Positions 1 through 64,000 of a stretch of 64,000 nucleotides of DNA are shown here, one piece after another. Position numbers and translations under genes: made by a program. Below the pieces are notes generated by a model. It was not told the origin of the DNA, did no database searches, and saw only the letters and a program-made list of their open reading frames with translations. The stretch is taken from NCBI RefSeq assembly GCF_001011115.1, contig NZ_CP008874.1, forward strand, positions 1,178,001-1,242,000, read 5' to 3'. The stretch's first letter is position 1. Every line of letters begins with the position of its first letter. Source of the stretch: Halanaeroarchaeum sulfurireducens. Lineage in GTDB: Archaea > Halobacteriota > Halobacteria > Halobacteriales > Halobacteriaceae.

Positions 1-1
1 G

Positions 2-748
2 GTCCTCGTGGGCAATCGCGCCCTGCTCGAATCGGAAGACGTCGACGTCGATTCGTCGATCGAACCGCTGGAATCACTCGAATCGGACGGGAAGACCGCA
101 ATGCTCGTGGCCGTCGACGATCGGGTCGTAGGTGTCATCGGGGTGGCCGACGAGATTGAACCCTCCGCGGAGCGGACAGTTGCGGCCCTCTCCGATCGGG
201 GCCACGACGTCTGGATGATTACGGGCGACAACGAGCGGACGGCGCGTGCGGTCGCCCAGTCGATCGGCATCAAGGCCTCGAACGTCGTGGCGGGAGTTCT
301 CCCGGCGGACAAGGCGAGCGCAATCGAGGAAATACAGGACGAGGGCCGGGACGCGATGATGGTGGGCGACGGCGTCAACGACGCCCCCGCGCTCGCCGCG
401 GCGTCGGTCGGAGCCGCCATCGGCAGCGGAACGGACGTGGCCATCGAGGCCGGGGACGTCACGCTCGTTCGCGACGATCCGTACGACGTCGTGAAGACGA
501 TCCGTATCTCCGAGGCGACCCTCGCGAAGATCAGACAGAACCTGTTCTGGGCACTCGGGTACAACACGGTGATGATTCCGCTGGCTTCGCTCGGACTGCT
601 CCAGCCGGTGCTCGCCGCGGCTGCCATGGCGTTCTCGAGCGTGAGCGTGCTCACCAATAGTCTCCTGTTTCGACGGTACGTCCCCGACGTCGACTACCAG
701 CTCTTCGGTCGGGCGCGGACAACGTCGATCGAACCCGAAACGCCCTAA
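2..748 (+). CDS. copA: Copper-type P1B ATPase, C-terminal part (cut by window start)
   Basis: The reading frame is open to the left edge, so only the last ~249 residues are visible. They hold the end of the ATP-binding/phosphorylation region: a TGDN motif, then the hinge motif GDGVNDAPAL, then two C-terminal membrane segments. This is the normal tail of heavy-metal (P1B) ATPases that export Cu(I) across the cytoplasmic membrane. The phosphorylation motif DKTGT and the metal-binding membrane motif lie outside the window, so copper specificity is inferred from the CopZ-like gene 24 bp downstream on the same strand. The visible start at 8 is internal, not the true start. Confidence 0.9.
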   Translation, partial: VLVGNRALLESEDVDVDSSIEPLESLESDGKTAMLVAVDDRVVGVIGVADEIEPSAERTVAALSDRGHDVWMITGDNERTARAVAQSIGIKASNVVAGVLPADKASAIEEIQDEGRDAMMVGDGVNDAPALAAASVGAAIGSGTDVAIEAGDVTLVRDDPYDVVKTIRISEATLAKIRQNLFWALGYNTVMIPLASLGLLQPVLAAAAMAFSSVSVLTNSLLFRRYVPDVDYQLFGRARTTSIEPETP

Positions 749-772
749 ACACCTGACCGACAAAACGGTTCC

Positions 773-1030
773 ATGTCGATTACCGTTACCGTCTCGGACA
801 TGTCCTGCGACGGCTGTGAAGAGATCGTCGAAAACGCCGTATCGGAGGTCAACGGCGTCGAATCTGTCGAAGCCGATAGTGACGCAGAGACGGTCACCGT
901 CGAGGGATCCGACGATGTCGAAGCGATCATGGAAGCCATCGATTTCGCGGGCTATTCGCCGTCCCGGGAATCCACGGAAGGGGACGAAGAGGACGCCGAC
1001 ACGACCGGGGCGGACGAAGACGAAGCGTAA
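773..1030 (+). CDS. copZ: Heavy-metal-associated (CopZ-like) copper chaperone
   Basis: An 85-residue protein with one ferredoxin-like HMA domain over roughly residues 1-66 and an acidic tail rich in Glu, Asp and Thr. The metal-binding motif is MSCDGC, with Cys12 and Cys15 in the MxCxxC pattern that binds Cu(I). It follows the copper ATPase by 24 bp on the same strand, so it probably hands copper to that pump. The acidic tail of about 20 residues is unusual for CopZ but suits a halophilic cytosol. Confidence 0.9.
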   Translation: MSITVTVSDMSCDGCEEIVENAVSEVNGVESVEADSDAETVTVEGSDDVEAIMEAIDFAGYSPSRESTEGDEEDADTTGADEDEA

Positions 1031-1173
1031 CGACGGGGACTCTCGTTTTCACCGACCGTTCGTCCAGTCCATACATAGTCAGTAGCGTCTGCGATACCAT
1101 CGGTCCTACCGTAACAGATGGGGGGTTCATTCCAACATTTCAAATAACGAAACAATAACCAACGATGTTAGGC

Positions 1174-1190
1174 GGTTACTATAGGTAACC
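1174..1190. promoter_or_regulatory. Perfect inverted repeat, possible operator
   Basis: GGTTAC, a 5-nt spacer (TATAG), then GTAACC forms a perfect 6-bp palindrome. It sits about 20 bp upstream of the TATA box of the small winged-helix gene at 1248, where an autoregulator or activator would bind. Function is inferred from position only. Confidence 0.4.
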
Positions 1191-1210
1191 AGGTGACGGT
1201 GTGGATACCA

Positions 1211-1220
1211 AATTTATAAT
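1211..1220 (+). promoter_or_regulatory. TATA box of the regulator gene at 1248
   Basis: The stretch AATTTATAAT is centred about 32 bp before the ATG at 1248, the normal spacing for a haloarchaeal promoter with a very short leader. Confidence 0.6.
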
Positions 1221-1247
1221 ATCCCTCCGAACTTTGGGTAAGGTAGA

Positions 1248-1514
1248 ATGACGCAATCCGACAACAGCGTTCGAGACTTGCCCCCGAGTGGAAAGTTGGT
1301 CCTGAAGGTTCTGGAGTACAACGGGGGCCTCACGCAAAAGCAGATCGTCGAGAAGTCGCGGCTCTCCCAGCGGACCGTTCGCGACGCCCTGGATCGCCTG
1401 CAAGACGGGGGCGTCGTCGAGAAGAACATCTACATCCCCGACGCCCGGCAGAACCTCTACACGCTCACCGTCGACTCCGAGGCGCCGGTCGAAGCGGCGC
1501 CGTCCCTCGACTGA
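1248..1514 (+). CDS. Small winged-helix (MarR/TrmB-like) transcriptional regulator
   Basis: An 88-residue protein that is essentially one winged HTH domain. Residues about 13-65 give the helix-turn-helix (LTQKQIVEKSRLSQRTVRDAL) and a beta wing ending in YTLT. This is a common haloarchaeal single-domain architecture with no separate ligand-binding domain. Its own TATA box and an upstream palindrome suggest autoregulation. It lies downstream of the copper genes, but a role in copper response is not shown by the sequence. Confidence 0.8.
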   Translation: MTQSDNSVRDLPPSGKLVLKVLEYNGGLTQKQIVEKSRLSQRTVRDALDRLQDGGVVEKNIYIPDARQNLYTLTVDSEAPVEAAPSLD

Positions 1515-1628
1515 GCGGTTCCGACGGACCGTCCCGATCTCAGCACGGTCCACTGGTGGTCGGCTCATACCACGTTTTTCGGCAATTCGACTCCGCGCGG
1601 ATCGTCGGGTCCGCACATCGTCACCGCG

Positions 1629-1643
1629 TTTTATTTATTTTCT
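1629..1643 (+). promoter_or_regulatory. TATA-like element of the gene at 1662
   Basis: The AT-rich run TTTATTTATTTTCTC is centred about 26 bp before the GTG at 1662. That spacing supports a leaderless transcript starting at this GTG. Confidence 0.5.
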
Positions 1644-1661
1644 CGAGTCCTGGTATGAAGT

Positions 1662-2288
1662 GTGAAAATCCGCACTGACCGGGTGAGAAATCCGTTCGGC
1701 ATGTCCCCGCCTTGCGAACGGTTCGTCCCGGGCTATGGAGATGCCAATGCCGACGTGCACGTAATCGGCGACCATCCAGGCCGTCACGGCGGCATTCGGA
1801 CCGGCGTTCCGTTTACGGAGTCGGTCGCGGGCGAGCGGATGCAGGCGTGTCTCGAGGGGGTCGGACTGCTCACTGAGCCAGGCGACGCTCCGACCCTGGA
1901 TAACCTGTTTTTCTCCTATCTCCACCCCTGCGTTCCCGATGACTCCCCGACAGCGGAGTCCTACGCAGAGATGGAACCGTTTTTCGATGCCGAACTGCGG
2001 GCGATCACCGCACACGTCCTCGTGCCGGTCGGGGAGCGCCCGGTCCGTCACGTTCTCGAGACGTTTACCACGCAGTCGGTGGACGATCTCTCCGTCAGTG
2101 AGGTTCACGCGACGGAGATCTCGAGTGGCGCCTGGCTCGTCGTTCCCGTCCGCGAGCCAGCAGCGTGGGAGTCGGGGGATCGGGACCAGCTCGTGACGGC
2201 CCTCGAGGCGGTATTGGGCCGCGACTATACCCGACAGAGCGATCTGGGCCGATTCCTCACCGATTCAGGCCGCTATCTCGTGCGATAA
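1662..2288 (+). CDS. Uracil-DNA glycosylase superfamily protein, diverged
   Basis: A 208-residue protein (GTG start; an ATG at 1701 would give 195 residues). Near the N-terminus HVIGDHPGRHGG and GVPFTES resemble motif 1 of family 4/5 uracil-DNA glycosylases (G-E/D-x-PG ... G-x-PF). NLFFSYLHPC resembles the strand that follows. The later catalytic HPSP-type motif is not evident; the equivalent position reads VPVREPAAW. It could be a catalytically altered relative rather than a working repair enzyme. The GTG start is preferred because the TATA element lies about 26 bp upstream. Confidence 0.65.
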   Translation: MKIRTDRVRNPFGMSPPCERFVPGYGDANADVHVIGDHPGRHGGIRTGVPFTESVAGERMQACLEGVGLLTEPGDAPTLDNLFFSYLHPCVPDDSPTAESYAEMEPFFDAELRAITAHVLVPVGERPVRHVLETFTTQSVDDLSVSEVHATEISSGAWLVVPVREPAAWESGDRDQLVTALEAVLGRDYTRQSDLGRFLTDSGRYLVR

Positions 2289-2311
2289 CCAATCGGTCTG
2301 TTGTACCCAGA

Positions 2312-3091
2312 TCAGTCCATCGGCGCGACGAGTGAGGCCTCGGATTTTGTCCGTTCGTAGACGCGGCGGGCCCACGAGACGGCCCTGTCGTTGTCCGAGC
2401 GCAGGAACCCGCTCACTCCCTGCTCGCCGTAGGTGATTACGGCTACCTCCGTCGTATCCGATTCGCCAATCTTGACGCTATACGGTGGCTCCGAGGAAGT
2501 CTCATAGACAACGAGGCGATCGCTCGACAGCGCGTCGCTCACGGGATCCCAGTAGGTCGCGATCAAATCGTCGAGCACCGACGACTCCACGACGAGCTCC
2601 GCATCCAACCGATTTTCGACGATCTGAGTGTGGTACATCCGGACGTAGTCGGCCATCAGTCCCTTGACGACGCTCTGAACTTCGCTCATGTCGTCCAGAA
2701 ACTGCGCGAGAGCGGCCACCGGCCGGTGCGGGGCCTTGGGATCGGCTGTAACGACATCCGCGCCCCGAAACAGCTCGAAGGGGACCATCTCCTCGGTATC
2801 GACCGGGGCGAACATGGATTTCGCCCGGTGAAGTCCGACGAGTCCCTCACGTAACTGTTGGTAGCCCTTCAGAGTGACACGGCCGAGAAACGTCAGAGAG
2901 ACTGACCCGCCCTCACGAACGAGTATCCCTTCCGCCTCGAGCGATCTGACGGCCCGGTCGACGGTGGACCGTGAAACGTCGAGGTCGGATTCGAGTTCGT
3001 TCTTCGACCGAGGTCCATCGGCCAGCGCATCGATGAGGTCGTAACGACGGCAGAACAGACCGACCAGGCCCTCGAGATCGTCGTAACCCAT
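2312..3091 (-). CDS. HTH regulator with FilR1-type (DUF1724) C-terminal domain
   Basis: A 259-residue protein from the ATG at 3091. Residues about 15-75 form a winged HTH (NELESDLDVSRSTVDRAVRSLE). The remainder resembles the FilR1 middle/C-terminal domain found in many archaeal one-component regulators. A GTG at 3127 could extend it by 12 residues, but a TATA-like sequence (CATTTATGG on the minus strand) lies just upstream at about 3133-3145, which favours 3091. Target genes and ligand are unknown. It is transcribed away from the uracil-glycosylase-like gene's promoter and towards its 3' end. Confidence 0.75.
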   Translation of the reverse strand: MGYDDLEGLVGLFCRRYDLIDALADGPRSKNELESDLDVSRSTVDRAVRSLEAEGILVREGGSVSLTFLGRVTLKGYQQLREGLVGLHRAKSMFAPVDTEEMVPFELFRGADVVTADPKAPHRPVAALAQFLDDMSEVQSVVKGLMADYVRMYHTQIVENRLDAELVVESSVLDDLIATYWDPVSDALSSDRLVVYETSSEPPYSVKIGESDTTEVAVITYGEQGVSGFLRSDNDRAVSWARRVYERTKSEASLVAPMD

Positions 3092-3303
3092 TACATCTGT
3101 ATGAACAGGGTCATCGGAAATAACCACCGAACGACCATAAATGATCGATAGTTTTTTGTATATCGAACGGATTCTGATCGAAACCGCAGAAGATGACCTG
3201 AATATCCCCCATGATCAACGATAAGATGGCGGGTGGCCCGACACCGGCCGTGCCTCTGACAAGTCCTCGGCGGTTTCCGCCGGGGAGAATTCGACACTAT
3301 TCC

Positions 3304-4551
3304 TTAGCGTGGGGTATGGGTCCCCCAGTTGTCCAGCGCGGCGGCGAGTTCCGGGTGATCTTCGGCGTATTCGTCGGGAGAAACGTCGTCCCGATACGCA
3401 TCGACCGCCTGACGAAACGCGCGGGCACCGGCTTCCGTCCCATCGGGGTGCCCATGGACACCGCCCCCTGCCTGTATCATCACGTTCGTCCCGATCCGAT
3501 CGAGGAGGGGCTTGACCGTGCCTGGATGGAGACCACCGGACGCGACCGGTAACACGTCGTTCAATCCGTAGAGATCGTCCGCGAGCCAATCGTTGATTCC
3601 CACCGTGTCCTCGTTTGCCAGTTTGCCGAGGTTCGCCGTTCCCGTGTGAATGTGATCCACGCCGACCAGCCGAGCGATCTGAGCCAGCACCCGCATGGCC
3701 ACGCCGTGGTTTTCCACCCGATCGAAGGCCGCGTGCATCGCCCGGTGGGCGTGAATGGCCACGTCGAGGTCGTCGGTGTGCTCGCGGACCGACGCAACGG
3801 CAGCCCACCCCGTCGTCACCACGTCGACCATCACGAAGTCCCCACCCTGCGCTGCCACCAGGTCGGCACGACGCTTCATCTCGTCGGCGTTCGCCGTGAT
3901 GTTGACGAGGTATCCCTTCGAATCGCCGGTTTCCTCCTCGACTCGATCCCGCATCTCCAGCGTGTGTGTGAGGCGGTCCTCGAATCCGTTAAACGACTGG
4001 TTCGTCAGGTTCTCGTCGTCTTTCAGCAGGTCGATACCACCGAGCCAGGCACGCCGAGCGATTTCCACGTGATCGTCGGTAGTCAATCCGACCTTCGGCT
4101 TCGGGACGGTCGCCAGCGCTGGTCGGTCCCCGGCGTCGAGGAACTCCGATTTTACCGCCGAACCGAACTGCGGGCCCCTGAAGGTCTCGACGATGGCCTC
4201 GGGCCACCGGACGTCCAGAAGGCGGATGGCATCGACTGCCTTCATCCCCATGATGTTCCCGGCGATACAGGACAGAATCTGGGCCATGTTCCCGCCCTCG
4301 AAGAGGTCACGGGGATAGGCGACGGCAATCTCGCCGTCTTCGATTCGGAACGCCGTCGCACTCAGGTCCACGACATCCTCGCTGACGTCGAGCGTTGCCC
4401 AGGTCCCGTTGGAACTTTCGGACGCCACGCGACCGGCCGCGTCCACCATATCGAGTCCCGCAGCTGGTTCGATGGCGAACTCACAGACCAGGTCGCTGTC
4501 AGAAGGCAAATACCCCGTATCGACGAAGTCCTCGTACGATATTCCGGGCAT
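3304..4551 (-). CDS. rbcL: Form III ribulose-1,5-bisphosphate carboxylase, large chain
   Basis: A 415-residue archaeal RuBisCO. Visible active-site elements are KPKVG near residue 151, the carbamylation motif GGIDLLKDDE with Lys177 and the acidic pair at 179-180, HAHRAMH near 267, the loop-6 lysine at 310 (GTANLGK), SGGLHPG near 338 and GGGVHGHPDG near 362. All key catalytic residues appear present. Form III enzymes carboxylate ribulose bisphosphate derived from nucleoside monophosphates (AMP/pentose bisphosphate pathway), giving 3-phosphoglycerate; no phosphoribulokinase is seen here. It is the last gene of a minus-strand operon after aldolase and FBPase, 43 bp downstream of the latter. The start at 4551 gives a normal N-terminus; the frame stays open further upstream but there overlaps FBPase. 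Confidence 0.93.
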   Translation of the reverse strand: MPGISYEDFVDTGYLPSDSDLVCEFAIEPAAGLDMVDAAGRVASESSNGTWATLDVSEDVVDLSATAFRIEDGEIAVAYPRDLFEGGNMAQILSCIAGNIMGMKAVDAIRLLDVRWPEAIVETFRGPQFGSAVKSEFLDAGDRPALATVPKPKVGLTTDDHVEIARRAWLGGIDLLKDDENLTNQSFNGFEDRLTHTLEMRDRVEEETGDSKGYLVNITANADEMKRRADLVAAQGGDFVMVDVVTTGWAAVASVREHTDDLDVAIHAHRAMHAAFDRVENHGVAMRVLAQIARLVGVDHIHTGTANLGKLANEDTVGINDWLADDLYGLNDVLPVASGGLHPGTVKPLLDRIGTNVMIQAGGGVHGHPDGTEAGARAFRQAVDAYRDDVSPDEYAEDHPELAAALDNWGTHTPR

Positions 4552-4594
4552 ACTGTCCCCTTCGCGGGGAAGTGAAAAGAACGTTCGGGCGCAG

Positions 4595-5425
4595 TTACAC
4601 ACGCGCTTCGAGTCGATCGACGAGGTCGTCGTTCCCGACGAACACCGGCGTCCGCTGATGGACCGAGGTCGCCTCAACGTCGAGCAGCGACATGGCCCCG
4701 TTCGAGGAGGACCCCCCGGCGGTCTCGACGATGAACGCGATCGGCGCCCCCTCGAACAGCAGACGGAGCTTGCCCGACGGACGGGACTGTAACATCGGAT
4801 ACGCGAAGATCCCTCCGTAGGTGAGAACCTGGCTCACGTCGGCGATCATGGCGCCGCCGTATCGGAGTTTTAGCTCCGCTTCGATCTCCGTCACGTACTC
4901 CTCGACGGCGGGCGGCCAGTCGGTGACGCGGCCACCGAACCCGTACACGGTTGGATCCTCGGGGAGGGAGACCGCTCCGACGTCCCGTCGCTTGCCGTCT
5001 TCGACGACGTATTCGGTGACGGCGCCGTCGCGGGCGACCACCATCGTCGTGATCGGGCCGTACAGGACGTACGCCGCGGCGACGAGCGATCGACCCGTCG
5101 TCGGAATGTCGTCGTCGTACACGCCGACGATGGTCCCCATCGGGTTGTTCGAGAGCAGATTCGAGGAGCCGTCGAGAGGATCGACGGCGACGAGATGACC
5201 CTCGCCGACCTGTTCGACGTCCTCCCGTTCCTCGCTGGCATAGTGGCCGACGCCGTCGATGGCACCGATGCGCTCTCCCAGCAACTCGTCCGCCCAGACG
5301 TCGGCGGCGAGCTGTCGCTCACCGCTGACGTTTTGCTCGTCGGTCTTCGTGCGGCGACCCGGTAGCCCAGATCGAATCTCCGGGGCGGCGGTGGCGACGG
5401 CGTCCAGGATCTCGTCGACGGTCAT
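4595..5425 (-). CDS. fbp: Fructose-1,6-bisphosphatase, class I type
   Basis: A 276-residue enzyme that hydrolyses fructose 1,6-bisphosphate to fructose 6-phosphate in gluconeogenesis. The metal-binding motif DPLDGSSN is at residues 82-89, preceded by the SEE acidic site near residue 64. The C-terminal half carries GKLRLLFEGAPIAFIVE, typical of class I (bacterial/plant-like) FBPases found in haloarchaea rather than the bifunctional archaeal FBPA/P. Its start overlaps the aldolase stop by 4 bp (5422-5425), indicating translational coupling. Confidence 0.92.
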   Translation of the reverse strand: MTVDEILDAVATAAPEIRSGLPGRRTKTDEQNVSGERQLAADVWADELLGERIGAIDGVGHYASEEREDVEQVGEGHLVAVDPLDGSSNLLSNNPMGTIVGVYDDDIPTTGRSLVAAAYVLYGPITTMVVARDGAVTEYVVEDGKRRDVGAVSLPEDPTVYGFGGRVTDWPPAVEEYVTEIEAELKLRYGGAMIADVSQVLTYGGIFAYPMLQSRPSGKLRLLFEGAPIAFIVETAGGSSSNGAMSLLDVEATSVHQRTPVFVGNDDLVDRLEARV

Positions 5426-6216
5426 CCCAGATGGGCGAGTGCGTCGTCGACGCTCGCCTCCTCGAAGATGAGTGCTTCGAGAGCGTCGAGCATCTCCATC
5501 GCGTTCTCGCGCTGCCAGACGTTGCGCCCGACAGCCAGACCGCTCCCGCCAGCGTCGAGAACGGCGTTCACGCTCTCGAGGAACGAGCGATCGTCAGTCT
5601 TCGAGCCGCCGCTCATGACGACCTTGACGGGGCCGGCGGCGTCGACGGCCCACTCCATCCCCTCCTGGCTGCCGGGATACTTGATCTTCGCGACGTCGGC
5701 ACCAAGTTCGAGGGCGAGTCGGGAGCCATAGGCGATGACCTCGTCTTTGGTATCGTTTTTGACGCCCTGCCCGCGCGGATACGACCACATGACGACCGGC
5801 AGGTCGTGGTCCCGGGCGGCCTCCTGGACGTCCCGGAACTCCTCTGCCATTTCGACTTCGTTGTTGGATCCGCCGTAGAGCGTGAACCCGATGGCGTCCG
5901 CGCCGAGGTCGGCAGCGCTCTCGACCGTCCAGTTCACGGCGCTGTCGTACTCACCCATCCAGAGGTTCGAGGTGCCGTTTACCTTCCCAAGCAGGTTGAC
6001 GTCGTCCCGGTAGGAGGGGTAGTACGTTTCTGCGATCCCCTTTTGAACGGCGAACGATGTCACCGCGTCGTGGGTCGCGATGTCCCAGACGGTTTCCGGA
6101 TCCATGGTCTCCGGAACCGCCTCGAAGTCCGAGGGGCCGTGCTCCAGACCGTGATCGTACGCCAAGATCAGTATCTTGCCGTCACGCGTCAACGGCGTAT
6201 CTGTCAGGGGTACCAT
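5422..6216 (-). CDS. fba: Class I fructose-bisphosphate aldolase, archaeal DhnA type
   Basis: A 264-residue Schiff-base aldolase of the archaeal DhnA/FbaB family. Visible features are the N-terminal AYDHGLEHGP motif, the AKIKYPG strand with the probable Schiff-base lysine near residue 177, and the phosphate-binding MSGGSKTDD and GLAVGRNVWQ motifs. It converts triose phosphates to fructose 1,6-bisphosphate, feeding the FBPase encoded next. It is the first gene of the operon and has its own TATA box. Confidence 0.92.
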   Translation of the reverse strand: MVPLTDTPLTRDGKILILAYDHGLEHGPSDFEAVPETMDPETVWDIATHDAVTSFAVQKGIAETYYPSYRDDVNLLGKVNGTSNLWMGEYDSAVNWTVESAADLGADAIGFTLYGGSNNEVEMAEEFRDVQEAARDHDLPVVMWSYPRGQGVKNDTKDEVIAYGSRLALELGADVAKIKYPGSQEGMEWAVDAAGPVKVVMSGGSKTDDRSFLESVNAVLDAGGSGLAVGRNVWQRENAMEMLDALEALIFEEASVDDALAHLG

Positions 6217-6238
6217 GGATACAAATCTGTGCTGGGAT

Positions 6239-6249
6239 GCATAATAAGG
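6239..6249 (-). promoter_or_regulatory. TATA box of the aldolase-FBPase-RuBisCO operon
   Basis: On the minus strand the sequence CCTTATTATGC lies about 26 bp before the ATG at 6216. The spacing implies an almost leaderless transcript for all three genes. Confidence 0.6.
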
Positions 6250-6273
6250 TAACTGAATGGAGAGCGGACCCGA

Positions 6274-6900
6274 CTATCGTTCCGCCGAGCGGGCCGCGTC
6301 CCGCCACTCCCGAATCGTTTCGAGATCGTAATCCAGAGAGTCAGCGACGTGCCCCGGGTTCGCCGTTGCCAGACGTCGTACCGACGTTATTCCGGCTTCA
6401 CCGAGGTGGGCAGCTTCGCGCTCACCCACACCGTCCACGTCGGTTACGGGGGTGGGCGAACTCCTCTCCCGCCAGGCGATTTCCTCTGTCGTGACCTCCT
6501 CGTCATTCCCGTGGGACGGCCAGGACTGTGACTGCCACCTGGTCTCCTCGTCGATTTCGTCACCACGGCCATCGGTGCTTGCCGCCTGATCCACCGACGC
6601 GGCCTCCCAGGACCCGGAACTCGCCGCGACCCAGGCTCGTTCACCGTCTTTGAGGCCGCGGACCTGTTCGGCCCGACGGTCGAGGTCTTCGCCCCCTTGC
6701 TTCGACCAGGAAAGGGAATGTTCGCGGCGGATTCGGGCGGCCACGCCAGGATTCACGCCCGCACAGATCAACTGCGCGTGAGACACGCGCCGGTCCATCA
6801 GGTCCTGTGCGGAGATATCCGCGTCCACGAGCACAGTGGCTGTGGCCGGACCGACGAACTTCACCTCCTGAAGGTCGTCGGACACGTTCCGTGTTGTCAC
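6274..6900 (-). CDS. Helix-hairpin-helix domain protein with disordered linker
   Basis: A 208-residue protein with two ends separated by a Ser/Asp/Glu-rich, probably disordered centre (residues about 90-145). The N-terminal part (VKFVGPATATVLVDADIS) and the C-terminal part (DVDGVGEREAAHLGEAGITSV) both resemble helix-hairpin-helix units that bind DNA backbone. The family seems haloarchaea-specific; I cannot assign a function. It lies alone between the aldolase operon and the CBS-ParB gene on the same strand. A role in DNA repair or recombination is only inference. Confidence 0.6.
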   Translation of the reverse strand: MTTRNVSDDLQEVKFVGPATATVLVDADISAQDLMDRRVSHAQLICAGVNPGVAARIRREHSLSWSKQGGEDLDRRAEQVRGLKDGERAWVAASSGSWEAASVDQAASTDGRGDEIDEETRWQSQSWPSHGNDEEVTTEEIAWRERSSPTPVTDVDGVGEREAAHLGEAGITSVRRLATANPGHVADSLDYDLETIREWRDAARSAER

Positions 6901-7027
6901 CGTTAGATGAAAGCGTCGCGATTGGCTTGAGTGTTTCCCGTTTTCGAATCCGCCGGGGACGAGACCGCCGCCTTCTAGATGGGCGATGGTGTCGTGGCCA
7001 CGCGGGTAGCGCTACAAACGCGGCCAC

Positions 7028-7834
7028 TCACTCGTTCAGTCGATCGATGGTCTCGACGAGCGGATGCCGGGCGTAGTCGACGACCGTGATGTCGTTGAGA
7101 TCTTCGAGGTGTTCCTTTTCAGCCGTCCGTGCCATTCCGAGGTCGACCCGTTTCGGGAGAACGATGACGTACGCGTCCATTTCATCGATCCCTGCCTGCT
7201 GGGCGGCTTTCACGCGATGGTGCCCGTCGGCGATGAGCAGGTCGCCCTCGTTGTCGATGACCACGAGCGGTTCGGTCAGTCCCCGCTCGAGTTCGTACTT
7301 TCGCCCCTCGAGTTCGTCCTGGTAGACTTTCCCCTGTGTGGGAGTCAACACGTCTAGATCTACCGACCGTCGCTCCTCCGTGGCCTCGACACCGTGGATC
7401 GACTCGAGCGTCCGTTTGAGTTTTCCGACCTTCTCTGGGGTCGCACGTTCGATCTGACTCCGGATCACGTCCGAATTCGAAATGATGCCCACGAGATTGC
7501 CGGCGTCGTCGACCACCGGAAGTTTGTGAATGCCCGACCGGAGGATGACCCGGGCGGCGTCGGTCACCTTCATGTCGGGATGAGCCACGATGAGCTCGTC
7601 GGCCATTATCTTAAATATCGGTTCGGACGGTTCCTTTAGCAACAGGTCGCGAGCACTCACGAACCCCACGACGCTTCGTCCCTCGGTCACTGGAAAGCCG
7701 TTGTGGTCTTGGCTTTCGACGATCCGTTCGGACACCTCGCGGACGGTCAGGTCGGGTGAGACCGTCGAAACGTCGCGAGTCATGTAGTCTTTGACTCGCG
7801 GCTTGTCACCATCGTGATCGAAGGCCTCGTCCAT
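7028..7834 (-). CDS. CBS-pair protein fused to a ParB/sulfiredoxin-fold domain
   Basis: A 268-residue protein from the ATG at 7834; a GTG at 7873 overlapping the upstream stop by one base would add 13 residues. Residues about 8-130 form a tandem CBS pair (VKDYMTRDVSTVSPDLTV; second repeat ending in GIISNSDV), a sensor of adenosine nucleotides in many proteins. The C-terminal ~140 residues form a ParB-like domain with the signature ADGHHRVKAA. ParB-fold domains with DGHHR include archaeal ADP-dependent serine kinases (SerK) as well as nucleases and partition proteins. Enzymatic activity is therefore uncertain. It is probably co-transcribed with the DHH protein upstream. Confidence 0.8.
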   Translation of the reverse strand: MDEAFDHDGDKPRVKDYMTRDVSTVSPDLTVREVSERIVESQDHNGFPVTEGRSVVGFVSARDLLLKEPSEPIFKIMADELIVAHPDMKVTDAARVILRSGIHKLPVVDDAGNLVGIISNSDVIRSQIERATPEKVGKLKRTLESIHGVEATEERRSVDLDVLTPTQGKVYQDELEGRKYELERGLTEPLVVIDNEGDLLIADGHHRVKAAQQAGIDEMDAYVIVLPKRVDLGMARTAEKEHLEDLNDITVVDYARHPLVETIDRLNE

Positions 7835-7872
7835 CGGCGGTGAGTACGCGTGCCCGACTGAAAAATCCCCCA

Positions 7873-9285
7873 CTATCCGAGTGCGTCGGGGTCAATTTCG
7901 TCGAAAAAGCGGGTAGTGACGACGTCCTCTACCATGGTCGTGAGTTCCTCGTCCGCGGTGACGTCCTCGAAGAGGCCCAGTGAGATCTGAGCACCCGCCA
8001 TTTCCGCGTGACCACCCGCACTGCCTATCGAATCGAAGGCCTTTCGTAACACTTCACCGAGGTCCATCTCCACGCCCCGGGCCCGCCCCGAGGCGAAAAT
8101 CGTGCCGTCACGGTATCCGTACACGAGGGTTACGTCGATCCCCTCCATGTTGAGCAGCCGATTTGCGGACTGCGCGAGTGCGTCGCGATCGCTGACGGAT
8201 CCGACACAGCTGGTCAATACCCGACCACGGCGGTCGCGATTTCTGATCGCACGAGCGATGATCTCGAACGTGTCCGAGCTGATTGAGGGGCTTTCGACAC
8301 GTTTGAGAATCTCGACGTCGGCATACGGTAACAAAAACGCTGCTGCATCGAAGTCGGCCGGCGTGATTCCGCGGGCGAAGTCGTTGGTATCGACACGAAT
8401 ACCGTACAGAAGTGCCGTCGCGACGGTATCCTCGATATCGATGTGATAGCCGCGAAGGTAATCGACGAGGAGCGTGCTCGTCGCGCCGGCGGATTCCCGG
8501 ACGTCCACGAATCCCCCCTCGACCGTGTGTCTCGATGGATGATGGTCGATGACGATGTCGATGGTCGTCTCCCGCGCCAACTGGTCGTTAACCCCGGGCG
8601 TGGAGTGGTCGACGAGCGCGATGGCGTCGTACCCGTGTTCCTCGTCTGGATCGGGGTTGTCGAGCTTGAGGTCCAGGAGGTTCACGAGGGCGCGGTTTTC
8701 CTGGTGGGAGATGCGGCCGAAATAGGCTGGCTGGGCCTCGACCCCGTGATGTCTGGCGATCTCCGCCAGGGCGAACGCCGAGGCGATGGCGTCGGGATCC
8801 GGATTGTCGTGTGTGAAGATGCCCAGCGTCCCGTCGATGTCGGCGAGCGTCGCATTGAGATGGCGGAGCCGATCGACCTGACCGGCCCGAACGACGTCCG
8901 ACATGTGATCGATGATCTCCCGACCCATGTCGAACATCCTGTCGGCCCGCTCGTCGAGTTCTGCGACGTCCGACCGGGTCGCGCCCTCGCCTGGAAACGC
9001 GATGACGTAACTGTCGGGAAACGTCTCACGTGCGAGGGTCGTTGCCCGCACGTTTTGTGCGATCGCATCGCCGGCCACGACCACGATGTTCGGCTCCATT
9101 TCGACGGTCGTGATCGTCTCGCGATCCGTGACATCCCCAGTTTCGGCGTCGATACCGTCGTTTCGCAACTGCTGGACGTGCGCTTCGTCCGGTTCAACGA
9201 TCCGGAGCGAACCGGCTCGTTGGTCCAGCTGCTCGAGGAGGTCGTGTGAGAGGCCACAACTTCCCAGGAGCAGCCAATGTAACAT
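7873..9285 (-). CDS. DHH-family phosphoesterase with N-terminal TrkA-N-like Rossmann domain
   Basis: A 470-residue protein. Residues about 1-135 resemble an RCK/TrkA-N nucleotide-binding domain (LLLGSCGLSHDLLEQL ... NIVVVAGD). From about 150 a DHH phosphoesterase domain follows: DNPDPDA, VDHSTP and IDHHPSRHT are metal-binding motifs. The DHHA1 domain near the C-terminus has GGHAEMAGAQI. Related DHH-DHHA1 enzymes degrade cyclic dinucleotides, nanoRNA or pyrophosphate. The RCK-like domain suggests a small-molecule-regulated phosphodiesterase, possibly linked to c-di-AMP. The exact substrate cannot be read from sequence. The next gene downstream is the CBS-ParB protein. Confidence 0.85.
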   Translation of the reverse strand: MLHWLLLGSCGLSHDLLEQLDQRAGSLRIVEPDEAHVQQLRNDGIDAETGDVTDRETITTVEMEPNIVVVAGDAIAQNVRATTLARETFPDSYVIAFPGEGATRSDVAELDERADRMFDMGREIIDHMSDVVRAGQVDRLRHLNATLADIDGTLGIFTHDNPDPDAIASAFALAEIARHHGVEAQPAYFGRISHQENRALVNLLDLKLDNPDPDEEHGYDAIALVDHSTPGVNDQLARETTIDIVIDHHPSRHTVEGGFVDVRESAGATSTLLVDYLRGYHIDIEDTVATALLYGIRVDTNDFARGITPADFDAAAFLLPYADVEILKRVESPSISSDTFEIIARAIRNRDRRGRVLTSCVGSVSDRDALAQSANRLLNMEGIDVTLVYGYRDGTIFASGRARGVEMDLGEVLRKAFDSIGSAGGHAEMAGAQISLGLFEDVTADEELTTMVEDVVTTRFFDEIDPDALG

Positions 9286-9313
9286 AGAAATAAGAAGGCC
9301 GTTCAGTACCTGT

Positions 9314-10795
9314 TCAGAGGACGATCGCCGCGGCGTCGATGGCCCACTGGGCCACCGGGTCGAAGGCGAACAGGAGCCCGACCGTCACGACGGCAGCGCC
9401 GATGACGGCGAGGTAAATACCAGTCGGCGTGCGATCCACGGATATCTCGCTTACGGGCTCTTCGATCCAGATGGCTTTGACCACGCGGCTGTAGTAGTAA
9501 AGCGACAGCGCGCTATTGACAGCCGCGATGGCGGCGAGCCACCAGAATCCGGCCTGGATGGCCCCGGCGAACAGGAAATACTTCGAGAGGAAGCCAGCGC
9601 CGACCGGGAGGCCGGCCAGGCTGAACATGAACACCGTCATCGCAAGCGACGCGACTGGAGCTCGCCTCGCGAGACCGTTGTAGTCCTCGAAGGTGCGACC
9701 GACGCCCCAGTACTCCGCCAGCGCGATGAACAGGAACGCGCCGGTGTTCATGAAGCCGTAGACGAGCAGGTGCATCATTGCCGCGCCAAGCACCAGCGTA
9801 TCGGCTTCGGACGTCCCGCCGCCGATGGCGGCAAGACCGATGAGGACGTACCCCGCGTGGCCGACCGAGGAGTACGCGAGCATCCGCTTGACGTTCTCCT
9901 GAACGGCGGCCGCGAAGTTGCCGAGCGTCATCGTGATCGCCGCGACGATGACGAACAGCCAGGTCCACGGAATGGTCGTGCCGATCACGTCGATGGGGAA
10001 CGCCTCCAGTAGCACGCGGAACGCGACGGCGAATCCAGCGGCCTTCGAGGCCGACGAGATGAACCCGCTGATCGGCGCTGGCGCGCCCTCGTACGCGTCG
10101 GGCGCCCAGAAGTGGAACGGCACCGCGGCCGTCTTGAACAGGAACCCGCCGGTCATCATCAGGACACCGAGGCCCAGGATGCCGACGAGTCCCGGCTCGA
10201 GGTCGACGACTGCGTCGCCGATCCCGTCGAGCAGGAGTGTCCCCGTCACACCATAGATGAGACTGATGCCGTAGACCATGATGGCCGAGGAGAGCGCACC
10301 GACGAGGAAGTACTTCAGTGCGGCCTCGACACTCCCCTTGTTCGTCTTGAGGTAGCCGACGAGTGCGTACGATGGGAGCGAGGCCAGTTCGAGACTGACG
10401 AAGACGGTGACGAGGCTGTTCGCGGCGCCCATGAGGGCCATCCCCGTCGCAGCCAGCGCCACCAGCGAGTAGTACTCCCCGATGTGCGGTTCGTCGCGAA
10501 CGTAATCGTAACTCGCAACCACGACCAGCGTCGTCACGCTCCCCACGATGAACGTGAAGAACAGACTCATCTGATCGACGACGAGGGCCCCACTGAACGC
10601 CTCGTAGGACCCGAGGCCGGTTCCGGCAGCGAGGAACCACGCGCTCACGGCCGCGGTCAGCAGGCCACCGGTGGTGGCAATTCCCGCGAGCACACCGTTC
10701 TGACGACTATTCGGCGAGATCGTGTCGTAGAGCAGCAGTACGAGCGCGGTAAGCGCGAGCAGGTACTGCGGCGTCAGATAGGGTAATTGAACCAT
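9314..10795 (-). CDS. nuoN: Respiratory complex I-like subunit N
   Basis: A 493-residue polytopic membrane protein of the antiporter-like family (NuoL/M/N). The conserved region around LELASLPSYALVGYLKTNKGSVEAALKYFLVGALSS marks NuoN, including the glutamate near residue 130 and lysines on transmembrane segments. It forms one of the proton-pumping channels of the membrane arm. Its start abuts the NuoM stop without a gap, as last gene of the nuo operon. Confidence 0.93.
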   Translation of the reverse strand: MVQLPYLTPQYLLALTALVLLLYDTISPNSRQNGVLAGIATTGGLLTAAVSAWFLAAGTGLGSYEAFSGALVVDQMSLFFTFIVGSVTTLVVVASYDYVRDEPHIGEYYSLVALAATGMALMGAANSLVTVFVSLELASLPSYALVGYLKTNKGSVEAALKYFLVGALSSAIMVYGISLIYGVTGTLLLDGIGDAVVDLEPGLVGILGLGVLMMTGGFLFKTAAVPFHFWAPDAYEGAPAPISGFISSASKAAGFAVAFRVLLEAFPIDVIGTTIPWTWLFVIVAAITMTLGNFAAAVQENVKRMLAYSSVGHAGYVLIGLAAIGGGTSEADTLVLGAAMMHLLVYGFMNTGAFLFIALAEYWGVGRTFEDYNGLARRAPVASLAMTVFMFSLAGLPVGAGFLSKYFLFAGAIQAGFWWLAAIAAVNSALSLYYYSRVVKAIWIEEPVSEISVDRTPTGIYLAVIGAAVVTVGLLFAFDPVAQWAIDAAAIVL

Positions 10796-12319
10796 CTACA
10801 GACCACCTCCTGCGGCGAGGATCGGACGAACGGCATCCTGAATCATTCCGTAGAAGAGGTCCGGCACCGTGCCGAGCAGGATGACCAGGAGGATGAGCAC
10901 GACGATCGCGGCCGCGTCGTGGAACGCGGCGGGAACGATCTCGTGCTCGGTGTCGGCGCGGAAGGGACCGAACAGGACCCGCTGCATGGCCATCAACAGG
11001 TAGCCAGCCACGATGACGATGCCGAACATCGCCATCGCGGTGAATACCTGTGCGGCCGGGAGCGCCGTCGATTGCATGCCACCGAGGAAGATGAACAGCT
11101 CACCGGCGAATCCGGCCATCAGCGGCAGTCCCATGTACCCAAACGCAGCGGAGACGAAGACAGCACTCGTCACCGGCATCCGGTCGGCGAGACCGGACAG
11201 GTCTCCAACCATGCGCGTGTGGGCAATATTGTAGATCACGCCGACGCTCATGAACATCAGTCCCGAGATGAGACCGTGGGCAACCATCTGGAAGGTGGCG
11301 CCGGCGACACCGTACATGTTCCACGCTATGAGACCCAGGATGACGTACCCCATCGACGAGATGGAGGAGTACGCCACGATGCGCTTGAGGTCTCGCTGGG
11401 CGAGCGCCAACATCGCACCGTAGATGACGCTGATGACCGCCATAATAGCGATCGGAATGGCGAGCGTGTTGGCGACGTCCGATAGCATGGTGAAGTTGAA
11501 GCGGAGCAACGCGTAGGTCCCCATCTTCAGGAGGACGCCAGCCAGGATCACCGACACCGGGGTCGGTGCCTCGACGTGGGCGTCCGGCAGCCAGGTGTGG
11601 AAGGGAACCATTGGGACCTTGACCGCGAATCCCGCGAACATCGCGACGAACGCGACGAGTTTCAAGGTCTCCGGGGCGATGCCCGCGAACGTGCTCACCT
11701 CACCTGCAAGCAACGCCTCCGTGATGGCGGGCAGGCCGAGTGTCGTGACGGGCGTCGCGAACACCAGGGCCATGAAGCCGATGAACATCACCAGGCTGGC
11801 CACGTTGGTGTACACGAAGAACTTGATCGCTGCGTACTTCCGCCGTGGACCGCCCCAGATGCCGATCAGGAAGTACATCGGGACCAGCACGAACTCCCAG
11901 AAGATGAACCACGCGAAGAAGTCCAGCGCCGTAAAGACGCCCAGGAGGCTCGCCTCCATGAAGAGCATCATGCCGTAGAACTGCGAGCGACGCTCGTCGA
12001 TCGGCGTCCACGCGCTCAGCAGTGCCAGCGACATGAGAACGGTCGTCAGCACGACCATCGCCATGCTGATACCGTCCATTGCGACGTGCCAGTGTAGCTG
12101 GTACTCACCCAGCGAGATCCACGGTACTTTGGTTTCGAACGCCAGTGGGCCGCCCAGCAGGACGTTCCCCGACGCCTCGAAGACGCTATACATCCAGAGA
12201 CTCCCGACGAGCGGGACGAGACTCAACGCGAAGGCCAGTTTCGCAGCCCACCGTTCGGGTGCCGCGAGAACGACCATCGCGCTCAGGAACGTTACCGCGA
12301 TGAGTGCTTCGATCATCAT
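10796..12319 (-). CDS. nuoM: Respiratory complex I-like subunit M
   Basis: A 507-residue antiporter-like membrane subunit with about 14 predicted helices. MEASLLGVFTALDFFAWFIFWEFVLVPMYFLIGIWGG is the typical NuoM signature with the essential helix-5 glutamate. VKVPMVPFHTWLPDAHVEAPTPVSVILAGVLLKMGTY covers the broken helix and key lysines. It pumps protons in the membrane arm. It directly abuts nuoL upstream and nuoN downstream. Confidence 0.94.
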   Translation of the reverse strand: MMIEALIAVTFLSAMVVLAAPERWAAKLAFALSLVPLVGSLWMYSVFEASGNVLLGGPLAFETKVPWISLGEYQLHWHVAMDGISMAMVVLTTVLMSLALLSAWTPIDERRSQFYGMMLFMEASLLGVFTALDFFAWFIFWEFVLVPMYFLIGIWGGPRRKYAAIKFFVYTNVASLVMFIGFMALVFATPVTTLGLPAITEALLAGEVSTFAGIAPETLKLVAFVAMFAGFAVKVPMVPFHTWLPDAHVEAPTPVSVILAGVLLKMGTYALLRFNFTMLSDVANTLAIPIAIMAVISVIYGAMLALAQRDLKRIVAYSSISSMGYVILGLIAWNMYGVAGATFQMVAHGLISGLMFMSVGVIYNIAHTRMVGDLSGLADRMPVTSAVFVSAAFGYMGLPLMAGFAGELFIFLGGMQSTALPAAQVFTAMAMFGIVIVAGYLLMAMQRVLFGPFRADTEHEIVPAAFHDAAAIVVLILLVILLGTVPDLFYGMIQDAVRPILAAGGGL

Positions 12320-14389
12320 CTAGAACCACCCCCCTGCGACACCGAACGCCACGAGAATCACGACCAGCCCCAATGTGAGCAGGGCCGCGTAATTCGTCAC
12401 GACGCCGGTCTGTATTCGCCTGACGTACGAACCGCTCCAGAGGCTCACGCTCGAGACGGCGTTCACGATGCCGTCGATGATGCCCTGATCGAAGAGGTCA
12501 GCGATGCGGGCGACGGTGAGCGTGAGGCCTTCGGCGAGCCACACCTGGAATTCGTCCTGGTAGTAGTTGTTGTACCACAGCGTCTTGATCGAACCCAGCT
12601 TGTCCGTGTGCGCTTCGGGTTCGGGCACGTTGTAGAGCACCCAGGCCAGGCCGGCACCGGATAGCGCCAGACCCAAAGAGACCGCACCGGCGGCCATCGT
12701 GGTCATCGTCGGGGTCAGGCCCAGGACGGTCTCGGTCGTGTAGTGGGCGTAGTGTTCCAGCAGGTGGCTGTAGTGGTGAACGGTTACGCCCTCGAATCCG
12801 TAGCCGAACCACTGGTGGAGGAACTCGATGTGAAGCCCCGTGAGTTCTGCGACCGGGGTCATGTTGACGAACCCGACCGTGGCCGCGAGCGTGCCGAGCA
12901 CGACCAGCGGGAACTTCACGTTCCAACGCACACCGTGGGGATCTTTGGCCGTCTCGGTCCGGGGTTCACCGTGGAAGGTCAGGAAGACCATCCGGAAGGT
13001 GTAGAAGCCGGTGAAGAAGACGGCGATCAACCCCATCGCGTACGCGAGGAGGATGAGCGGATTGTCCATCCCATGGACGAGGGCCGCGTGCAGGACCTCG
13101 TCCTTCGACCAGAAGCCGGCGAACGGAATGATACCGGCGAGCGCCAGCGACCCCGAGAGGAACGTCCAGTAGGTCACCGGCATCTTCTCTTTCAATCCAC
13201 CCATGTCCCACATGTTCTCGTTGTGGTGCATCGCGATGATGACCGAACCGGCGCCGAGGAACAGCAACGCCTTGAAGATGGCGTGGGTCAGCAGGTGGAA
13301 AGTCGCAGCGACGTACCCCCCAGCCCCGAGAGCGAGCATCATGTACCCGTACTGGGAGATGGTGGAGTACGCCAGGACCTGCTTGATCTCCTTTTTGACG
13401 ACGCCCATCGTGGCCGCGAACAGCGCGGTGAACCCACCCACCAGCGCGATGAACGCGAGAACCTGGGGGAGCAGCGCGTAGAACCCGTACATCCGAGCGA
13501 CCAGGTAGACGCCAGCCGCGACCATGGTCGCAGCGTGGATGAGGGCCGAAACCGGGGTCGGGCCCTCCATGGCGTCAGGCAGCCAGGTGTGCAGCGGGAA
13601 CTGCGAGGACTTCCCGATGACGCCTCCGAGGACCAGCATGCCCAGAATGGCGAACCAGGTCTGGGGTGTGACACCAAGCGTGTCGACGACGAACGCCGGA
13701 ACGGCAGCGTCACCGGCGAGAATCTGTTCGGCGAGCTGAGGGAAGCCGAGGACCTCGTCACCACGCGGCGCGAACAGCGACGTGCCGAAGGTGGCGAAGA
13801 CGCCGACGACACCGATCAGGAAGAAGTAGTCACCGAACCGGGTGACCAGGAACGCCTTCTTCGCCGCGCTCGGCGGCCCTTCCTCGCGGAACCAAAATCC
13901 GATGAGCAGCCACGAGTTCAGTCCAACGAGCTCGAAGAACATGAACGCCATCAGGAGGTTCGACGAGGCAACGAAGGCCAGCATCGAGAACGTGAACAGG
14001 CCGAGGCCGGCGTAGTACCGGGGAAGGCCAGTCTCTCCCTCGTCGTTCATGTATCCAAGACTGAACACGTGCACGAGGAAGCTGATCAGCGAGACGATCA
14101 GCAACATCAGGGCCGAGAGGGGGTCGAACAGCACCCCCAGGTGGAGACTGAACGTATCGAGGCCAGTCACCCACGTGTACAGTTCCTGATTGTAATAGTC
14201 GGTCGTTCCACTCACTGCAACGTACAGCCAGGCCGAAAGCAGCAACGAACCGCCCGTGGCCAGGATCCCAGGGATCGCGCCGCCTTTCGGCAGAAGCGAG
14301 CGGGCGAAGTGGCCCACGAACAACGCGATCAGGAACGAGGCCAACGGCAGCAGCGGAATCGCGACTGCGTATTGGAATACCTCTACCAT
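12320..14389 (-). CDS. nuoL: Respiratory complex I-like subunit L
   Basis: A 689-residue subunit with about 16 helices. It has the NuoL hallmark FFELVGLNSWLLIGFW, the channel region KSSQFPLHTWLPDAMEGPTPVSALIHAATMVAAGVY, and a C-terminal extension that in the family forms the long lateral helix. It is the most distal proton-pumping subunit. The gene lies one base after nuoK and abuts nuoM. Confidence 0.94.
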   Translation of the reverse strand: MVEVFQYAVAIPLLPLASFLIALFVGHFARSLLPKGGAIPGILATGGSLLLSAWLYVAVSGTTDYYNQELYTWVTGLDTFSLHLGVLFDPLSALMLLIVSLISFLVHVFSLGYMNDEGETGLPRYYAGLGLFTFSMLAFVASSNLLMAFMFFELVGLNSWLLIGFWFREEGPPSAAKKAFLVTRFGDYFFLIGVVGVFATFGTSLFAPRGDEVLGFPQLAEQILAGDAAVPAFVVDTLGVTPQTWFAILGMLVLGGVIGKSSQFPLHTWLPDAMEGPTPVSALIHAATMVAAGVYLVARMYGFYALLPQVLAFIALVGGFTALFAATMGVVKKEIKQVLAYSTISQYGYMMLALGAGGYVAATFHLLTHAIFKALLFLGAGSVIIAMHHNENMWDMGGLKEKMPVTYWTFLSGSLALAGIIPFAGFWSKDEVLHAALVHGMDNPLILLAYAMGLIAVFFTGFYTFRMVFLTFHGEPRTETAKDPHGVRWNVKFPLVVLGTLAATVGFVNMTPVAELTGLHIEFLHQWFGYGFEGVTVHHYSHLLEHYAHYTTETVLGLTPTMTTMAAGAVSLGLALSGAGLAWVLYNVPEPEAHTDKLGSIKTLWYNNYYQDEFQVWLAEGLTLTVARIADLFDQGIIDGIVNAVSSVSLWSGSYVRRIQTGVVTNYAALLTLGLVVILVAFGVAGGWF

Positions 14390-14390
14390 C

Positions 14391-14696
14391 TTACCACCTC
14401 AGTGAAGTCGGCGTGGTAACGTCCACGTCCGAGAAGTTGCGGTACAGTACCAGTATGATGCCGATACCGATGGCGACCTCCGCAGCGGCGAGCCCCATCG
14501 TGAACAGACTGAACGTCTGTCCAGTCAGGTTCCCCCACTGGTGGGAGAACGCGACGAGATTGATATTGGCGGCATTGAGCAACAGTTCGACGGACATCAA
14601 GAACAACAGCGCGTTATTGCGCGTCAGTATGCCCATGACTCCGATCGCGAACATGGCCGCCGAGAGCAGCAGATACCACTCGACAGGAACCGCCAT
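14391..14696 (-). CDS. nuoK: Respiratory complex I-like subunit K
   Basis: A 101-residue protein with three membrane helices. The segment LFLMSVELLLNAANINLVAF carries the conserved membrane glutamate that links NuoK to the quinone-coupling channel, and a second acidic residue is in GLAAAEVAIGIGI. It overlaps the stop of the preceding nuoJ2 by one base. Confidence 0.92.
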   Translation of the reverse strand: MAVPVEWYLLLSAAMFAIGVMGILTRNNALLFLMSVELLLNAANINLVAFSHQWGNLTGQTFSLFTMGLAAAEVAIGIGIILVLYRNFSDVDVTTPTSLRW

Positions 14697-14995
14697 TAAC
14701 GTTCACCTCCGTCGCGGCGGGCAAGCAAGACGGCGCCACCGAGCGCGGCGTCGAGGACGAACGCGATGATCACGAGCGCGGCGAGAAAGCCCTCGCTCGC
14801 GACCGTATTCGCGACGCCCTCCAGGTCGAGGAGGGCGTACCCGATACTCGCCGTGATCGGCGCGTTCGTCTCGAAACCGGCTGCGCCGGTGAACGATGCT
14901 CCCAGTACGATGAGCCCCATCACGCCGAAGAGGACCACTGCGAGGAACCCCGTGATGGGATTGATTTCAGTCGTGATTTCGGGTTTCGTCGTCAT
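14696..14995 (-). CDS. nuoJ2: Respiratory complex I-like subunit J, C-terminal half-like protein
   Basis: A 99-residue, two-helix membrane protein corresponding in position to the second half of bacterial NuoJ (ITGFLAVVLFGVMGLIVLGASF, then LAALVIIAFVLDAALGGAVLLARR). In haloarchaea NuoJ is commonly encoded as two short consecutive genes. The start overlaps the nuoJ1 stop by 4 bp. Sequence conservation is low, so assignment rests mainly on operon position. Confidence 0.8.
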   Translation of the reverse strand: MTTKPEITTEINPITGFLAVVLFGVMGLIVLGASFTGAAGFETNAPITASIGYALLDLEGVANTVASEGFLAALVIIAFVLDAALGGAVLLARRDGGER

Positions 14996-15249
14996 CGGTG
15001 CGTCACCTCCGGATCCCGTGTCAGCATCACGGCGAAGGAGATGAGGATCAGCACCCCACCGACGTAGACCAGGATCTGCATCGCCGCGAGGAACTCCGCC
15101 TGGAGCATCACGAAGTGAACCGCGACGCTCAACAGAGCGGCGCCGAGGAACAGCGCGGAGTGCCAGACGTCGTCGACGAGGACGACGCCAGCACTGCTCG
15201 CGATCGTCACGAAGGCGAACAGCGCGAACGTCAGCGTTTCGGCGACCAT
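14992..15249 (-). CDS. nuoJ1: Respiratory complex I-like subunit J, N-terminal half
   Basis: An 85-residue protein with three short helices: ETLTFALFAFVTIASSAGVVL, an internal helix, then AMQILVYVGGVLILISFAVML. The last contains the YVGGVLILISF signature of the NuoJ pi-bulge helix that couples quinone reduction to proton pumping. The gene follows nuoI by 37 bp and overlaps nuoJ2 by 4 bp. A separate J2 supplies the missing second half. Confidence 0.9.
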   Translation of the reverse strand: MVAETLTFALFAFVTIASSAGVVLVDDVWHSALFLGAALLSVAVHFVMLQAEFLAAMQILVYVGGVLILISFAVMLTRDPEVTHR

Positions 15250-15286
15250 CAGCGTGTCACCTCCGTTCGTCGGGGGCTATCGGAGA

Positions 15287-15748
15287 TCACTGGTAATCGA
15301 CCTCCCTGTCACCCTCGCCGACCCACGCGTCCCTGTCCGGTTCGCGGGCCTCGAGTGGGTCGATGTCTTTGTACCACGGGACGTTTTTGAGTTGTTCTTT
15401 GTTGAACGCCAGATCATGTTTCGTATCGCCCGTGAATTCGAAGTTCTGCGTCAACAGGATGGCGTCCGTCGGGCAGACCTCCTCGCACAACCGACAGTAG
15501 ATACACTGGCCGATGTGCAGGTTGTACTGCTCGCCATTGCGATCCTCGTCCATCACGATGTGAATCGTGTCGTTGGGACAGATGCCCTCGCACTGACGAC
15601 ACCAGATACATCGCTCCTGGTTCCACTTGTGAACGCCGCGGAACCGTGGACTGACTTCCGGAGCCTGCTCCGGATATTCGACGGTGAACGTCTTCCCGTT
15701 GAGCGCGTGTTTCATCGTCGTCGCGAGCGCCTGGAGTGCACCGATCAT
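15287..15748 (-). CDS. nuoI: Respiratory complex I-like subunit I, 2x[4Fe-4S]
   Basis: A 153-residue ferredoxin-like subunit. CIWCRQCEGICPND and CIYCRLCEEVCPTD each supply a [4Fe-4S] cluster ligand set for clusters N6a and N6b, which pass electrons toward NuoB. The frame is open farther upstream, but the ATG at 15748 fits the family length and gives a 4-bp overlap with nuoH. Confidence 0.94.
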   Translation of the reverse strand: MIGALQALATTMKHALNGKTFTVEYPEQAPEVSPRFRGVHKWNQERCIWCRQCEGICPNDTIHIVMDEDRNGEQYNLHIGQCIYCRLCEEVCPTDAILLTQNFEFTGDTKHDLAFNKEQLKNVPWYKDIDPLEAREPDRDAWVGEGDREVDYQ

Positions 15749-16791
15749 GCGATCACCCCCACGAGCACTGCCGTGAGAAGCAGGTTGGCGAACGCGAGCA
15801 CCAACATCCCCTTCCACCCGACGGTGAGTAGCTGATCGGGGCGGACGCGGGCCACGGCCGAACGGGCCCACTGGGTGAAGAAGAACACGCCCCAGATCTT
15901 GATGATGAACCACACGATTCCCGGCAGGACTGGTCCGGCAGGTCCACCGAGGAAGAGCGCCGTGATGATGCCGGCCCCCAGGAAGATGTGGAGGAACTCC
16001 CCAAGGTAGAACAGCACGAAATAGGCACTCGAGTACTCCGTCTGGTATCCAGCGACCAGGTCGTTCGGCGCCTCGGGAAGGTCGAACGGATTGCGTCCGA
16101 TCTCCGCGAGACTGGCCAGCATGAATAGACCGAACGCGAAGGGATTCACGAAGCCATACCACGACGGAATCGTGATCCCTGCGATCGTGAACAGCGCTTC
16201 CTGCTGGGCGGCCACGATCTCCGACATCTGAAGCGTGCCGGCGAAGAGGACCACCGACGCCGCGGTCACGATGAGCGGGATCTCGTAGGCGATGTTCTGG
16301 GAGATCGCGCGAAGTCCCCCCAGCATCGAGAACTTATTGTTGGACGCGTATCCGCCGGTCACCAGACCGAGCGTCGCGATGGACGAGACCGCGAAGACGT
16401 AGACGAGACCGTTTTGCGGGTCGGCGAGGTGGATGCCGTTACCCATCGGAATGACGGCGAATCCGAGCGTCGCCGACAGAACGACAAGAAACGGTGCCAG
16501 GTCCCACGCCGGGCGGTCCACGTTCTCCGGAATGATCTGCTCTTTGCCGAGGAGCCTGAGCGCGTCGACGGCGATCGTCAGGATACCGTACGGACCCACG
16601 CGATCGACAGCGATGCGGTCCGTGAACGTGGCCGTGATCTTCCGTTTCATGTACGGCCCGGCGACCGCCGCCATGAGCAACATCAACGTCGCCACGACGG
16701 CGGCCCCCAGAAGCCCGCCGACGAGGTCACCGAACAGCCCCTCGAGGCCGAGCAACTGGGTGATGGTATCTGCAAGTGGTGCAGACGCCAT
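15745..16791 (-). CDS. nuoH: Respiratory complex I-like subunit H
   Basis: A 348-residue membrane subunit with about eight helices. MKRKITATFTDRIAVDRVGPYGILTIAVDALRLLGKEQIIP is the typical cytoplasmic quinone-chamber region (bacterial counterpart ...RxGPNRVG...). EIGRNPFDLPEAPNDLVAGYQTEYSS is the diagnostic acidic loop. NuoH anchors the peripheral arm and forms the quinone tunnel. One-base overlap with nuoCD. Confidence 0.94.
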   Translation of the reverse strand: MASAPLADTITQLLGLEGLFGDLVGGLLGAAVVATLMLLMAAVAGPYMKRKITATFTDRIAVDRVGPYGILTIAVDALRLLGKEQIIPENVDRPAWDLAPFLVVLSATLGFAVIPMGNGIHLADPQNGLVYVFAVSSIATLGLVTGGYASNNKFSMLGGLRAISQNIAYEIPLIVTAASVVLFAGTLQMSEIVAAQQEALFTIAGITIPSWYGFVNPFAFGLFMLASLAEIGRNPFDLPEAPNDLVAGYQTEYSSAYFVLFYLGEFLHIFLGAGIITALFLGGPAGPVLPGIVWFIIKIWGVFFFTQWARSAVARVRPDQLLTVGWKGMLVLAFANLLLTAVLVGVIA

Positions 16792-18473
16792 TAGCGGTCC
16801 ACCTCCGCGAGAATGATGTCCAGGCTACCGAGCGTGGCGATGAGGTCCGGGATGAGTTCCCCTTCGGACATTCGTTCGAGCGCGTGGAGGTTGTTGAAAC
16901 TCGGTCCCCGGATCTTGAATCGCGCCGGCTTGTCGGTACCGTCGGACCGCATGTAAATGCCGAGTTCACCCTTGGGCGCTTCGACGGATCGGTAGATCTC
17001 TGCGCCGGGTTCCGGTTTGAGCGAGCGAGGGACGTTGGCCTGGATTTCCCGATCGTCTTCCGGCCAGTCCTCGAGGAGGTCCACGCACTGCTCGATGATC
17101 TTCGCCGATTCTTCGACTTCGTCCATGCGGACAAGCAGTCGCGCGAGGTTGTCGCCCTCCTCCCGCGTGCGGACGTCCCAGTCGAGCTTGTCGTAGTATC
17201 CGTACGGGTCGTCCCGACGGAGGTCGTAGTCGACACCGGATGCCCGGAGGACCGGTCCGGTGGTGCCGTAGTCTTTCGCGGCCTCCGGGGAGATGTATCC
17301 CGTATCCACCGTACGCATCTGGAACAGCTCGTTCTGGGTCAGCAGGCTGTGATACTCGTCGATGCGCTCGGGAAGGTCCTCGAGGAAGTCGCGAATGTTG
17401 TCGAAGTACACGTCCCGCGGTTCGGGCAGGTCCCAGACCACGCCGCCCACGCGGAAGTAGTTGAACATCATCCGCTGACCGGTCAGGTCCTCGAGCAGGT
17501 CCTGTACGATCTCCCTGTCACGCATCGCGTACATGAACACCGCCGAGAAGTCGCCGATGATGTCGAGGCCGAACGTCGCGACCGCGAGCATGTGGGAGGC
17601 GATCCGGGTCATCTCCGCGCCCATCGTCCGAATGACCTGGGCGTACTCCGGAACTTCGATGCCCTCGAGATCCTCGATAGCTCTGGCGTACGACCACTCG
17701 TTCGCCAGGCCGGACGGTGCGTAGTCCCATCGGTCGGGATACGGCATTATCTGGTGTCGATAGGTGCCGTTCTGACACATCTGCTCCTCGCACCGATGGA
17801 GGTAGCCAATGTCCGGGTCGAGGTCGGCGATCTGTTCGCCGTCGAGGACGGTCTTCACGTGGAGGACACCGTGTGTTGCCGGGTGGTGCGGACCGACGTT
17901 CAGGAACATCGTGTCGCGGTCCCCCTCGTTCTCCATGTCCCGCAGGCTTTCCTCGAGCGGGTTTTCGTGTTGCTCGAAGGTCACGATCTGCGGTTTATCC
18001 TGGTTGTAATCCAGGCGGAGGGGATGTCCCTGCCACGTCTCCGGCAGGAGGATCCGGCGGAGATCCGGATGCCCCTCGTACTCGATACCGACGAGGTCGT
18101 ACGCCTCACGCTCGTGCCAGTCGGCCGTCGTGAACACCGGTGCCGCCGACTGGTGGACCGGCTCCTCGCGCGGCGTCGGGACGACGATCGACAGTTCCTG
18201 TGTCGGATCGTCGAACTTCTTGAGGTGGTAAATGGACTCGAATCGATCCTCGTACTCCTGTGCGGTCACCACCGAGAGGTGATCGAATCCCGCCTCCTCC
18301 TTGAGCGTCGAGAGGACGTCTTGCACCGAGTACGCGTCGATCCGGAACGCCTCTGCGTTGACGTGAGATTCCCGACCCGTTACGTGTTCGGAGACGAGCG
18401 ATTCGAGGTAGTCGTAATCCACGTCACTGTCTGACTGTCCCTCCTGCGTGGCTTCTTCTTCCTGCGAACTCAT
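16791..18473 (-). CDS. nuoCD: Respiratory complex I-like fused subunit C/D
   Basis: A 560-residue natural fusion. Residues about 20-190 are the NuoC domain (EEAGFDHLSVVTAQEYEDRFESIYHL; YDLVGIEYEGHPDLRRILLPETW). From about 195 the NuoD domain begins with MFLNVGPHHPATHGVLHVK and ends with the conserved C-terminus ATLGSLDIILAEVDR. NuoD resembles the large subunit of NiFe hydrogenase without metal-binding cysteines and forms the quinone-reduction site with NuoB. It overlaps nuoB by 4 bp. Confidence 0.95.
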   Translation of the reverse strand: MSSQEEEATQEGQSDSDVDYDYLESLVSEHVTGRESHVNAEAFRIDAYSVQDVLSTLKEEAGFDHLSVVTAQEYEDRFESIYHLKKFDDPTQELSIVVPTPREEPVHQSAAPVFTTADWHEREAYDLVGIEYEGHPDLRRILLPETWQGHPLRLDYNQDKPQIVTFEQHENPLEESLRDMENEGDRDTMFLNVGPHHPATHGVLHVKTVLDGEQIADLDPDIGYLHRCEEQMCQNGTYRHQIMPYPDRWDYAPSGLANEWSYARAIEDLEGIEVPEYAQVIRTMGAEMTRIASHMLAVATFGLDIIGDFSAVFMYAMRDREIVQDLLEDLTGQRMMFNYFRVGGVVWDLPEPRDVYFDNIRDFLEDLPERIDEYHSLLTQNELFQMRTVDTGYISPEAAKDYGTTGPVLRASGVDYDLRRDDPYGYYDKLDWDVRTREEGDNLARLLVRMDEVEESAKIIEQCVDLLEDWPEDDREIQANVPRSLKPEPGAEIYRSVEAPKGELGIYMRSDGTDKPARFKIRGPSFNNLHALERMSEGELIPDLIATLGSLDIILAEVDR

Positions 18474-19177
18474 GGTGCATCAGCCCAGTTGTACCGCATG
18501 ACGAGCGATTCCTCGTCGATATCCTCCGACAGTTTTTCGACGATTTCGTCCCGTTCGAGGTCGCCGAACTCCTCGAGTTCGTATGGTTTGACCGTCACCG
18601 GGGACGACTCGCCGTTGGCGATGCGCTCCTGCAGTTTCGCGATGCCGTAGACGAGTGCTTCCGGACGCGGCGGACAGCCGGGAACGTGAATATCAACCGG
18701 GATGATCTCCTCGGCCCCCTTGACGACGTTGTATCCGCCCTGGAACGGGCCGCCGGACGTCGAACAGTTGCCCATGTTGACGACGAATTTGGGCTCCGGC
18801 ATCTGGTCGTAGACCCGTTTCATCCGCGGGGCGAACTTCGAGACGATCGTGCCCGGCACGATCATCACGTCGGCCTGTCGTGGTGACGCCCGGGGAACGC
18901 CCGCGTGGAACCGGTCGAGGTCGTGTTTCACCGAGTACGTGTGCATCATCTCGATGCTGCAACACGCGATCCCGAACTGCAGCATGAACATCGAGTTTCC
19001 CCGAGCCCAGTTCATGAACTGGTCGAGTTTGGTCAGCACGAACGGCGACGAGCCGAACGCTTCCCGTAGCTTTGAGTTGAAGCGCGGATCGGGCCCCTCC
19101 CCGATTCTGGCGTCCTGCGTATCCGTGATGGGGTCGGCCGATTCGACGATGTCGTCTCGTGGTGTGTTACTGGTCAT
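18470..19177 (-). CDS. nuoB: Respiratory complex I-like subunit B, N2 cluster
   Basis: A 235-residue iron-sulfur subunit. The four ligands of cluster N2 are visible: the tandem CC in FGIACCSIEM, the Cys of MGNCSTSGG and the Cys of HVPGCPPRPEAL. The N-terminal 30 residues are acidic and low in complexity. It hands electrons to the quinone. The start overlaps nuoA by 11 bp. Confidence 0.94.
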   Translation of the reverse strand: MTSNTPRDDIVESADPITDTQDARIGEGPDPRFNSKLREAFGSSPFVLTKLDQFMNWARGNSMFMLQFGIACCSIEMMHTYSVKHDLDRFHAGVPRASPRQADVMIVPGTIVSKFAPRMKRVYDQMPEPKFVVNMGNCSTSGGPFQGGYNVVKGAEEIIPVDIHVPGCPPRPEALVYGIAKLQERIANGESSPVTVKPYELEEFGDLERDEIVEKLSEDIDEESLVMRYNWADAP

Positions 19178-19577
19178 GGCTCTTTACCCCCCTGCGGTAT
19201 CCCTCGGTCCGCACCCACCGGATGGCACCGTTGCGCCACGCCCACGCCAGTGCGACGACGAGGACGAAGATGAACGCGAACATCGGGAGGAAGGCACGAG
19301 CGAAGCCCACCGATGCGACGGCGTCCCGGTAAATGACGGTCCACGGGAAGATGAGGACGGTTTCGATGTCGAACACGACGAACAACAACGCGACCATGTA
19401 GTACTGGATGTTGAAGCGAACATGGGTGTTGCCCGTCGGCACCTCACCGCTTTCATACGTAGTCCGTTTTCCTTGTTCGGGCACGCTGGGTCGGAGCAAC
19501 CACGATACCGCTACCATTGCGAGCGGTATGAGGATGCCAACCAGACCGAGCATACCCACGGCGATCCATGGATTCAT
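19167..19577 (-). CDS. nuoA: Respiratory complex I-like subunit A
   Basis: A 136-residue, three-helix membrane protein. The loop RTTYESGEVPTGNTHVRFNIQYYMVALLFVVFDIETVLIFPW is the NuoA signature, with the conserved acidic FDIE in helix 2. It is the first gene of the operon. The ATG at 19577 gives the normal N-terminus (MNPWIAVG); a further 22 codons are open upstream but lack family similarity. Confidence 0.93.
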   Translation of the reverse strand: MNPWIAVGMLGLVGILIPLAMVAVSWLLRPSVPEQGKRTTYESGEVPTGNTHVRFNIQYYMVALLFVVFDIETVLIFPWTVIYRDAVASVGFARAFLPMFAFIFVLVVALAWAWRNGAIRWVRTEGYRRGVKSHDQ

Positions 19578-19740
19578 AAGTGTGTCCCTAACGTCTCCCG
19601 ATTTGTGACGCACCCCCCATAAACGTTGATTCTTGTCCGCCACCGATGATCGCGAGCGATTCGAAGAGAAGAGGCGTTCTGAGGGCTAATAAGGCTCGTT
19701 TCACACTACCCGGGCCAACACGATGGCCACCGAACGACCG

Positions 19741-20373
19741 TTACCGGCTATCGCTGAACGCGTTCGTTCCGAGGTCGTGAAGCGACCAGGAAACGGTCGC
19801 GACGTCCGTTTGTCGCTCGTCGTGCAACGAGCGGAGTCTGTCGGCCAACTCGTCGTCCCCGCGTGCGAGTATCTGGACGGCGGACAGCGCGGCGTTGTAC
19901 GACTTGCCGGCGTCGACGGCAGTGAGGGGCGCTCCGTGTGGCATCCCAATGACCGAGTCCACGGACTTCTCCTGGACCGGAACGCCGATCACGGGCAAGG
20001 GATAGGCGATGGACGCGGTCATGTTCGGTAGATCGGCCGACTTGCCGCCAGCACCGGCGATGATGACGTCGAGCCCACGATCGGCGGCCGTCTCGGCGTA
20101 GGTGTACATTAGCTCCGGTGTTCGATGCGCGGAGACCACCCACGTCTCGAAGGTGTATCGGGACTCCGGTGGGTCGTCGTAATCGGTGCATTCCTCGAAC
20201 CCGAGGGCCGTCAGCGCGTCGAAGGCACCGGGGCGGCCCGACTCGGAGCCGGCCATCACGTCCAGATCCGAGTCGCTTCCCATGATGATGCCCACGTCGG
20301 GCATTTCCTCGGTCGGTCGGTCGCGTGCCGCTTCCGCCTCAAACAGGTCGATGAGATCGGTAACTGTGGTCAT
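19741..20373 (-). CDS. purE: N5-carboxyaminoimidazole ribonucleotide mutase
   Basis: A 210-residue class I PurE for purine synthesis, moving the carboxylate from N5-CAIR to CAIR. Visible motifs are GIIMGSDSDL, WVVSAHRTPELM with the catalytic His, and IAGAGGKSADLPNM. It carries an N-terminal leader of about 30 residues and a short insert between the first motif and SAHRTP compared with compact bacterial PurE. The ATG at 20373 follows the purK stop by 4 bp. Confidence 0.92.
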   Translation of the reverse strand: MTTVTDLIDLFEAEAARDRPTEEMPDVGIIMGSDSDLDVMAGSESGRPGAFDALTALGFEECTDYDDPPESRYTFETWVVSAHRTPELMYTYAETAADRGLDVIIAGAGGKSADLPNMTASIAYPLPVIGVPVQEKSVDSVIGMPHGAPLTAVDAGKSYNAALSAVQILARGDDELADRLRSLHDERQTDVATVSWSLHDLGTNAFSDSR

Positions 20374-20377
20374 TGTG

Positions 20378-21520
20378 TCACTCGAAGTCGATCGCGTCAC
20401 GGGCCGCGTTCGCCGTGGATCGCGCGGTGGCCAGCCCGGAGCCGGTCGCCGTCACGTGCCCCATCTTCCGGAGCGGGCGAACGTCCCGTTTTCCGTACCA
20501 GTGAAAGTGCGCGTTGGCCATCGCCAGCGCGTCTTCGACGCCGGAGAGAGTGGCGGAGCGATTCTCCTCCCCAGTTCCCAGGAGGTTCACCATCGCCGTG
20601 GGCGCCCGGAGGGCCGTCTCGCCGAGCGGGTGGCCGAGAATGGCTCGGACGTGTTGTTCGAACTGCGATGTTACTGTCCCCTCGATGGTGTAATGGCCGG
20701 AATTGTGCGGGCGCGGAGCGATCTCGTTGACGAGAATCTCGCCATCGGTGGTCTCGAACAGTTCGATCCCGAACACCCCCCGGCCGTCCATCTGTGCGAT
20801 GACGTCCCGTGCGACTGCTTCGGCCCGGTCGTGCACTGCGTCGTCCGTCCGCGCCGGAACGAGCGTTTCGCGGAGGATCTCGGCTTCGTGACGATTTTCG
20901 GCCACCGGGTACGTCGCGATCGCATCGTGGCCCCGGACGCCGATTACCGAGAGTTCACGCTCGAAGTCGACGAGTTGCTCTGCCACAAGGTCATCGAGGG
21001 TGCCGAAATACGTCGTGGCCTCGGATATCGTGTCGACGACCGCGTTGCCACGGCCGTCGTATCCGCCGTGACGCGCCTTGAGCATGAGTGGCGTCCCGAG
21101 CACGTCGAACGCTGCTGCCAGATCGTCGTCCTCGTCGACGCGTCGGAAATCCGCGACGGGAATCCCGGCGTCCGCGAGTGACCGTGCCTCTGCGAGTTTG
21201 TCCCGGGTCGTCTCGAGGTCGGCCGGCGCCGGGTGGACCGGCGTTCCGGTCTCGGCCGACGCCTCCCGCAGTCCCTCCGGGTCGGCGAGTTCGATCTCGA
21301 GGGTGAGCACGTCGACCCGTGCCGCGAGATCGCGTATCGCGGATTCGTCGTCGAAGTCCGCCACGATCTGATCGGTTGCCGGGGGGGACGCGGGGCACTC
21401 CGGCGTCGGGTCGAGAACGAGGACTTCCACCCCGAGCGGGGACGCCGCCTCGGCGAGCATCCGTCCGAGTTGCCCGCCGCCGACCACGCCCACTGTCGCA
21501 CCGGGAATCAGTTCCGACAT
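20378..21520 (-). CDS. purK: 5-(carboxyamino)imidazole ribonucleotide synthase
   Basis: A 380-residue ATP-grasp enzyme that carboxylates AIR to N5-CAIR using ATP and bicarbonate. The N-terminus GVVGGGQLGRMLAEAA is diagnostic. MLKARHGGYDGRGNAVV is the ATP-grasp loop, and EIAPRPHNSGHYTIEG marks the catalytic region. It precedes purE with a 4-bp gap, so the products act in sequence. The ATG at 21520 is chosen because the extra upstream codons do not resemble the family. Confidence 0.94.
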   Translation of the reverse strand: MSELIPGATVGVVGGGQLGRMLAEAASPLGVEVLVLDPTPECPASPPATDQIVADFDDESAIRDLAARVDVLTLEIELADPEGLREASAETGTPVHPAPADLETTRDKLAEARSLADAGIPVADFRRVDEDDDLAAAFDVLGTPLMLKARHGGYDGRGNAVVDTISEATTYFGTLDDLVAEQLVDFERELSVIGVRGHDAIATYPVAENRHEAEILRETLVPARTDDAVHDRAEAVARDVIAQMDGRGVFGIELFETTDGEILVNEIAPRPHNSGHYTIEGTVTSQFEQHVRAILGHPLGETALRAPTAMVNLLGTGEENRSATLSGVEDALAMANAHFHWYGKRDVRPLRKMGHVTATGSGLATARSTANAARDAIDFE

Positions 21521-21605
21521 CGTACCCGCTCGTTGTGGACACGTCTGCAAAAACGTTCGCGTGCAGGGTGTCGAGTATGCACAATCGTGCAGTGACTTCC
21601 GACGA

Positions 21606-23249
21606 TCACCCTGATTCGGGGAGAGCCGACCGGTCGAGGAAGAACACCGTTTCGGTGCCGGTAGCGGTCAATTCGTAGGCCAGCGCCTCGTACCCGTCGA
21701 GTTCGGCGTTGACTTCCGAATAGTCGCTCGCGCGTGCGATGACGACCGGCGGGGGATCCGACAGTCCGCCGACTTGCATCGTACTCTCGACCTCGGCGTC
21801 CGCCCGTTCGAGATACCACGACACCGGTAATCGATTGCTCCAGTTTTCCCCTGCCGACGGGCGGGATTCGTTGGCGACGTAGAACTGGTCGCCATAGAAC
21901 AGGACGTCCGTCCCAGTGTTCGAATCGGCGATGCGTTCGACGTCCGACAGCGTTTCCTGGAGGTGTCCTGCTGGCTGGCCGTACTGGACGAGGGGGTTGT
22001 CCGCGGACTGTGGCGACGCGAATGACGTCTGGTAAGCGGTCACGCCCACCTGAGCAGTCGCGAGAAGTACGACGATCGAGATAGCGACTGCCCCCACACG
22101 GTCGTCCAGTCGACGAAGCCGGGCCGCCTTCTCGACTATCACGCCGACACCGACGGCAGCGGGAATCGCCAGGGGGACGACTGTGTGAACGAGTCCCCAG
22201 GCTGCCGATATGTTGGTTACCGCTGGAAAGATGAGGAACGCCCCAGCGGCCCACGCGAAGCCGACGATAATTACGTCACGAGAGCGTCGGCGGCCGTACC
22301 GATCGACGAGGAAACCGAGGATGCCGAACAGCGTCACGACCAACGACGTAGCCGATAGCCGTTTCGCGTCGGCGAGGAGAAAATCGACGTAGCTGTGTTC
22401 GTGATCGGCGGCGATCCAGGTGTCCCAGAGTTCCCACCAGACATCCACGGTGGCAGCCTCGACCACGCCGAGAAGGCGGGTCGGGTCGCCGAACGCCTGG
22501 TAGAGTTCGGGACGAGGGGCATACAGGACCGCGAATACGACGAGGAACTCGACGACGGCGATCCAGAGGGGTAGCGCCCACCGTTCGAGACGTCCCGCAA
22601 GCGACGACGCGTAGTCCCGAGCGACGGCCGCCGGACTACCGCCACGGAATCGGGCCACGAGCAGTCGCGAATCCGCGACGAGGACCAGAGTTCCGACCCA
22701 GATGACCAGGTACACGACGACGATCCCCTTCGTCGTCGCGGCGAGTGCCAGTAAACCGCTCCCCACGTAGAGGTAACGGCTCCGGCCCGTGTCGATGAGG
22801 CGAACGAACGACCCCAGCGCCACGAACGCGAACGCGGCGACGAGCACGTCGTTGCGCATGAACCGGGAGTAGTACAGAAGCACCGGATTGAATGCCAGGA
22901 ACGCGGCGAGGACGAGGGTCTCGAGGTGTTCCAGCCGTTCCCGGAATAACAGGGCAGCAAGTGGAAGCAGCGCGCCGACGACCGCGACAGCAACCCTCGC
23001 GACGAAGTCCGTCGGCCCGAACGCCTGGAACAGGACGTCGTTGGTGTGGAAGAGAAAAGGGCCGTGCACGACGGGGCGATAGTTCCAGAGCCCCGTTTCC
23101 ATGTACTGGAGGATCCAGTACCCGATACGAGCCTCATCCCAGTGAAAGACGCGAGTGCCGAGGCCCACCAGACGGACAACAGCGGCCAGGACGGCGATTC
23201 CCAGGACGCCGAGCGTGGTCCGATCGCGGTTCAGGGCGGGGACGTCCAT
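21606..23249 (-). CDS. Agl23-like polytopic glycosyltransferase-family membrane protein
   Basis: A 547-residue membrane protein of the TIGR03663 / 'flippase activity-associated Agl23' type. Near residue 40 the motif FHWDEARIGYWILQYMETG contains the Asp-Glu pair typical of GT-C glycosyltransferases in the first extracellular loop. About ten or more membrane helices follow, and a soluble domain of about 130 residues closes the protein. Family members are linked to lipid-linked glycan assembly or flipping in archaeal N-glycosylation. The ATG at 23249 gives the normal N-terminus. It is divergent from the small gene at 23355. Confidence 0.8.
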   Translation of the reverse strand: MDVPALNRDRTTLGVLGIAVLAAVVRLVGLGTRVFHWDEARIGYWILQYMETGLWNYRPVVHGPFLFHTNDVLFQAFGPTDFVARVAVAVVGALLPLAALLFRERLEHLETLVLAAFLAFNPVLLYYSRFMRNDVLVAAFAFVALGSFVRLIDTGRSRYLYVGSGLLALAATTKGIVVVYLVIWVGTLVLVADSRLLVARFRGGSPAAVARDYASSLAGRLERWALPLWIAVVEFLVVFAVLYAPRPELYQAFGDPTRLLGVVEAATVDVWWELWDTWIAADHEHSYVDFLLADAKRLSATSLVVTLFGILGFLVDRYGRRRSRDVIIVGFAWAAGAFLIFPAVTNISAAWGLVHTVVPLAIPAAVGVGVIVEKAARLRRLDDRVGAVAISIVVLLATAQVGVTAYQTSFASPQSADNPLVQYGQPAGHLQETLSDVERIADSNTGTDVLFYGDQFYVANESRPSAGENWSNRLPVSWYLERADAEVESTMQVGGLSDPPPVVIARASDYSEVNAELDGYEALAYELTATGTETVFFLDRSALPESG

Positions 23250-23354
23250 GGGAACCTCGTCCTTCCCAATCGTCAAAAACGTCCGGATTCCCCGCGGTCC
23301 GAGCGCCGGTTGGTGGCGAACCTTCATATGGCAGCCTCACGATAATTATGTACG

Positions 23355-23501
23355 ATGCCAACAATCGACCTCGACCCCGACCTCTACGATCGCATCGAGA
23401 CACACTGTGAAGAGGGTGAAACGGTCGAAGATTTCATCGAGGAACTTGTCTCGATGTACGAGAGTGAGGGACGGTTCCTCCAGGAAGGCTATTCGGAGTA
23501 G
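23355..23501 (+). CDS. Short CopG-like acidic protein
   Basis: A 48-residue protein beginning MPTIDLDPDLYDRIETHCE and continuing ETVEDFIEELVSMYESEG. This is a short beta strand followed by two helices, similar to small haloarchaeal ribbon-helix-helix/antitoxin-like proteins. No toxin-like partner gene is adjacent. It is short but well formed, with acidic haloarchaeal composition. Function unknown. Confidence 0.6.
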   Translation: MPTIDLDPDLYDRIETHCEEGETVEDFIEELVSMYESEGRFLQEGYSE

Positions 23502-23597
23502 GGGACGAGTGTCGTCGAAGCGTCTAAACGGCGAACAGAGCCGTCGATTTCGACCGCGAGCGGTAGCATTTTGTCCGGGGGCCTCGACGGTTTCCAT

Positions 23598-23999
23598 ATG
23601 GTAGCCCTTGGGCTGGTGGTCGCGGAGTTCAACCGCGACGTCACCGAAGCGATGGAAGACGCCGCGAGGGACGCGGCAGATGCCGCCGATGCGAGCGTCG
23701 TCGAGACCCTGAGTATTCCCGGAGCGTACGACGCACCGCTCGCCGCGGACAGGCTCGCACGCCGTGACGACATCGACGCGGTGGCCGTCGTCGGCGCGAT
23801 CGTCACCGGCGATACGGACCACGACACGACCATCGGCCACGCCACCGCACAGCGGCTTTCCGACGTGAGCCTCGAGCGGGACACTCCCGTAACGCTGGGC
23901 GTCAGCGGACCCGGAATGTCTGGGGACGAGGCGCGCGCACGCACGCACAAGGGTGCCGAAGCGGTCGAAAGCGCGATTCATCTCGCAGAACAACTATGA
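23598..23999 (+). CDS. ribH: 6,7-dimethyl-8-ribityllumazine synthase
   Basis: A 133-residue enzyme for the penultimate riboflavin step. It shows FNRDVTEAM, the substrate-binding SIPGAYDAP, AVVGAIVTGDTDHD with the catalytic His of this family, and TPVTLGVSGPGM. The ATG at 23598 is preferred over a TTG at 23571. The stop overlaps the downstream aminotransferase start by 4 bp. Riboflavin supply is relevant to the many flavoenzymes here (TrxB, ThyX, photolyase). Confidence 0.9.
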   Translation: MVALGLVVAEFNRDVTEAMEDAARDAADAADASVVETLSIPGAYDAPLAADRLARRDDIDAVAVVGAIVTGDTDHDTTIGHATAQRLSDVSLERDTPVTLGVSGPGMSGDEARARTHKGAEAVESAIHLAEQL

Positions 24000-25138
24000 A
24001 CTACGCAACACGCGTCCAACGAGTCGAACCGAGCGCGACACTCGCGGTAAGCAACCTCGCGAAAGAACTCGAGGCCGCAGGCGAGGACGTCGTCGACCTG
24101 TCGGTCGGAGAGCCCGACTTCGACACGCCCGATCACATCAAAGCGGCTGCCACCGAAGCGATGGAGGCCGGCGAGACGGGGTACGCGCCGTCGAACGGCA
24201 TCCCGGAACTCCGGGAAGCCATCGCCGAGAAGCTTCAGGGTGACGGGATGGAGTACGAGGCCGACAACGTCATCGTGACCCCCGGCGCCAAGCAGGCACT
24301 CTTCGAGACGTTCCAGACGCTCGTCGATGAGGGCGACGAGGTCGTCCTTCTCGACCCTGCCTGGGTCTCCTACGAGGCGCAGGCGAAGATCGCTGGCGCC
24401 GACCTCACGCGGATCGATCTGCGTCCCCACGACTTCCAGCTCGAGCCCGCCCTCGATGAGCTCGCGGACGTCGTCTCCGACGACACCGAACTGCTCCTGG
24501 TCAACTCACCGAACAACCCCACGGGCGCGGTCTATTCCCGGGAGGCGATGAATGGCGTCCGCGACCTGGCGGTCGACCACGACGTGACGGTCATCGCAGA
24601 CGAGATCTACCAGCACATCAACTATGGACCCGAGCACGTGAGCCTCTCGGCGCTCGAGGACATGTACGAGCGGACGGTAACCATCAACGGCTTCTCGAAA
24701 GCGTACGCGATGACGGGCTGGCGGCTCGGCTACCTCGCGGCACCGGAGGAACTGATCGACCAGGCCGGTAAGGTCCAGTCACACTCGGTTTCCTCGGCGG
24801 TGAACTTCGTCCAGCACGCAGGCGTCACCGCCCTCGAGGAACGGGGCGAGGAAACCGCCGAGATGGTGGAGGCCTTCGAGAACCGCCGCGATCTGCTTCT
24901 CGACTTGTTCGACGAGCACGACGTCGACGTCTCGCATCCCGAGGGCGCGTTCTACATGATGGTGCCTGTCGACGATGACGACAAAGCGTGGGCGACGAAC
25001 GCCCTCGAAGACGCCAAGGTTGCCACGGTTCCGGGAAGCGCGTTCGGAACCCCAGGCTACGTGCGGATCTCGTACGCCGCCAGCGCCGATCGGCTCGAGG
25101 AGGGTGTCGAACGGCTGGTCGAGGCCGACTACCTCTAG
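23996..25138 (+). CDS. Class I PLP aminotransferase (aspartate aminotransferase-like)
   Basis: A 380-residue fold-type I aminotransferase of subgroup I-gamma. It has SVGEPDFDTP, YAPSNGIPELREAI, SPNNPTGAVYS, and the PLP-binding lysine in INGFSKAYAMTGWRLGYL. The Arg that binds the substrate carboxylate is in GYVRISYA. Aspartate or other dicarboxylic amino acids are the probable donors, but archaeal members of this group can be broad. It is translationally coupled to ribH. Confidence 0.88.
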   Translation: MNYATRVQRVEPSATLAVSNLAKELEAAGEDVVDLSVGEPDFDTPDHIKAAATEAMEAGETGYAPSNGIPELREAIAEKLQGDGMEYEADNVIVTPGAKQALFETFQTLVDEGDEVVLLDPAWVSYEAQAKIAGADLTRIDLRPHDFQLEPALDELADVVSDDTELLLVNSPNNPTGAVYSREAMNGVRDLAVDHDVTVIADEIYQHINYGPEHVSLSALEDMYERTVTINGFSKAYAMTGWRLGYLAAPEELIDQAGKVQSHSVSSAVNFVQHAGVTALEERGEETAEMVEAFENRRDLLLDLFDEHDVDVSHPEGAFYMMVPVDDDDKAWATNALEDAKVATVPGSAFGTPGYVRISYAASADRLEEGVERLVEADYL

Positions 25139-25251
25139 GGTCACGGTTCGGTACCCCGCCCCCACATTTTTGCCGGGAAATGTCGTGCGTGTCCGCCCCG
25201 AACGACCGGCGACCACGACGTATTTCTCCCTGGGACGGGACCGGTCACGTG

Positions 25252-26514
25252 ATGGTGGCGACGGCGCTTCGCCGGCTCGAGGAGCTCGACGTGCTCGTAC
25301 TGACGGCGCTGATCTGGTTTCTGGGGAAGTTCGTCCGCTACGCGTTTCCCCCACTATTCGAAACGCTCGGGAGTAGTTACGGCGTCTCGCGGACGGTCCT
25401 CGGGACCGCGTTCACGGGATTCATGATCGTGTACGCGGCCATGCAGTTTCCCTCCGGTCTCCTCGCCGATACACATGGAGCGGTGGGTGTCATCGCGGCC
25501 GGTTCGTTACTCACCACCGTTGGCGCGCTGGCACTGGTCGTCGACGCACCGTTTTTCGTCCTCGCTGGGGCGATGATCGTCATGGGCGCCGGCACCGGCA
25601 CGTACAAGACGGTCGCAGTTCGGCTACTGTCTCGGACGTATCCGGCGCGTACGGGGCGGGTTCTCGGGGTATTCGATACGTTCGGTACGTTCGGCGGGGT
25701 GGCCGCGCCCGCTGCGGTCGTCCTCGTCGCCGGATTCCCGTCGATACTCGCCGCTCCCTGGCGATGGCTGTTTCTGGGGGCGGCACTCGCCAGCGTCGGA
25801 CTCGCCGCCGGTTTCACGGTTCGAATCGGACGGCGGTCCACGCAAGCGGTGGGACGAACTGACGCCACGAAATCACCGTCCGATGCCACCGAGACGGAGA
25901 GCGGTCACGAGTCCCCGAACGACTCGGGGCACCTCGGAACGTATTTAGCGCTGTTTCGAACGCCGAGGTTTACCGGCTTCGTCGTTGTGACGGTCCTTTT
26001 CGGCTTCGCTTACAACGGCACGGTAGCCTTCCTGCCGCTGTACCTCACGAGCGAAACACCACTTACCGCCGTAACGGCGAACCTCCTCTACAGCGCAATG
26101 TTTGTCGCCAGTCTCAGCCAGATGGCGACCGGCGAGGCGAGCGACCGGATCGGCACCATCCCGATTCTCTCGGTCACGCTCGGGGTGGCGGCTGCGGGAC
26201 TGACGGCGATTCTCGTGTTCGGAGACGCCGGGGGACCACTGGTGATCGGAGCAGCAGTCGTGACACTGGGACTGGGGGCGCACGGGTTCAGACCGGTGCG
26301 CGGTGCATACCTGATGGAACTCGTTCCCGACGCCGTCGCCGCCGGGAGTTTCGGGATCGTCCGGACTGTGTTGATGGGTGCGGGGGCCGTCGCACCCGCT
26401 ATTATCGGGTACCTCTCCGAGGTCGCCGGCTTCCGGGTGGCGTTCGAAGTCCTCGCCGGGACGCTCGTGAGTGCGACGGTGCTGATGGTGCTGCTCTGGG
26501 TCGTGGCCCGATAA
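25252..26514 (+). CDS. Major facilitator superfamily transporter
   Basis: A 420-residue protein with about 12 membrane helices in two halves separated by a hydrophilic acidic/Ser-rich linker (residues about 205-230). It shows MFS-A-like loops such as GLLADTHGAVGVIAAGSLL after helix 2 and ATGEASDRIGTIPILSVTLG in the second half. The substrate cannot be deduced. The ATG at 25252 gives a normal short cytoplasmic N-terminus; upstream codons overlap the aminotransferase in another frame. Confidence 0.85.
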   Translation: MVATALRRLEELDVLVLTALIWFLGKFVRYAFPPLFETLGSSYGVSRTVLGTAFTGFMIVYAAMQFPSGLLADTHGAVGVIAAGSLLTTVGALALVVDAPFFVLAGAMIVMGAGTGTYKTVAVRLLSRTYPARTGRVLGVFDTFGTFGGVAAPAAVVLVAGFPSILAAPWRWLFLGAALASVGLAAGFTVRIGRRSTQAVGRTDATKSPSDATETESGHESPNDSGHLGTYLALFRTPRFTGFVVVTVLFGFAYNGTVAFLPLYLTSETPLTAVTANLLYSAMFVASLSQMATGEASDRIGTIPILSVTLGVAAAGLTAILVFGDAGGPLVIGAAVVTLGLGAHGFRPVRGAYLMELVPDAVAAGSFGIVRTVLMGAGAVAPAIIGYLSEVAGFRVAFEVLAGTLVSATVLMVLLWVVAR

Positions 26515-26545
26515 ACGAAGTTTCCCGGACCAATGCCGATATCGG

Positions 26546-26968
26546 TCAGGACTCCGGCTGTCGTTCTGCCACGTGGGCGGCCTTGATCAGGTCCTCGTAG
26601 GCGTCAATCACGTCCCCACGCGAGAGGACGCCGATGACGTCGTAGTCCTCGACGATGGCGAGCTGTTCGACTTCCTCCTCGTTCATCCGACGGACTGCCC
26701 GTCGGATCGGTGCGTCGGCCTCGACCGTCAACAGGGGCCGAGACATGTACTCCGAGACGGAAATCTCTGACAGCGAGGCGTCGGTCTCGGCCATGACACG
26801 AAAGACGTCGGTCGAGGTGACGATCCCGACCGGCACGTCCTTCTCGGAGGTAACGATCAAACTGCCGACTGCAGCCTCGTAGAGCCGTGTCCCAGCATCG
26901 CGAACGGAGGCGTCCACACCGATCGCGATGGGATCGTCCGCCATGAGATCTTCCACGAGCGGTGGCAT
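26546..26968 (-). CDS. Tandem CBS domain protein
   Basis: A 140-residue stand-alone CBS pair (MPPLVEDLMADDPIAIGVDAS; SEYMSRPLLTVEADAPIRRAV; YDVIGVLSRGDV). Such Bateman modules bind AMP, ATP, S-adenosylmethionine or related ligands and usually regulate a partner protein. It lies between the convergent MFS gene and the glutamate dehydrogenase gene on its own strand, with an 87-bp gap. No partner is evident. Confidence 0.85.
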   Translation of the reverse strand: MPPLVEDLMADDPIAIGVDASVRDAGTRLYEAAVGSLIVTSEKDVPVGIVTSTDVFRVMAETDASLSEISVSEYMSRPLLTVEADAPIRRAVRRMNEEEVEQLAIVEDYDVIGVLSRGDVIDAYEDLIKAAHVAERQPES

Positions 26969-27055
26969 GGTAGAAATAGGCAGAGTCGGACAATATAGCT
27001 GTGGGTGGGCCCCGTCTCCGTCGTCTCGGTGTGATTCGCTGATCGTCAGCCCGCT

Positions 27056-28309
27056 TCAGGGCCAGTTACCGCGTTCGTCGAACGAACGCAGGATGCGCCC
27101 CATCGCGACCACGTACGCAGCGGTTCGGAGGTTCGGCGTGTCGTTTTCTTCGTAGGCCTCGATGACGTCGTCGAACGACGATACGATAATATCCTCGAGT
27201 TCGTCGTTCACTCGCGTCTCGGACCAGTAGAAGCGTTGGCGGTTTTGCACCCACTCGAAGTACGACACGGTGACGCCACCGGCGTTCGCCAATATGTCCG
27301 GGATCACGAGGACGTCGTCGTCCGCGAGGACTTCGTCCGCGTCCGGAGTGAGCGGACCGTTCGCCGCCTCGGATATGACGTCCGCCGAGACGTCCTCCGC
27401 CAGTTCTCCGTCGATGGCGTTCTCCAGGGCCGCCGGAATGAGGAGGTCGACATCGAGGGTGAGCAAGTCTTCGTTACTGATCGTCTCATCGATGGCTTTG
27501 TACTCGACGACTGAGCCGCGCTCGCGTTTGACACTCTTGATGGTCGCTGGGTCGAGTCCGTCTTCCCGGTAGATGGCCCCTCGGGAGTCGCTGACGGCCA
27601 CGACCGTCGCGCCCATTTCGTCGATGAGTTTCGCGGAGATCCATCCCGCGTTTCCGAAGCCCTGCACTGCGACGGTCGCCCCCTCGAGGTCCTTGCCGAG
27701 GTACTCGAACGCCTCCCGTGCGGCGATGACGACGGATCGGCCGGTGGCCGCAACGCGCCCCGCGCTGCCACCCGACTCGAGATCCTTGCCGGTGACGACC
27801 CCCGGCTCCGTGGTATTTTCGAGGGTCTCATAGGTATCCTTGATCCAGTTCATCTCCTGCTGACCGGTGTTTACGTCCGGCGCGGGGATGTCGCGATCCA
27901 CGCCGACGAGCGGACGCAGTTCCTTCGCGAATGACCGGGTGATCCGTTCGAGTTCGTCCTCGCTGTACTCGTCTGGATCGAGGACGATACCGCCTTTGCC
28001 GCCCCCGAAAGGGATGTCGACGACAGCCGTTTTGAAGGCCATCCAACCGGAAAGGGCCCGCACCTCGTCCCGATTGACGTCCGGGTGATACCGGATGCCG
28101 CCCTTGTACGGTCCCCGATCGTCGTTGTACTGGGATCGGAAGGCACGAAACCGCTCCATGGATCCGTCGTCCATCTCCACGGAAAGGTTCATATTGAGCA
28201 CCCGCTGGGGGTGCTTGAGACGCTCGATGCGATCGTCATCGGCGTCGAGGTATGAAGCCGCCGCGTCTACCTGCGACTGCAAACTCTCGAATGGGTTTTC
28301 CTCGGTCAT
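27056..28309 (-). CDS. gdh: NAD(P)-dependent glutamate dehydrogenase
   Basis: A 417-residue Glu/Leu/Phe/Val dehydrogenase interconverting glutamate and 2-oxoglutarate plus ammonia. The catalytic lysine lies in [13 protein letters not shown]. The Rossmann nucleotide motif is [17 protein letters not shown]. The substrate-binding N-terminal region ([19 protein letters not shown]) is standard. Coenzyme preference cannot be set with certainty. The ATG at 28309 fits the promoter spacing. Confidence 0.93.
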
Positions 28310-28335
28310 GGCGAATAGGCATACTCCCAAGGGTG

Positions 28336-28346
28336 GAATAAGGTTG
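28336..28346 (-). promoter_or_regulatory. TATA box of the glutamate dehydrogenase gene
   Basis: On the minus strand AACCTTATTCC is centred about 32 bp before the ATG at 28309, giving a very short leader. Confidence 0.55.
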
Positions 28347-28472
28347 TCGACGATAACAAATACCAGACCAACTGTTTACAACCGGTATGAATTCCGCCCG
28401 TCAGGTTCCGAGTCGGCTAGTAAAAATCGGTCGAACAGTACGTCTTTAGGGCCCGCCCTCCGAGTCCTATTC

Positions 28473-29231
28473 GTGCAAATCGTCGGGTACGAGACGGCTG
28501 CTGGCGACGGTTCCGCCGCACTCCTCGTCGGCGACGAGGGCATCGTGCAGCAGCGTACGCTGGAGGAGGGTGTGGAACTCTCGTATTCCCTCGGGGAGCG
28601 CCACTGCGCTGGCACGGTGACGGAGTCCACTCACGAAGCGTGCGATCGCGAAGCGGCGCCGTACTGCGAGGAGCACACCAGTCATTGGCCCTGTGCTCGC
28701 TGCACTGGAACGTGCTCGATGCCGACCGAAGCCTGCCACGAAGAACACGCCATCTATCTGGCCGCATTCGCACCCGAAACGATCAAAGTCGGGGTGACGC
28801 GGTCGTGGCGGCTCGAGACACGGCTGCGAGAACAGGGCGCGGACCGGGCCGCGCACATCCGAACGGTGAAAAACGGGCGGGTCGCACGCGGGATAGAGAC
28901 GGATATGGCGGATCGGTTTCCCGATCGCGTCCGTGTTCCCACGAAGATGGCATCGCTTCACCGCTCGGTCGACGACGAGGCCTGGGCGGCCATTCTCGAC
29001 GAGTTCGTCCCAATCGATACGTACGACTTCGACTACGGGTTGTCCCTCGACAGTCGTCCCGTAATGGAGACGCTGGCGAGTGGGACTGTCGTCGGAACGA
29101 AAGGCCGCGTGCTCGTCCTGGACCGGGCTGGGACGACTTACGCCGTCGACCTCCGGGACCTCGTGGGCCACGAAATCGCGACTGACCCGTCCTCACGCTC
29201 CTTGCAGTCGAGTTTTGGCGCGTTCGGATAG
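28473..29231 (+). CDS. DUF2797 protein, Cys-rich with GIY-YIG-like segment
   Basis: A 252-residue protein from a GTG at 28473. Residues about 45-90 contain a Cys/His cluster (HCAG, ACDREAAPYCEEH, CARCTGTC, ACHEEH) that probably binds zinc. The segment IYLAAFAPETIKVGVTRSWR ... REQGA resembles a GIY-YIG core, followed by conserved Arg and Glu residues. DUF2797 proteins are widespread, but their function is unknown to me. A nucleic-acid-processing role is inference. Confidence 0.75.
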   Translation: MQIVGYETAAGDGSAALLVGDEGIVQQRTLEEGVELSYSLGERHCAGTVTESTHEACDREAAPYCEEHTSHWPCARCTGTCSMPTEACHEEHAIYLAAFAPETIKVGVTRSWRLETRLREQGADRAAHIRTVKNGRVARGIETDMADRFPDRVRVPTKMASLHRSVDDEAWAAILDEFVPIDTYDFDYGLSLDSRPVMETLASGTVVGTKGRVLVLDRAGTTYAVDLRDLVGHEIATDPSSRSLQSSFGAFG

Positions 29232-29275
29232 CCGCAAGCGCGCCCTTTTTCCGATCGGACGAACAAGCGGTTGTC

Positions 29276-29656
29276 ATGGCAGACGAGGATTCATCTGAGG
29301 GAGACGACGAGGAGAAATCGTTCCGGGAACGCGTCGAGGAAATCCGACAGCAGCGGGAGTCCGAACAGAACGAAGACGGTGAGGACCCTCGCGAACGCAT
29401 GGAAGAGATGATGGGTGGGGGCGGCCCAGAGGGAATGGGCGGCGGCATGGGTGGCAACCCCTTCGCACAGATGATGGGTGGCATGATGGGCGGGGGCGGC
29501 GGCCCCGGCGCGATGGGAGGCGGTCAGCCGGGCGAGGAGAGCGGCAGCGATACTCGCCGGCTGGAGCGACAGGTCGAGGAACTCCGACGCGACGTCAGTG
29601 ACGTGACGACACAGCTCGAGCGCATCGCAGACGCGCTCGAGGCCAGTGACGACTGA
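29276..29656 (+). CDS. Met/Gly-rich protein with C-terminal coiled coil
   Basis: A 126-residue protein in three parts: a very acidic, charged N-terminal region (about 1-45), a central low-complexity Gly/Met tract (about 45-85, repeats such as GGMGGNPFAQMMGG), and a C-terminal amphipathic helix (RRLERQVEELRRDVSDVTTQLERIADAL) likely to form a coiled coil. No catalytic motif is visible. It follows the DUF2797 gene by 44 bp. The tract could be a flexible linker, a methionine-rich metal site or an assembly motif. Confidence 0.6.
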   Translation: MADEDSSEGDDEEKSFRERVEEIRQQRESEQNEDGEDPRERMEEMMGGGGPEGMGGGMGGNPFAQMMGGMMGGGGGPGAMGGGQPGEESGSDTRRLERQVEELRRDVSDVTTQLERIADALEASDD

Positions 29657-29676
29657 CGATCGACCGTAGCACGCGA

Positions 29677-30813
29677 CTACGACTCGTCGGTCGAAGAGAG
29701 TAGTCGTTCGTACGTGTCTTCGAGTCGGTCCATCGACATTTCGAGGCTGATCTCCGATCGGCGGTCGAGACACGACTGCGAGAGGGAGTCACCGTTTTTT
29801 AGTGCACGTTCGATTTGATTTCGGAAGCCAGCCACGTCGCCCGGGCCGAAGTGGTATCCGGTGATTCCGTCTTCGACCGTTGCCGAGAGCGCGCCGGAAT
29901 CGACCGCCACCACGGGCGTTCCACAGGCGTTTGCCTCGAGAGCGACGAGCCCCTGTGTCTCTACCGGGCTCGGGAACGCGAAGACGTCGAGGGTGGAGTA
30001 GAAGGCGGGGAGGTTCTCACGTTCCAGAAACCCGAGAAAGATGGCGTCGACGTCGAGTGCCGCCGCCGTCTCCTCGAGCGACTCACGGGCCGGCCCGTCG
30101 CCGGCCAGAACGACGGTCACGTCGAGGTCCGCAGTCGCCTCGAATATCGCGTCGAGATTCTTCTCGTACCCGTGTCTGCCGGTGTACCCGACGATGGGGC
30201 GGTCGTCGGGGATGCTATGGCGCCGAATGAAGCTGGCAGAATCCGTCGGGCGGAAAAATTCGACGTCGACGCCGTTGGAGTGCGTCTCCACCGGCGCGTC
30301 CGTGAGCCGACGGACGTCGCTGGCCGTCGCCGCGCTCGGCGTGAGAACGAGATCGGCGCGGTCGAGAAACCACGATTCGTACTGGCGGCTGAGCGACGCG
30401 ACCGCACTCGACGCCCAGGACGGCACGAGGTATTCGGCGTACTCCGCCGTCGGCGTGTGGTAGGAGACGACCAGCGGAACGCTTTCCCGGCGTGCGAGAC
30501 GGTCTGCAGAGAGTCCCAGCAAGAACGGTGTGTGTGCGTGAACGACGTCGACGTCCCGGACCGCGTCCGGTAACTGTGGGAGGCCAAGCCGATAGCCATC
30601 GTAGAAGGGAAACGGTACGCTCGTGACCGGATGCTCGCCGTCGTCCGGTTCGTAGGACGAACGAGGGTAGACGACGTCCATTCGACTGCCGCGAGTGTTC
30701 CACCGGTCCCGCCACGCCGAGATGGTGTAGGTCACACCGTTTACCGTCGGCAGGTACGTGTCGGTGAACGCTGCGACGGCCGGCGGTGTGGAGGCGGAGT
30801 TCCTCCCGCTCAT
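29677..30813 (-). CDS. Family 4 glycosyltransferase
   Basis: A 378-residue GT-B fold glycosyltransferase. The N-terminal half has FTDTYLPTVNGVTYTI and VHAHTPFLLG. The C-terminal half has VGYTGRHGYEKNLDAIFEA and the donor-binding E-x7-E motif in ETQGLVALEANACGTPVVA. This arrangement suits transfer from a nucleotide sugar to a lipid or glycan acceptor. The ATG at 30813 overlaps the stop of the upstream glycosyltransferase by 4 bp, so the two are coupled. Confidence 0.88.
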   Translation of the reverse strand: MSGRNSASTPPAVAAFTDTYLPTVNGVTYTISAWRDRWNTRGSRMDVVYPRSSYEPDDGEHPVTSVPFPFYDGYRLGLPQLPDAVRDVDVVHAHTPFLLGLSADRLARRESVPLVVSYHTPTAEYAEYLVPSWASSAVASLSRQYESWFLDRADLVLTPSAATASDVRRLTDAPVETHSNGVDVEFFRPTDSASFIRRHSIPDDRPIVGYTGRHGYEKNLDAIFEATADLDVTVVLAGDGPARESLEETAAALDVDAIFLGFLERENLPAFYSTLDVFAFPSPVETQGLVALEANACGTPVVAVDSGALSATVEDGITGYHFGPGDVAGFRNQIERALKNGDSLSQSCLDRRSEISLEMSMDRLEDTYERLLSSTDES

Positions 30814-31871
30814 GGCCCTGCCCCGTCGACGAGACGCCGATAGATCGAAGTCAGTCGTTCGCCGACCCGCTCGAGTCGGTGTTCTCGAGCGGTCTCCTCG
30901 GCGTTCTCCCCGAGACGGGTTCGGAGATTGGGGTTCGCCGCCAGTCTGTCGAGGGCCGACTCGAACTCCGCCGTCGTGGACGCCTTCAGGCAGTCCTCGC
31001 CGTGAGTGAAAAACTCCTCGAAGACGGGGATGTCCCGCAGGACGACCGCGTTCCCGGTCGCCATTGCCTCCAGGACCGCGATGCCCTGATTTTCGTTTTT
31101 CGTCGGGAAGAGATAGATGTCGCCAGCCCCGTACGCGCCACGAATGTCGTCGATCCATCCCGTGAACGTGAGGTTGTCTGGCGGATCCGTCGTCCACCGG
31201 TTCACGGCTTTCGACGCCTGCGGTCCCGTGTCGTACGGACCGAACCAGACGAAGTCGTAGTCGGTCCGCTGAGCCAGTCGCCCGAACGTGGAGAGTCCCT
31301 TTCGCTCGAAGACGTTGCCAACCGCGAAGACGACCACTCCGTCCAGATCGAACCGGTTTCGATACTCCTGCCGGAGCGATTCGTGACCCGCCAGTCGCTC
31401 GATGTCGACACCGTTCGAGACGGTCTCGATCGGGGCGGTCACGGGGTACGATTCGAGAACGCTTTTCGTGTAGCGACTCGGCGCGAGAACCAGGTCCGCT
31501 TGCGAGTAGAACCAGCGGAGATACAGTTTCAGTGGCCCGGCAAGCTGATTCGAGAACCGAAAGGACTCCGCGAAATCCTCGCCAGTGACATGTGAATGGA
31601 GGACGAGTGGCACGTCGGTTCGCTTTGCGTGTCTCGCGACTGCGAGCGATCCCGGTCCGATGACGTTGACATGCGCGAGGTCGTACTCGTCGAAGAAGCC
31701 ACCGCCACGGAGGGCAGAGCGGGCCGCACCGGTGAGCGAATCGCCGGACCAGGGCGACGTTCGCACCTCCACGTTCGCCGGCTCCAGCGCCGTGCGCTGG
31801 TGTCGGGCGGCGGTGCCGATGCCGCTTCTCGCCAGACGGTCGGCAAGTTCGAGATAGTTGAGGACCCGCAC
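30810..31871 (-). CDS. Family 4 glycosyltransferase, first of a pair
   Basis: A 353-residue GT-B glycosyltransferase from a GTG at 31871 (N-terminus VRVLNYLELADRLARSGIGT). The donor domain has FAVGNVFERKGL and the E-x7-E motif in ENQGIAVLEAMATGNAV. It is distinct from, but related to, the downstream glycosyltransferase. Substrates are unknown. It is divergent from the RNase P component gene 74 bp away; upstream in-frame codons overlap that gene and lack family similarity, which supports the GTG. Confidence 0.85.
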   Translation of the reverse strand: MRVLNYLELADRLARSGIGTAARHQRTALEPANVEVRTSPWSGDSLTGAARSALRGGGFFDEYDLAHVNVIGPGSLAVARHAKRTDVPLVLHSHVTGEDFAESFRFSNQLAGPLKLYLRWFYSQADLVLAPSRYTKSVLESYPVTAPIETVSNGVDIERLAGHESLRQEYRNRFDLDGVVVFAVGNVFERKGLSTFGRLAQRTDYDFVWFGPYDTGPQASKAVNRWTTDPPDNLTFTGWIDDIRGAYGAGDIYLFPTKNENQGIAVLEAMATGNAVVLRDIPVFEEFFTHGEDCLKASTTAEFESALDRLAANPNLRTRLGENAEETAREHRLERVGERLTSIYRRLVDGAGP

Positions 31872-31945
31872 GGGCCGAGACAGTCCGCCGCCGCCGATAA
31901 TTGTACCGGAACGACTTTGAGCGACGGTGGCCGATCCTGCGAGTG

Positions 31946-32236
31946 ATGGGCATTCCCGCCGAGCGGATCGAGCGGTTGACCGATCTCGCGCGTGAGGCGG
32001 CCAGGGACGGAAACGACGAACGAGCAGCCGAGTACGTTCGACTGGCCCGGCGGATTGCCGAACGGCATCGGGTAGCTCTCCCACGGCGGCTCAAGCGATT
32101 TACGTGTGACCGATGTGACCGGTACCTCGTTCCGGGACGCAACGCTCGCGTGCGAACGCAGGACGGACACGTCGTCATCACCTGCGAGTGTGGCGCTCAA
32201 TCGCGATATCCCTACGAAGGGACCGACGACAACTGA
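31946..32236 (+). CDS. rnp4: Ribonuclease P protein component 4
   Basis: A 96-residue archaeal homologue of Rpp21. The N-terminal helices (IERLTDLAREAARDGNDERAAEYVRLARRIAERHRV) bind RNase P RNA and partner Rpp29. The C-terminal zinc ribbon has CDRC and CECG pairs. It assists tRNA 5' maturation. It starts a small plus-strand cluster with the YhbY-like and MscS genes. Confidence 0.92.
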   Translation: MGIPAERIERLTDLAREAARDGNDERAAEYVRLARRIAERHRVALPRRLKRFTCDRCDRYLVPGRNARVRTQDGHVVITCECGAQSRYPYEGTDDN

Positions 32237-32310
32237 CGACCACTATGCGACCTATCGGGGGACCAACGCACCCATCGCGGGAGGTCAACATTCAAACGTC
32301 CAGGGAGTAA

Positions 32311-32565
32311 ATGGCCCAATATATGAGCGAAGAGCTACGTAAACAGGCACACGACCTCGACGTGACCGTCTGGGTGGGGAAAGCCGGGATCGAATCCGTG
32401 GTGGACGAACTGGACGAGCAGCTCGCGGCAAACGACCTGGTGAAGGTCAAATTCCTCCGCTCGGCCCGGGGTTCCGGCTCGACGGCTGCCCTCGCCGAGA
32501 CGCTCGCAGATCAGGTCGACGCGGAACTGATCGAAACGCGCGGAAATACGGCGGTCTATCACTGA
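32311..32565 (+). CDS. YhbY/CRM-domain RNA-binding protein
   Basis: An 84-residue single CRM domain. The sequence VWVGKAGIESVVDELDEQLAANDLVKVKFL matches the GKxG loop and following helix of YhbY-type proteins that associate with pre-ribosomes or group II intron RNA. ATG at 32311 or 32323 are both possible; the latter gives MSEELRKQAHDLD as N-terminus. It lies between RNase P component 4 and an MscS gene, consistent with an RNA role. Confidence 0.88.
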   Translation: MAQYMSEELRKQAHDLDVTVWVGKAGIESVVDELDEQLAANDLVKVKFLRSARGSGSTAALAETLADQVDAELIETRGNTAVYH

Positions 32566-32571
32566 CACAGC

Positions 32572-33444
32572 ATGGTACAGGCACTCCCGATCCTTCGCGA
32601 CGTATTGCCAGCACAGTACGCTCTTCCGGTGTCGCAAGCGGTCTACTTCGTCGTCACGTTCCTCGTTATCGTGTTCGTCGGACGCGTCGTCGTCCGTCCA
32701 CTCGTCAATCGCGTATTGAATCGCCGGGCTCTCGACGTTCATGCCAGGCGGCCACTTCTCAAAATGACGACGGCAGTCGTTTACTTCGTAGCCGTTGCCG
32801 CCTCGTTCGGGTTCGCCGGCTTTTCCGGGTTCCTCCAGTCGCTTGCGACCATCGCTGCAGCCGGTACGCTCGCCATCGGATTCGCCCTGCAGGACGTCAT
32901 CAAGAATTTCGTCGCGGGCGTGTTCATCTATACGGACCGGCCCTTCAAGATCGGCGACTGGATCGAATGGGACGGAAATAGCGGCATCGTCGAGGACATC
33001 AGCCTCAGGGTAACCCGCGTGCGCACCTTCGATAACGAGTTGCTCACCGTACCGAATTCGACGCTCACCGACGACGTTCTGAAAAACCCCGTCGCAAACG
33101 AGCGTCTTCGCCTGCAGTTCATGTTCGGCATCAGTTACGACGACGATATCGACACGGCGACCGATATCATCATCGAGGAAGGCGAGGCACACGAGGGGAT
33201 TATGAACGAGCCCGGAGTGACGGTTCGCCTGGCCGAACTCGGGGACTCCTATGTCGGGCTCAAGTCCCGGTTCTGGATCGACGATCCCTCGCGGTCGGAT
33301 TTCGTGAAGATTCGCAGCGAGTACATCCAGACGGTCAAAGAGCGCTTCGACGAGGAGGGCATCGACATTCCGTATCCGGTCCGTACGCTCGATGGCGAGG
33401 TCGAGATTGCCGGATCGCCGACAGTAGAGCACCTCGAATCGTAG
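32572..33444 (+). CDS. Small-conductance mechanosensitive channel, MscS family
   Basis: A 290-residue channel. Three membrane segments precede the pore helix region (ATIAAAGTLAIGFALQDVIKNFVAGVFI), then the beta domain motif DRPFKIGDWIEWDGNSGIVEDISLRVTRVRTFDNELLTVPNS. A soluble C-terminal domain follows. These channels release solutes on hypo-osmotic shock. It is 6 bp downstream of the YhbY-like gene. A second MscS gene lies convergently about 410 bp away. Confidence 0.92.
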   Translation: MVQALPILRDVLPAQYALPVSQAVYFVVTFLVIVFVGRVVVRPLVNRVLNRRALDVHARRPLLKMTTAVVYFVAVAASFGFAGFSGFLQSLATIAAAGTLAIGFALQDVIKNFVAGVFIYTDRPFKIGDWIEWDGNSGIVEDISLRVTRVRTFDNELLTVPNSTLTDDVLKNPVANERLRLQFMFGISYDDDIDTATDIIIEEGEAHEGIMNEPGVTVRLAELGDSYVGLKSRFWIDDPSRSDFVKIRSEYIQTVKERFDEEGIDIPYPVRTLDGEVEIAGSPTVEHLES

Positions 33445-33620
33445 CGCCGGAGCGCCACTGGTCCCGACCGTCCCGATTTTTCTACAGGCGGAGTTGGAAC
33501 CGTTTCCGGCACCGACGAACCGACCCGCTATCGTGGGACGTGATACCAGCAGGAGCCCGTTACACAAAGAAACCGTGGATGAGACGGTGTCTAGGCGCCG
33601 TAAGTGTTCCTTGCTGCAGA

Positions 33621-33644
33621 CTATGCGCGTTTCACGCAGCATAG
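33621..33644. other. Imperfect hairpin
   Basis: CTATGCGCG, a TTTCA loop, then CGC-A-GCATAG can pair over nine bases with one bulged A. It lies in the convergent intergenic gap, so it could act in a transcript end or a small RNA. No run of T follows. Confidence 0.4.
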
Positions 33645-33725
33645 ACTGGCTCTATCATTCACCCAAATCAAGGCGAGTCTCCTTCCTCACCGAGCGAGCG
33701 GTTCCCAGTCGCACACCCGAGCGAA

Positions 33726-33852
33726 GTAGGATAGTAGGGTGCGATAGGATTTTGTATGGCGTGATAGGATAGGCATGGTATGATACAGTTTGTCATGGTA
33801 CATTATGGTGCAGTTTGATATGCCATGACATGATAGGATTTGGTAAGGTAGT
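33726..33852. repeat. Degenerate AT-rich direct repeats of about 20 bp
   Basis: Units such as GGTGCGATAGGATTTTGTAT, GGCGTGATAGGATAGGCAT and GGTATGATACAGTTTGTCAT follow each other with a shared GG-TGATA core, then two longer diverged units. Base composition is much lower in GC than the flanks. No open reading frame of note crosses it. Confidence 0.55.
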
Positions 33853-34743
33853 TCACTCACTATTTGAAGTTGGGGACTCGGTCTTACCGTCCGTTACATC
33901 GATTTTCCCCGAGAGCAATTGTGCGGATGGTGGCGCGAGCGTAATATCTTCCTCGTCGAAGTGCCGTTTCACTGATCGGCGGAAATCAGAGCGAGCTGTC
34001 ACGATGTCACTGCGTGCAGGATCCTCGATCCAGAACTCTGCTTGTACCGTGATCGCATTCTCCCCGAGTTCAACGATACGGGCAGTCGGCGCAGGATCGC
34101 CGAGAATTGCCTCGTAGTTAATGGCGATCTGTTGCAGTTCCATCAAGGCTCGCTCGGTGTCCTCGTCGTAGGCGACGTACACCTGTTCCGTGATTCGATA
34201 CCTGCTCCGGCCGTAGGGCCGTTTGATTGAGTTGTTCGTGAGTTCGGTGTTGGGGATCGAGACGGTTTCGTTGTTCGGTGTCCGGACCCTGGTGACGCGA
34301 AAATCGACCGCTTCGATGGTCCCATTTCCACCCGGCCACTCGATCCAGTCGCCGACGTTGAAGTCCGGATCGGCGACGAGGAACATCCCACTGATAAGCG
34401 ATCCGAACACCTGCTGCCCGGCGATACCGAGAGCAAACGTGATAGCTGCGATTACGACCGCCGATTCGGAGAGTATCCTGCCATAGCCAGCCGCGATTAT
34501 CCCTGTCAGAGTCGCAAACCCGATCAGAACTACCCGCAGGTACGTCTCCGTTGCCGTCTCGATCGTGGGGTTGTTGCGATTCCGCGATCTGACGACCCGG
34601 GTGAGGAACGGAATGAGAACGATCTGTCCTACGAGGTAGACGATCCCGAATCCCGCGACGAACCAGAACATTTCCGACAACACCTGATCGTACGCCGATA
34701 CAACGTCAGTCACCCATTCTGGTGAAGAGACCTGACCGATCAT
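33853..34743 (-). CDS. Mechanosensitive channel, MscS family (second copy)
   Basis: A 296-residue MscS-type channel from the ATG at 34743. It has membrane helices at about 20-45, 65-90 and 95-120. The pore and upper beta-domain motifs are ITFALGIAGQQVFGSLISGMFL and DPDFNVGDWIEWPGGNGTIEAVDFRVTRVRTPNNETVSIPN. A start 51 bp upstream is open, but the TATA-like element at 34764-34775 would then lie inside the gene, so 34743 is preferred. It is clearly paralogous to the gene at 32572. Confidence 0.9.
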   Translation of the reverse strand: MIGQVSSPEWVTDVVSAYDQVLSEMFWFVAGFGIVYLVGQIVLIPFLTRVVRSRNRNNPTIETATETYLRVVLIGFATLTGIIAAGYGRILSESAVVIAAITFALGIAGQQVFGSLISGMFLVADPDFNVGDWIEWPGGNGTIEAVDFRVTRVRTPNNETVSIPNTELTNNSIKRPYGRSRYRITEQVYVAYDEDTERALMELQQIAINYEAILGDPAPTARIVELGENAITVQAEFWIEDPARSDIVTARSDFRRSVKRHFDEEDITLAPPSAQLLSGKIDVTDGKTESPTSNSE

Positions 34744-34763
34744 ATGCCGGATTGCGCGGGGTA

Positions 34764-34775
34764 CCGATAAAAATC
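34764..34775 (-). promoter_or_regulatory. TATA-like box of the second MscS gene
   Basis: On the minus strand GATTTTTATCGG lies about 27 bp before the ATG at 34743, fitting a leaderless or short-leader promoter and deciding between two possible starts. Confidence 0.5.
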
Positions 34776-34903
34776 CCACTTGCTGCCCGTTCAACGGTAT
34801 CTATGGAACTCGCCGTATCATCGACTCGATTTTGATCGACCGCGATGAATTGGCGCTATCTATTCATCAAGTCCTGTGAATGGATTCTCTCGAGAAGCGC
34901 ATT

Positions 34904-35881
34904 TTAGAGCCACCCGTCGAGACCCAGGGCGGTCACGAGCGGGATGCCCGACGCGAGGGCCGCGACGAGGTAGCCCGCGATCGAGCCGCCGTTCAACAGC
35001 GGGAGACCGGCGTGTGCTTTCCCCTTGAGGACCATCCAGAGCAACACGAACAATCCGAGCATGGTTCCCACGATGGCCCCAAGCGGCGCGACCTCGATCC
35101 CGAACACGGTCGGGGTCTCGAGGAATACGCCCGCGCTCGCGACCAGGATCGATGGAATCACGGCGTCACCGAGCCCAATGAAGATGGCGTCGCGGTCGAA
35201 CTCCTCGGTTTCGGGTTCGGATTCGGTGTCTGTCGTCTCCTCGCCCACCGACTCGGCCATCTCCGAGGCCTCGTCGATGAACGAGTAGTCCGGCGTCGTG
35301 GGAATGACGACGAGAACCGGCACGCGCAGTTCCATCACACCCGAGGCCAACGTCAACATGTGTTTCGTCCCGTAGACGGAGATGGCGTCGTAGACGGCGA
35401 GCGCGGTCAACAACAGGAGGGCCGGCAGGAGTCCGAACGAAATGCCGAACAGCGCTGCCGCACCCATCCCCATAAGGAGACCGGACAGGTCGATGACCCA
35501 CCATTCGGGATAGAAGAGGAGACCGGCGGCGACCGCACCACCACCGATCCACGGCGAGAGATTGACGGAGCCAAACGCGTCGACGACCAGGGGCGGAACG
35601 GCCACGGAAAACACGTATCCAACGATGAGGCCGCTCGTCAACACGAGGACCCCCCGAAGAGCGGTCGTTCGGCCGTACCGCATGAGTGCCAACATGACGA
35701 CCGTCGCGACGAGGATCACGCCCAGGTAGAGGACGCTATTCAGCGGATTCTGTGGATCCTCGACGGACTGATAGCCTGCCTCCTCGAACGGTCCGGCGAG
35801 GGCGAGCGCGCCGAACTGGACGACGAGGAAGAACGCGGCGGCACCGAGGACGGCAACTGCGACTCGCGCCCGTTGATCCAT
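34904..35881 (-). CDS. Presenilin-like intramembrane aspartyl protease (PSH)
   Basis: A 325-residue protein with about nine membrane helices. The two catalytic aspartates are in the YD motif (AVYDAISVYGTKHM) and the GxGD motif (IFIGLGDAVIPS). The third signature, normally PAL, reads LPLLNGG here. A hydrophilic acidic loop separates the two catalytic helices. It cleaves substrates within the membrane; physiological targets in archaea are unknown. It is the last of a minus-strand cluster with SRP19 and Gar1. Confidence 0.88.
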   Translation of the reverse strand: MDQRARVAVAVLGAAAFFLVVQFGALALAGPFEEAGYQSVEDPQNPLNSVLYLGVILVATVVMLALMRYGRTTALRGVLVLTSGLIVGYVFSVAVPPLVVDAFGSVNLSPWIGGGAVAAGLLFYPEWWVIDLSGLLMGMGAAALFGISFGLLPALLLLTALAVYDAISVYGTKHMLTLASGVMELRVPVLVVIPTTPDYSFIDEASEMAESVGEETTDTESEPETEEFDRDAIFIGLGDAVIPSILVASAGVFLETPTVFGIEVAPLGAIVGTMLGLFVLLWMVLKGKAHAGLPLLNGGSIAGYLVAALASGIPLVTALGLDGWL

Positions 35882-35920
35882 ACGCACACGAACCGATTCA
35901 GCCCCCTTGGCCGTTGCGAC

Positions 35921-36148
35921 TCACCGGAGGTAGAGCGGCTCGCCGAGAAGCGTCGGTGGGTGGACATCGCTGTCGGTCGTCACAGCGAGATACGGTGCCT
36001 CGACCGGTCCGAACACGTCCACGACGCGACCGACGTCGGCGAGGGTCTCGTCGACGAGGGAGGCGCCGATATCGGCGTGGTCGCTCCCCGCTGCTCGCAC
36101 CACGATCAACCCCTGAGCGAGTCGGACGACTGTTCCTGCCCGTCGCAT
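35921..36148 (-). CDS. gar1: H/ACA ribonucleoprotein subunit Gar1
   Basis: A 75-residue archaeal Gar1-like beta-barrel. GLIVVRA, ASLVDETLADVGRVVDVFGPVEAPYLAV is the conserved region that contacts Cbf5 during RNA-guided pseudouridylation. It directly abuts the SRP19 stop at 36149, implying co-translation. The protein lacks eukaryotic GAR extensions, as is normal in archaea. Confidence 0.88.
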   Translation of the reverse strand: MRRAGTVVRLAQGLIVVRAAGSDHADIGASLVDETLADVGRVVDVFGPVEAPYLAVTTDSDVHPPTLLGEPLYLR

Positions 36149-36430
36149 CTATTCGCGGAGTGCCTGGACGTACGCCGCGACCGCCTGGACGAGGTCGCTC
36201 TTGCTCGCGTCGTCCGCCCCCTGAACGAGGACGCGTCCGTCGGCCGCCCACGGCCTCCTGGGGTAGGCCTGGTCACGTTCGATGATGGCGTCGTATCCGA
36301 CCTGCTGGACCGCCTTCGCGATCTCGTCCACCGTCGGGGACTCGACAGCCAACGATTCGGCCACGCGCCGACCGTCCGATCGGGATCGATCGGCGTCGAG
36401 GTAGGCGGGCCAGATGATGTTCTCGACCAT
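36149..36430 (-). CDS. srp19: Signal recognition particle subunit SRP19
   Basis: A 93-residue protein. [19 protein letters not shown] is the diagnostic SRP19 N-terminus that binds helices 6 and 8 of 7S RNA and primes SRP54 binding. The C-terminal half ([24 protein letters not shown]) is also conserved. It heads the cluster with gar1 and the presenilin-like protease. The 7S RNA gene itself was not found here. Confidence 0.93.
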
Positions 36431-36533
36431 GCGCTTGTCGTTCAGTATCCTCTCACCCGGTTAAACCCTGACGGAGGCCACGCCGTGTTCATCGTGCGGA
36501 TGACTCAAGGTGGTGGGAAATCCACTCTAACGT

Positions 36534-38477
36534 ATGCGACGGGTCGTCGCTCTGGTCGTCGTGCTCGCGTTCGTCCTCCAGCCGATTGCAGTTCCAGCGG
36601 CCAGCGCCTCGACCGACGACGCCATCGTTCGCACCACCACTCTGTCACTCACCCCCGACGAGCCGGGGTCGGTGGAGGCCGCCGTCGAGTACGACATCCC
36701 AACGAACGTGGTCTCGCTCACGACGACGATTCCCGAGGACGCGACCGTCCTGCGATCGACGGGTTTCGATCCGACGGCCGGGGGAAACTACACCTGGGAC
36801 GGTCATGACCATGATCCGGCCCTGCGGTTGTCGCTGCCGGCCAATCGGACCGGCGTCGGGTTGCGGGACGTGACACCCGAGACGCGGGCGGAATCGATGG
36901 AGTCTGGATACCAGTTCGTCGACACCGGTCCCTGGGCGATCGTTGCGGCTCCGCCGATGTCGACCAGGTGGAGGGGGGATGTGTCGTTTGAGACCCGACT
37001 CACGACCGCCGGGGAGGGCGTCGCCGGTGAGCGGATGGTCTACCTGGGGCCATCGACCACGTACCAGCGAACTGCACACGATCAGTCGTTCACGCTCGTC
37101 GTCCCCGACGCGGCCTCGATCGAAGAGGATCCGTCGGAGATTCTCGACGCCCTGGAAACCGCGTCGCTCTCCCTTCGCGTGGGCGAACGGGACCCACGGG
37201 TCACGTTCATCGCGGCACCTGTTTCCGTCGACTGGGCGGCCCAGGGACTCGCGGGTGACGCGGATGCGTGGATTCGCGCGAATCGCGAACTCGACGAACC
37301 AAACAACGTCTGGTTGCACGAATACGTCCACACTCGCGCGAGCTTTCGGCCGACTTCGGACGCCAGGTGGCTCACCGAGGCGACGGCCGAGTACTACGCC
37401 GCGTTCTTGACCCTGGATCAGGACCGCATCGACTTCGACGAATTCGCGGCTCATCTCCGTCAAGGAAGTCGATCGACGTACGCGTCCTCGATACTCACCC
37501 GTCCCGACACCTGGGCTCCGGGGGCCAATTATCTCAAGGGGGCGCTGGTCTTCGGCCACCTCGATTACCGAATGCGTGCGAAAACGGACGGTGAGGCCAC
37601 CGGCGGGGAGATATTCTCCCGGATGAACGCCAGGGACGGCCCAGTGAATCACACGTTCGTCATCGACTCGATCGACCAGGCCAGCGGTCCAGATACGGCC
37701 GACTCCCTCGATCACTATGCGACCACACAGGACGTTCCCGAGATGTGGACGTACGACGAGTACGCGGACGTTTTCCCCGGATCGTCGGCGCGAATGGTCG
37801 TCGAATCCGAACAGTCCTACGTGATCCGTGGTCCGTACCGGAACACGACGACGGCGACGCTTCCCCCACTCGTTCCCGGGGAGATGGTGACTCTGAATGC
37901 CACGGTGACGAACGTCGGTGACGCCCCAGGCGAGTACGACGTGCCGTTTGCGGTCGATGGAACGACCGAGCGGATCGCTTCCGGGTCGCTCGACTCGGGG
38001 GAAACCCGGAGCCTGCAGTTCGACGCGACCTTCGATTCGGCCGGGACCCATACCGTCCGGATCGGTGATCGGACGGACGAGATCACCGTCGAAGGACCGG
38101 CGCAGCCTCGAGTGACGGCCATCGACGTCGACGATCGATCGGTCCAGCCGGGAACGCCGATTGCCGTGACAATTACAGCGGTGAACGATGCCGACTGGCC
38201 CGCGAGCGGCGACGTCCCGCTCGTCGTCGACGGGACGACGGTGTCGACGTGGCAGCCCGTTCTCGACGTGGGACAGTCCGCGACTGCAACGCGGTCGGTG
38301 GACTTCGACGAGCCCGGCGAATACGTCGTTCGTGCCGGCGCCCAGACAATCGTCGTCACAGTACAGTCACCCCCGACGACCCGGACTGACACACCGGGAT
38401 TCACTGCCGGGGTCGCGTCGATCGCGCTGGGGGTGGCTGTTGCGGTGGCGTTTGCCCGTCGCTTCTCCCGTCGGTGA
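36534..38477 (+). CDS. Secreted gluzincin-like metalloprotease with CARDB repeats and PGF-CTERM-like tail
   Basis: A 647-residue exported protein. Residues 1-24 are a Sec-type signal (cationic start, hydrophobic core, AxA-type end). HEYVH at 262-266 is an HExxH zinc motif, followed 15 residues later by Glu282 in WLTEATAEYY, the third ligand pattern of gluzincins such as M61/M1-like enzymes. Two CARDB-like beta domains cover about 440-520 and 525-610 (VTNVGDAPGEYDVPFAVDG; VNDADWPASGDVPLVVDG). The last 28 residues, TPGFTAGVASI... ending ARRFSRR, match the PGF-CTERM pattern processed by archaeosortase ArtA, so the protein is probably lipid-anchored at the surface. Substrate unknown. Confidence 0.8.
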   Translation: MRRVVALVVVLAFVLQPIAVPAASASTDDAIVRTTTLSLTPDEPGSVEAAVEYDIPTNVVSLTTTIPEDATVLRSTGFDPTAGGNYTWDGHDHDPALRLSLPANRTGVGLRDVTPETRAESMESGYQFVDTGPWAIVAAPPMSTRWRGDVSFETRLTTAGEGVAGERMVYLGPSTTYQRTAHDQSFTLVVPDAASIEEDPSEILDALETASLSLRVGERDPRVTFIAAPVSVDWAAQGLAGDADAWIRANRELDEPNNVWLHEYVHTRASFRPTSDARWLTEATAEYYAAFLTLDQDRIDFDEFAAHLRQGSRSTYASSILTRPDTWAPGANYLKGALVFGHLDYRMRAKTDGEATGGEIFSRMNARDGPVNHTFVIDSIDQASGPDTADSLDHYATTQDVPEMWTYDEYADVFPGSSARMVVESEQSYVIRGPYRNTTTATLPPLVPGEMVTLNATVTNVGDAPGEYDVPFAVDGTTERIASGSLDSGETRSLQFDATFDSAGTHTVRIGDRTDEITVEGPAQPRVTAIDVDDRSVQPGTPIAVTITAVNDADWPASGDVPLVVDGTTVSTWQPVLDVGQSATATRSVDFDEPGEYVVRAGAQTIVVTVQSPPTTRTDTPGFTAGVASIALGVAVAVAFARRFSRR

Positions 38478-38516
38478 GCACGCAACCATCCGAAGCGGGG
38501 CGACGGCTGACACAAC

Positions 38517-38525
38517 GTTTATGTA
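38517..38525 (+). promoter_or_regulatory. TATA box of the thermosome gene
   Basis: GTTTATGTA is centred about 26 bp before the ATG at 38547, consistent with a leaderless transcript. Thermosome promoters are usually heat-inducible, but a heat-shock element cannot be confirmed here. Confidence 0.6.
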
Positions 38526-38546
38526 TGACCGCAATTCAACTATGAC

Positions 38547-40142
38547 ATGATTATGGCAGGATCGCAGTCAGGTCAACAGCAACGCGGAGGCGGTCGACCG
38601 ATGCTCATTCTGGGCGAAGATGCAGAGCGGACGCAGGGAAAAGACGCCCGCTCGTCGAACATCTCCGCCGGGAAAGCGGTCGCGGAAACGGTACGAACCA
38701 CTCTCGGCCCCAGGGGGATGGACAAGATGCTCGTCAACGATACGGGCGACGTCGTGATCACGAACGACGGCGCCACCATTCTCGACGAGATGGACATCGA
38801 CCATCCCGCTGCGCAGATGCTGGTCGAGGTCACCGAGTCACAGGAGGAATCCGTGGGCGATGGCACCACGACGGCCGGCGTGCTCGCCGGGCAACTCCTC
38901 AGCGAGGCCGAGGACTTCCTCGATCAGGACATTCATCCGACGACCATCGCTGAAGGATACGGACTCGCTCGCGATATCGCCCTCGACGTCCTCGAAGACG
39001 AAGTCATCGAGGAGGATCTGGACGACGAGACGCTGGAAGCCGTCGCGGAATCCAGCATGACCGGGAAGGGGACCGGCGGGCTAACCGCCGAATCCCTGGC
39101 CGAGGACATCGTCAGCGCCGTCCGCACCGCCCAGGAGAACGGAACGGTCAATCGGGCTGACCTCAACATCGTCACCCAGTCCGGCGAATCCTCCAGTGCG
39201 ACGCGACTCGTCGACGGCGTGATCGTCGACGACGAGCCCCTGGACGAGGGCATGCCACGGTCTGTCGAGAACGCGACCATCGCCGTCGTAGACAAGGACC
39301 TCGAAACGGCCGAGACCTCCATCGACGTCGAGTACAACGTTCAGAGTGCTGACCAGCTCGATGCCGCGGTCGAATCGGAACAGCGCGAACTCAAAGCCTA
39401 TGCCGACGCGCTCGTGGACGCGGGCGTCGACGTGGCATTCGTCACTGGCGACGTGGCGGACATGACGGCGGGCTACCTCGCCAACGCTGGCCTCCTCGCC
39501 TTCGAATCGGTCGACGACGACACCGCACAGTCCATCGTGAGTGCAACCGGCGCAAGCCGGGTCGCGTCTCTCGATGACATCGCGGCCGACGAACTCGGCG
39601 CCGCCGAGTCGGTGCACGTCGAGAAGTTCGACGATTCCGAGATGACGTTCGTCGAGGGGGGCACGGCCGGCGAATCGGTCTCCATTTTCGTCCGTGGCGG
39701 AACCGGTCACGTGATGGACGAACTCGAGCGGGCGGTCGAGGACGGCGTCGACGCGGTCATCACGGCGATCGAACGTGGCGGCGTGGTCCCGGGTGCAGCA
39801 TCGACGGAGATTCGGGTGGCGAGGGCCGTCCGCGATGCTGCTGCAGGTATCGAGGGCCGTCAGCAACTCGCCGTCGAAGCCTTCGCGAACGCTCTCGACG
39901 CCATCCCCCGCACACTCGCCGAGAACGCCGGAATGGATCCCATCGACGGTCTCGTCGAGGTCAGGGCCGCGAACGAATCGGGTCGTGCTGGCATCGTGGT
40001 CGAGGACGGCGATGTGACCGTCGCGGATCCGACAGCGCATGGCATCCTCGACCCGGTCGCTGTCAAAGAGGAAGTGCTCGCCTCCGCCACCGAGGCAGCG
40101 ACGATGATCGTCCGGATCGACGACGTCATCAGCGCGGAGTGA
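38547..40142 (+). CDS. Thermosome (group II chaperonin) subunit
   Basis: A 531-residue CCT/TF55-type chaperonin. The nucleotide-binding motifs [17 protein letters not shown] and [19 protein letters not shown] are present, as is [25 protein letters not shown] near the C-terminus. The short acidic C-terminus lacks the GGM repeats seen in some paralogues. It folds proteins as an octameric ring with a built-in lid. An ATG two codons in (38553) is also possible. Which paralogue (thsA/B/C) it is cannot be decided. Confidence 0.95.
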
Positions 40143-40187
40143 TCACAACAGCCACGGCCGGAGCGGGCGGTCGTTCGACTCCGCCGA

Positions 40188-40625
40188 TCACTCGTCGGGG
40201 AGCCGCGTCACCATCACCGGTCGGTCGGCGTTTTTGACGACGCTCTCCGAAACACTGCCGAGGCCAGCCACCTTCTCGCGCGGCGATTTTCCGTGGCTTC
40301 CCAGGACGACGAGGTCGGCATCGATATCGTCCGCCACCGAGAGGATCTCCCGTTCCGGATTGCCATTGCGTCGTTCCGTCTCCACGTCGATACCGGCGTC
40401 CTCTAGTCGGTCGGCGGCAGTCGCGAGAGCGTCTTCGCCGGCAGATTCGAGTTCCTCTCGGACGTCGTCAGGATCCCGATCGGAGGCTGATCGAACCACT
40501 CGTGAGTCCACGACGTAGAGGGGCGTCACTGTCGCGTCGTAGGGTTCGGCGGTTGCGATCGCGTGGTCGAGGATTGCCTCCGTCCCGCTGCTGCCATCCG
40601 TCGCGACGAGTATCCGCTCGTACAT
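40188..40625 (-). CDS. Universal stress protein (UspA family)
   Basis: A 145-residue Rossmann-like protein starting MYERILVATDGSSGTEAILDHAI. The ATP-binding signature is GSHGKSPREKVAGLGSVSESVV (pattern G2xG9G(S/T)), so it probably binds ATP. Role in stress survival is inferred from family. It is convergent with the thermosome gene and divergent from the AMMECR1 gene. Confidence 0.9.
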   Translation of the reverse strand: MYERILVATDGSSGTEAILDHAIATAEPYDATVTPLYVVDSRVVRSASDRDPDDVREELESAGEDALATAADRLEDAGIDVETERRNGNPEREILSVADDIDADLVVLGSHGKSPREKVAGLGSVSESVVKNADRPVMVTRLPDE

Positions 40626-40712
40626 TGACACGGGATTCTGTGCGACACCACTTAAGTCCCCGCCCCCGGCTACAGACTTTTCCCCTCCCAGCAGCTACAG
40701 AACGGTACTGAC

Positions 40713-41327
40713 ATGGTTACGCTCGACGATCGGCACGGTGAAATAGCAGTTTCATACGCTCGAACGGTCATCGAGCGGTATCTCGACGACGGTGTGCTCC
40801 CCGAGCCATCCGTCGATACCACCCCCCTGAACGACGAACGGGGTGCATTCGTCACCCTCGAAACTGATGACGATCTCCGCGGCTGCATCGGTCGGCCCTA
40901 TCCCGAGCAAACTGGGTTCGAAGCGATCCGGCAGGGTGCCGTGGGCGCTGCGACGAACGATCCGCGGTTTCCGCCCGTCTCGACGAACGAGCTGCCTGAT
41001 ATTACGGTGGAGGTGAGCCTCCTGAGCGCTCCGACGCCGGTCACGGCGTCCGGTGAACCACACCATGACGTCGTCGAGGTCGGTCGCGACGGTCTGATCG
41101 TCAAAGGAAAGGGCCGGAGCGGACTCTTACTCCCGCAGGTTCCACTGGACCAGGGATGGACCGTGGAGGAATTTTTACAGCAAACTTGCCGGAAAGCCGG
41201 AATGGGACCGGACTGCTGGCGAGATGATGATATCGCCGTCGAACGGTTCACTGCCGGCGTGTTCACCGAGACGGAGCCGCGAGGAGACGTCGACCGGGTG
41301 CCCCTCGAGGAGGCGTCGATGGGATGA
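40713..41327 (+). CDS. AMMECR1-domain protein
   Basis: A 204-residue protein of the AMMECR1/TIGR00296 family. The signature LRGCIG is at about residues 56-61, followed by FPPVSTNELPDITVEVSLLS and GLLLPQVPLDQGWTVEEFLQQTCRKAG. The domain is of unknown biochemical role and commonly accompanies MEMO and a radical SAM protein. Here the MEMO homologue is the next gene, 39 bp downstream. Confidence 0.9.
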   Translation: MVTLDDRHGEIAVSYARTVIERYLDDGVLPEPSVDTTPLNDERGAFVTLETDDDLRGCIGRPYPEQTGFEAIRQGAVGAATNDPRFPPVSTNELPDITVEVSLLSAPTPVTASGEPHHDVVEVGRDGLIVKGKGRSGLLLPQVPLDQGWTVEEFLQQTCRKAGMGPDCWRDDDIAVERFTAGVFTETEPRGDVDRVPLEEASMG

Positions 41328-41366
41328 GAACGAGAAGGAGTACGATCGTCCGGGGAGGGAGCCACG

Positions 41367-42218
41367 ATGGTCGATGAACGACCGTCGGCGGCAGCCGGAC
41401 GGTTCTACGAGGGATCGCGGGACGCACTCCGGGAGCAGGTCGAGTCGGCGTTCACCCACGAGCTGGGTCCGGGAGCCGTTCCCGAGCCGGGGACCGGGTC
41501 ACCCGACATCGTCGGGCTGGTGAGCCCACACGCCGGGCTCCCGTATTCGGGCCACGTGGCAGCTCACGGCGTCGACGCGCTCGCGAGCCAGGGCCGCCCT
41601 GACGTCCTCGTCGTCGTGGGACCGAACCATACTGGACGGGGCGATCCCGTTGCGGTCTCCGACGCCGACCGCTGGCAAACGCCACTCGGATCGGTACCAG
41701 TCCACGACACGGCCCGCGACGTGGTACTTCGCGAGTCCGATCGGGCGACCCGCGACGATCGAGCCCACCGCGAGGAACACGCTCTCGAGGTACAGCTTCC
41801 GTTCTTCCAGGTCGTCTACGACGATCCCCCGGCCATCGTCCCCATCGTGATGGCGGATCAATCTCGATCGAGCGTGAACGATCTGGGAGATGCGATCGCG
41901 GCCGTCTCGAATCGCCTCGACGAATCGGTCGTCGGCGTGGCGTCGACCGATCTCACTCACTACGAGCCTCAGGACGTAGCGGAGCAGGCAGATCGAACGG
42001 TCATCGAACGGATCGAGGCACTCGATTCGAGTGGACTGCTCGAACAGGTGGAACGCCAGTCAATATCGATGTGTGGGCCCGGCCCGACAGCCGCCGTCCT
42101 CTCCGCGTCGGTGGCAACCGGCGCCGACGAGGGGCGGTGTCTTCAGTACGCGACGAGCGGCGATGTGACCGGATCCACCGCGGAGGTCGTCGGGTACTGC
42201 TCCGCGATCGTGCGTTGA
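41367..42218 (+). CDS. MEMO1-family protein (AmmeMemoRadiSam protein B)
   Basis: A 283-residue protein resembling class III extradiol dioxygenases. VSPHAGLPYSGHVAAHG, VVGPNHTGRG and EVQLPFFQVV carry the metal-ligand histidines and neighbours typical of MEMO. Human MEMO1 binds iron or copper; the archaeal role is unknown. It is most likely co-transcribed with the AMMECR1 gene. No radical SAM third component is adjacent. Confidence 0.88.
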   Translation: MVDERPSAAAGRFYEGSRDALREQVESAFTHELGPGAVPEPGTGSPDIVGLVSPHAGLPYSGHVAAHGVDALASQGRPDVLVVVGPNHTGRGDPVAVSDADRWQTPLGSVPVHDTARDVVLRESDRATRDDRAHREEHALEVQLPFFQVVYDDPPAIVPIVMADQSRSSVNDLGDAIAAVSNRLDESVVGVASTDLTHYEPQDVAEQADRTVIERIEALDSSGLLEQVERQSISMCGPGPTAAVLSASVATGADEGRCLQYATSGDVTGSTAEVVGYCSAIVR

Positions 42219-42262
42219 GATTGTCGACACTTATTTCGGGGCCGTCACCGTGGCGTCAATCG

Positions 42263-42958
42263 ATGACGAACACTCGTCGGTCACTGCTGCGAACAGGTGG
42301 ATCGCTCCTCGTCGTGGGAACTGCCGGCTGTCTCGGATCAGGGGGCGACCCCGAGACGACGACCGCGGAATCGACGACCGACGAACCGTTCGAACTACCG
42401 GCGACGGTGACTGCCGACTCCCTTGCGTCGCCGACAATCGGTCCGTCGGACGCCCCGGTTACCGTCTCGGTCTACGCCGATTTCGCGTGCAAACACTGTC
42501 GAAACTTCGTCCTGGATGTCTTTCCCGATCTTCGGGACGAGTACGTGAGCGAAGGGGTCGTCCGTTACGAGTACCACGATTACCCAATTCCCGTGGACGA
42601 GCAGTGGTCCTGGCAGATGGCGAGCGCCGCCAGGGCCGTTCAGGATCAGCTCGGGGCCGAGGCATACTTCGCGTTTACCAGCGGCATCTTCGACCATCAC
42701 GGCTCGTACTCGATGGACGTCGTCGATGCCGTCGCCGAGGAGGTCGGTGCGGATCCCGACGTGGTTGAACAGGCCGCAAACGAAGAGACCTATCGGCCGG
42801 TGGTCGAAGCCGAAAAGGCGGCCGGACTGGAAGCGGGCGTCGAATACACGCCGACGATCTTCGTCGATGGGACCAACACGGAGCAGTACAAGGGCGCGGA
42901 TGAATTTCCGTACGAGTGGCGAGTCGTTTCGGAAGCGATCGAAGCGGCGCGTGACTGA
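42263..42958 (+). CDS. DsbA-family thiol oxidoreductase, Tat lipoprotein
   Basis: A 231-residue exported protein. The N-terminus has the twin-arginine motif TRRSLLR, a short hydrophobic stretch and the lipobox TAGC with Cys23 for lipid attachment. The mature part is a DsbA/thioredoxin-like domain with the active site CKHC (Cys76, Cys79) and a cis-Pro loop YTPTIFVDG. It probably handles disulfides in surface proteins. The ATG at 42263 follows the MEMO stop by 44 bp. Confidence 0.88.
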   Translation: MTNTRRSLLRTGGSLLVVGTAGCLGSGGDPETTTAESTTDEPFELPATVTADSLASPTIGPSDAPVTVSVYADFACKHCRNFVLDVFPDLRDEYVSEGVVRYEYHDYPIPVDEQWSWQMASAARAVQDQLGAEAYFAFTSGIFDHHGSYSMDVVDAVAEEVGADPDVVEQAANEETYRPVVEAEKAAGLEAGVEYTPTIFVDGTNTEQYKGADEFPYEWRVVSEAIEAARD

Positions 42959-43150
42959 GTCGGTCTCTCCCGGGCGTGTCGAGGGGCTTTATCTTCGGTA
43001 TCCATCCAGCAATATTGTACAGGTCGGGCAGTCATACGGCCCGCCCACGTGACGTTGCTAATGGGCATCTGTCCGGTAGCGGCATTATACGCCACATAGC
43101 GTGTTACCTAGTCACACTACGCCATGTTTAGTATTGTGTGGTGACAGCAA

Positions 43151-43160
43151 AACCATTAAG
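43151..43160 (+). promoter_or_regulatory. TATA-like box of the thioredoxin-reductase operon
   Basis: AACCATTAAG lies about 32 bp before the ATG at 43188. The upstream 190 bp contain an AT-richer stretch and imperfect CACAC/GTGTG inverted sequences that could be a regulator site, but this is weak. Confidence 0.4.
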
Positions 43161-43187
43161 TGTCGTGACGGGATACGAGAAACCACA

Positions 43188-43613
43188 ATGAGTGAACAGG
43201 ACGAAACGCTGGAAGCCATCCGGCGCAAAAAGCGCGAGGAGCTTCAGCAGACCACGAGTGGAGAGCAGTCGGCCACCGAACCTGCCGACGCCCCATCCGA
43301 ACCCATCCACATCGAAGGTCCCGACCACTTCCAGGAGTTCACGTCGAAATACGACGTGGTGCTCGCAGATTTCTACGCGGACTGGTGTGGGCCGTGCAAG
43401 ATGCTCGAGCCGATCGTCGAGGAACTCGCCGTCGAGACGGACGCCGCAATGGCGAAAGTCGACGTGGACGCCAACCAGGCACTCGCACAGCAGTATCAGG
43501 TCCAGGGCGTTCCGACAATGGTCCTGTTCGGGCAGGGCGAGGTTGCCGAGCGGATCGTCGGCGTTCGAGACAAAGAGGACCTCCAGCGGCTCATCGAACG
43601 TGTTCAGCGATAA
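43188..43613 (+). CDS. trxA: Thioredoxin with charged N-terminal extension
   Basis: A 141-residue protein. Residues about 45-141 are a thioredoxin domain with active site WCGPC (Cys67, Cys70) and the cis-Pro in QGVPTMVLF. The first 40 residues form a highly charged extension beginning with a predicted helix (LEAIRRKKREELQQ) and an acidic linker. It reduces protein disulfides using electrons from the reductase encoded 2 bp downstream. Confidence 0.93.
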   Translation: MSEQDETLEAIRRKKREELQQTTSGEQSATEPADAPSEPIHIEGPDHFQEFTSKYDVVLADFYADWCGPCKMLEPIVEELAVETDAAMAKVDVDANQALAQQYQVQGVPTMVLFGQGEVAERIVGVRDKEDLQRLIERVQR

Positions 43614-43615
43614 CC

Positions 43616-44635
43616 ATGAGTGAAGAAATACACGACGTCGTCATCGTTGGATCGGGTGTCGCCGGCCACTCGGCCGCGATCTACGCCGCACGAGCGGATT
43701 TCGAACCCGTCGTCTACACGGGCGAGGACCCCGGCGGACAACTGACCCTCACGACTGATGTGGAGAACTTCCTCGGGTTCCCGGACGGTGTCAGCGGCAC
43801 CGAACTGGTTCAAAATGGCCGCAAACAGGCCGAGTCCTTCGGGGCTCGGTACGAACATCGCACCATCGTCGACGCCGACCTTTCGGAGCGGCCGTTCACG
43901 CTCGAACTCAACAACGGTGATACGGTCACGACCCGTGGACTCATCATCGCGACCGGCGCCAGCGCCCGCTGGGTGGGTGCCGAGAACGAGGACGCGATGA
44001 TGGGATACGGCCTCTCGACCTGTGCCACCTGTGACGGCGCGTTCCACCGCGGAAATGACGTGCTCGTCGTCGGTGGCGGCGACTCCGCGATGGAGGAGGC
44101 GCTGTTCCTCACGAAGTTCGCGGAGACCGTCTACATCGTCCACCGCCGCGAGGAACTCCGCGCCTCGGAGATCATGGCCCGACGCGCCGAGGAGAACGAG
44201 GACATCGAGTTCCTGTGGAATACCGAACTGGTGGCTATCGAGGGAAGCCGAGACGAGGGCGTCCAGGGTGCGAAACTCGTTCGCCACCCCGAAGGCCACC
44301 CCACGGAACGGATGGAGAACGGCGAAGGCGTCGAGGAAATCGACTTCGACTGCAGCGGGATCTTCTACGCCATCGGACACACCCCGAACACCGAGTTCCT
44401 CGAGGACACGCCGATTGCACTCGACGAAGACGGATATATCGAGACGGAATCCGGCATGACGACCGAGACGGGTATCGAGGGCGTGTTCGCAGCCGGCGAC
44501 GTCATGGACCGGGACTATCAGCAGGCGATTACCGCTGCCGGAACCGGAAGCATGGCCGCTCTCGATCTCGAAGAGTGGCTGGACGCCCAGGAGGAGTCGG
44601 CGACGGCCGAGACGGCCCCGGCAGCCGCCGACTAA
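43616..44635 (+). CDS. trxB: Thioredoxin reductase
   Basis: A 339-residue FAD-dependent disulfide reductase. The FAD motif GSGVAGHSAAIYAAR is N-terminal. The redox site CATC is at Cys136/Cys139. The nucleotide motif GGGDSAMEEA is followed by HRREELRAS, whose arginines normally bind NADPH phosphate. It reduces the thioredoxin encoded immediately upstream. A low-complexity Glu/Ala tail ends the protein. Confidence 0.94.
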   Translation: MSEEIHDVVIVGSGVAGHSAAIYAARADFEPVVYTGEDPGGQLTLTTDVENFLGFPDGVSGTELVQNGRKQAESFGARYEHRTIVDADLSERPFTLELNNGDTVTTRGLIIATGASARWVGAENEDAMMGYGLSTCATCDGAFHRGNDVLVVGGGDSAMEEALFLTKFAETVYIVHRREELRASEIMARRAEENEDIEFLWNTELVAIEGSRDEGVQGAKLVRHPEGHPTERMENGEGVEEIDFDCSGIFYAIGHTPNTEFLEDTPIALDEDGYIETESGMTTETGIEGVFAAGDVMDRDYQQAITAAGTGSMAALDLEEWLDAQEESATAETAPAAAD

Positions 44636-44638
44636 CGG

Positions 44639-44856
44639 GTACGTTCCCGTTTTCGGGGCGTTCTCGGTCGCGGTACGTTCTCGTTCGTAGTACGTTCTCG
44701 TTCGCGGTACGTTCCCGTTCGCGGTACGTTCCCGTTCGCGGTACGTTCTCGTTCGTAGTACGTTCTCGGTCGCGGTACGTTCCCGTTCGCGGTACGTTCT
44801 CGTTCGTTCGTTCTCGTTCGCGGTACGCTCTCGTTCGTAGTGCGTTCTCGTTCTTT
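44639..44856. repeat. 17-bp tandem repeat array, about 13 units
   Basis: Consensus GTACGTTCTCGTTCGCG, with variant endings GTA for GCG and CCC for CTC. Units run back to back from 44639 to 44856; the unit at 44792 is short by 3 bp and the first two are more diverged. The array fills the whole gap between the stop of thioredoxin reductase (44635) and the convergent stop of the HTH regulator (44858). The unit length is not a multiple of three and no spacers occur, so it is neither a protein repeat nor CRISPR. Confidence 0.95.
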
Positions 44857-44857
44857 G

Positions 44858-45268
44858 TTACGTCACGGGGGGCGGGGAGCCGACGTCTTCCGATCCCTCG
44901 CCGTACTTCTCGCGAAAGCGACCGATGAGGTAGCCGATCTGGGCGTACCAGTCGTTCAGCTGCTCCTGCATGGTATCGGCGACCGAATCGGGGTCCGTGA
45001 TCGTGTACTCGTGGTAATACCCACCCTGATCGTAGTTTATCTGCTTTTTTTGCACGAGTCCCGCTTCGAGCAGTCGCTGAACGGATCGATAGGCGGTCGA
45101 CCGCTCCCTGCCGACCCGTTCAGCGATTTCGTCGATGGTGAGTCTGCGTTCGGCTTCCGAGAGGAGCGTGAAACACTCGCGATCGAGTTCGTTTAAGTCA
45201 TAGAGACACTCGAGGAGCCCGTCGCACTCGAGATCGCGCTCGAGGTCCCGATTCAGGGCAGTGACCAT
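44858..45268 (-). CDS. TrmB-like winged-helix transcriptional regulator
   Basis: A 136-residue protein with a winged HTH at about residues 42-85 (LTIDEIAERVGRERSTAYRSVQRLLEAGLV) and a C-terminal helix pair likely for dimerisation. Three Cys residues fall in the first 35 positions (ECDGL, LECLY, DRECF), which could make it redox-responsive. It lies between the thioredoxin reductase and the FAD disulfide reductase genes, so a redox-linked target is plausible. Downstream it runs into the 17-bp array. Confidence 0.78.
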   Translation of the reverse strand: MVTALNRDLERDLECDGLLECLYDLNELDRECFTLLSEAERRLTIDEIAERVGRERSTAYRSVQRLLEAGLVQKKQINYDQGGYYHEYTITDPDSVADTMQEQLNDWYAQIGYLIGRFREKYGEGSEDVGSPPPVT

Positions 45269-45333
45269 ACTATCACTACATCGTTCACCCCGGGGGAAAA
45301 GTCTTGCGCGATTAGTTCAATACTCTGGGGCCG

Positions 45334-46692
45334 TCACTCGAGTTTGCTGTTCAAAACCTTCGCCGCGGTCAACACGGGATCCCAGGTCGGACCGAACGGA
45401 GGCGCGTAGGAGAGGTCCAGATACTCGACCTGTTGGACGTCCATCTCCGCATAGAGGGCCGTCGTGACGGTGTCGACACGGTTGGTGACGCCCTCCTCAC
45501 CCACCATCGCGGCCCCGATGACGCGTTCGGTGTCCGCGTCGGCGACCATCTCGATCTCGATGGCACTCCCGCCTGGGTAGTAGTGTGCTCTGGAACTCGA
45601 CGTGATGGTGACGGAAACCGGATCGAGTCCCGCTTCCCGGGCGCGTTCCTCGTCGATAATTCCCGTTCGTCCCGCCTCGAGGTCGAACGCCTTCACGACA
45701 GCAGTCCCGGCGATGGGGCCGGTCGGCGTCGGATCGCCAGTCACGGTCTGTCCGACGGCTCGGCCCGCCCGGTTCGCAGTCAACGCGAGCGGAACGTGAT
45801 CAGGCGCGCCAGAGACGACGTGCTCGGCTTCGGCGCAATCCCCCGCCGCGTAGACGTCGTCCGCGCTCGTCTCACCGAACTCGTCGACGGCGATCGCCCC
45901 GGTCTCGCCGATCTCGATGCCAGCCTCCTCGGCGAGCGCCGCGTTCGGATCGACGCCGACGCCGACGACGACCATGTCGACCGGGATGGTTTCGTCCTCG
46001 GTCCGGACCGCCTGGACCCGGTCGTCTCCGTCGAATCCCTCGACGCGCGTCCCGAGATGAACGTTCACGTCGTTGTCGCGGAGTTCCTCCTCGACCACCT
46101 CCCCGACCATGGATCCGAACGGATCGAGGACGTGCTCGAGCATTTCGAAGACGTGGACGTCCAGTCCGCGCTCCCGGAAGGCCTCGGCCATCTCGATGCC
46201 GATGTAGCCCCCACCGACAATCCCGACTGTTTCCGGTGCGCTGGGCCCGGAGCGGTCGACCGCTTCGCGAATGGCCTCGCCTGAAGGTGGGTCGTGAATC
46301 GTGTAAATGTCCTCGAGTTCGACCCCGTCGAACGGCGGTACGATCGCGGTGGCACCAGTGGCAATGAGCAACGAATCGTAGGACTGTTCGAAGGTCTCCT
46401 CCGGCGTCTCGACGGTGACCGTCGAGTCGTCCGGATCGATCCCCGTGACCTCGTGGTGTGTCCGGAGATCGATGTTCCGCTCCTCGATAAACTTCTCTTT
46501 GGGCACGGCGGTGATCTCCTCGATATCATCGAAGTCGCCTTTCACATAGTACGGAAGGCCACACGCCCCGTAGGATACCCACTCACCCTTCTCGAAGACG
46601 ACGACCTCCATCTCCGGATTCTCGCGTTTTGCCTTGCTGGCCGCACTCATGCCAGCCGCGTCACCGCCGACGACGACGAACGTTTCTGCCAT
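45334..46692 (-). CDS. FAD-dependent pyridine nucleotide-disulfide oxidoreductase, CoA-disulfide reductase/NADH oxidase-like
   Basis: A 452-residue enzyme with FAD motif VVVGGDAAGMSAASKA, a single redox Cys44 in SYGACGLPYY (the CoADR/NADH oxidase pattern with one Cys), a NAD(P) motif VGIVGGGYIGIEMAEAF, and a dimerisation domain at the C-terminus. It may reduce CoA or other low-molecular-weight disulfides, or oxygen. The ATG at 46692 fits the family. It shares strand and neighbourhood with the HTH regulator 65 bp downstream. Confidence 0.85.
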   Translation of the reverse strand: MAETFVVVGGDAAGMSAASKAKRENPEMEVVVFEKGEWVSYGACGLPYYVKGDFDDIEEITAVPKEKFIEERNIDLRTHHEVTGIDPDDSTVTVETPEETFEQSYDSLLIATGATAIVPPFDGVELEDIYTIHDPPSGEAIREAVDRSGPSAPETVGIVGGGYIGIEMAEAFRERGLDVHVFEMLEHVLDPFGSMVGEVVEEELRDNDVNVHLGTRVEGFDGDDRVQAVRTEDETIPVDMVVVGVGVDPNAALAEEAGIEIGETGAIAVDEFGETSADDVYAAGDCAEAEHVVSGAPDHVPLALTANRAGRAVGQTVTGDPTPTGPIAGTAVVKAFDLEAGRTGIIDEERAREAGLDPVSVTITSSSRAHYYPGGSAIEIEMVADADTERVIGAAMVGEEGVTNRVDTVTTALYAEMDVQQVEYLDLSYAPPFGPTWDPVLTAAKVLNSKLE

Positions 46693-46794
46693 GGAAACCG
46701 ATTTTACCGGGGCGGCAAAAAGTATTGCCCCCGATATACAATACAACTCATTCGGCGGAAATCATTATGGTGACAGGTACCGATGGCCTGAACC

Positions 46795-47430
46795 ATGACA
46801 CCAACCGACGCGTTCGAGACGCACACCGACCGCTACGAGGAGTGGTTCGACCACCACGAACCCACGTATAAATCCGAAGTCAAAGCACTCGACGAGTTCG
46901 TCAATACGTCAGCCTTCGGACTGGAAGTCGGCGTCGGAACCGCTCGATTCGCAGCCCCATTCGACATCGACGTGGGCATCGATCCCGCCGTCGAAATGCT
47001 TCGACACGCCGTCGACCGCGGCGTGATGGCCGTTCGCGGGGTCGCGGAGGATCTCCCGTTCCGAGCTGATGTCTTCGACGTCGTCCTCAACGTGACGACG
47101 ATCTGTTTCGTCGACGACATCCGGCGAACGCTCGAAGAGACGGCCCGAGTCCTCGCAAACGGTGGCCGTGCCGTGTTCGGATACATCGATCGCGAGAGCG
47201 AGTTCGGGCGCCACTACCTCGATATCAAAGACCAGAATCCGTTTTACCAGGACGCGACGTTCGTCTCGACGGACGGGCTTCTCGACGTCCTCGAGGACCT
47301 GGGATACGACGACATCGAAACCGTCCAGACGGTGTTCGGATCACCGGGCGAGCACGACGAGATAGACGAACCGAGCCCTGGGTACGGCGAAGGATCGTTC
47401 GTCGCTCTTTCCGCACGCGCCCCGACGTAG
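46795..47430 (+). CDS. Class I SAM-dependent methyltransferase
   Basis: A 211-residue methyltransferase. Motif I is GLEVGVGTARFAAPF, motif II region GIDPAVEML, and later FDVVLNVTTICFVDD. The closest architecture is the Methyltransf_11 small-molecule type. Substrate not evident. It is divergent from the FAD oxidoreductase, 102 bp apart. Confidence 0.85.
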   Translation: MTPTDAFETHTDRYEEWFDHHEPTYKSEVKALDEFVNTSAFGLEVGVGTARFAAPFDIDVGIDPAVEMLRHAVDRGVMAVRGVAEDLPFRADVFDVVLNVTTICFVDDIRRTLEETARVLANGGRAVFGYIDRESEFGRHYLDIKDQNPFYQDATFVSTDGLLDVLEDLGYDDIETVQTVFGSPGEHDEIDEPSPGYGEGSFVALSARAPT

Positions 47431-47457
47431 CCCATCAAACCAGTGGCACTTTGTCCT

Positions 47458-47832
47458 TCAATCCAGTGGCACTTTGAGATCCAACACGGGCGAACCGTCG
47501 AGCATGTCCACGCCCCGGACCTGCACGTCGGCGCCGTCGATCGCGACGACCTCGACAGTGGTCAAACCGATGGGATTCGGTCGGGCGGGCGACCGGCTCG
47601 AAAAGACGCCGCGGCCCTCGACCCGGTCGAGTTCCAGAAGCGTTCGGTCCGCCTCGTGGGCGAACCAGACGACGAGTAACTGATCGCCCGCTTCGACACC
47701 CGCCAGTCCCGGTTCGTACGCCGGGTCGAGTTCGATCGTGCCCTCGATGGACGCGTTCTGACCCTGACGGGGTGCGTCGCTCGTCTCTTCGATCGGAGTC
47801 CGGATTCGACCGATCGGTGACAAATCCACCAT
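47458..47832 (-). CDS. trmO: TrmO/TsaA-family tRNA methyltransferase
   Basis: A 124-residue beta-barrel protein of the UPF0066/TrmO family, which methylates N6-threonylcarbamoyladenosine in tRNA. Signature parts are IGRIRTP near the N-terminus, LLVVWFAHEAD, SPARPNPIGLTTVEVVAIDG and LDGSPVLDLKVPL. It is convergent with the SAM methyltransferase and divergent from the peroxiredoxin. The protein lacks the C-terminal extension of some bacterial TrmO. Confidence 0.88.
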   Translation of the reverse strand: MVDLSPIGRIRTPIEETSDAPRQGQNASIEGTIELDPAYEPGLAGVEAGDQLLVVWFAHEADRTLLELDRVEGRGVFSSRSPARPNPIGLTTVEVVAIDGADVQVRGVDMLDGSPVLDLKVPLD

Positions 47833-47909
47833 GCGGTACAGCGGTCCTCGAGACGTACCTCAGTTGTGATCTTCGATGGCCCCATCATCGCGACGATTCC
47901 TCCGGAATT

Positions 47910-47920
47910 CCCCCCCCCCC
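47910..47920. other. Run of eleven C residues
   Basis: An uninterrupted C11 tract lies in the 290-bp gap between trmO and the peroxiredoxin gene. Such tracts are prone to slippage and to sequencing error. It is 200 bp upstream of the peroxiredoxin start, outside the core promoter. Confidence 0.7.
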
Positions 47921-48089
47921 GAATATCCCGAAGACCCAGAACGTCCCAAAAGTGTTGTTTTCACTCAATATAGCCGATCGTGTTCTGATCGGTTACTGCC
48001 CCAAACGACCCGACGTCGCAGACACCCCTCGGTTACTACAGGAGGAATATATTTTGCCATTTCAGCAATAGCGTCTGCAATTGCCAACA

Positions 48090-48099
48090 TCTATTATCG
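48090..48099 (+). promoter_or_regulatory. TATA-like box of the peroxiredoxin gene
   Basis: TCTATTATCG is centred about 28 bp before the ATG at 48123, suggesting a leaderless start. A second AT-rich element, GAATATATTTT, lies farther upstream at 48045-48055. Confidence 0.5.
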
Positions 48100-48122
48100 A
48101 GTGCGTCAAAGAAAAATATGCA

Positions 48123-48797
48123 ATGACAGAAGACACGGACGAGTCGCCGCGACTCTCATTGATCGGTGACCAGTTCCCCGAACTCGAAGTAACCACGACC
48201 CACGGTGAGAAGACCCTCCCCGACGATTACGCAGGTGAATGGTTCATCCTCTTCAGCCATCCCGGCGACTTCACGCCGGTGTGCACCTCGGAGTTCGTGG
48301 CCTTCGAACAGGCTCGTGAACAGTTCGAGGACATGAACACGAAGCTCATCGGCCTGTCGGTCGACCGGATCCACTCGCACATCAAGTGGACGGAGTGGAT
48401 CGACGACGAGCTCGACGTCGACATCGGGTTCCCGATCATCGCAGACGAGAGCGGTCGCGTCGGCGAGCGCCTCGGCATGATCCAGCCCAACGCCGGGACG
48501 AGCACGGTCCGGGCCGTCTTCATCGTCGACGACACCGCAACCATTCGAACGATCCTCTACTACCCCGCGGAAGTCGGTCGCAACATCGACGAAGTCCTGC
48601 GGGCTGTCGAAGCCCTCCAGACCTCCGACGAGAACGAAGTCGCCACGCCGGCCAACTGGCCAGAAAACGACACCTTCGGCGACCAGGTTCTCCTCCCACC
48701 GCCCGGCACCGAAGCCGACGCCGAGGCCCGGCTCGAGGAAGCCGAAGAAAAGGGCTACGACGCGCGCGACTGGTGGTTCACGCTGCGTGACCTGTAG
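48123..48797 (+). CDS. Peroxiredoxin, single-Cys Prx6-like
   Basis: A 224-residue peroxiredoxin of the archaeal Prx6/AhpC type. The peroxidatic Cys54 lies in HPGDFTPVCTSE. No other cysteine is found, so the resolving Cys seen in some archaeal homologues is absent and reduction must come from an external thiol. The long C-terminal arm (about residues 160-224) is family-typical. It reduces peroxides in the cytosol. The ATG at 48123 is chosen from promoter spacing. Confidence 0.9.
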   Translation: MTEDTDESPRLSLIGDQFPELEVTTTHGEKTLPDDYAGEWFILFSHPGDFTPVCTSEFVAFEQAREQFEDMNTKLIGLSVDRIHSHIKWTEWIDDELDVDIGFPIIADESGRVGERLGMIQPNAGTSTVRAVFIVDDTATIRTILYYPAEVGRNIDEVLRAVEALQTSDENEVATPANWPENDTFGDQVLLPPPGTEADAEARLEEAEEKGYDARDWWFTLRDL

Positions 48798-48880
48798 GGA
48801 GGATACCAGTCAGCAACGGGAAGGCGGACTATCGAAGACGCACCCATTTTTCGGACAACGCACACCGGACAGCTACTCGA

Positions 48881-50335
48881 TCACTGATAGCCGAGCGCTG
48901 TGAGTCGCTGCTCGACGCCGTCGGGCGTGTCACCGGTGTCGGGCTGTTTCCCGGACGATCGCCCGTCTTCGATCCGCTCGATATGCGACTGTGCGGCATC
49001 TCGAAGGGTCTCCACGCCCGGTTCCTCGCGAGCGTCGGGCCACAGGTCCTCCTGCTCGGTTTCGTCAGTCCGACGATCGTACAGTTCGTGAGAATCGGGC
49101 CCCGTGTGATGGATGTACGTCCAGTCAGCCGATCGCGCTGAAACGAGGAGATTCCCTTCATCGAGATGTTTTGGTATCGGCTGCTGGGTCACCGAGTCGC
49201 CTCTGACTGCAACCGAGATCGGTACGTCGGTGTCCGGGTCCTCTCCATCGATCACCGCCTGGAGGACGCTCTCACCATCGAAACCGGCGGGTATCGAGAG
49301 GCCCGCAGCGTCGAGGAGTGTGGGTGGAATGACGTCGAGAGATGTCGGTTCTTCGATCGATCGCGACTCCCCGTTCGGATGATCGACGATCAGCGGGACG
49401 TGTGTCAGTTCGTCGTAGAGTTTGGGATAGTGCGCGAGGTGACCGTGGTCCATGAACTCCTCGCCGTGGTCGCCGGCGACCACGACGGTGGTGTCCTCTC
49501 TGAGCCCCTCCGAATCGAGCGTGTCGAGGAGACGACCGACACTCGCGTCGACCTGGCGCACGGTTGCGTCGTAGAGCGCTTTCAAATCGGCGAGCGTCCT
49601 GTCGTTCACTTCGAGACCCAGTCCGGTACGGAGATGGGCGCGTAGCATTCGCAGGGTACTGGTCTTTTCCTGAGTAACCTTGCGAAGATACCGGGGTGCG
49701 GGAACGTACGGCGTGTGCGTGTCCATATAATGCACCCAGAGGAAAAAGGGGCCGTCGACCGATTCGAGAAACGAGGTCGCTCGCGATTCCACGTCGATGA
49801 GTCGGGAGGCATCGAGGAACTGCGGACGGTCGTCGCCTTTCAACCGACCCATGATCCGGCGGAAGGGAGAAGAGAGTAGTTGAACCCATCCCTGGACGGT
49901 GGGGTGGGCTGCCAGGTACCGTCCGTACGGTGTGCCATCTGATTCGGTGAACGTCTCGAACTCGTCGTAGCCCCGGTCGTACCCCCAGTGAGCGGTCAAA
50001 AATCCGTTTGCGGCGTTGAATCCCGCGGTCCGCACGTCGTGGGTTGCGAAGGTCTCCGCCAGCGTCGGTCCGCTCGCGATGCCAATGTCGGGCCCCTCAG
50101 CGAACACGTGCTCCTGACCCAGAATGCTGGGAAACGAGAAGGGCGTCCAATTACCCGTCGCGAAGGCGTTTTCGAATCTGGCCCCGGACTTCGCGAGAGT
50201 ATCGAGCCGTGGCGAGTGCGATTCCCCACCGCCGACGGCATCCGCTCGGAGTGAATCGACCGTCACCAATAGCACCCCATCGACGGGGACGGTGGAATCG
50301 TCAGTCACGATAGTCCAACTAGACGGTGCCGCCAT
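48881..50335 (-). CDS. Sulfatase-superfamily hydrolase
   Basis: A 484-residue alkaline phosphatase/sulfatase superfamily protein. Metal-binding motifs are VTVDSLRAD (Asp27) and VVVAGDHGEEFMDHGHLAH. The nucleophile region reads WTPFSFPS (about 63-70), where classical sulfatases have CxPSR; Ser67 would occupy the nucleophile position. The substrate may be a sulfate or phosphate ester, perhaps a surface glycan. No signal peptide is evident, which suggests a cytoplasmic or peripheral enzyme. Confidence 0.82.
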   Translation of the reverse strand: MAAPSSWTIVTDDSTVPVDGVLLVTVDSLRADAVGGGESHSPRLDTLAKSGARFENAFATGNWTPFSFPSILGQEHVFAEGPDIGIASGPTLAETFATHDVRTAGFNAANGFLTAHWGYDRGYDEFETFTESDGTPYGRYLAAHPTVQGWVQLLSSPFRRIMGRLKGDDRPQFLDASRLIDVESRATSFLESVDGPFFLWVHYMDTHTPYVPAPRYLRKVTQEKTSTLRMLRAHLRTGLGLEVNDRTLADLKALYDATVRQVDASVGRLLDTLDSEGLREDTTVVVAGDHGEEFMDHGHLAHYPKLYDELTHVPLIVDHPNGESRSIEEPTSLDVIPPTLLDAAGLSIPAGFDGESVLQAVIDGEDPDTDVPISVAVRGDSVTQQPIPKHLDEGNLLVSARSADWTYIHHTGPDSHELYDRRTDETEQEDLWPDAREEPGVETLRDAAQSHIERIEDGRSSGKQPDTGDTPDGVEQRLTALGYQ

Positions 50336-50500
50336 TTAACTCTTACAGGCTAAGCCCCCGTTTACGATCCCATGGAGCACCACGAGACGCTCCTCAGATC
50401 CGTCGGGACCAGCACATCAGTGGGACCGTTCAAATGGGGGGGAGTACTGCCGCTGACCGGGGCGGTGGGGTTATCAGGGGAGATTCCGATTACGAAGGTG

Positions 50501-50956
50501 ATGGGCGACGACTTCGACGCGGAGGAAACACGTTCGTTTCTGCAGAACTACATCGACCAGCACGGACTCCTCTCGTTCATCGATCTGACGGTGGAGTCGC
50601 TTGGTCCCGATGAAATGGTCCTGCGAGTTCCCTTCGACGAATCGTTGGTGAATCGAGACCCGGGCAACGGGAGCGTTCACGGGGGCGTCGCCGCCACGCT
50701 CATCGACACTGCCGGCGGCCTGAGCGTGCTTTCCACGATGGCCGACCCACCGAATGCGAACGTGGCGACGACCGATCTGAACGTGTCCTACCTCCGGCCG
50801 ACGCGTGGCGACCTGATCGCGACGGCCGAGGTCCTGCGGACCGGATCGACCGTCGGTGTCGCGACCGTCGACGTCGAGAGCACGGTTCCGTCCGGCGGCC
50901 GAGACCTCGTCGCCGTTGGCCGTGGAACGTATCGGGTCCTCCGGTCGGAAAACTAG
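50501..50956 (+). CDS. PaaI-family hotdog thioesterase
   Basis: A 151-residue hotdog-fold protein from the ATG at 50501, preceded by a purine-rich AAGGTG. It begins MGDDFDAEETRSFLQNYIDQHG. The PaaI signature NGSVHGGVAATLIDTAGG is central, and LNVSYLRPTRGDLIATAEV forms the later strands. It likely hydrolyses an acyl-CoA thioester. An ATG at 50372 would add 43 residues that do not resemble the family. The gene is followed 39 bp later by the photolyase. Confidence 0.83.
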   Translation: MGDDFDAEETRSFLQNYIDQHGLLSFIDLTVESLGPDEMVLRVPFDESLVNRDPGNGSVHGGVAATLIDTAGGLSVLSTMADPPNANVATTDLNVSYLRPTRGDLIATAEVLRTGSTVGVATVDVESTVPSGGRDLVAVGRGTYRVLRSEN

Positions 50957-50995
50957 CCACCATCTTTTCCCCGCGTCCGCACCGAACGGCAGTCA

Positions 50996-52414
50996 ATGGC
51001 CGACTCGACCGGACCGACGCTGTTCTGGCACCGCCGCGATCTGCGCATCACCGACAACGCCGGGTTGCTGGAGGCGGCGACACTGGACGACGTCCTGCCG
51101 GTGTTCTGTCTCGACGACGAACTCCTCCAGTACGCGGGCGCTCCACGCGTGGCGTTCATGCTCGAGGCGGTGCGTGACCTCCAGACCAGGTATCGCGAAC
51201 GCGGAACCGATCTGCTGGTCCTCCACGGCGACCCTGACATCGAAATTCCGGCGGCAGCGGACCGGTTCGACGTCGCATCCGTCGTCTGGAACGACGATTA
51301 CTCCGGCATTGCACAGGAACGTGACGAGGCCGTCGAAGACGCCCTCCAATGGGCTGACGTCGACGTAACCAGGGTGCACGACGCGGTCCTCCACGAACCC
51401 GGGACGATACGGACGTCGGCCGGGGATCCGTATTCGGTCTTCTCGTATTACTGGAAAAAGTGGGCGGACCGGGAGAAGGCGGATGCGCACGAGTCGCCCG
51501 ATCCTGACGCTTTTTACGCCCTCGACAGTTCGGCCGTTCCGGGCCTCGATGACCTGGGCGTTTCAGATCCAGACGCATCGATTCCGACCGGCACCCGCGA
51601 CGCCGCCCTCGACCGTCTCGACCGATTTCTCGAGAGCGCCGTCTTCGACTACGCGGACTGTCGCGACGTGCCCGCCGAAGCGTGCACCTCCCGACTTTCC
51701 CAGGACCTCAAATTCGGCCTCCTGGGGGTCCGGGAGGTCTACGAGGGGACGGAACGAGCGATGGCCCAGGCCGATGACGAGGAGGCGCGAGAAAGCGTTC
51801 AAGAGTTTCGACGACAGCTTGCCTGGCGCGAGTTTTACGCACAGGTCCTCGCGTTCAACCCGGAGGCGGTGTCGGAGAACTTCAAATCGTACAGCAATCC
51901 CATCGAGTGGAAACGGGACGAATCGGCGCTCACCGCCTGGAAGCAGGGCGAGACCGGCTATCCGATTGTGGACGCTGGAATGCGTCAACTCCGCCAGGAG
52001 GGGTACATGCACAATCGCGTCCGGATGATCGTCGCCTCCTTCCTGACGAAAGACCTCATGATCGACTGGCGCGAGGGATATCGGTGGTTTCGCGAGCGAC
52101 TCGTCGATCACGACACGGCAAACGACGTTGGGGGCTGGCAATGGGCTGCTTCCACCGGAACGGATGCCCAGCCGTACTTTCGCATCTTCAATCCGATGAC
52201 CCAGGGCGAACGGTACGACCCCGACGCCGAATACATTCGAACCTATATCGACGAACTGACAGATGCCGACGCCGATATGATTCACGACTGGCCGGAACTC
52301 GCTCCGTCCGAACGGCAGCGGGTGGCTCCGGAGTATCCCGACCCAATCGTCGACCACGCCGAGCGACGTGAGCGCGCCATCTCGATGTTCAAACGAGCCA
52401 GGGGGGACGACTAA
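50996..52414 (+). CDS. phr: Deoxyribodipyrimidine photolyase
   Basis: A 472-residue class I photolyase/cryptochrome-family enzyme. The N-terminal antenna domain starts LFWHRRDLRITDNAGLLEA. The FAD domain contains TSRLSQDLKFGLLGVREVY, WREFYAQVLAFNP, and the signature YPIVDAGMRQLRQEGYMHNRVRMIVASFLTKDL. It repairs UV-induced cyclobutane dimers using light. Light exposure is expected in a hypersaline habitat. Confidence 0.93.
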   Translation: MADSTGPTLFWHRRDLRITDNAGLLEAATLDDVLPVFCLDDELLQYAGAPRVAFMLEAVRDLQTRYRERGTDLLVLHGDPDIEIPAAADRFDVASVVWNDDYSGIAQERDEAVEDALQWADVDVTRVHDAVLHEPGTIRTSAGDPYSVFSYYWKKWADREKADAHESPDPDAFYALDSSAVPGLDDLGVSDPDASIPTGTRDAALDRLDRFLESAVFDYADCRDVPAEACTSRLSQDLKFGLLGVREVYEGTERAMAQADDEEARESVQEFRRQLAWREFYAQVLAFNPEAVSENFKSYSNPIEWKRDESALTAWKQGETGYPIVDAGMRQLRQEGYMHNRVRMIVASFLTKDLMIDWREGYRWFRERLVDHDTANDVGGWQWAASTGTDAQPYFRIFNPMTQGERYDPDAEYIRTYIDELTDADADMIHDWPELAPSERQRVAPEYPDPIVDHAERRERAISMFKRARGDD

Positions 52415-52504
52415 CCAATCCGATACGAGGCGAGTCTCGCCGCCAGAAAACGGTAAGTGCGGAGTCCACTGGCATCGTCTGCTTGGAAACCACCGCTTCC
52501 TCAA

Positions 52505-52512
52505 CCTTTATC
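52505..52512 (+). promoter_or_regulatory. TATA-like box of the superoxide dismutase gene
   Basis: CCTTTATC lies about 40 bp before the ATG at 52549, implying a short leader of roughly 10-15 nt. Confidence 0.45.
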
Positions 52513-52548
52513 GGGAATCCGGAAACTACTAGAAGTGTAGGTTTCACA

Positions 52549-53151
52549 ATGAGCGACTACGAACTCCCGCCACTCCCGTACGACTACGACGCACTCGAAC
52601 CGCACATCTCCGAACAGGTACTAACCTGGCATCACGACACACACCATCAGGGGTACGTCAACGGCTGGAACAATGCCGAGGAAACGCTCGCCGAGAATCG
52701 CGAGGCAGGCACCACCGACGACTCGGCCGCCGCAATCCGCAACGTCACCCACAACGGCTCCGGGCACATCCTCCACACGCTGTTCTGGAACAATATGTCC
52801 CCGAACGGCGGTGGCGAGCCCGAGGGCGACCTCAGGGCCCGTATCGAGGAGGACTTCGGGTCGTTCGAGGCCTGGCAGGACGAGTTCGAAGCGGCCGCCG
52901 GCGCTGCAAGCGGGTGGGCGCTGTTGATTTACGACACGCACGCCGAGCGGCTGCGCAACGTGGTCGTCGACAAGCACGACCAGGGCGCCCTCTGGGGCAG
53001 TCACCCCATCCTCGCCCTGGACGTGTGGGAACACTCCTATTACTTCGATTACGGCCCGGACCGTGGCAGCTTCATCGACGCGTTCTTCGAGGTCGTGGAC
53101 TGGGACGACGTCGCGGAAAACTACGAAGACGTCATCGCAACGTTCGAATAG
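52549..53151 (+). CDS. sod: Superoxide dismutase, Mn/Fe family
   Basis: A 200-residue enzyme. Metal ligands are visible in VLTWHHDTHHQGYV (first His), GHILHTLFWNN (second His) and ALDVWEHSYYFDYG (Asp and third His). Haloarchaeal members are usually manganese enzymes. The ATG at 52549 gives MSDYELPPLPYDYDALEP, the standard start; upstream in-frame codons are not family-like. Confidence 0.95.
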   Translation: MSDYELPPLPYDYDALEPHISEQVLTWHHDTHHQGYVNGWNNAEETLAENREAGTTDDSAAAIRNVTHNGSGHILHTLFWNNMSPNGGGEPEGDLRARIEEDFGSFEAWQDEFEAAAGAASGWALLIYDTHAERLRNVVVDKHDQGALWGSHPILALDVWEHSYYFDYGPDRGSFIDAFFEVVDWDDVAENYEDVIATFE

Positions 53152-53208
53152 GATCGGATTGTCACGATAACCGTGACCCTTTAGTTCGGGTGCGCCACGA
53201 TTTTTGGC

Positions 53209-53481
53209 ATGCCCGAACCGAAAACAGCGTTCGATACGCTCTATCCGGCCGATTTCTATACCCCCGGTGAGCTTCTCGACGAGGAGCAGATGTACACGGT
53301 CTACGAGATTGCCCGGCTTCTCCAGGAGCTCGACCCCGAGGCCGAAATCGACCCGCAAACAGAAGATATCCTCCTCGACTGGGCCATTCCCTGGATCATG
53401 GTTCACGCCGACGACCTGGTCGTGGCGGAACCGCGCGAGGAGGACGAACCCGGATATTACGGCGTGGCGACGGGCGAGTGA
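53209..53481 (+). CDS. Conserved haloarchaeal protein, DUF5827-like
   Basis: A 90-residue acidic protein with FDTLYPADFYTPGELLDEEQMYTVYEIARLLQELDPEAEIDPQTEDILLDWAIPWIM. This matches my recollection of the haloarchaeal DUF5827 family. No catalytic motif is apparent. It lies between the SOD and ThyX genes on the same strand, 76 bp before ThyX. Function unknown. Confidence 0.65.
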   Translation: MPEPKTAFDTLYPADFYTPGELLDEEQMYTVYEIARLLQELDPEAEIDPQTEDILLDWAIPWIMVHADDLVVAEPREEDEPGYYGVATGE

Positions 53482-53557
53482 GGGGGAGGGTTCGGTCACA
53501 CGGTTCGGCGGTGACAAACGACTTTATGACCCCACTCCATCGAAGAATAGAGACGCC

Positions 53558-54301
53558 ATGGACGTTACACTCCTCGAAGCCACGCCAAATCCGGAAGAAG
53601 TCATCTGCCGAGCGGCCAGAAACGACTACATGGAGCCGTTTAATCCCGAGATGTCGTTCGAAGAAACGATGGCGTCCGTCGAGGGTGACACCCTTCGGGA
53701 GAAAAAGGAGACGCTCATCGGGCACTTGCTCCAACACGGGCACTTCGGTCCTTTCGAGCATCCACAGGCGACCTTCGGGGTCAAAGGCTGCAGCCGAACG
53801 TGCATGGCCCAGATCACACGCCATCGGCACGTGAGCTTCGACGTTCGCTCGATGCGCTACGTCTCATTCGACGACGTGGATCCCGAATCCGTCGCGGACG
53901 GTGAACTGGTGGTGACGCCCCCCTCCGTCACCGATCCCGACTGGGTGGGTCGAAACAACGAGGACGGCCCCGTCGACCAGGAGACCGTCGAACGACGAGA
54001 GAGCGTCTTCGCCGACGCCGTGCAGCACTCCGTCGAGGCGTATCAGGACTTACTCGACCTCGGAATGCCGCCCGAGGACGCCCGGTTCGTGTTGCCCCTC
54101 GGGACGGAGGTGAATATCGTCCTCTCGATGAACGTTCGGATGCTGATGCACGTCGCCGACATGCGCGCGGCCGCGGATGCGCAGTGGGAGGTCCGTCGGA
54201 TGACCGAGGATATTCTCGATCTCGCGTCGGAGTGGGCCCCAATCTCGTTCGATCATTACGAGGATCACATGCGAAACCGTAAAAACAGATTAGCCCCTTG
54301 A
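53558..54301 (+). CDS. thyX: Flavin-dependent thymidylate synthase
   Basis: A 247-residue ThyX that makes dTMP from dUMP using methylenetetrahydrofolate and FADH2. The ThyX motif RHR-x7-S is present as RHRHVSFDVRS (residues 88-98). The region PPEDARFVLPLGTEVNIVLSMNVRMLMHVADMR is also diagnostic. The ATG at 53558 gives the normal N-terminus. The window contains no ThyA. Confidence 0.93.
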   Translation: MDVTLLEATPNPEEVICRAARNDYMEPFNPEMSFEETMASVEGDTLREKKETLIGHLLQHGHFGPFEHPQATFGVKGCSRTCMAQITRHRHVSFDVRSMRYVSFDDVDPESVADGELVVTPPSVTDPDWVGRNNEDGPVDQETVERRESVFADAVQHSVEAYQDLLDLGMPPEDARFVLPLGTEVNIVLSMNVRMLMHVADMRAAADAQWEVRRMTEDILDLASEWAPISFDHYEDHMRNRKNRLAP

Positions 54302-54308
54302 TAGTATT

Positions 54309-54488
54309 ATGGGTGCAACATTTGAGCTGTACAAGGACGCGGGAGGCAGCTGGCGATGGCGGCTGCGTCACGACAACGGGAACATCATCGCGGACTCCGG
54401 CGAGGGATACTCGACGCCACAGAAGGCCAAACAGGGCATCGAGAGCGTGAAATCGAACGCTCCCGAGGCGACGATCGAAGAGACGTAA
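54309..54488 (+). CDS. Small DUF1508 (YegP/HVO_2922-like) protein
   Basis: A 59-residue single-repeat protein: FELYKDAGGSWRWRLRHDNG followed by NIIADSGEGYSTPQKAKQGIESV. This is the compact alpha-beta DUF1508 module, common as small haloarchaeal proteins. It lies 7 bp after the thyX stop, so it may be co-transcribed with it. Function unknown. Confidence 0.85.
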   Translation: MGATFELYKDAGGSWRWRLRHDNGNIIADSGEGYSTPQKAKQGIESVKSNAPEATIEET

Positions 54489-54576
54489 CGGTACCCCGGG
54501 AGAAGGTCCCAGGGCGCCCTCGAAACACAACCGTTATACTGCAACCTGGATTACGGTTGAGTGCACGCAGACGAGG

Positions 54577-54651
54577 GCTCCGATAGTGTAGTCCGGCCAA
54601 TCATATTGCCCTCTCGAGGCAATGACCAGGGTTCAAATCCCTGTCGGAGCA
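54577..54651 (+). tRNA. tRNA-Glu (anticodon CTC)
   Basis: A 75-nt tRNA with a perfect 7-bp acceptor stem (GCTCCGA/TCGGAGC) and discriminator A. The anticodon loop CTCTCGA has stem TTGCC/GGCAA and anticodon CTC for GAG codons. The T arm is CAGGG-TTCAAAT-CCCTG. No intron and no encoded CCA. Confidence 0.95.
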
Positions 54652-54660
54652 CTGCAACGA

Positions 54661-54678
54661 GGGGCAACGTTTTGCCCC
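54661..54678. other. Perfect hairpin after the tRNA
   Basis: GGGGCAA, loop CGTT, TTGCCCC: a 7-bp perfect stem starting 10 nt after the tRNA end. It may aid transcript termination or 3' processing, or be part of an integration site. Confidence 0.5.
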
Positions 54679-54692
54679 GAGTGAAGCGCGCA

Positions 54693-54765
54693 CAGAAGGG
54701 ATTTGAGCCACGCGAATCCGAACACGGTGAGGATTCGCCATCGGGTTCAAATCCCTGTCGAAGCA
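54693..54765. repeat. Imperfect inverted repeat holding a copy of the tRNA-Glu 3' end
   Basis: The right arm (54743-54765) copies the last 23 nt of the tRNA with one mismatch; the identical core is GGGTTCAAATCCCTGTCG. The left arm (54697-54709) has the same T-arm sequence inverted (GGGATTTGAGCC). Between them GCGAATCC (54712-54719) pairs with GGATTCGC (54731-54738). The copy lacks a pairing T-stem partner and the rest of a tRNA, so it is not a gene. It is best read as an attachment-site remnant. Confidence 0.7.
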
Positions 54766-54947
54766 TCCTACCCCTTCTCTGTCCGGCGATTTTGGCTGTG
54801 ACACCTATGGAAACAGTCCAATGTCACAGGGTAACGCGATCAAGACGACACACCGATTCCGGTGCCGCCTAGCGATTTCGGCCATAGCTAGACCATCCCG
54901 GTTCGGACGAATCGCACAGGTGAAAAATCTGATGTGGGGTGGTTGGA

Positions 54948-55100
54948 GTGAATCTCCCCGATAGCATTACCGTAGTGACGGAACCCGCGGAGGAATACCT
55001 CAATCCAAAGCAAAAGGTGGACTACCGGTCGGAGCGCGAAGACGCGCTTAGTTGGCTCCATGTCTTCGGGAAAGATCCAGCCAATGCTCTGTTCCAATGA
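54948..55100 (+). pseudogene. Probable remnant of a tyrosine recombinase/integrase N-terminus
   Basis: Read from a GTG, 50 residues are open before a stop: EEYLNPKQKVDYRSEREDAL continues SWLHVFGKDPANA. This resembles the N-terminal core-binding (SAM-like) region of haloarchaeal site-specific integrases. No catalytic domain follows. It lies about 300 bp from the tRNA end and 180 bp from the tRNA 3'-end copy, where an integrase of a tRNA-targeting element would be found. The family match is from memory, so certainty is moderate. Confidence 0.5.
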
Positions 55101-55226
55101 TACGACTCTCTTGAGTGCCCCGAAACTCCCGACCCCAAAATCACTCCACTCCCGCAGGTGTGACTGAGACGTGAAATGTCGAATCGTCTTCGGATCGCGT
55201 CGAAGCAGGTGGTCTCGGTTCCGAAT

Positions 55227-55475
55227 TCAGAAACCGTCGACGATGGGAACATCTTCGGGATCCAGGTCGTCGGACAGCACCAGGTCGGCGACGACGCCGT
55301 CGTCGTCGATCGATAGCATTCGCATGCCGTCGCTGAGTTCCCTGACGTCAACGCGGTCATCGGCGAGCGCCGTGTCGGTGAGAAGGTAGAACTGACCGCT
55401 GGTATCCACGGCGAAGAAATTGCCGTCGTCGTCGATATACTCGGGGTGCAACTGGAAGTGCCGTTCGGCTGTCAT
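55227..55475 (-). CDS. Small acidic hypothetical protein
   Basis: An 82-residue protein from the ATG at 55475 (others at 55499 and 55547 are possible). It reads MTAERHFQLHPEYIDDDGNF, then alternating short strands with many Asp residues (FAVDTSGQFYLLTDTALADD; MLSIDDDGVVADLVLSDDLD). It looks like a compact beta protein and has haloarchaeal composition. No family is recognised. It is isolated in the gene-poor region after the tRNA. Confidence 0.5.
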   Translation of the reverse strand: MTAERHFQLHPEYIDDDGNFFAVDTSGQFYLLTDTALADDRVDVRELSDGMRMLSIDDDGVVADLVLSDDLDPEDVPIVDGF

Positions 55476-55911
55476 CGTCCTCCGGTTTGCTGGATTCATG
55501 GATAAACGTCCCGCTTGCGAATTGGGGCGACGAACTTCGTGTGCCAATCTTCTGGAGTGTCGATGAGAGGAGCTGCACCCCTCCGCTCGGGGACGCTCTC
55601 AAATTCCTGTGGCCTGGATAGAGCCATCGAATCCCTCGACCATTTTCACGAATCCAGAATTTTACTCTACAATAGCTTCATCATCGGCCGACTGCCACAT
55701 ATCCGATCTCGGCTGTGTAACTTGAAAGGTAACCTGTTGTACCAAGCATATGGATTATATCCCGTCACCTCATTGGTACATGTGGGGTACCATGGGGAGT
55801 ACTCCAGTCCAGGGAACCTGATTTCCGGAGTGCTAGCACCGGATCGGGGGAGGATCAGGAAGACCGGGCATTCAGCCGCCCTAATTCCATTTTCGAACCA
55901 TTCGATGACAG
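55476..55911. other. Gene-poor, AT-richer stretch
   Basis: About 436 bp with lower GC than the flanks. Open frames across it lack haloarchaeal codon and amino-acid character. It may be decayed mobile DNA; no terminal repeats or transposase motifs are visible. Confidence 0.4.
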
Positions 55912-56103
55912 TTACTCGCGATTCGCTAATTCAAATACCTGAACTTCCCAATCGGGGGCGGCCGAACCGTTTTGAACGACCCATGACCCCTCTGGATCAA
56001 TACCGTTCTCGTGGGCGTCACTCAACAGCACCTTGATGGCGGTATCGAGTTCCTCCTCCGTCGTAATTGAACTGTCGCAGGGTCCATTTTGGTCAGTTGT
56101 CAT
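55912..56103 (-). CDS. Small acidic hypothetical protein (63 aa)
   Basis: A 63-residue protein: TTEEELDTAIKVLLSDAHEN then GIDPEGSWVVQNGSAAPDWEVQVFELA. It is an N-terminal helix with a short beta sheet, resembling small haloarchaeal orphan proteins that I cannot assign to a named family. It is divergent from the Bat-like regulator at 56317. Composition fits a real haloarchaeal gene. Confidence 0.6.
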   Translation of the reverse strand: MTTDQNGPCDSSITTEEELDTAIKVLLSDAHENGIDPEGSWVVQNGSAAPDWEVQVFELANRE

Positions 56104-56316
56104 AGTGGAATGGAATCAAACCAGAACGTGGATTGAGTACGCTCATTTTGGCCGGTGTGACCGTGAGGTACGTTGATTATCCACGTGTTGGTATGCGTTC
56201 TCGCTAATTCTATGAGGTCGACAATGAAAGGAGTGCCGAAAAACCTGGTATACAAGGTTGCCGCGGAAATTCACCATCTCCAAGTCTTTAACCCATACGC
56301 TGGCATGGTTTGGGTA

Positions 56317-56979
56317 ATGAGCGTGATCGTCGATCTATCCCTCCCCTCCAAAAGCTTTGAATTAGGACAGATCTTGGAAATGCAACCGGGAACCCGTGTC
56401 GGATTGGAATCATTGGTCCCTCTTGGAAACAGGTCGGTACCATTCATTCGAGTGTTTGAGGGACGTGATTCATTCGAGGAGACTGTCAGTCGAGAGCCGT
56501 CCGTCGAGGATATTCACGTTGTTTCCGAACACGACGACGAAACGTTGTATGCGTTGGACTGGGATGTCGCGGGAGACGAATTCTTCGAGGGAATCCTCAA
56601 ACACCAGGGAACGATAATGGAAGCGACGGGAGCCGAGTCTACGTGGGCGTTTGAAGTGCGCTTCGAGAAACACGATCAATTATCGTCTTTCCAGGACTTC
56701 TGTCAGGATTCGGGACTCCCGGTTGAGTTCAAGCGACTTTACAATCCGACCAAGCCAGATGCAGGCCCCTGGTATGGACTGACGGCTGCCCAGCGAACTG
56801 CGCTCTTGCGAGCTGTCGAGGAAGGCTATTACGCGATACCAAGAGAGATGGCTACGAAAGAGTTAGCGGCGGAGTTTGGCATCTCGGATCAAGCGATGAC
56901 AGAGCGTCTGCGGCGCGCCGTTACAAATCTCGTAACGAATACGATCCAGGTATCCGAGGACGTATATGGCATGGACTAA
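56317..56979 (+). CDS. Bat-type HTH-10 transcriptional regulator
   Basis: A 220-residue regulator from the ATG at 56317. The first ~150 residues form a Bat/GAF-like domain of variable sequence. Residues about 160-215 are the HTH_10 domain (LTAAQRTALLRAVEEGYYAIPREMATKELAAEFGISDQAMTERLRRA). HTH_10 proteins regulate bacterioopsin, DMSO respiration and other haloarchaeal functions. Upstream codons are open to 56173 but do not match the family. It sits in the tRNA-proximal island, so its targets are unclear. Confidence 0.85.
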   Translation: MSVIVDLSLPSKSFELGQILEMQPGTRVGLESLVPLGNRSVPFIRVFEGRDSFEETVSREPSVEDIHVVSEHDDETLYALDWDVAGDEFFEGILKHQGTIMEATGAESTWAFEVRFEKHDQLSSFQDFCQDSGLPVEFKRLYNPTKPDAGPWYGLTAAQRTALLRAVEEGYYAIPREMATKELAAEFGISDQAMTERLRRAVTNLVTNTIQVSEDVYGMD

Positions 56980-57330
56980 CGTTTCACTATCGGTATAGGT
57001 TCGTTTTTATTTCGTTTATTGCTTGTTGGTCTTCGGGATTGTAGCATTCTATTCACTTCGAGGTCGTCGACGGCAATAGACTGGCATTCACGGGAAGCAC
57101 GTCGAAAATTTGTGCAGGAAGTCACGTCGAGTGCACTTGATTTCCAGGTAACACTCGACAACGCGGGAGTGTTGTTTTCCCTAATCGGTCGAGCCGTGTC
57201 CGTTCCGCGAGAGGTGCGTCGGTCCTTGAGAGAGGATTGGCGCCTGCAAATACAATTACGACCGACCTGCTCTGAAGGCGTGCCGCGGACGCATGTGTCA
57301 TTCCCACCGACCGAGAATAGTTACAAATAC
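56980..57330. other. Intergenic stretch without a supported gene
   Basis: About 350 bp, AT-rich at the left and ordinary at the right. A 104-codon open frame (57019-57333) crosses it, but its composition (few acidic residues, many Ser and Arg) is not haloarchaeal. It is probably noncoding or degraded. Confidence 0.4.
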
Positions 57331-57340
57331 TAAATTTATG
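57331..57340 (+). promoter_or_regulatory. TATA box of the CBS-domain gene at 57372
   Basis: TAAATTTATG is centred about 36 bp before the ATG at 57372, giving a leader of about 10 nt. Confidence 0.6.
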
Positions 57341-57371
57341 CTTGCCATACACAACTGTGGGAGATACCATC

Positions 57372-57791
57372 ATGCCAATCGATGATTTGGCTCGGAGTGA
57401 AATCGTAACGGCCACCGCCGAGACCGCCGTACCGGAGATCGCGAGTGCGATGGAAAGCGAGGACGTCGGTAGCGTCGTCATCACGGACGGAGATGAACCG
57501 GTCGGCATCGTCACTGACCGGGACCTCGCCCTTCAAATAGTCGCAGAGGGGACGGATCCGGCGAGCCTGACTGCAGATGACGTCATGACGACTGACATCG
57601 TAACGATCGATTCGAATGCCGGATTCTACGAGGCGGCAGACCGGATGGCCGAAAACGGCATCAGGCGACTTCCCGTGTTAGCGGGGGATTCGCTCGTCGG
57701 AATCATCACCGCCGATGACCTGACCGAACTGCTCGCAGACGAACAACAGCACATGGCCGACATCATCCGCGCCCAGCGGCCCGAGTACTGA
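57372..57791 (+). CDS. Tandem CBS domain protein
   Basis: A 139-residue Bateman module. First CBS: IVTATAETAVPEIASAM ... PVGIVTDRDLAL. Second: VMTTDIVTIDSNAGFYEAADRM ... LVGIITADDLTELLADE. Such proteins sense nucleotides or redox state. It is separate from the CBS gene at 26546 and similar in size. The ATG at 57372 fits the promoter. No partner gene is adjacent. Confidence 0.88.
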   Translation: MPIDDLARSEIVTATAETAVPEIASAMESEDVGSVVITDGDEPVGIVTDRDLALQIVAEGTDPASLTADDVMTTDIVTIDSNAGFYEAADRMAENGIRRLPVLAGDSLVGIITADDLTELLADEQQHMADIIRAQRPEY

Positions 57792-58259
57792 ACCCCCGGG
57801 AAGATGCGATTCGAGCGGATTCGCGGCGAGCGGACGACGTAGGTCGTCCGAGGAGGGATTCGATCAGCGGCGTTCGAACCCGACATCGGGGGCGCCTATC
57901 GATTGGTACCTCACCATCAGTCGTGGAAAACGACCTCCCTGCCGGAAAATCGAACTGGTCGTCGTTCATAGCGCCGAACGTGAACGATCCCGGCAGCGAC
58001 TCGCCAGCTATCACCGACTCGATCGGCAGGGAACGCGGACAGACGGACCGCGATGCGTTCGGTTCGCGGTGAGATTCGGATGCCCCGGTCCAGGCCACCG
58101 GCGACGAACGCGGCAACCGATCCCGTCAATTGGTCCGGTGGACCGGGATGGAATCCGGAATGTGGGGCAATTTGGGTCTGGGTCGGGTGAAATGTTGGTA
58201 ACAGTTCGGAAAATCTATACGAATGTCCCGGTCCTTCGTCGAGATGTGGTTGAACACCA
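57792..58259. other. Intergenic region, no supported gene
   Basis: About 468 bp of GC-rich sequence. Short open frames on both strands lack the acidic composition and motif content of neighbouring genes. The right end carries the promoter region of the secreted-protein gene; an AT-rich TATA-like stretch, AAAATCTATACG, lies about 45 bp before its ATG. Confidence 0.4.
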
Positions 58260-58763
58260 ATGAAAACGATCACCAAACTACTTGGCGTGGCCATGGTCGG
58301 TATGCTGGCCTTCACCGGCTTTGCCGCTGCTAGCACCGGTGCTGGCCTGGCACCAGCAGCCAACGCGGATACGAACAGCACGGACGTGGATCGCCCGCTC
58401 GACGGATCGAACAGTCCCTGGGCGACCGACGACGAACGCCTCGAGCTGTTTCAGGAGCGATTCGACCTGACCGACGAGCAGGTCGAGGAAATTCAGGAGG
58501 CCGTGGAATCTGAAATGGACGCGGACGCCTCCCGGGAAACGATTCGAAATACCGTGACTGAGAAACTCCAGGAGTTCGGGGTCGACGGCCCGACGCTCGG
58601 CCCAACTGACGACCGAGTGGGCACCGGCCCGCACGGCCAGAACGCCGGCAACGGTAATGCGGCCGGGGCTGGGGCTGGCCACGGTGCCGCTGGCGGTAAC
58701 GGTCCCGGGAACGCACAGGGCGCCGGCCCGCACGGCCCGGCTGACGGCTCCTGTATGGCCTGA
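58260..58763 (+). CDS. Secreted protein with LTxxQ-like helix and Gly/His/Asn-rich tail
   Basis: A 167-residue exported protein. Residues 1-24 form a Sec-type signal peptide (KTITKLLGVAMVGMLAFTGFAAAS). The central helical part holds FDLTDEQVEEIQEAVESEMD, an LTxxQ-like element reminiscent of Spy/CpxP-type periplasmic proteins. The final 55 residues are Gly/Ala/Asn/His-rich (repeats such as GPHGQNAGNGNAAGAG) and end GSCMA with a lone Cys. No family is assigned. A metal-binding or surface-stress role is possible. Confidence 0.65.
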   Translation: MKTITKLLGVAMVGMLAFTGFAAASTGAGLAPAANADTNSTDVDRPLDGSNSPWATDDERLELFQERFDLTDEQVEEIQEAVESEMDADASRETIRNTVTEKLQEFGVDGPTLGPTDDRVGTGPHGQNAGNGNAAGAGAGHGAAGGNGPGNAQGAGPHGPADGSCMA

Positions 58764-59124
58764 TTCGCGAATAGTCCTTGCTCAACTCTGTGTAACTATC
58801 GGAGATGGTCCTGAACCCGGACGATCAGCGTTTCGTTTCCATTGCTACTTGCCCGGACCGCCGATTCGGTTGTTCGAGACGGTCGCCGATTGCCCGTTCG
58901 AGATCGTTCTGCAGGTTCTCATACCCTCCCCCACTTAGTTTCACGACTGGTTTGCTCACACAGCTCGCTCGGCAGTACGATACTCGTCCAGATTTTCCTC
59001 AGCCCGGCTCGCTTCGTGGTACAAAATGCCATCTCAAAATTCCAGTTGGCGGCATCGATACAATGATCGAAATATCACTTTCGAATGAAGCCGGTACAAG
59101 GGGAAGGAGTTCGTTCCCGCGTAC
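58764..59124. other. Intergenic region, nothing supported
   Basis: About 360 bp between convergent genes. I see no gene or clear repeat. The right half is somewhat AT-richer. Confidence 0.4.
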
Positions 59125-59757
59125 TCACAGCGCGAGTTGCGTCATGATCTTCCGCTCGGCAGCGGCGAGTCGCTCCGAGAACGCCTGGCGCGAGATGTCG
59201 AATGGCTTGGCCATGTCGGCGAGCGTTACCTGCTTTCCCTCTTCGAAGTATCCCATCTCGATGGCCACATCAAGTGCCTCCCGCTGTTTCGTCGTGAGCA
59301 TCGAGAGGTCCACGTCGATCAGGTCGTCTGAGAGCCGACCGATGGCATTCTCCTTCACGCGAAGCAACGAGACCATTTCGCTGCGCCCTCTGAGCGACTC
59401 GGTCAGATCGCGAAGATCCGCCCGATCGTCGAGATACGCCTCCACTATCATCGAATCACCGGTGACGTTTTCCACTGACGGAATAGCGTCGAACTCGGCG
59501 AAGGCCCGGCCTGGACAGCAACGCCCCTCGCACGTGTTGTGCGTGATGAGGTACTGATCCTCATCGGGGTTATGGGCCTCGATCATGGATTCACAATCAG
59601 CGTCGCTACCGCGGAACTGTGTTCGAACGTCCTTCACCTCGATGTCATCTTCGATAGTCGTCAATGGACAGGCGGACCCCGGCTTGATCTCGTAGACGAC
59701 CTGCAACTCACGCTGTTCTACCGCGTTATCGAACAGCCGTGCTGATTTCGTGGCCAT
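59125..59757 (-). CDS. dmsR: DmsR-type HTH-10 regulator with Cys-rich region
   Basis: A 210-residue Bat-like regulator. Residues about 155-205 form the HTH_10 domain (LTTKQREALDVAIEMGYFEEGKQVTLADMAKPFDISRQAFSERL). The N-terminal part contains several cysteines: SACPL, DADCES and NTCEGRCCPG, which could bind a metal or Fe-S cluster or sense redox state. It lies next to the dms operon, as DmsR does in other haloarchaea, and probably activates it when oxygen is low. It has its own TATA box. Confidence 0.85.
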   Translation of the reverse strand: MATKSARLFDNAVEQRELQVVYEIKPGSACPLTTIEDDIEVKDVRTQFRGSDADCESMIEAHNPDEDQYLITHNTCEGRCCPGRAFAEFDAIPSVENVTGDSMIVEAYLDDRADLRDLTESLRGRSEMVSLLRVKENAIGRLSDDLIDVDLSMLTTKQREALDVAIEMGYFEEGKQVTLADMAKPFDISRQAFSERLAAAERKIMTQLAL

Positions 59758-59786
59758 AGTGATCTAGCTCCCCCACCCCAATTTCC

Positions 59787-59800
59787 GGGTATATAACTCT
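59787..59800 (-). promoter_or_regulatory. TATA box of the dmsR-like gene
   Basis: On the minus strand AGAGTTATATACCC is centred about 36 bp before the ATG at 59757. The regulator is thus not solely read from the dms operon upstream. Confidence 0.55.
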
Positions 59801-59950
59801 CCTACGTGCCCTATCGTATTTAAACGACGGGCCGAATTCTTCGACGTGGGAACGACCCCGGTTGCACACTCGTGACGGGTCCAATCGGAGATCGCGATCC
59901 CGGAGCTGCGTCGATTCCGCCGAACGCGAGTTGCTGGCATGGGCACGAGA

Positions 59951-60670
59951 TTACACCTCCGTCGGGACACTCCGCTCGTTCGTCCCGTTCACCCGGGCGA
60001 CCATCGCGTTGACCGTCTCGTTCGACGGCGGGTCGACGTCGTATCGATCCCGGTCCGCGACCACGACGCCGGCCATCAGGTCGACCACCCACTGATAGAA
60101 GGGCGCGTCGGCGGTCCGGGATGTCAGCCGTCGGAACGCCGGAATCCAATCGAGGTGCTGGGGGAGGAACGCGGCGAACGCCTCCTCGTCTCCCGCCTCC
60201 AGCAGGAGGCTGGCGTACTCCAGTTCGAGCGCCACGTGATCCGGCGGATACGACGCCGGAATGTCGACGTCTAGAGCATCGTACCGCCGCTCCATCGCCG
60301 ACGCTGGCGGGCCACCCATTAACCCCCCGTCGCGGTCGCCGTACCACTCCTTGTACGGCGACTCGGCGGGGGGCGCGAATTGGTCCCGATAGCCCTCGAA
60401 CGCTGATCGATACTGCGCGCGGAGCCCTGGATCGTCCCCGTCCGGTATCGGTATCGATTCGACTCCGTCACGGACCCCGTTACTGGTGAGCGATCGAAGG
60501 TCCGCCTCGAGGCCGCCCCGAGACACCTGCTCGATGAACCGATCGGAGGGGTGTTTCAGACACTCCGAAAGCAGCGAGTACAGGTCGACCCGGTCCGCAA
60601 CGTTCACGCTGATCGTCTCCGACAGAGTTCCCGATACCTTCGTTCGACTGCCATCGTCTCCTTGGATCAT
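59951..60670 (-). CDS. dmsD: TorD/DmsD-family reductase-maturation chaperone
   Basis: A 239-residue all-helical chaperone. LYSLLSECLKHPSDRFIEQV is typical of the TorD fold, and SPYKEWYGDRDGG matches the family-conserved loop. DHVALELEYASLLL is the EPxDH-like region that binds the Tat signal or cofactor-binding part of molybdoenzymes. It probably helps insert the molybdenum cofactor in DmsA before export. It follows dmsC by 4 bp. Confidence 0.85.
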   Translation of the reverse strand: MIQGDDGSRTKVSGTLSETISVNVADRVDLYSLLSECLKHPSDRFIEQVSRGGLEADLRSLTSNGVRDGVESIPIPDGDDPGLRAQYRSAFEGYRDQFAPPAESPYKEWYGDRDGGLMGGPPASAMERRYDALDVDIPASYPPDHVALELEYASLLLEAGDEEAFAAFLPQHLDWIPAFRRLTSRTADAPFYQWVVDLMAGVVVADRDRYDVDPPSNETVNAMVARVNGTNERSVPTEV

Positions 60671-60674
60671 CGGT

Positions 60675-61817
60675 TTACACCCCCTGGACCGCGAGTGGAC
60701 TCTTTACCGCAGCCATCAACACCACGTAGCGTAGCAGGAATCCGCCGATCAACACCAGCACGTACTTCGTCGCGTACCCGCCCGTCAGCAGGCGAGCACC
60801 CATCGGGTTCTCCTCGAAGTGCGTGAACTCGTGGAGGACCGTTATCGTCAGCGACAGGATTACCGGGATTATCGTCCCGAACGCCAGCACCCCGCCCACG
60901 AACAGCAACTGGTAGGTGTCGAACAGCGCCGTCAGGCTCGCCTGCGCGCCCATGTTCGGCGAACTCGAAAGGAAGGATAACAGCAGCCCGATCCCCACCA
61001 GCTCCACCACGATTATCGCGTCGTCGGTCAGGCAAAAGCGGTGGTTTGCCCGGGTGAGCGCGCCGCCGCTCAGCACCGTTCCCAGCAGCGCCGCCGAAAT
61101 TCCCGTCGACACGCCGCTCATCAGGAAGATAAAGGGCAGGTACGGCCGCGTCCAGAACTGTACCACCGTCACGTCGCTCAGCAACATCGCCGTGTAGACG
61201 ATCAGCGTTATCGACAGCACACCGCCGATGATTCGAAGGCCGCCCCACAGCCGACTCGGCGGCCGCGTCGCGTCCGCGATCGTGTCGATCAACCACGTGA
61301 TGCCCCGATCCGTCCGCCACGGCATCACGCCGTCGAACCAGGACAGGATCTTCCGCGGGAACAGACTCATCCCCGAGGCGCCCTGTAACTCCGCGCCGAA
61401 ATGGAGCCACAGCGTCTCCAGGACCGCCCAGACAGCGAACAGCACGATTACCCACGTCCCGATCACCAGCCACGAGCCGAAGTTCGTGAACAGCACCGGA
61501 AATGTCAACGCGCGTAACGGCGCACCCAGGTGCATGAGCAGCGCGACCCCGCCGACCGCGATGCCCAATACTCCGATTAGCGACCCCCAGCGGGCCGTCT
61601 CTGCACAGGCGCACCTGTGGGCCCGATCATCGGATCGAGCCAGCAGCAACCGACTCAGCCAGTTCTGCTCGTCCATCAGGTGCTTCATCAGGCTCGCCCA
61701 CGTCGACGTGAGGTACGCACCGCCGCTCACGCCGCCCAGGAACAGGTACGTGGCGATGAACTCCGCCCAGTGCGGCGAATCCAGCCACAGCGCCCCTGCG
61801 CTACCAGTCACACTCAT
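60675..61817 (-). CDS. dmsC: NrfD/PsrC-type membrane anchor of the Dms reductase
   Basis: A 380-residue membrane protein with about nine or ten helices. WAEFIATYLFLGGVSGGAYL is the NrfD-type first helix. These subunits anchor the reductase and take electrons from menaquinol, passing them to the Fe-S subunit. It begins 2 bp after the dmsB stop. Confidence 0.85.
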   Translation of the reverse strand: MSVTGSAGALWLDSPHWAEFIATYLFLGGVSGGAYLTSTWASLMKHLMDEQNWLSRLLLARSDDRAHRCACAETARWGSLIGVLGIAVGGVALLMHLGAPLRALTFPVLFTNFGSWLVIGTWVIVLFAVWAVLETLWLHFGAELQGASGMSLFPRKILSWFDGVMPWRTDRGITWLIDTIADATRPPSRLWGGLRIIGGVLSITLIVYTAMLLSDVTVVQFWTRPYLPFIFLMSGVSTGISAALLGTVLSGGALTRANHRFCLTDDAIIVVELVGIGLLLSFLSSSPNMGAQASLTALFDTYQLLFVGGVLAFGTIIPVILSLTITVLHEFTHFEENPMGARLLTGGYATKYVLVLIGGFLLRYVVLMAAVKSPLAVQGV

Positions 61818-61819
61818 TC

Positions 61820-62449
61820 TCAGTCTCCGGTCTCGGGGGTCGTAATGTCGGCGGGACCCATGCCACCGTCGCTCGTCGTCGGTTCGACGATGACGTTGGC
61901 GGAACTCGATCCCTGCCCGAACCGTTCGGCGGCCGCCTGCGACACTCCGTCGAGGAGGTCGCTGATGGGGCCGGCCTCGAGGGCACCGCCCACGCAGGTG
62001 TCCACGCAGGCTGGCTTCGTACCGCCGTTGTCCGCGGTCTTTTTCGTCGGCTGCCCCGAGCCACTGCCCGGTCCCTCGCCGAGACAGAGGTTACACTTCT
62101 GCATGAGGCCGTCGTCACCGTACTGCGGGGCACCGAAGGGGCAGGCCCACCCGCAGTACTTACACCCGATGCACTTGTCCTGATCGACAGTGACGATGCC
62201 GTCCGAGTCGCGCTTGTTGATTGCGCCGGTCGGACAGACGTTCTCACAGGGCGCGTCCGCACAGTGCATACAGGAGATCGACACGGTGGTCTCCTCGTAG
62301 TCGGGAAACTCGCCCTGGCTCACGGTCTCGACGCGCCGCCAGTCGACCGGGCCTGGATCGACGCCGTGTCGGTTCTTACACGCCACCTGACAGGCGCTAC
62401 AGCCGATACACTTCTCCGGGTCGAAGTAAAATCCCCATTCTTGTGCCAT
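61820..62449 (-). CDS. dmsB: Four-cluster ferredoxin subunit of the Dms reductase
   Basis: A 209-residue subunit with 16 clustered cysteines for four [4Fe-4S] clusters: CIGCSACQVACKNRHG, CMHCADAPCENVCPTG, CIGCKYCGWACPFG with a later CNLC, and ACVDTC. It wires electrons from the membrane anchor to the molybdopterin subunit. It overlaps the dmsA stop by one base. Confidence 0.92.
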   Translation of the reverse strand: MAQEWGFYFDPEKCIGCSACQVACKNRHGVDPGPVDWRRVETVSQGEFPDYEETTVSISCMHCADAPCENVCPTGAINKRDSDGIVTVDQDKCIGCKYCGWACPFGAPQYGDDGLMQKCNLCLGEGPGSGSGQPTKKTADNGGTKPACVDTCVGGALEAGPISDLLDGVSQAAAERFGQGSSSANVIVEPTTSDGGMGPADITTPETGD

Positions 62450-64000
62450 TATTGCTCGCCTCCGTTCGTAACCTCGACTTTGATGTGCCTGTCTGCCATG
62501 CCAATGACCGGTTCGATCTGGTCGGCGCTGTGCAACATCATCGAATTACCGCCCTCCTCGTCCGGTGTAATCGATCCTTCCCCCCAGCCCCAGCTCGTCG
62601 TCACGTAGCCGGGTTTGATTCCCTCCGTGACGTGGGCCATCAGCGATATCGATCCAGCCGGGGACTCGACGGTCACCATATTACCGTCCTCGATGCCACG
62701 GGGATCGGCGTCCTCCGGGTTGATGAGCAGGTAGTTCCCGCGGTAGTCCTTGTGCTCGAGGCCCCAGCGCTCGGCCAGGAGTTCCTTGGAGTGATCGAGT
62801 GTCTGATCGCCGCCGCGCGAAATCTGCTCGACGAACGTGTCCGTAAACTCGAGGGGGTACTCGTCGTCTGGCATCTGCCCGAACTCGCCCGCCGGGATGT
62901 ACTCGGGTGCCGTCGACACCCCGGCCTGCTCGGCCGCCTTCACGTACGCCTCGACGTTGTCGAGGACGAACTCGAACTTCCCGGTCGCGGTGTTGAAGCC
63001 TCCGTCCTTCCAGGATTCGTAGCCGTACTCGTCCCCGAAAACGAAGCTCTTCTCGTCGAGTTCGTCGAGAGTCAGACCCATCCCCGAGAGGGCGTCGTTT
63101 ATCTTCTCCTCCTTGGAGTCCCACGGCACGTAGTTGCCGTAGCCCATCTTCTGGGAGAGCCCCTTGAGGATGTCGAATCCGGGCTTGGTGTTCCACTGCG
63201 GTTCGATGGCGGCCTTCGAGCCAGTGACCCAGCCACGCTGCGAGTACGAGCCCGGCCCACCTGCGCCGAACATCGGTTTCTCGAGTTGCGAAGACTCGGG
63301 GAGCACCACGTCGGCTCGCCGGGTCATGCCATTCCAGTAGGCGTCGATGGCCACGATCATGTCCAGCTCGTCGAGGGCGTCGAACCACTCCTGGGTGGCG
63401 GAGTTCTTGAGCGGGTTGGCCCAGTAAGCGAACAGCCCGGTTGCGTCACCGTTCTGGACTGCCTCGGGCAGAACGGTGTACGAGAGGCCACGAACGTGGT
63501 GGAACGGGTACTCCTCGTAGTCGGACAGCACCTGCGGCACGTCCTCGTGATTGGCCGGGAACTCGACGCCGGCCTCCCCGTACGGATCGGCGAGATCAAC
63601 CGTCGCTTTGAAGAACCGGTGACCACCGGGCCGATCCAGGTTACCGACGAGTCCGTTAAGCGCGTGAATGTTCTGGGCGGTCTTGTGACCGTTCCCGGCG
63701 TTGGTGATGCCCGTCCAGATGGAGATGTGGCAGTTGGGTGCGGCTTCCGCGAATCCGATTGCGGTCTTCCGGATGGTTTCCGCGTCGACCCCGGTCTCAT
63801 CTTCCGCCCACTCCGGCGTCTTGTCCGCGACCGCCTGCCGGTACTCTTCGAATCCGTACGTCCAGTTGTCGACGAACTCCTCATCGTAGAGCCCCTCCTC
63901 GATGATGACGTTACCCATCGCGAGGGCCAGCGCACCGTCGGCTCGCGGTTCGATCGGGATCCACGTATCGGAGTGCTGTGCAGTCTTCGTGTACCTCGGA
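62449..64000 (-). CDS. dmsA: Molybdopterin oxidoreductase of the DMSO/TMAO reductase type (cut by window end)
   Basis: Only the C-terminal ~517 residues are visible; the frame is open to the right edge, where it reads TWIPIEPRADGALALAMGN, the standard bis-MGD-binding pattern. Further on are ISIWTGITNAGNGH, GDATGLFAYWANPLKNSA and VVLPESSQLEKPMFG, as in DMSO-reductase family enzymes. The C-terminal domain (PRGIEDGNMVTVESPAGSI) binds the second pterin. Substrate (DMSO, TMAO or other) is inferred from the dmsBCDR neighbourhood. The N-terminal Fe-S site and Tat signal are outside. Confidence 0.9.
   Translation of the reverse strand, partial: PRYTKTAQHSDTWIPIEPRADGALALAMGNVIIEEGLYDEEFVDNWTYGFEEYRQAVADKTPEWAEDETGVDAETIRKTAIGFAEAAPNCHISIWTGITNAGNGHKTAQNIHALNGLVGNLDRPGGHRFFKATVDLADPYGEAGVEFPANHEDVPQVLSDYEEYPFHHVRGLSYTVLPEAVQNGDATGLFAYWANPLKNSATQEWFDALDELDMIVAIDAYWNGMTRRADVVLPESSQLEKPMFGAGGPGSYSQRGWVTGSKAAIEPQWNTKPGFDILKGLSQKMGYGNYVPWDSKEEKINDALSGMGLTLDELDEKSFVFGDEYGYESWKDGGFNTATGKFEFVLDNVEAYVKAAEQAGVSTAPEYIPAGEFGQMPDDEYPLEFTDTFVEQISRGGDQTLDHSKELLAERWGLEHKDYRGNYLLINPEDADPRGIEDGNMVTVESPAGSISLMAHVTEGIKPGYVTTSWGWGEGSITPDEEGGNSMMLHSADQIEPVIGMADRHIKVEVTNGGEQ

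Follow-up and report, generated by a model that had tools for sequence, protein, structure and literature searches.

Within the 64-kb stretch of the Halanaeroarchaeum sulfurireducens genome that we analyzed (the window), a thioredoxin gene precedes a trxB-type thioredoxin reductase gene, which converges on the gene for a TrmB-like winged-HTH regulator; a pyridine nucleotide-disulphide oxidoreductase gene lies behind the regulator (Table 1). The gap from the trxB stop to the regulator stop measures 222 bp, and a 17-bp tandem array spans 218 bp of it. The first-pass annotation described the array as exactly filling this convergent gap, which is true to within 4 bp: unit 1 follows the trxB TAA (44633-44635) after three bases (CGG), and one base lies between unit 13 and the regulator stop codon (44858-44860, minus strand).

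Table 1. Features of the trxB-regulator locus (window positions) and the CRISPR array of the same genome (position on C1).
Feature	Position	Strand	Remarks
trxB-type thioredoxin reductase (Pyr_redox_2)	43616-44635	+	Left convergent neighbor; sister-species orthologue 86% identical
17-bp tandem array	44639-44856		13 head-to-tail units; consensus GTACGTTCTCGTTCGCG; 12 x 17 bp plus unit 10 of 14 bp
TTTT followed by C	44650-44653	+	In deviant unit 1; only T-run of at least 4 in the gap
TrmB-like winged-HTH regulator	44858-45268	-	Right convergent neighbor; sister-species orthologue 83% identical
Pyridine nucleotide-disulphide oxidoreductase	45334-46692	-	Behind the regulator
CRISPR array	C1 840840-844503		30-bp repeat GTTCCAGACGGACCCTTGAGGGGTTGAAGC; 56 copies, i.e., 55 spacers

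The initial description of about 13 head-to-tail 17-bp units with this consensus was confirmed, with one unit being shorter. Units start at 44639, 44656, 44673, 44690, 44707, 44724, 44741, 44758, 44775, 44792, 44806, 44823, and 44840, and the last ends at 44856; apart from unit 10 (44792-44805), all are 17 bp and in register. TRF reports a period of 17, 12.9 copies, and a score of 278, whereas the top score among 50 shuffles of the window that preserve dinucleotides is 71. The array is thus far above chance, and its 13 units place it within the prokaryotic minisatellite definition of at least four head-to-tail repeats of 10-200 nt (PMC6749651). Unit conservation is 82% matches. Among full-length units, divergence is highest in the first two and the last two (units 1, 2, 12, and 13, with 3, 3, 3, and 4 changes from the consensus). 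Further in, unit types come back every four units: unit 3 matches unit 7 exactly, as 5 does 9, and units 4 and 8 are one base apart. The GCG and GTA unit endings and the CTC/CCC switch noted at first pass are present, but they do not strictly alternate. As also noted, nothing else in the window has this form; TRF lists just one further repeat there, a 21-mer of 2.2 copies.

We used a background sample of 864 kb in evenly spaced stretches (40% of the genome) and a threshold of at least 2.8 copies and a score of 80. This sample holds 19 arrays, 12 of which, counting the target array, have an intergenic midpoint; these 12 have periods of 17-69 bp and unrelated units. Based on gene calls from a simple codon-usage model, which places stops reliably and starts approximately, three intergenic arrays fall in convergent, three in divergent, and six in codirectional gaps, versus 115, 140, and 418 gaps of these types. 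There is no excess of arrays in convergent gaps in the 864-kb sample (3/12 arrays versus 17% of gaps). At 222 bp, the trxB-regulator gap is long but not extreme, as 18 of 150 convergent gaps are longer.

Another intergenic array, at C1:1510446-1510734 (L100:10446-10734), consists of 10.7 perfect copies of the 27-mer AGGCCGACAGGCGAGAGTGAAATACAC. It is more regular than the 17-bp array and is absent from three relatives; its uniformity must mean either that it expanded recently or that it is under constraint. Other near-perfect intergenic arrays, with unrelated units, are found at L105:3481-3678 (69 bp), L106:12581-12681 (19 bp), and L144:772-1150 (70 bp).

The 17-bp unit builds no other array in the genomes searched. 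A search of the H. sulfurireducens genome for more arrays of the unit, a check proposed at first pass, returned none besides 44639-44856; outside the array, the only matches are four isolated 15-mers with one mismatch. We also searched 391 other Halobacteriales genomes with a pattern of two units, allowing up to 2 mismatches. The pattern has 10 hits in H. sulfurireducens; two distant Halobacteriales genomes have a single isolated hit each, and the remaining 389, congener included, have none. None of the 391 genomes, including the sister species, contains an array of the unit, and neither do the viral contigs searched.

The congener (G001) is colinear with H. sulfurireducens on both sides of the locus by blastn. 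Its trxB-regulator gap is filled by a minus-strand gene (L137:7839-9121) labeled M20-type peptidase by eye from its sequence, with no family scan; H. sulfurireducens has no orthologue of it (the best hit, at 39%, covers roughly half of the gene). In G003 and G009, which belong to another genus of the family, trxA and this regulator are convergent with their stops 11-12 bp apart, and the regulator is followed by the oxidoreductase gene, as in H. sulfurireducens. Given the M20 gene in the sister species and the short gap in these two relatives, the gap is evolutionarily labile rather than conserved, a spacer of ~200 bp is dispensable there, and the locus tolerates convergence with no spacer. One reading treats the array as a scar left by loss of an M20 gene, in line with the presence of the gene at this spot in the congener and its absence here. 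However, other loci in the family place trxA directly against the regulator, which makes it no less likely that the congener gained the M20 gene. The 25-bp trxB 3' flank of the congener holds one unit-like stretch, GTAC-TCCCGTCCGC, which can be aligned to one unit; the alignment score, which concerns a single short match tested post hoc, was equaled in 14 of 2000 shuffles. This stretch may be the seed from which the array grew.

The TrmB-like regulator adjoins trxA/trxB genes in many Halobacteriaceae (43188-46692 in the window). It is upstream of and codirectional with trxA/trxB in G011, G016, G018, and G019, and convergent in Halanaeroarchaeum and in G003/G009. This neighborhood across the Halobacteriaceae suggests that it is a regulator of the thioredoxin system.

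Coding use of the array would have contradicted the first-pass reading, but we detected no coding signal in any of the six frames. Per-codon log-odds range from -0.06 to -0.40, whereas the distribution for genes has its median at +0.33 and its 5% quantile at +0.14; no frame has genome-like codon usage, and a coding role is in practice excluded. There is no Rfam match over 43500-46000, and a sigma-70/terminator scan, which applies a bacterial model to an archaeal host, found nothing in the gap. The plus-strand RNA of the array has a somewhat more favorable fold than its shuffles (z -2.6), and the minus strand not clearly so (z -1.4); better-than-shuffle folding can come from internal repetition alone.

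The plus strand of the gap contains 79 T versus 13 A, and each unit carries TTC/TTCTC, with T-runs of at most 2 in the regular units. The minus strand of the gap has no T-run of 3 or more (the plus strand has no such A-run). T-tracts are rare in 3' flanks of this genome, too few to discriminate termination. Haloferax volcanii terminates at T-stretches ending in C, and its intergenic sites are T-stretches with TC (PMC7237163). By analogy, a putative weak trxB terminator may sit at the TTTTC of unit 1, outside the regular repeat.

The array as a whole could be a transcript boundary, at which the convergent transcripts of trxAB and the regulator would be terminated or kept apart, for instance through repeated pyrimidine-rich signals on the plus strand. 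Its location exactly between convergent stops, the T-rich plus strand, and the Haloferax-like TTTTC are consistent with this. The short T-runs of the regular units and the minus strand's lack of any longer run are not, nor is the absence of enrichment in convergent gaps, while in relatives the regulator and thioredoxin gene converge across just 11-12 bp and in the sister species a gene occupies the gap. We therefore consider a boundary role improbable, and the earlier proposal that the array separates convergent transcripts is not supported. A boundary or protein-binding array that evolved recently at this convergent redox locus and serves this species alone has a slightly smaller chance still.

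Fainter again is the prospect that the array binds protein, as an iteron-like, operator, or chromosome-organizing element, perhaps recognized by the adjacent TrmB-like regulator. Although regular direct repeats do adjoin the gene of a DNA-binding regulator, the array is absent from all relatives carrying that regulator, has no second copy in the genome, and lies at 3' ends rather than at a promoter. It also has no origin nearby: C1 has Cdc6 C-terminal domain (Cdc6_C) hits near 0.002 and 1.98 Mb, versus 1.22 Mb for the array, and the domain is also hit on plasmid C2. The suggestion of a protein phased at 17 bp fares no better, since the array is missing in every relative searched and a 17-bp period does not amount to an integral number of helical turns. 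Replication-origin iterons, which would lie beside orc1/cdc6 or another rep gene, were rejected on the positions of the Cdc6_C hits. The least credible option is an assembly artefact: repeat number can be misjudged in short-read assemblies, and a miscounted copy number is possible, but many units are told apart by point differences and the array is just 218 bp, which makes a false array unlikely.

Among known systems, the array is most like the prokaryotic satellites of Subirana and Messeguer (2019; PMC6749651), with at least four repeats of 10-200 nt and a single occurrence in the genome, scattered among unrelated arrays; however, the halobacterial arrays in that study are mostly multiples of 3 and coding, whereas this one is 17 bp and intergenic. 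The 'Indel_PolyRepeat' of Haloquadratum walsbyi (PMC3119063) likewise consists of short tandem repeats in a haloarchaeal chromosome, but there a copy-number difference between strains has been shown, while the present array was read in one strain. The CRISPR array of the same genome, whose repeat GTTCCAGACGGACCCTTGAGGGGTTGAAGC is reported with 55 spacers in H. sulfurireducens HSR2 and 57 in M27-SA2 (PMC4866403), also has direct repeats in one orientation, but the 17-bp array has a different repeat and no cas genes alongside. CRISPR identity was rejected because the units abut, with no unique spacers. Beyond these three papers and PMC7237163, we found nothing directly relevant in the archaeal VNTR literature.

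Altogether, we interpret the array, with a probability of roughly 0.8, as a lineage-specific, noncoding, probably neutral minisatellite of H. sulfurireducens and a candidate VNTR without specific function. This interpretation is supported by a real array, a unique unit, a labile orthologous gap, the lack of coding signal, and similar arrays genome-wide. In the H. sulfurireducens lineage, a short stretch beyond the trxB stop would have been duplicated and would have grown to ~13 units through replication slippage and unequal exchange. Selection presumably tolerates the array because the two convergent genes both end at this gap, so that the repeats interrupt neither a promoter nor a ribosome-binding site. 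Slippage and unequal exchange homogenize the core of an array and let its edges decay, and the diverged edges and lag-4 recurrence of inner variants match this usual picture. The local duplication and fast-evolving, VNTR-like character proposed at first pass fit the species-specificity, eroded edges, recurring inner variants, and unrelated arrays elsewhere. We infer slippage origin, neutrality, and copy-number variability; as counterpoints to neutrality, the unit sequence shows fair conservation (82% matches), for which selection could also account, and the plus-strand RNA folds at z -2.6. None of the results calls for a function of the array. The minisatellite most likely does nothing specific, and its copy number is predicted to differ among strains.

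The two known isolates, HSR2 and M27-SA2, have chromosomes about 97% identical (PMC4866403), and the array matters little unless as a strain marker to distinguish them. With ~14 intergenic minisatellites per Mb in our sample, counted less strictly than in PMC6749651, this small archaeal genome appears rich in unrelated minisatellites, which is a slightly more general observation on slippage in haloarchaea.
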